DNA of 11,359 bases, taken from assembly GCA_027063755.1 (NCBI GenBank), contig JAMORD010000041.1, positions 1-11,359 of the forward strand. The letters run 5' to 3'. Below the pieces are notes generated by a model. That model was not told the DNA's origin. It did no database searches and saw only the letters and a list, made by a program, of their open reading frames with translations. A program made the position numbers and the translations under genes. The stretch's first letter is position 1. The number at the start of each line of letters is the position of its first letter. This DNA is from a bacterium (GTDB taxonomy: Bacteria > Coprothermobacterota > Coprothermobacteria > Coprothermobacterales > JAADFF01). Below are positions 1-11,359 of this stretch, in pieces.

Positions 1-936
1 AAGCACCCCATAAAAGGCAGCCTTACCAACAAGCACATCAAGTTTGCCCTCTGCAAGGGCCTCTAAAGTCTCTGGAGAACCAATATCGGCTTCTATGCCA
101 GCCCTTTGCAAGGTTTCCAATAATTTACCATCATCGGCTCCCCTTGGCAAAAATACAATGCCACCTTTGCCCATAACCTGTATAAACCTTATAACATCAT
201 CAAGCATATGAGAGCGTGTCTCATATATACCATAGATATCTTCTACATTGCGAAAACCGACAAATCTTGATGAGCGAAACGATATGCCAAACTGCTGTAT
301 TAGTCTCTTCTTCTGTCGGGGAGAGGCCTTGAATGTGGCAGATGACAAGATAATATTACCACTGGTCACATCCATGAGCCTATCTAAATTCTTGGGATTT
401 TTCATAAATGCATCCACATCATCAACAATAGATAGACCAGCCTGCCACTTTATATCAGGATAAATGACACGAAATGCCTGGGCAGTCATAATGGCAATGT
501 GAAAATCACCAGAGATAATGGCCTCTTTCGTCTTCTTATCGTAAAGAAGAATCTCCTTATCTACACCAAGTGCACGCTTCATAGCCACTATTTTTTCATA
601 TACCGTTGTGGCTAGAGCCTTTGTCGGCACAACAATAATAGCCTTTTTATCACACAGAAGGGCTTCTACAAGAGAAAATGTTGTCTTGCCTATACCCACA
701 GGACCTATGGTAATAACACTCCCCCCACGATACCTTTGGTATATCCAGTATCGCTGATATGCATTGGGCTTTCCCAATCCAATACGCCTATAGGTATCTT
801 CACGAACACGCCAGTAATCATAAAACTTTTTATCAACAACCTCTGGAGATACCTTTGTCTGATACAGTTTTTCGTCGGTTGTCAGCGTATAATCTATGTC
901 ACCTCTGAGAAAATACTCTCTCTTTTTAATCTCCAT
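1..936 (-). CDS. rgy: Reverse gyrase, helicase-like N-terminal part (partial, runs off the left edge)
   Basis: The first 312 residues of a longer protein are readable; the gene continues beyond position 1. Reverse gyrase couples an SF2 helicase-like module to a type IA topoisomerase to introduce positive supercoils. Visible motifs are a Q-motif-like YQRYW (residues 60-64), Walker A GPVGIGKTTF (78-87), the family-typical DDVDAFMK (172-179) followed by NPKNLDRLM, the SAT motif (199-201), and DVLVGKAAFYG (300-310), matching the reverse-gyrase 'L(I/V)G.A.YYG' stretch. The start at 936 has AAGGAGGG seven bases upstream; an ATG at 941 is out of frame. Odd points: there is no N-terminal Cys4 zinc finger, Walker A has V where APTGVGKTT is usual, and only about ten residues separate NLDRLM from SSAT, where the family carries a longer insert. 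The topoisomerase half is not visible, so a split gene or another SF2 helicase remains possible. Confidence 0.8.
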   Translation of the reverse strand, partial: MEIKKREYFLRGDIDYTLTTDEKLYQTKVSPEVVDKKFYDYWRVREDTYRRIGLGKPNAYQRYWIYQRYRGGSVITIGPVGIGKTTFSLVEALLCDKKAIIVVPTKALATTVYEKIVAMKRALGVDKEILLYDKKTKEAIISGDFHIAIMTAQAFRVIYPDIKWQAGLSIVDDVDAFMKNPKNLDRLMDVTSGNIILSSATFKASPRQKKRLIQQFGISFRSSRFVGFRNVEDIYGIYETRSHMLDDVIRFIQVMGKGGIVFLPRGADDGKLLETLQRAGIEADIGSPETLEALAEGKLDVLVGKAAFYGVL

Positions 937-1000
937 AGCATGCCCTCCTTATATCTTCTTCATATAGCATACCAAGGAGGAGAGCAACATATTCAAATAG

Positions 1001-1024
1001 AAAAGGGGACACATAGATGCCCCC
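1001..1024 (-). terminator. Rho-independent terminator of the rubrerythrin gene
   Basis: Read on the minus strand, GGGGGCAT pairs with ATGTGTCCCC-side bases to form an 8-bp stem (two G-U pairs) around a CTAT loop, followed directly by TTTT. It lies 21 bases past the rubrerythrin stop and before the reverse gyrase start, so it should separate the two genes. Confidence 0.65.
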
Positions 1025-1044
1025 ATCACCCTCTATAGAAGTAA

Positions 1045-1548
1045 TTAAAATTCTACAAATTTCTCACCAGGCACACCACAGACAGGACATCTAACAGGCG
1101 CCTTCTCCTCCACAGTATAACCGCACACAGGACAAATATAAATCTTCTTTGCGGGATAATCTTCCCCCTTCTCAAGTAGCTCTTTGGCTTTTTTATACAT
1201 CTTGGCATGAATCTTCTCTGCCTCTATAGCATAGTGCATAGAGCGTACTGCGGTCTTCTCTTCCTGAAACTCTGCTGCATTTTCATAGACAGGATACATC
1301 TCCTCAATCTCAAATGTCTCTCCATCAATACCAGCCTGCACATTTTCTTCCAGTGAACCTATCTTTCCCAGAACCATAAAATGATTACGGGCATGCACAA
1401 ACTCTGCATGTGCTATAGCTCTAAACAGTTTAGCAAGGCCAGGCTTACCCTGTCTTTCTGCCTCTTCGGCAAAGATAAGATACTTCATGTGGGCCATAGA
1501 CTCACCGGCAAATGCATCTTCTAAAAACTTCTTTGTCATCTCACGCAT
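1045..1548 (-). CDS. rbr: Rubrerythrin (diiron peroxidase with C-terminal rubredoxin domain)
   Basis: This 167-residue protein should reduce hydrogen peroxide in the cytoplasm of an anaerobe, using electrons passed through its rubredoxin centre. The ferritin-like four-helix part (about 1-130) shows E16 in AGESMAHMKY, E49-x-x-H52 in AEFVHA, acidic residues around 93-97, and E111-x-x-H114, the expected diiron ligand pattern. The C-terminal rubredoxin-like knuckle has C139-x2-C142 and C154-x2-C157. The reading frame extends upstream to 1611, but the ATG at 1548 is chosen because GAGAGGGGG precedes it and because the family starts close before the first helix. A TATAAT box lies at 1585-1590, and a terminator follows the gene. 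It is transcribed divergently from the MFS gene. Length is slightly short for the family but complete. Confidence 0.95.
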   Translation of the reverse strand: MREMTKKFLEDAFAGESMAHMKYLIFAEEAERQGKPGLAKLFRAIAHAEFVHARNHFMVLGKIGSLEENVQAGIDGETFEIEEMYPVYENAAEFQEEKTAVRSMHYAIEAEKIHAKMYKKAKELLEKGEDYPAKKIYICPVCGYTVEEKAPVRCPVCGVPGEKFVEF

Positions 1549-1584
1549 AACATATCCCCCTCTCTGGAAATCATTGGTAAGTTC

Positions 1585-1590
1585 ATTATA
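1585..1590 (-). promoter_or_regulatory. Candidate -10 box of the rubrerythrin promoter
   Basis: A perfect TATAAT reads on the minus strand about 37 bases before the chosen rubrerythrin start. No convincing -35 hexamer lies 16-18 bp upstream, so an activator or a weak -35 is possible. I saw no clear PerR-like inverted repeat. Confidence 0.5.
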
Positions 1591-1610
1591 CAGGCTAATC
1601 ACAAACAACA

Positions 1611-1639
1611 TTGATAGGCTACCTGTTGTCTGCTACAAT
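1611..1639 (+). promoter_or_regulatory. Sigma70-type promoter for the MFS gene
   Basis: TTGATA (1611-1616) and TACAAT (1634-1639) are separated by exactly 17 bp, each one mismatch from consensus or close to it. Transcription would start near 1646, leaving a leader of about 23 bases that contains the GGGGAGGGGG ribosome binding site at 1653-1662. Confidence 0.8.
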
Positions 1640-1668
1640 ATCGTGAAATATTGGGGAGGGGGACAGGT

Positions 1669-2775
1669 ATGCTTTGGAGTGTAACGGCATTTCATTTTCT
1701 TGTAGATTTCTTTGGAGCATTTTTCAAACCGTTAGGACCACTATTTACCCAAATGCTTGGCATTAGCACACGCGATTTTGCCACACTACTGACAACTGTT
1801 GGCGGTATAGCAGCACTAACACAGATATTATGGGGCATACTGGCAGATAGATGTCGCCGTGAAGGAATACTCGTCACCGCTATTGTGCTATTTGAGATAT
1901 TGGCTGTATCTATGATTGGATTTGTCAAATCATTTATCATGTTAGGGATACTTGTTCTCATAGTTCGCATCGCCAATTCGGCATTCCACCCAATGGGAGC
2001 CAGCATAGCAGGACATGAAAGAAAAAGCACTAAGATAGCAATCTTCTCTATTATGGGTGGATTGGGTGCCGCTATAGCACCTGCCCTCATCACATGGTAT
2101 GTAGGCCACTTTGGTATAGGCAAGGTATGGATTCTCGGAGCCATAGGGGGAACATTGGCACTCTTATTAGCTATACCACTGTGGACATTCACCAAAGAAA
2201 CAGTATCCCATGTCGTTATACCATCTATGTCCCTATGGAAAATGCTAACCGGTGTGTTTCTTGTTGTCAGTCTTCGCTCATTCATCATGGAAATATTCCA
2301 TACATATCTACCATTTTATGTTGAGCTAAAGGGAGGCTCTATACTCTTAGGTGGTATAACATTGACACTGGGTATGCTTCTGGGAACCATTACAAACTAT
2401 TTTGGTGCATATTACAGAGATAAAAAGGGCATACAGTTTGTCAATCTTGTGGCATTTAGTGGCATGGCTATATTTGGCCTGCTTTTCTATATAACAAATA
2501 ACGATATTGTTAGAACCGTGGCATTCATTCTCTTTGATGCATCGGCATTTTTCTCCATGTCAGCAAACCTTGTTGAGGCACAATTTTTACTGCCTGAAAA
2601 CAAGGGCTTTGCATCCAGCATAGCCATGGGATTCTCATGGGCTATAGGTCAGTTTCTTGCCAGTGGATATGCTTCTATATTTGGCAACAATATTTCATTC
2701 ATGATACTCAGCATGGTCATATTAAGTTTCCTGATGGTGCCAATATCTGGTATCATGAAAAAGATATCTATATAA
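1669..2775 (+). CDS. MFS transporter, fosmidomycin-resistance (Fsr) type
   Basis: This 368-residue integral membrane protein has about eleven or twelve hydrophobic segments and should be a proton-coupled exporter of the major facilitator superfamily. The loop between helices 2 and 3 carries WGILADRCRR (55-64), a form of the MFS 'G..aDr.grr' motif. AFHPMGASIAG (105-115) contains the F-H-P-x-G signature typical of Fsr-like drug exporters. Positive charges follow in the cytoplasmic loops. The ATG at 1669 is preferred to a TTG at 1651 because the latter would place the G-rich ribosome binding site (1653-1662) inside the coding region. The gene has its own sigma70-like promoter and is followed after 25 bp by the hydrolase gene, so they may be co-transcribed. 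The substrate cannot be told from sequence. Confidence 0.9.
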   Translation: MLWSVTAFHFLVDFFGAFFKPLGPLFTQMLGISTRDFATLLTTVGGIAALTQILWGILADRCRREGILVTAIVLFEILAVSMIGFVKSFIMLGILVLIVRIANSAFHPMGASIAGHERKSTKIAIFSIMGGLGAAIAPALITWYVGHFGIGKVWILGAIGGTLALLLAIPLWTFTKETVSHVVIPSMSLWKMLTGVFLVVSLRSFIMEIFHTYLPFYVELKGGSILLGGITLTLGMLLGTITNYFGAYYRDKKGIQFVNLVAFSGMAIFGLLFYITNNDIVRTVAFILFDASAFFSMSANLVEAQFLLPENKGFASSIAMGFSWAIGQFLASGYASIFGNNISFMILSMVILSFLMVPISGIMKKISI

Positions 2776-2800
2776 GAAGTATAAAAGAGGGTGAAAAGAA

Positions 2801-4156
2801 ATGCTTGATATAGAATTACAAGATGGAGATATTCTGGAATACAGGGTATATTCCAAACAGCTTAAAGATGAAATGATAGTATTCAGAGCATATATACACG
2901 GAGATATATCTCCAGAGTTTATAGCAAACAATACAGATATATTCACCGATTTACCAATTTCAGGCAAAGTTTTACCTAAACCATATATTATCGGCAATAT
3001 AAAGCCCTTCGCCCCAACACTTATAGAAGTACCACCAGAGGACAAACATAAATGGCAACCCGTATCATCACTTAAAGACAAAGTTGTATTTGTACTCGTT
3101 CATGGCATCAATACAGAAGAAATACTTTTATCTGATCCTGACCAATATGATATTTGGAGAACACCTTACAAATACTATATATGGGATAAAGCACATGAGC
3201 ACATTTATAAAAATATAGAAAACGCCACAATTTTGCATTACATATATCCATCATCTATGGAAAGGCTAAAAACACATGCTCAAGATCTTAGAGACAAACT
3301 TCTAAACACAGATATAGATAAAGCTAAAGCCATTTTCCTCATTGGGCATAGTATGGGCGGACTTGTCATTAGACAAACGCTTCATTGCAGTAAATGGCTT
3401 AGAGACATTACCACGCATGTATTTACCCTTAACACACCACATAGAGGTAGCCCACTGGCATCTTTAATGTTTACTCCACCGGAATTTTGGCAATGGTTAG
3501 AAAACAGAATTGATGAAGACAAACTAACATTGGTAAGAAATATTAGACTTATAGCATCATTAACAGCTCACAGTGGAGATGCTGTTATGTCGCAGGGGTA
3601 CCTTGATTTAAGATGGGATACCATGGATAAAATTAACAATTTCAAACAAATGCTATCTCCCGAAATATATAATCTCAATACAACAGAGCAATTTTCGCGT
3701 TACACATTTACAACATCAACAATCCCAAGAAAGAATATCTCCTATCCAATAAACAAAGTGGCCGAAATGGTATATCGCGATTCAAAAAACCTCATAATAC
3801 TCACCGTACTTCAAAAACTTGTTGGAACTATGGAAGATATCATAAATGAAATTCCTTGGAACGAAAACAAAGACGATGTCACTTCACCAATGAATCCAAT
3901 ATACTATACATCAAAAGATCATGTAGGTCTTATTCTCTTGCAAAAGCTTATGGAAGCCATGGGCGAGGTAATAGGAACAGGTTTATGGCAGGAAGGTGAT
4001 GGCATGGTTCCTGTATCCAGTCAAATCCCAGTGAAATATGTAGAGAATGGTTTTATCTTTGATGTATTAGGACCAATGACAGCAGATCACATAGATATCT
4101 TTACCAGCCCAAAGGTATGGTCGGCCATTGTTGAGAAGGTGAAGACATATATCTGA
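2801..4156 (+). CDS. Alpha/beta-hydrolase, lipase-like, cytoplasmic
   Basis: This 451-residue protein has the parts of a serine esterase or lipase. They are VLVHGIN (98-104, oxyanion-hole HG), the nucleophile elbow GHSMGG (182-187, Ser184), LNTPHRGSPLA (210-220), the acid region EGDGMVPVSS (398-407, Asp400) and DHIDIF (429-434, His430). The order and spacing fit a PGAP1/DUF676-like lipase fold, although the substrate is unknown. Residues 1-90 form an unassigned leading region that is also kept in the decayed neighbour, so it is probably part of the family. No signal peptide or membrane segment is seen. The ATG at 2801 has AGAGGGTG just upstream. Residues 325-406 contain two copies of a 43-residue unit. 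It follows the MFS gene by 25 bp and precedes its own pseudogene paralogue. Confidence 0.85.
   Translation: MLDIELQDGDILEYRVYSKQLKDEMIVFRAYIHGDISPEFIANNTDIFTDLPISGKVLPKPYIIGNIKPFAPTLIEVPPEDKHKWQPVSSLKDKVVFVLVHGINTEEILLSDPDQYDIWRTPYKYYIWDKAHEHIYKNIENATILHYIYPSSMERLKTHAQDLRDKLLNTDIDKAKAIFLIGHSMGGLVIRQTLHCSKWLRDITTHVFTLNTPHRGSPLASLMFTPPEFWQWLENRIDEDKLTLVRNIRLIASLTAHSGDAVMSQGYLDLRWDTMDKINNFKQMLSPEIYNLNTTEQFSRYTFTTSTIPRKNISYPINKVAEMVYRDSKNLIILTVLQKLVGTMEDIINEIPWNENKDDVTSPMNPIYYTSKDHVGLILLQKLMEAMGEVIGTGLWQEGDGMVPVSSQIPVKYVENGFIFDVLGPMTADHIDIFTSPKVWSAIVEKVKTYI
3773..4030 (+). repeat. In-frame tandem duplication of a 129-bp unit inside the hydrolase gene
   Basis: Residues 325-363 align without gaps to residues 368-406 at a constant offset of 43, with 13 of 39 identical by my count. 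Landmarks are SK (328/371), LQKL (337/380), M (344/387), W-x-E (353/396) and V (360/403). The second unit contains the catalytic region around Asp400; the first has a degenerate version, WNENKDDV. The decayed paralogue downstream has only one unit. Confidence 0.6.
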
Positions 4157-4165
4157 TAGCGATAT

Positions 4166-5313
4166 ATTAAGAGGGCAGCATTGTGTAATGGCAAAGGAAA
4201 ATCCATTTAGAAAAGAACACATCACTATCTTTAGGGCATATATAAGCGCTGACATATTTCCTAACACTACTATCTACTATTGATACCATTGATATACTAC
4301 AACGCACCACGACCGAGTCATCACTGGATACAACCTTTCAGGCAGAGATGGTTATGCTTGATTAAGACAATCTGATAGAATATCATTCCGTAAAACACTT
4401 AGAAGGTCAAGAAGTTTTTATACCCGTGCATGGTATCAATGCATCGGAAATTACTGAGGAAACTTTTACCGCAACATTTTACATAAAACATCGCAGAAAA
4501 ATTGTGCATAGCCATATAAAAAAGCACTTTCCCGATGCCACTATTCTTCATTTTCTCTACCAGCCGTCCAAGAAAATACTCAAAGAAAACGGAGATAATT
4601 TTATACACATCGTAGAGTCATTATCTCAGCTATCATATATACGACAGGTTATTGTCGTGCAGAACTCATTATCAGATATGCCATAAACAATAGCCCCATA
4701 ATAAGGGCATTACAACCTATAGTACTAACAATTAATGCTCCCCATCGGGGTACACCACTGGTATCTCTATCATTTGCACCACCTCAGTTTTGAGAATACG
4801 CCAGTGCCATATCAGGAAATACCAAAGAAGTCTTGTCAATCACTAAAGACCTGAAGCAAACATTAACACTGACATACATGACAGGAGTTGTTATGCCACC
4901 AGGGGATTAGGCTCTAAGATGGGATCATGAGCACTTTGACCAATTCCCCTCAATGGTATCCCAAAACCCTATACAACCTTAACACCAGTGACAGATATAT
5001 GAACTATATATTCTCATCATCGGTTATACCAAGACATCACAAAATAGATACTCTCAAAGCACTTATAGAAAAATATCAATACAATCCTATGACAACCCGC
5101 ATTGGGCTATTTCTATGTCACAGACTTATTACAGATATAGGTAGACTGTAAAAGTTAACAGGTGGCCAGAATCAGATGGTATCACTCCCCTCAGTAGCCA
5201 GCTACCTGTAAGAACCTATGCGTTTTATACCTATAGGACCATTTGAGGGAGACCACATAGGCATTATTCTCAAAGACAGTATGTGGGACAAAAGCCTATA
5301 TACTTTAAAACAA
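4166..5313 (+). pseudogene. Decayed tandem paralogue of the lipase-like hydrolase
   Basis: Pieces of the upstream hydrolase are recognisable in order along this stretch, but in changing frames with stops between them. ITIFRAYISADI (from about 4221) matches MIVFRAYIHGDI. EVFIPVHGIN (from 4411) matches VVFVLVHGIN, and DATILHFLY matches NATILHYIY. NAPHRGTPL (after 4704) matches NTPHRGSPL, with the following TGG now TGA at 4791. ALRWD (after 4910) matches DLRWD. LYNLNTSDRY matches IYNLNTTEQF, ESDGITPLSSQLPV matches the Asp motif, and GPFEGDHIGII matches the His motif. Stops include 4281, 4363, 4684, 4791, 4908 and 5149. The Ser elbow reads roughly VQNSLSD, so the nucleophile context is lost. A start-like ATG at 4188 with AAGAGGGC upstream remains. 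It cannot encode an active enzyme; short peptides from it are unlikely to matter. Confidence 0.88.
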
Positions 5314-5335
5314 ATGGGGGACGGTAGTCCCCCAT
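5306..5335 (-). terminator. Terminator of the coiled-coil gene
   Basis: A perfect 9-bp hairpin, ATGGGGGAC/GTCCCCCAT with a four-base loop, occupies 5314-5335. On the minus strand it is followed by TTGTTTTA, and it lies just past the stop at 5340. On the plus strand no T-run follows, so it should stop mainly minus-strand transcription; it also marks the right end of the pseudogene homology. Confidence 0.75.
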
Positions 5336-5339
5336 AACA

Positions 5340-5573
5340 TCACTCAATGTCTCCACATCTGGACTTGTATTTTTCCAGCTTCTCACGCAACATCTGAATT
5401 TCTCTTTTCAGCATACGGTTTTCTGCCTCATAACCATCAAGGGCAATTTGTGTCTGCTGCAACAGTCTTGAGGCCTCAAAATACTTAAACTTATAAGATG
5501 AGGCAAGGCTCTCAAAGTCCATAGCCATCTTACGCAGGCGTGCAACTTCTTCCTCAAGCTCCCATGTAGTCAT
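5340..5573 (-). CDS. Small coiled-coil protein of unknown function
   Basis: This 77-residue protein is almost entirely predicted helix with heptad-like spacing of leucines, for example LEEEVARLRKM near the start and NRMLKREIQMLREKLEKY near the end, separated by a Tyr/Phe/Ala-rich middle. It has no Cys-metal motif apart from a single Cys near the C-terminus, and no signal peptide or membrane segment. The gene looks real: AAGGAG precedes the ATG at 5573, a TATAAT box lies at 5615-5620, and a strong terminator follows the stop. It is divergent from the ZIP transporter gene and could be an oligomeric cytoplasmic scaffold or a partner protein, but nothing here assigns a role. Confidence 0.7.
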   Translation of the reverse strand: MTTWELEEEVARLRKMAMDFESLASSYKFKYFEASRLLQQTQIALDGYEAENRMLKREIQMLREKLEKYKSRCGDIE

Positions 5574-5614
5574 AACACATCATCTCCTTACACAGTGCTA
5601 TATCTCTAAAAATC

Positions 5615-5620
5615 ATTATA
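5615..5620 (-). promoter_or_regulatory. Candidate -10 box of the coiled-coil gene
   Basis: TATAAT on the minus strand, about 42 bases before the ATG at 5573. It overlaps the plus-strand TATAAT at 5617-5622 because ATTATAAT is self-complementary here. The -35 region is only T-rich, not consensus. Confidence 0.45.
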
Positions 5621-5622
5621 AT
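5617..5622 (+). promoter_or_regulatory. Candidate -10 box of the ZIP transporter gene
   Basis: TATAAT lies 21 bases before the GTG start at 5644. Transcription would begin near 5629 and leave only about 15 leader bases, enough for the AGAGGTGGTG ribosome binding site. No good -35 hexamer is seen 16-18 bp upstream. Confidence 0.45.
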
Positions 5623-5643
5623 ACTTAAAGAGGTGGTGAAAAA

Positions 5644-6441
5644 GTGAATATAACTGAACTTAATCCTGTGCTACTGGCATTTCTCGCCACACTATACACA
5701 TGGTTTATGACAGCACTGGGGGCCGGCGTCGTCCTGTTCTTTAGAAGTCCCAGTAGAAAATTTCTTGACATGATGCTTGGTTTTGCAGGAGGTGTAATGG
5801 TAGCAGCCAGCTTCTGGTCACTTCTTGCCCCATCTATAGAGATGTCAAAGGATATGGGACTTGTGCCTTGGATACCCCCAGCCATTGGTTTTCTACTTGG
5901 GGGAATTACACTAAGAATCATAGATATGCTTCTTCCACATCTGCATCCTTTAGAAGATGAACCAGAAGGGCCTAAAACATCATGGAGGCGTACAACGCTT
6001 CTTATTCTTGCCATTACCCTTCACAACATACCCGAGGGTTTAGCCGTTGGTGTTGGATTTGGTGCAGCAGGATCAGGCTTACCCGGTGCATCATTTACCA
6101 GTGCTATAGCGCTGGCTATAGGTATTGGTATACAAAACTTCCCTGAGGGCATGGCCGTATCAATGCCACTGCGCAGAGAGGGCTTATCTGTATGGAAAAG
6201 TTTTTGGTGGGGTCAGCTATCCGGTGTTGTGGAAATTATTGCCGGTGTTATAGGTGCATACTGGGTTTTGCATATGAGGGGGCTTCTACCATATGCACTG
6301 GCATTCGCCGCAGGTGCCATGATATATGTTGTCATTGAAGAGCTTATTCCAGAATCTCAGCGTGAAGGTTCAGATATACCCACCATAGGCTTTATGATAG
6401 GGTTTGTCATTATGATGATACTTGATGTGGCACTAGGATAA
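5644..6441 (+). CDS. ZIP family divalent metal transporter (ZupT/GufA-like)
   Basis: This 265-residue inner-membrane protein has about eight hydrophobic segments and should import divalent metals such as zinc, iron or manganese. The metal-site motifs are HNIPEG (127-132) in helix 4, QNFPEG (164-169) in helix 5, and EELIPES late in the protein. H127, E131 and E168 are probable ligands; helix 5 has Gln in the position where many ZIPs have His. The loop around residues 99-110 (HLHPLEDEPEG) is the His/acid-rich cytoplasmic loop common in the family. The GTG start at 5644 is chosen because AGAGGTGGTG precedes it and the first helix begins soon after. The gene ends at a bidirectional terminator facing the chemotaxis gene. 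Metal preference cannot be read from sequence. Confidence 0.92.
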   Translation: MNITELNPVLLAFLATLYTWFMTALGAGVVLFFRSPSRKFLDMMLGFAGGVMVAASFWSLLAPSIEMSKDMGLVPWIPPAIGFLLGGITLRIIDMLLPHLHPLEDEPEGPKTSWRRTTLLILAITLHNIPEGLAVGVGFGAAGSGLPGASFTSAIALAIGIGIQNFPEGMAVSMPLRREGLSVWKSFWWGQLSGVVEIIAGVIGAYWVLHMRGLLPYALAFAAGAMIYVVIEELIPESQREGSDIPTIGFMIGFVIMMILDVALG

Positions 6442-6450
6442 TCTTATAAA

Positions 6451-6479
6451 ATAAGGGGGCATGTGTGCCCCCTCTTATT
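6451..6479. terminator. Bidirectional terminator between the ZIP and chemotaxis genes
   Basis: AGGGGGCA (6454-6461) pairs with TGCCCCCT (6466-6473) around a TGTG loop. T-rich sequence follows on both strands: TCTTATT on the plus strand and TTATTTTAT on the minus strand. The stem sits between two convergent stops, at 6441 and 6498. Confidence 0.8.
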
Positions 6480-6497
6480 GCGGAATATAACAGCTCT

Positions 6498-7346
6498 TTA
6501 CACTTTCATCTCAGAAATCTTGTTCTGTGCTTTGGCTATAGAGGATATAACCCTCTCAATAACCTCCGTTTCTTCTCTGACTTCTTTCATAACCTCAATG
6601 GCATCATTAAGACTGGATACAATAGTTTCCAAGTCTCTTGTAGCACCTTCCATCGTATCCATAACAGCTGCCATGGTCTTCTTATTCTCCTCAAGGAAAA
6701 CAAGCATCTTCTGAGTAGCATCACTAAAGAGTTTAAACATGCTACCAACTTTCTTTACACCCTCAAGAGACTTCTTAACCTCACTCATCATGTGCTCTAC
6801 TTTTGCAGAAATGCGTTCACTGACCTCGGCAGTTTGCTTGGCAAGTTTTTGTATTTCATCGGCAACCACGGCAAATCCCTTTCCCGACTCACCGGCACGG
6901 GCCGCTTCAATGGCTGCATTAAGGGCAAGAAGTTTAGTTCGCTTGGCTATTTTCTGGATATCTTCTACCATCTCTGTAATCTCCATAAAACCCTCAAGGG
7001 CTTTCATGGTATCGTCTACAACAGCCTCCACTTCATCGGCTATACCTTCAAGAGATGTACCATATTGTCTAATCTCTTTAAGTAGGTCTTCTCCTAACTT
7101 TTCAACAGCCTCTATATTGTGAATCAGTCTATCGGTATTATCTACAAACCCATCTTGGAGCCTACCTATATCGTTTTGAATCTCATAAAACAAATCGGTC
7201 ATACGAGCCACTTTAACCTGTATTTTTTCACCACGTCTAACAAGAGCCTCATCAAATTTAGTAGTAAAAGAATGAACTACCTCAACCTTAAACATAGCAT
7301 CGGAAAACGCTCTAATAAGGTTATTTACCATTTCTTGATCTGGCAT
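6498..7346 (-). CDS. Soluble methyl-accepting chemotaxis protein
   Basis: This 282-residue protein is a cytoplasmic chemoreceptor: there is no transmembrane helix, and nearly the whole chain is coiled coil. The conserved signalling hairpin tip lies at about 138-164, with [17 protein letters not shown] then [11 protein letters not shown], which binds CheW and CheA. The first 100 residues have no recognisable PAS, GAF or CZB domain, and the C-terminus (ISEMKV) lacks a CheR/CheB-binding pentapeptide. The ATG at 7346 follows AGGTGAG. Only ten bases separate it from the stop of the ODP-type diiron gene, and the ribosome binding site sits across that stop. The two are therefore probably co-expressed, with the diiron protein likely supplying the sensory input. 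The bidirectional hairpin at 6451-6479 ends the unit. Confidence 0.92.
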
Positions 7347-7356
7347 AGTGGCTCAC

Positions 7357-8124
7357 CTACCTTCCATATACTTCATCTACAATATCAGAGCCACATCTGA
7401 GATTGGCAAGCCAGTTTAAGAATTTTTCTGTCATCTCTCTATTGTAAATAGCACCGTGCTGTGGAACCATCCACTCAATATCAAGTCCCTTTACCATAGA
7501 TACCCACTTACGACATGCGGCATTTGATGCCATATATCTCTTATGGAATGTCTCCACAATGGCATTCTTAAGATGCCAATCAAAGTCTTCTACCTTACGA
7601 GATTTTGTGCCCGGTGGCAACACAGAGGCACCTATATCGGCAGAGAACAAAATCTTTGCCACGGGATCGTATAGCGTAAACATGCCAGGGGAGTGGAGAT
7701 AATGGGCAGGTATCACCTTTAGCGTGTTGCCAGAGGAAAAACGAATATCCATACCCTTATCGGGTATACCCACTACACGCCTCTCATCGTAAACACCAAA
7801 ATGTGGCAGAAACCTCACCCACAGTTCAGATATATAAACTTTAGCCTGTTCAGAAACATTAAGCCACATCATAATACCCGATGTCACATCGGGGTCTTGA
7901 TGGCTGTAGAAAAGACCTGTTAGTTTAGTAGGATCTATAATCTCAGATACATTAGCAAGAACTGTGGCAAACACATGGGCACCTCCTGGATCAAGTAGGA
8001 ATGCCTCGCTCCCATCTATAATAAGGAATTGGTTTACGGGAATACCCTCTGCCCCGCTAATATCGGTACCAAGCATAATAAACTTATGCTGACCATCATC
8101 GTAAAGCACTTCATTGTCAAACAT
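7357..8124 (-). CDS. ODP-type diiron protein (metallo-beta-lactamase fold oxygen sensor)
   Basis: This 255-residue protein has the flavodiiron-protein metallo-beta-lactamase fold without a flavodoxin domain. The ligand set is complete: H75-x-D77-P-D79 (HQDPD, where classical flavodiiron proteins have HxExD), H144 in LHSPGM, D162 in FSADIG, and H222 in PQHGAI. HxDPD is the hallmark of ODP proteins, shown in Treponema denticola to sense oxygen for chemotaxis. Its position directly before a soluble chemoreceptor gene, with ten bases between, supports that role here. Either the ATG at 8124 or the adjacent GTG at 8127 could start translation; AAAGGGGGTAGGT lies upstream of both. Without a flavin partner domain, rapid catalytic oxygen or NO reduction is less likely than sensing, but this is inference. 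Confidence 0.9.
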   Translation of the reverse strand: MFDNEVLYDDGQHKFIMLGTDISGAEGIPVNQFLIIDGSEAFLLDPGGAHVFATVLANVSEIIDPTKLTGLFYSHQDPDVTSGIMMWLNVSEQAKVYISELWVRFLPHFGVYDERRVVGIPDKGMDIRFSSGNTLKVIPAHYLHSPGMFTLYDPVAKILFSADIGASVLPPGTKSRKVEDFDWHLKNAIVETFHKRYMASNAACRKWVSMVKGLDIEWMVPQHGAIYNREMTEKFLNWLANLRCGSDIVDEVYGR

Positions 8125-8178
8125 CACGGTACCTACCCCCTTTCGTCTCTACATCAAAAAAACATCACCCTTTTCATT

Positions 8179-8184
8179 TATAAT
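8179..8184 (+). promoter_or_regulatory. Possible -10 box of the sfsA gene
   Basis: TATAAT lies 28 bases before the GTG start at 8212, in the 87-bp gap to the divergent ODP gene. The matching -35 position is only A-rich, so the call rests on the -10 match and position. Confidence 0.35.
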
Positions 8185-8211
8185 TCTAACACAAGGGGAG
8201 GGATTTTTCTC

Positions 8212-8910
8212 GTGATAAAGTTAGATGTAGACATAAAAAAACCACATATTCAGGGAACTTTTCAGAAACGACTAAACAGATTTGTTGCAGAAGTAGAAGT
8301 CAACGGAAAAACATATAGGGCACACCTTCACGACTCTGGTAGACTGGGTGAACTACTCATAGCAGGAAGACCAATAATGCTTATCCCCAAAAAGTCCCAA
8401 AAAACCGATTTCAAAGTAATATCTATTTATCGTCCACCTTACGGTTGGATACTTCTAAACTCTGGCATGCATAGACGTATTATGGAGGCTATACTGAGAC
8501 AAAAACTTGTAGACGAATTTCAGAAAATAAAAGATTTCAGAGCAGAATACACGGTGGGTAGCCATCGCATAGACTTTTTATTAACATTTAAAGACTATCA
8601 GGCACTTATGGAAGTTAAGGGTTGCACGCTATTTGAGGGAAAAACCTGTCTTTTTCCCGACGCACCGACGAAAAGAGGTGCAGAGCATGTCAAATTACTT
8701 AGCCAACATACGCCTTCATTCTTAACATTTCTCGTATGCCACCCTGATATTGAATTAGTCAGACCAAATTGTAAAGAAGATGCAATTTTTTGTAAAAACC
8801 TTAGAGAGGCTGTAAATACAGGTGTCAAACCCATTGCCGTCAAAATAGCCTACATAGATGGCGATATATATTATGCAGGAAAAGCACATGTAGAAATTCC
8901 CCAATATTAA
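8212..8910 (+). CDS. sfsA: SfsA family protein (OB-fold plus PD-(D/E)XK nuclease-like domain)
   Basis: At 232 residues this matches the usual SfsA length. The first 85 residues form the OB-fold-like part, with AHLHDSGRLGELL (37-49) matching the family's 'H..d.GRl.ELL' motif. The second part resembles a restriction-endonuclease fold, with RIDFLL (D121), EVKGCTL (E134, K136) and FPDAPTKRGAEH (148-159). In Escherichia coli SfsA affects maltose gene expression and binds DNA; its true biochemical activity is uncertain. The frame is open back to 8029, but the GTG at 8212 is chosen because AGGGGAGGG lies nine bases upstream and earlier starts would run into the divergent ODP gene. No obvious terminator follows the stop. 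It appears to be a single-gene unit. Confidence 0.92.
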   Translation: MIKLDVDIKKPHIQGTFQKRLNRFVAEVEVNGKTYRAHLHDSGRLGELLIAGRPIMLIPKKSQKTDFKVISIYRPPYGWILLNSGMHRRIMEAILRQKLVDEFQKIKDFRAEYTVGSHRIDFLLTFKDYQALMEVKGCTLFEGKTCLFPDAPTKRGAEHVKLLSQHTPSFLTFLVCHPDIELVRPNCKEDAIFCKNLREAVNTGVKPIAVKIAYIDGDIYYAGKAHVEIPQY

Positions 8911-8920
8911 GAAACTTCTA

Positions 8921-8949
8921 TTGACGAACAATTTCCCCTTTGGTAGGAT
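8921..8949 (+). promoter_or_regulatory. Sigma70-type promoter for the purine permease gene
   Basis: TTGACG (8921-8926, one mismatch) and TAGGAT (8944-8949, two mismatches) are spaced by 17 bp. Transcription would start near 8956, leaving a leader of about 45 bases ending in a GGGGGG ribosome binding site before the ATG at 9001. That leader is too short for a purine riboswitch. Confidence 0.6.
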
Positions 8950-9000
8950 AATGATGTATTTAGTTTATTAATAAAAAGCGGGGGAACAGGGGGGATACAC

Positions 9001-10317
9001 ATGGAAGCTATTTCTCGTTTTTTTAAAGTTGAAGAGCATGGCTCCACAGTAAAGCGCGAGATTATCGCTGGTATTACCACATTCATGACCATGGCATATA
9101 TCCTTATTGTTAATCCCGGTATGTTGGCAGCTGCTATGGGTAAAGAGGCTATTCCGTCTATTCTAACGGCAACAGCCCTATCGGCAGGTTTCGCCACTAT
9201 CTTAATGGGGCTGCTGGCCAACAAGCCATTTGCACTGGCCGCAGGCATGGGACTCAATGCCTACTTTGCATTTACCGTTGCACCACAGTATGGTTGGCAA
9301 GTAGCACTGGCAGCGGTTTTTGTTGAAGGCTTGATATTCATAGTGCTTAGTCTAACCAGTATTAGAAGTGCCGTTGCCCACTCTATTCCAAATTCACTAA
9401 AGCATGCTATAGGTGCTGGTATCGGTATCTTCCTCACATTTATAGGTCTTCAGCATATGGGCTTTGTAGCACCAGATCAGGCAACAATAGTGTCTCTTGG
9501 TAAAGAGGCACTTACAAAACCCGAGTTTCTCATAGCCGTTTTCGGACTTATACTGGCCAGCGTGCTTATCAATCTCAGGGTGCCCGGGGCTCTTCTTATC
9601 ACCATTATCGTAAACACCATTATAGGCATGGTGTTTGGCCTTATTGACATACCAACAAAGTTATTTTCTATGCCCACATTAAGCCATACCTTTTTAAAAC
9701 TTGACTTTAATGGACTCATGAATGCCGGTGCACTCGGCGTGATATTCTCATTCTTCATGGTAGACTTCTTTGACACGCTGGGCACCGTCACCGGTCTCAG
9801 CGCTAAAGCCGGCTACTTAACAGAAGATGGCAAGATACCCGATATAGACAAAGTACTTCTCACAGATGCAATAGGTACAACTGTAGGCGCACTGCTGGGA
9901 ACATCTACTGTTACCACATATATTGAAAGTGCCTCTGGTATTGAGGAGGGCGGGCGTACAGGTCTCACTGCTGTTACCACAGGTATACTGTTTTTACTTG
10001 TAGGGCTATTTATATCACCTATTGTTGTTGTCATCAAAGATTTTGTCACCGCTCCCGTTCTTATTCTTGTGGGCTACTTTATGATGAGCACATTCTTTGA
10101 AGTAGATTTCTCTGACCCATCTGAAGCCATTCCAGCATTCTTGGTGCTTGTAACCATACCACTGACATACTCTATAGCCGACGGTATAGGGGTAGGTTTT
10201 ATAACATATACCCTTATCAAACTACTATCTGGAAAAGGCAAAGACATTCACCCTCTGATGTATATTCTTGCCATCATATTTGTCCTTTACTTCATGTATC
10301 TGGGCGGAGCTTTTTAA
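9001..10317 (+). CDS. NCS2 family purine permease (AzgA/PbuG type)
   Basis: This 438-residue membrane protein belongs to the AzgA/PbuG/GhxP branch of nucleobase transporters, which bring adenine, guanine or hypoxanthine into the cell with protons. The branch signatures are clear: KREIIAGITTFMTMAYILIV (18-37) followed by NPGMLAAAM, then ALAAGMGLNAYFAF (about 78-91), FFDTLGTVTGL in the central half, and STVTTYIESASGIEEGGRTG. The length and about twelve to fourteen hydrophobic stretches fit a complete protein. The ATG at 9001 lies seven bases after GGGGGG. It has its own candidate promoter and a strong terminator, so it is probably monocistronic. Purines rather than uracil or xanthine are inferred from the branch; the exact base is not determined. 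Confidence 0.92.
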   Translation: MEAISRFFKVEEHGSTVKREIIAGITTFMTMAYILIVNPGMLAAAMGKEAIPSILTATALSAGFATILMGLLANKPFALAAGMGLNAYFAFTVAPQYGWQVALAAVFVEGLIFIVLSLTSIRSAVAHSIPNSLKHAIGAGIGIFLTFIGLQHMGFVAPDQATIVSLGKEALTKPEFLIAVFGLILASVLINLRVPGALLITIIVNTIIGMVFGLIDIPTKLFSMPTLSHTFLKLDFNGLMNAGALGVIFSFFMVDFFDTLGTVTGLSAKAGYLTEDGKIPDIDKVLLTDAIGTTVGALLGTSTVTTYIESASGIEEGGRTGLTAVTTGILFLLVGLFISPIVVVIKDFVTAPVLILVGYFMMSTFFEVDFSDPSEAIPAFLVLVTIPLTYSIADGIGVGFITYTLIKLLSGKGKDIHPLMYILAIIFVLYFMYLGGAF

Positions 10318-10346
10318 GTATATATTCCCACTACACACCTCTCTTG

Positions 10347-10375
10347 AGGGGCCATAAATGGCCCCTTTATTTTTA
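10347..10375 (+). terminator. Terminator of the purine permease gene
   Basis: AGGGGCCA (10347-10354) and TGGCCCCT (10359-10366) form a perfect 8-bp stem with a TAAA loop, followed by TTATTTTTA. It begins 29 bases after the permease stop. Confidence 0.85.
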
Positions 10376-10407
10376 TAATATAAACAGCACATTTTGGAGG
10401 TGATACT

Positions 10408-11073
10408 ATGAGCGAATTAACCATAGGTATCATTATCTTTGTAGCACTCGCATTATTTGGACTATTAAAATCATTTGTAGGTAGGACCAAGAACAAGGTT
10501 GTATATTCTGATGGCTGGCAAGGCATACTGCATGAATATAAACGTACACAGTCAATAACTAAGGGTAGTGAAACAAGTTTCTCATCTAAAGCCCAGATTG
10601 AAGAAATTATTGCAGCCCTACAGATGCTTAAAGAGAAATTTGGCATAGAAAATCCCGAAGAATATATAGACCTACACCTAAAAACATCTGAAAGAAAAGT
10701 ATCACTAACCGGTGAAGGGCCACTTAAGGAAAACGAGTGGACAACAAAAAAGAAAACAATAAACATAGACTACTTACAATCACTCCTTGACATACCCAAC
10801 CCCGACCTTAGCCACATAGGTTTTCGCAATCTTCTTATTACAGATACACTCCAAATGCTATTCCAAACAAATAAAGGTTGGAAAAAAGTCACTTACGAGC
10901 TAACATACGACCTTTTCAACTTGCCCAGTTTCAATGGATATGAAGTGCTCTCTAAGATAGAACAGAAACTCCAGAAAGGTCAAACCTACATCAAAGAACC
11001 GGGCAAACCCTACATTAAAGATTTAGATCCATTGTTTAGTAAGGTAAAAGTCAAGTACGAAGATGTCTACTAA
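10408..11073 (+). CDS. Membrane-anchored protein of unknown function
   Basis: I do not recognise this 221-residue protein. Residues 5-22 (TIGIIIFVALALFGLLKS) form one hydrophobic segment followed by basic residues (GRTKNK), suggesting an N-terminal anchor with the rest in the cytoplasm. The soluble part is charged and mixed helix and strand: a helix around IEEIIAALQMLKEKFGI (63-79), a Lys-rich stretch, NPDLSHIGF in the middle, and GKPYIKDLDPLF near the end. No enzyme or metal motif is visible. GGAGGTGAT lies seven bases before the ATG, a near-perfect ribosome binding site. A TATAAT at 10374-10379 overlaps the preceding terminator's T-tract and might serve as a -10 box. Its stop codon overlaps that of the convergent molybdoenzyme gene by four bases. 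Confidence 0.8.
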   Translation: MSELTIGIIIFVALALFGLLKSFVGRTKNKVVYSDGWQGILHEYKRTQSITKGSETSFSSKAQIEEIIAALQMLKEKFGIENPEEYIDLHLKTSERKVSLTGEGPLKENEWTTKKKTINIDYLQSLLDIPNPDLSHIGFRNLLITDTLQMLFQTNKGWKKVTYELTYDLFNLPSFNGYEVLSKIEQKLQKGQTYIKEPGKPYIKDLDPLFSKVKVKYEDVY

Positions 11074-11359
11074 GATAGTTTCTCTATAGACACAAATGTA
11101 TCAGATACCTTAGAATTGGGGCCTATATCTGAAAGCTCTATGTTGATGAGGGAAGCCAGTTGACTTCCCCAGCTCCCATGAAACATCTTCAGTATACCGG
11201 GCATCACATCACCTGATATGCTGGCAGTAGCCACCACCTGCCCGTTTTCGTTTTTTAGCAAGACCTTGTCCCCATCTTCAATACCCAGTGCCTCTGCATC
11301 ATCAGGAGAGATAAAAACCTCGTCTTCTGTCTGCTTAAACACCCAGTACTGTGAGTGTA
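11070..11359 (-). CDS. Molybdopterin oxidoreductase, C-terminal dinucleotide-binding domain (partial)
   Basis: This is the last 96 residues or so of a larger protein whose start lies beyond the right edge; the frame is open to the window end, reading HSQYWVFK before the first in-window GTG. The pattern VFISPDDAEALGIEDGDKV, then NENGQVVATASISGDVMPG, then MFHGSWG is the six-stranded beta-barrel that grips the molybdopterin guanine dinucleotide in DMSO-reductase-family enzymes such as formate dehydrogenase, nitrate or polysulfide reductase, and FwdD-like subunits. The specific enzyme cannot be named without the catalytic part. The GTG at 11342 is unlikely to be a true start because conserved strand sequence precedes it. 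The gene ends in a stop interleaved with the stop of the convergent gene, so no terminator fits between them. Confidence 0.85.
   Translation of the reverse strand, partial: HSQYWVFKQTEDEVFISPDDAEALGIEDGDKVLLKNENGQVVATASISGDVMPGILKMFHGSWGSQLASLINIELSDIGPNSKVSDTFVSIEKLS

Follow-up and report, generated by a model that had tools for sequence, protein, structure and literature searches.

A near full-length hydrolase pseudogene, probably lost in one lineage from an old tandem pair of serine esterase/lipase-like genes

In a member of the Coprothermobacterales, an intact alpha/beta-hydrolase gene (copy 1) is followed by the decayed remains of a second hydrolase gene (copy 2). We conclude that the two very probably represent an old and already diverged tandem pair, in which copy 2 was inactivated in this lineage and has been drifting since, while copy 1 has been kept under selection. 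The DNA analysed, referred to here as the window, corresponds to a complete contig (C41; 11,359 bases). Comparison within the genus involves two genomes, that of the window and a sister genome, the 'Dictyoglomota bacterium' MAG G001, in which the corresponding region lies on contig C74 (JAADFF010000076.1; 12,706 bases).

The intact hydrolase and the relic downstream

The sequence-only reading of the window had placed an intact hydrolase upstream of a ruined one, and the intact gene was recovered as an open reading frame of 451 amino acids at 2801-4156 on the forward strand, supported by Pfam matches and by comparison with the sister genome. Its product contains the HG motif VHGIN, the nucleophile elbow GHSMGG, the Asp motif EGDG and the His motif ADHIDI, and exceeds the gathering scores of PGAP1 (4e-9; 36.9 bits vs a curated cut-off of 24.3 for PF07819), LCAT (6e-6) and DUF676 (2e-4; 21.3 vs 20.3 bits for PF05057). 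The predicted residues of the candidate triad, Ser184, Asp400 and His430, whose catalytic roles are assigned from the motifs, are invariant across the three intact proteins. The encoded enzymes would act as esterases, and they would be located in the cytosol, since no signal-like N terminus was seen by eye. No NCBIfam match came close to any cut-off, and in a profile search of the PDB the matches to known lipases and to BlEst2 were confined to the elbow region (best E 6e-4). AlphaFold, run on a three-row alignment, gave a mean pLDDT of 40, a value that supports no claim on the fold.

Copy 1 also contains approximately 43 residues that are missing from its sister counterpart in the alignment (approximately 3769-3900, forward strand), and that sit between the elbow and the Asp motif. 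Part of this extra segment is similar to the sequence after it (identity at 10 of 25 residues; score 46 vs a shuffle mean of 19, with 0 of 2000 shuffles scoring as high), and the similarity at the DNA level is weak (11 vs a null mean of 8.7). It is possible that the extra segment is an internal duplication.

The copy 2 relic, a full-length pseudogene, extends over 4149-5319 on the forward strand; it was characterized by aligning it, with frameshifts allowed, to copy 2 of the sister, which is intact, by the sensitivity of this alignment to the penalties, and by DNA alignment, motifs and a relative-rate test. The first 8 bases of the relic overlap the end of copy 1, and its 3' limit lies at about 5319-5324; the interval 2801-5313 proposed earlier therefore located the pair correctly but stopped slightly before the end of the relic, and the two copies overlap within it. 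At the DNA level, the relic is homologous to copy 1 beyond chance (local alignment score 409; shuffled sequences: mean 244, sd 13, maximum 294), and tblastn pieces over the relic had E values of 1e-12 and 1e-5. In total, the description of this stretch as a full-length hydrolase relic with its motif order kept was confirmed.

The relic has lost its start codon, which is ATA at 4149. On one corrected path it contains four in-frame stops (TAA at 4186, TAA at 4363, TGA at 4791 and TAG at 4908), and laxer settings add a fifth at 4168; thus, the at least six stops counted from the sequence are present in one uncorrected frame, but only four or five remain once the frame is corrected. By contrast, the several frame changes described at the same time held up, with 6-8 frameshifts (about 7) depending on the penalties chosen. 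Altogether, the relic carries approximately 11-12 lesions and is still near full length. The gaps in the DNA alignment are small, the largest spanning about 11 bases, and the part from about 4267 to 4335 is too diverged for good alignment. The longest open pieces left are of 74 and 86 codons, the latter at 4426-4686. As previously read, the Ser elbow has decayed while the Asp and His motifs have not: the relic keeps VHGIN, ESDG and GDHIGI, whereas the elbow is GYCRAE compared with GYSLGG in sister copy 2, the Ser codon AGC having changed to TGT by substitution. Because two thirds of the relic residues still match, the persistence of the Asp and His motifs does not speak for a kept function.

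Errors of assembly or sequencing in a MAG could make an intact gene look as if it carried stops and frameshifts, and the draft of the source genome is fragmented (1.5 Mb, 251 contigs, 87.9% complete). However, on the same 11 kb contig all nine neighbours compared have clean frames, with 84-95% amino acid identity to the sister. Moreover, among 79 sister ORFs from sampled contigs with an orthologous region in the window's genome, four were broken, each by a single frame change or by no more than two stops, and some of these four are probably not real genes; none of the 79 comes near the damage of the relic, with its approximately 11 lesions. Finally, several substitutions at the nucleophile elbow are not expected from errors. 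After this background check on assembly error, a concern that the sequence-only reading had raised, an artefact appears very unlikely as the source of the lesions.

Orthology and age of the duplication

An intact second copy in a related genome, the search for which had been suggested as a check, was found in the sister: both hydrolase copies are intact there, with 408 and 400 amino acids, and the gene order is as in the window. The 8-base overlap between the start of copy 2 and the end of copy 1 is common to the two genomes, and both flanks of the pair match gene for gene, which is consistent with the earlier observation that no transposon ends lie nearby. One gene of the region, a helicase-topoisomerase-like ORF at 1-936 on the reverse strand (L018:10374-12704 in the sister), is truncated by the contig end; judged by eye it resembles reverse gyrase, suggesting a thermophile, and the host bacterium is probably heat-loving.

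In the frameshift-aware alignment, 258 of 390 residues (66%) are identical between the relic and sister copy 2 (score 1203; sister residues 1-398), the alignment taking in 390 of the 400 residues of the sister protein. By contrast, the relic and copy 1 of the window share 127 of 381 residues (33%; score 355). In a tree, the copy 1 pair was set apart from the copy 2 sequences with support of 99/98; in the same tree the node uniting the relic with sister copy 2 is open, and the long branch to the outgroup could be misleading. That the relic is orthologous to sister copy 2 is thus drawn mainly from the identities of 66% vs 33% and from position.

The tandem arrangement on the same strand with a common motif order would also be expected if copy 1 had recently been duplicated in place and the new copy had then decayed fast. 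However, recent tandem duplicates are closer to each other than to their orthologues, and sister copy 2 shares twice as much identity with the relic as the neighbouring copy 1 does; moreover, the orthologous pair, intact in the sister, contradicts a recent event. We regard such an event as extremely unlikely. Because the sister keeps the same pair intact and the relic is closer to sister copy 2, the duplication predates the species split. The sequences indicate that the duplication is old, that the copies were already distinct genes of approximately 38% identity before the split, and that the loss of copy 2 is lineage-specific and younger. Therefore, the reading of a duplication followed by decay and caught midway was right in that both happened, but not in joining them as one recent event. 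Because two genomes of the genus were compared, the loss can be dated to the time since the split and no finer.

In the history that we propose, the ancestor of the genus would have carried two tandem, slightly overlapping serine esterase/lipase-like genes that had by then diverged considerably. Copy 2 would have become dispensable in the window's lineage and been inactivated, after which unselected drift would have brought stops and frameshifts and the loss of the start codon and the nucleophile, with selection on copy 1 continuing throughout. Copy 2 may have been dispensable because its function overlapped with that of copy 1 or of a third paralogue located elsewhere.

A third alpha/beta-hydrolase paralogue of 391 amino acids, with TTG as its first start codon, is intact in both genomes (L020:4413-5588 and L019:3978-5153). 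It is 85% identical between them, with about half the amino acid differences of copy 1, and is more distant than copies 1 and 2. Together with copy 1, this paralogue could cover the function lost with copy 2.

Loss of constraint and its timing

The relic and sister copy 2 differ at 0.233, 0.166 and 0.503 of codon positions 1, 2 and 3, respectively, and copy 1 and sister copy 1 at 0.221, 0.098 and 0.478. The position-2 excess of the relic (about 0.07 per site) is borderline when taken alone (p = 0.07). The dN/dS comparison proposed from the sequence could be computed, with a pairwise NG86 omega of 0.12 in the relic and of 0.10 in copy 1, which is 72% identical to sister copy 1; however, this ratio fails to separate the two, as synonymous sites approach saturation (dS ~1.8). 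Therefore, omega was replaced by relative-rate counts, i.e. residue changes unique to one sequence in columns that are constant in the others. With copy 1 as outgroup, the relic had 22 such changes and sister copy 2 had four (p = 0.0005), while the copy 1 pair showed no imbalance, with 12 changes in the window and seven in the sister (p = 0.36). As a separate observation, both hydrolase copies (2801-5319) diverge faster than every flanking gene, with 72% and 67% amino acid identity vs 84-95%.

The omega of 0.12 vs 0.10 suggests that most of the divergence of the relic predates the end of selection, and the third-position bias together with the position-2 excess fits that selection on the relic ended recently. 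In simulation, four stops corresponded to approximately 100-200 unselected substitutions, or 0.08-0.17 per site, and the position-2 excess is of the same order. Assuming that copy 2 was formerly as constrained as copy 1 and that the length of the lineage is about half the flanking-gene dS (typically ~1.1-1.3 between window and sister), the relic would, very roughly and as a crude estimate, have been dead for about the final tenth of the interval since the two species separated.

The relic retains open pieces of 74 and 86 codons and has so far escaped deletion, and its 3' end carries a conserved hairpin; these features would be in line with a relic that still functions, e.g. as a short peptide from the 86-residue piece or as an RNA. 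This hairpin (5314-5335, reverse strand; pattern scan, folds with z of -2.8 and -4.7) is terminator-like and is also found in the sister (L018:6091-6112), where two stem pairs are changed on both sides yet still pair. However, the hairpin is accounted for by the convergent neighbour gene at 5340-5573, and the 22 vs four unique residue changes relative to the intact orthologue speak against constraint; a functional relic is in our view highly improbable. It is also improbable that the relic has been retained longer than is common among bacterial pseudogenes with part of it under selection, e.g. a 3' end doubling as terminator of the convergent gene. Under the favoured history of inactivation and drift, the relic shows three features of a bacterial pseudogene, i.e. 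homology over most of its length, disabling mutations and release from constraint, and would be expected to yield no functional product.

Distribution and comparison with known families and pseudogenes

Full-length relatives of the hydrolases were found in two of 386 genomes, both in this genus, and within this search five relatives from the order and two from the phylum had no full-length hydrolase relative. A contig scan with copy 1 alone as query gave no match, and in an alignment-based scan the sister was found, the only other matches being two weak ones in Methylovulum, with 27-30% identity in the surroundings of the elbow. Copy 1 resembles the PGAP1-like, DUF676 and LCAT serine esterases (PF07819, PF05057 and PF02450) in that it passes all three gathering cut-offs around the nucleophile elbow and has the triad motifs in order. 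It is unlike these families in that its full-length relatives are confined to the genus, and elsewhere only the elbow surroundings match.

Taken alone, the relic is of little significance; it does, however, illustrate cleanly how a small genome loses one gene of an old tandem pair, and the intact orthologue, the intact partner and the flanks are all there for comparison. It also calls for caution in annotation, as gene callers may list its fragments as short hypothetical proteins.

Pseudogenes form a background of 1-5% in most prokaryotes (Liu et al. 2004, PMC522871). Like bacterial pseudogenes that arise by lineage-specific loss from paralogous pairs (PMC522871, PMC2916853), the relic is disabled while a syntenic orthologue is intact in a relative. 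In Salmonella, most pseudogenes carry just one inactivating mutation, and old pseudogenes with multiple lesions are rare (Kuo and Ochman 2010, PMC2916853); unlike these, the relic has approximately 11-12 lesions at near full length, which places it on the uncommon side without making it surprising. Altogether, the relic has the appearance of an ordinary bacterial pseudogene, mildly unusual in being near full length despite heavy damage.
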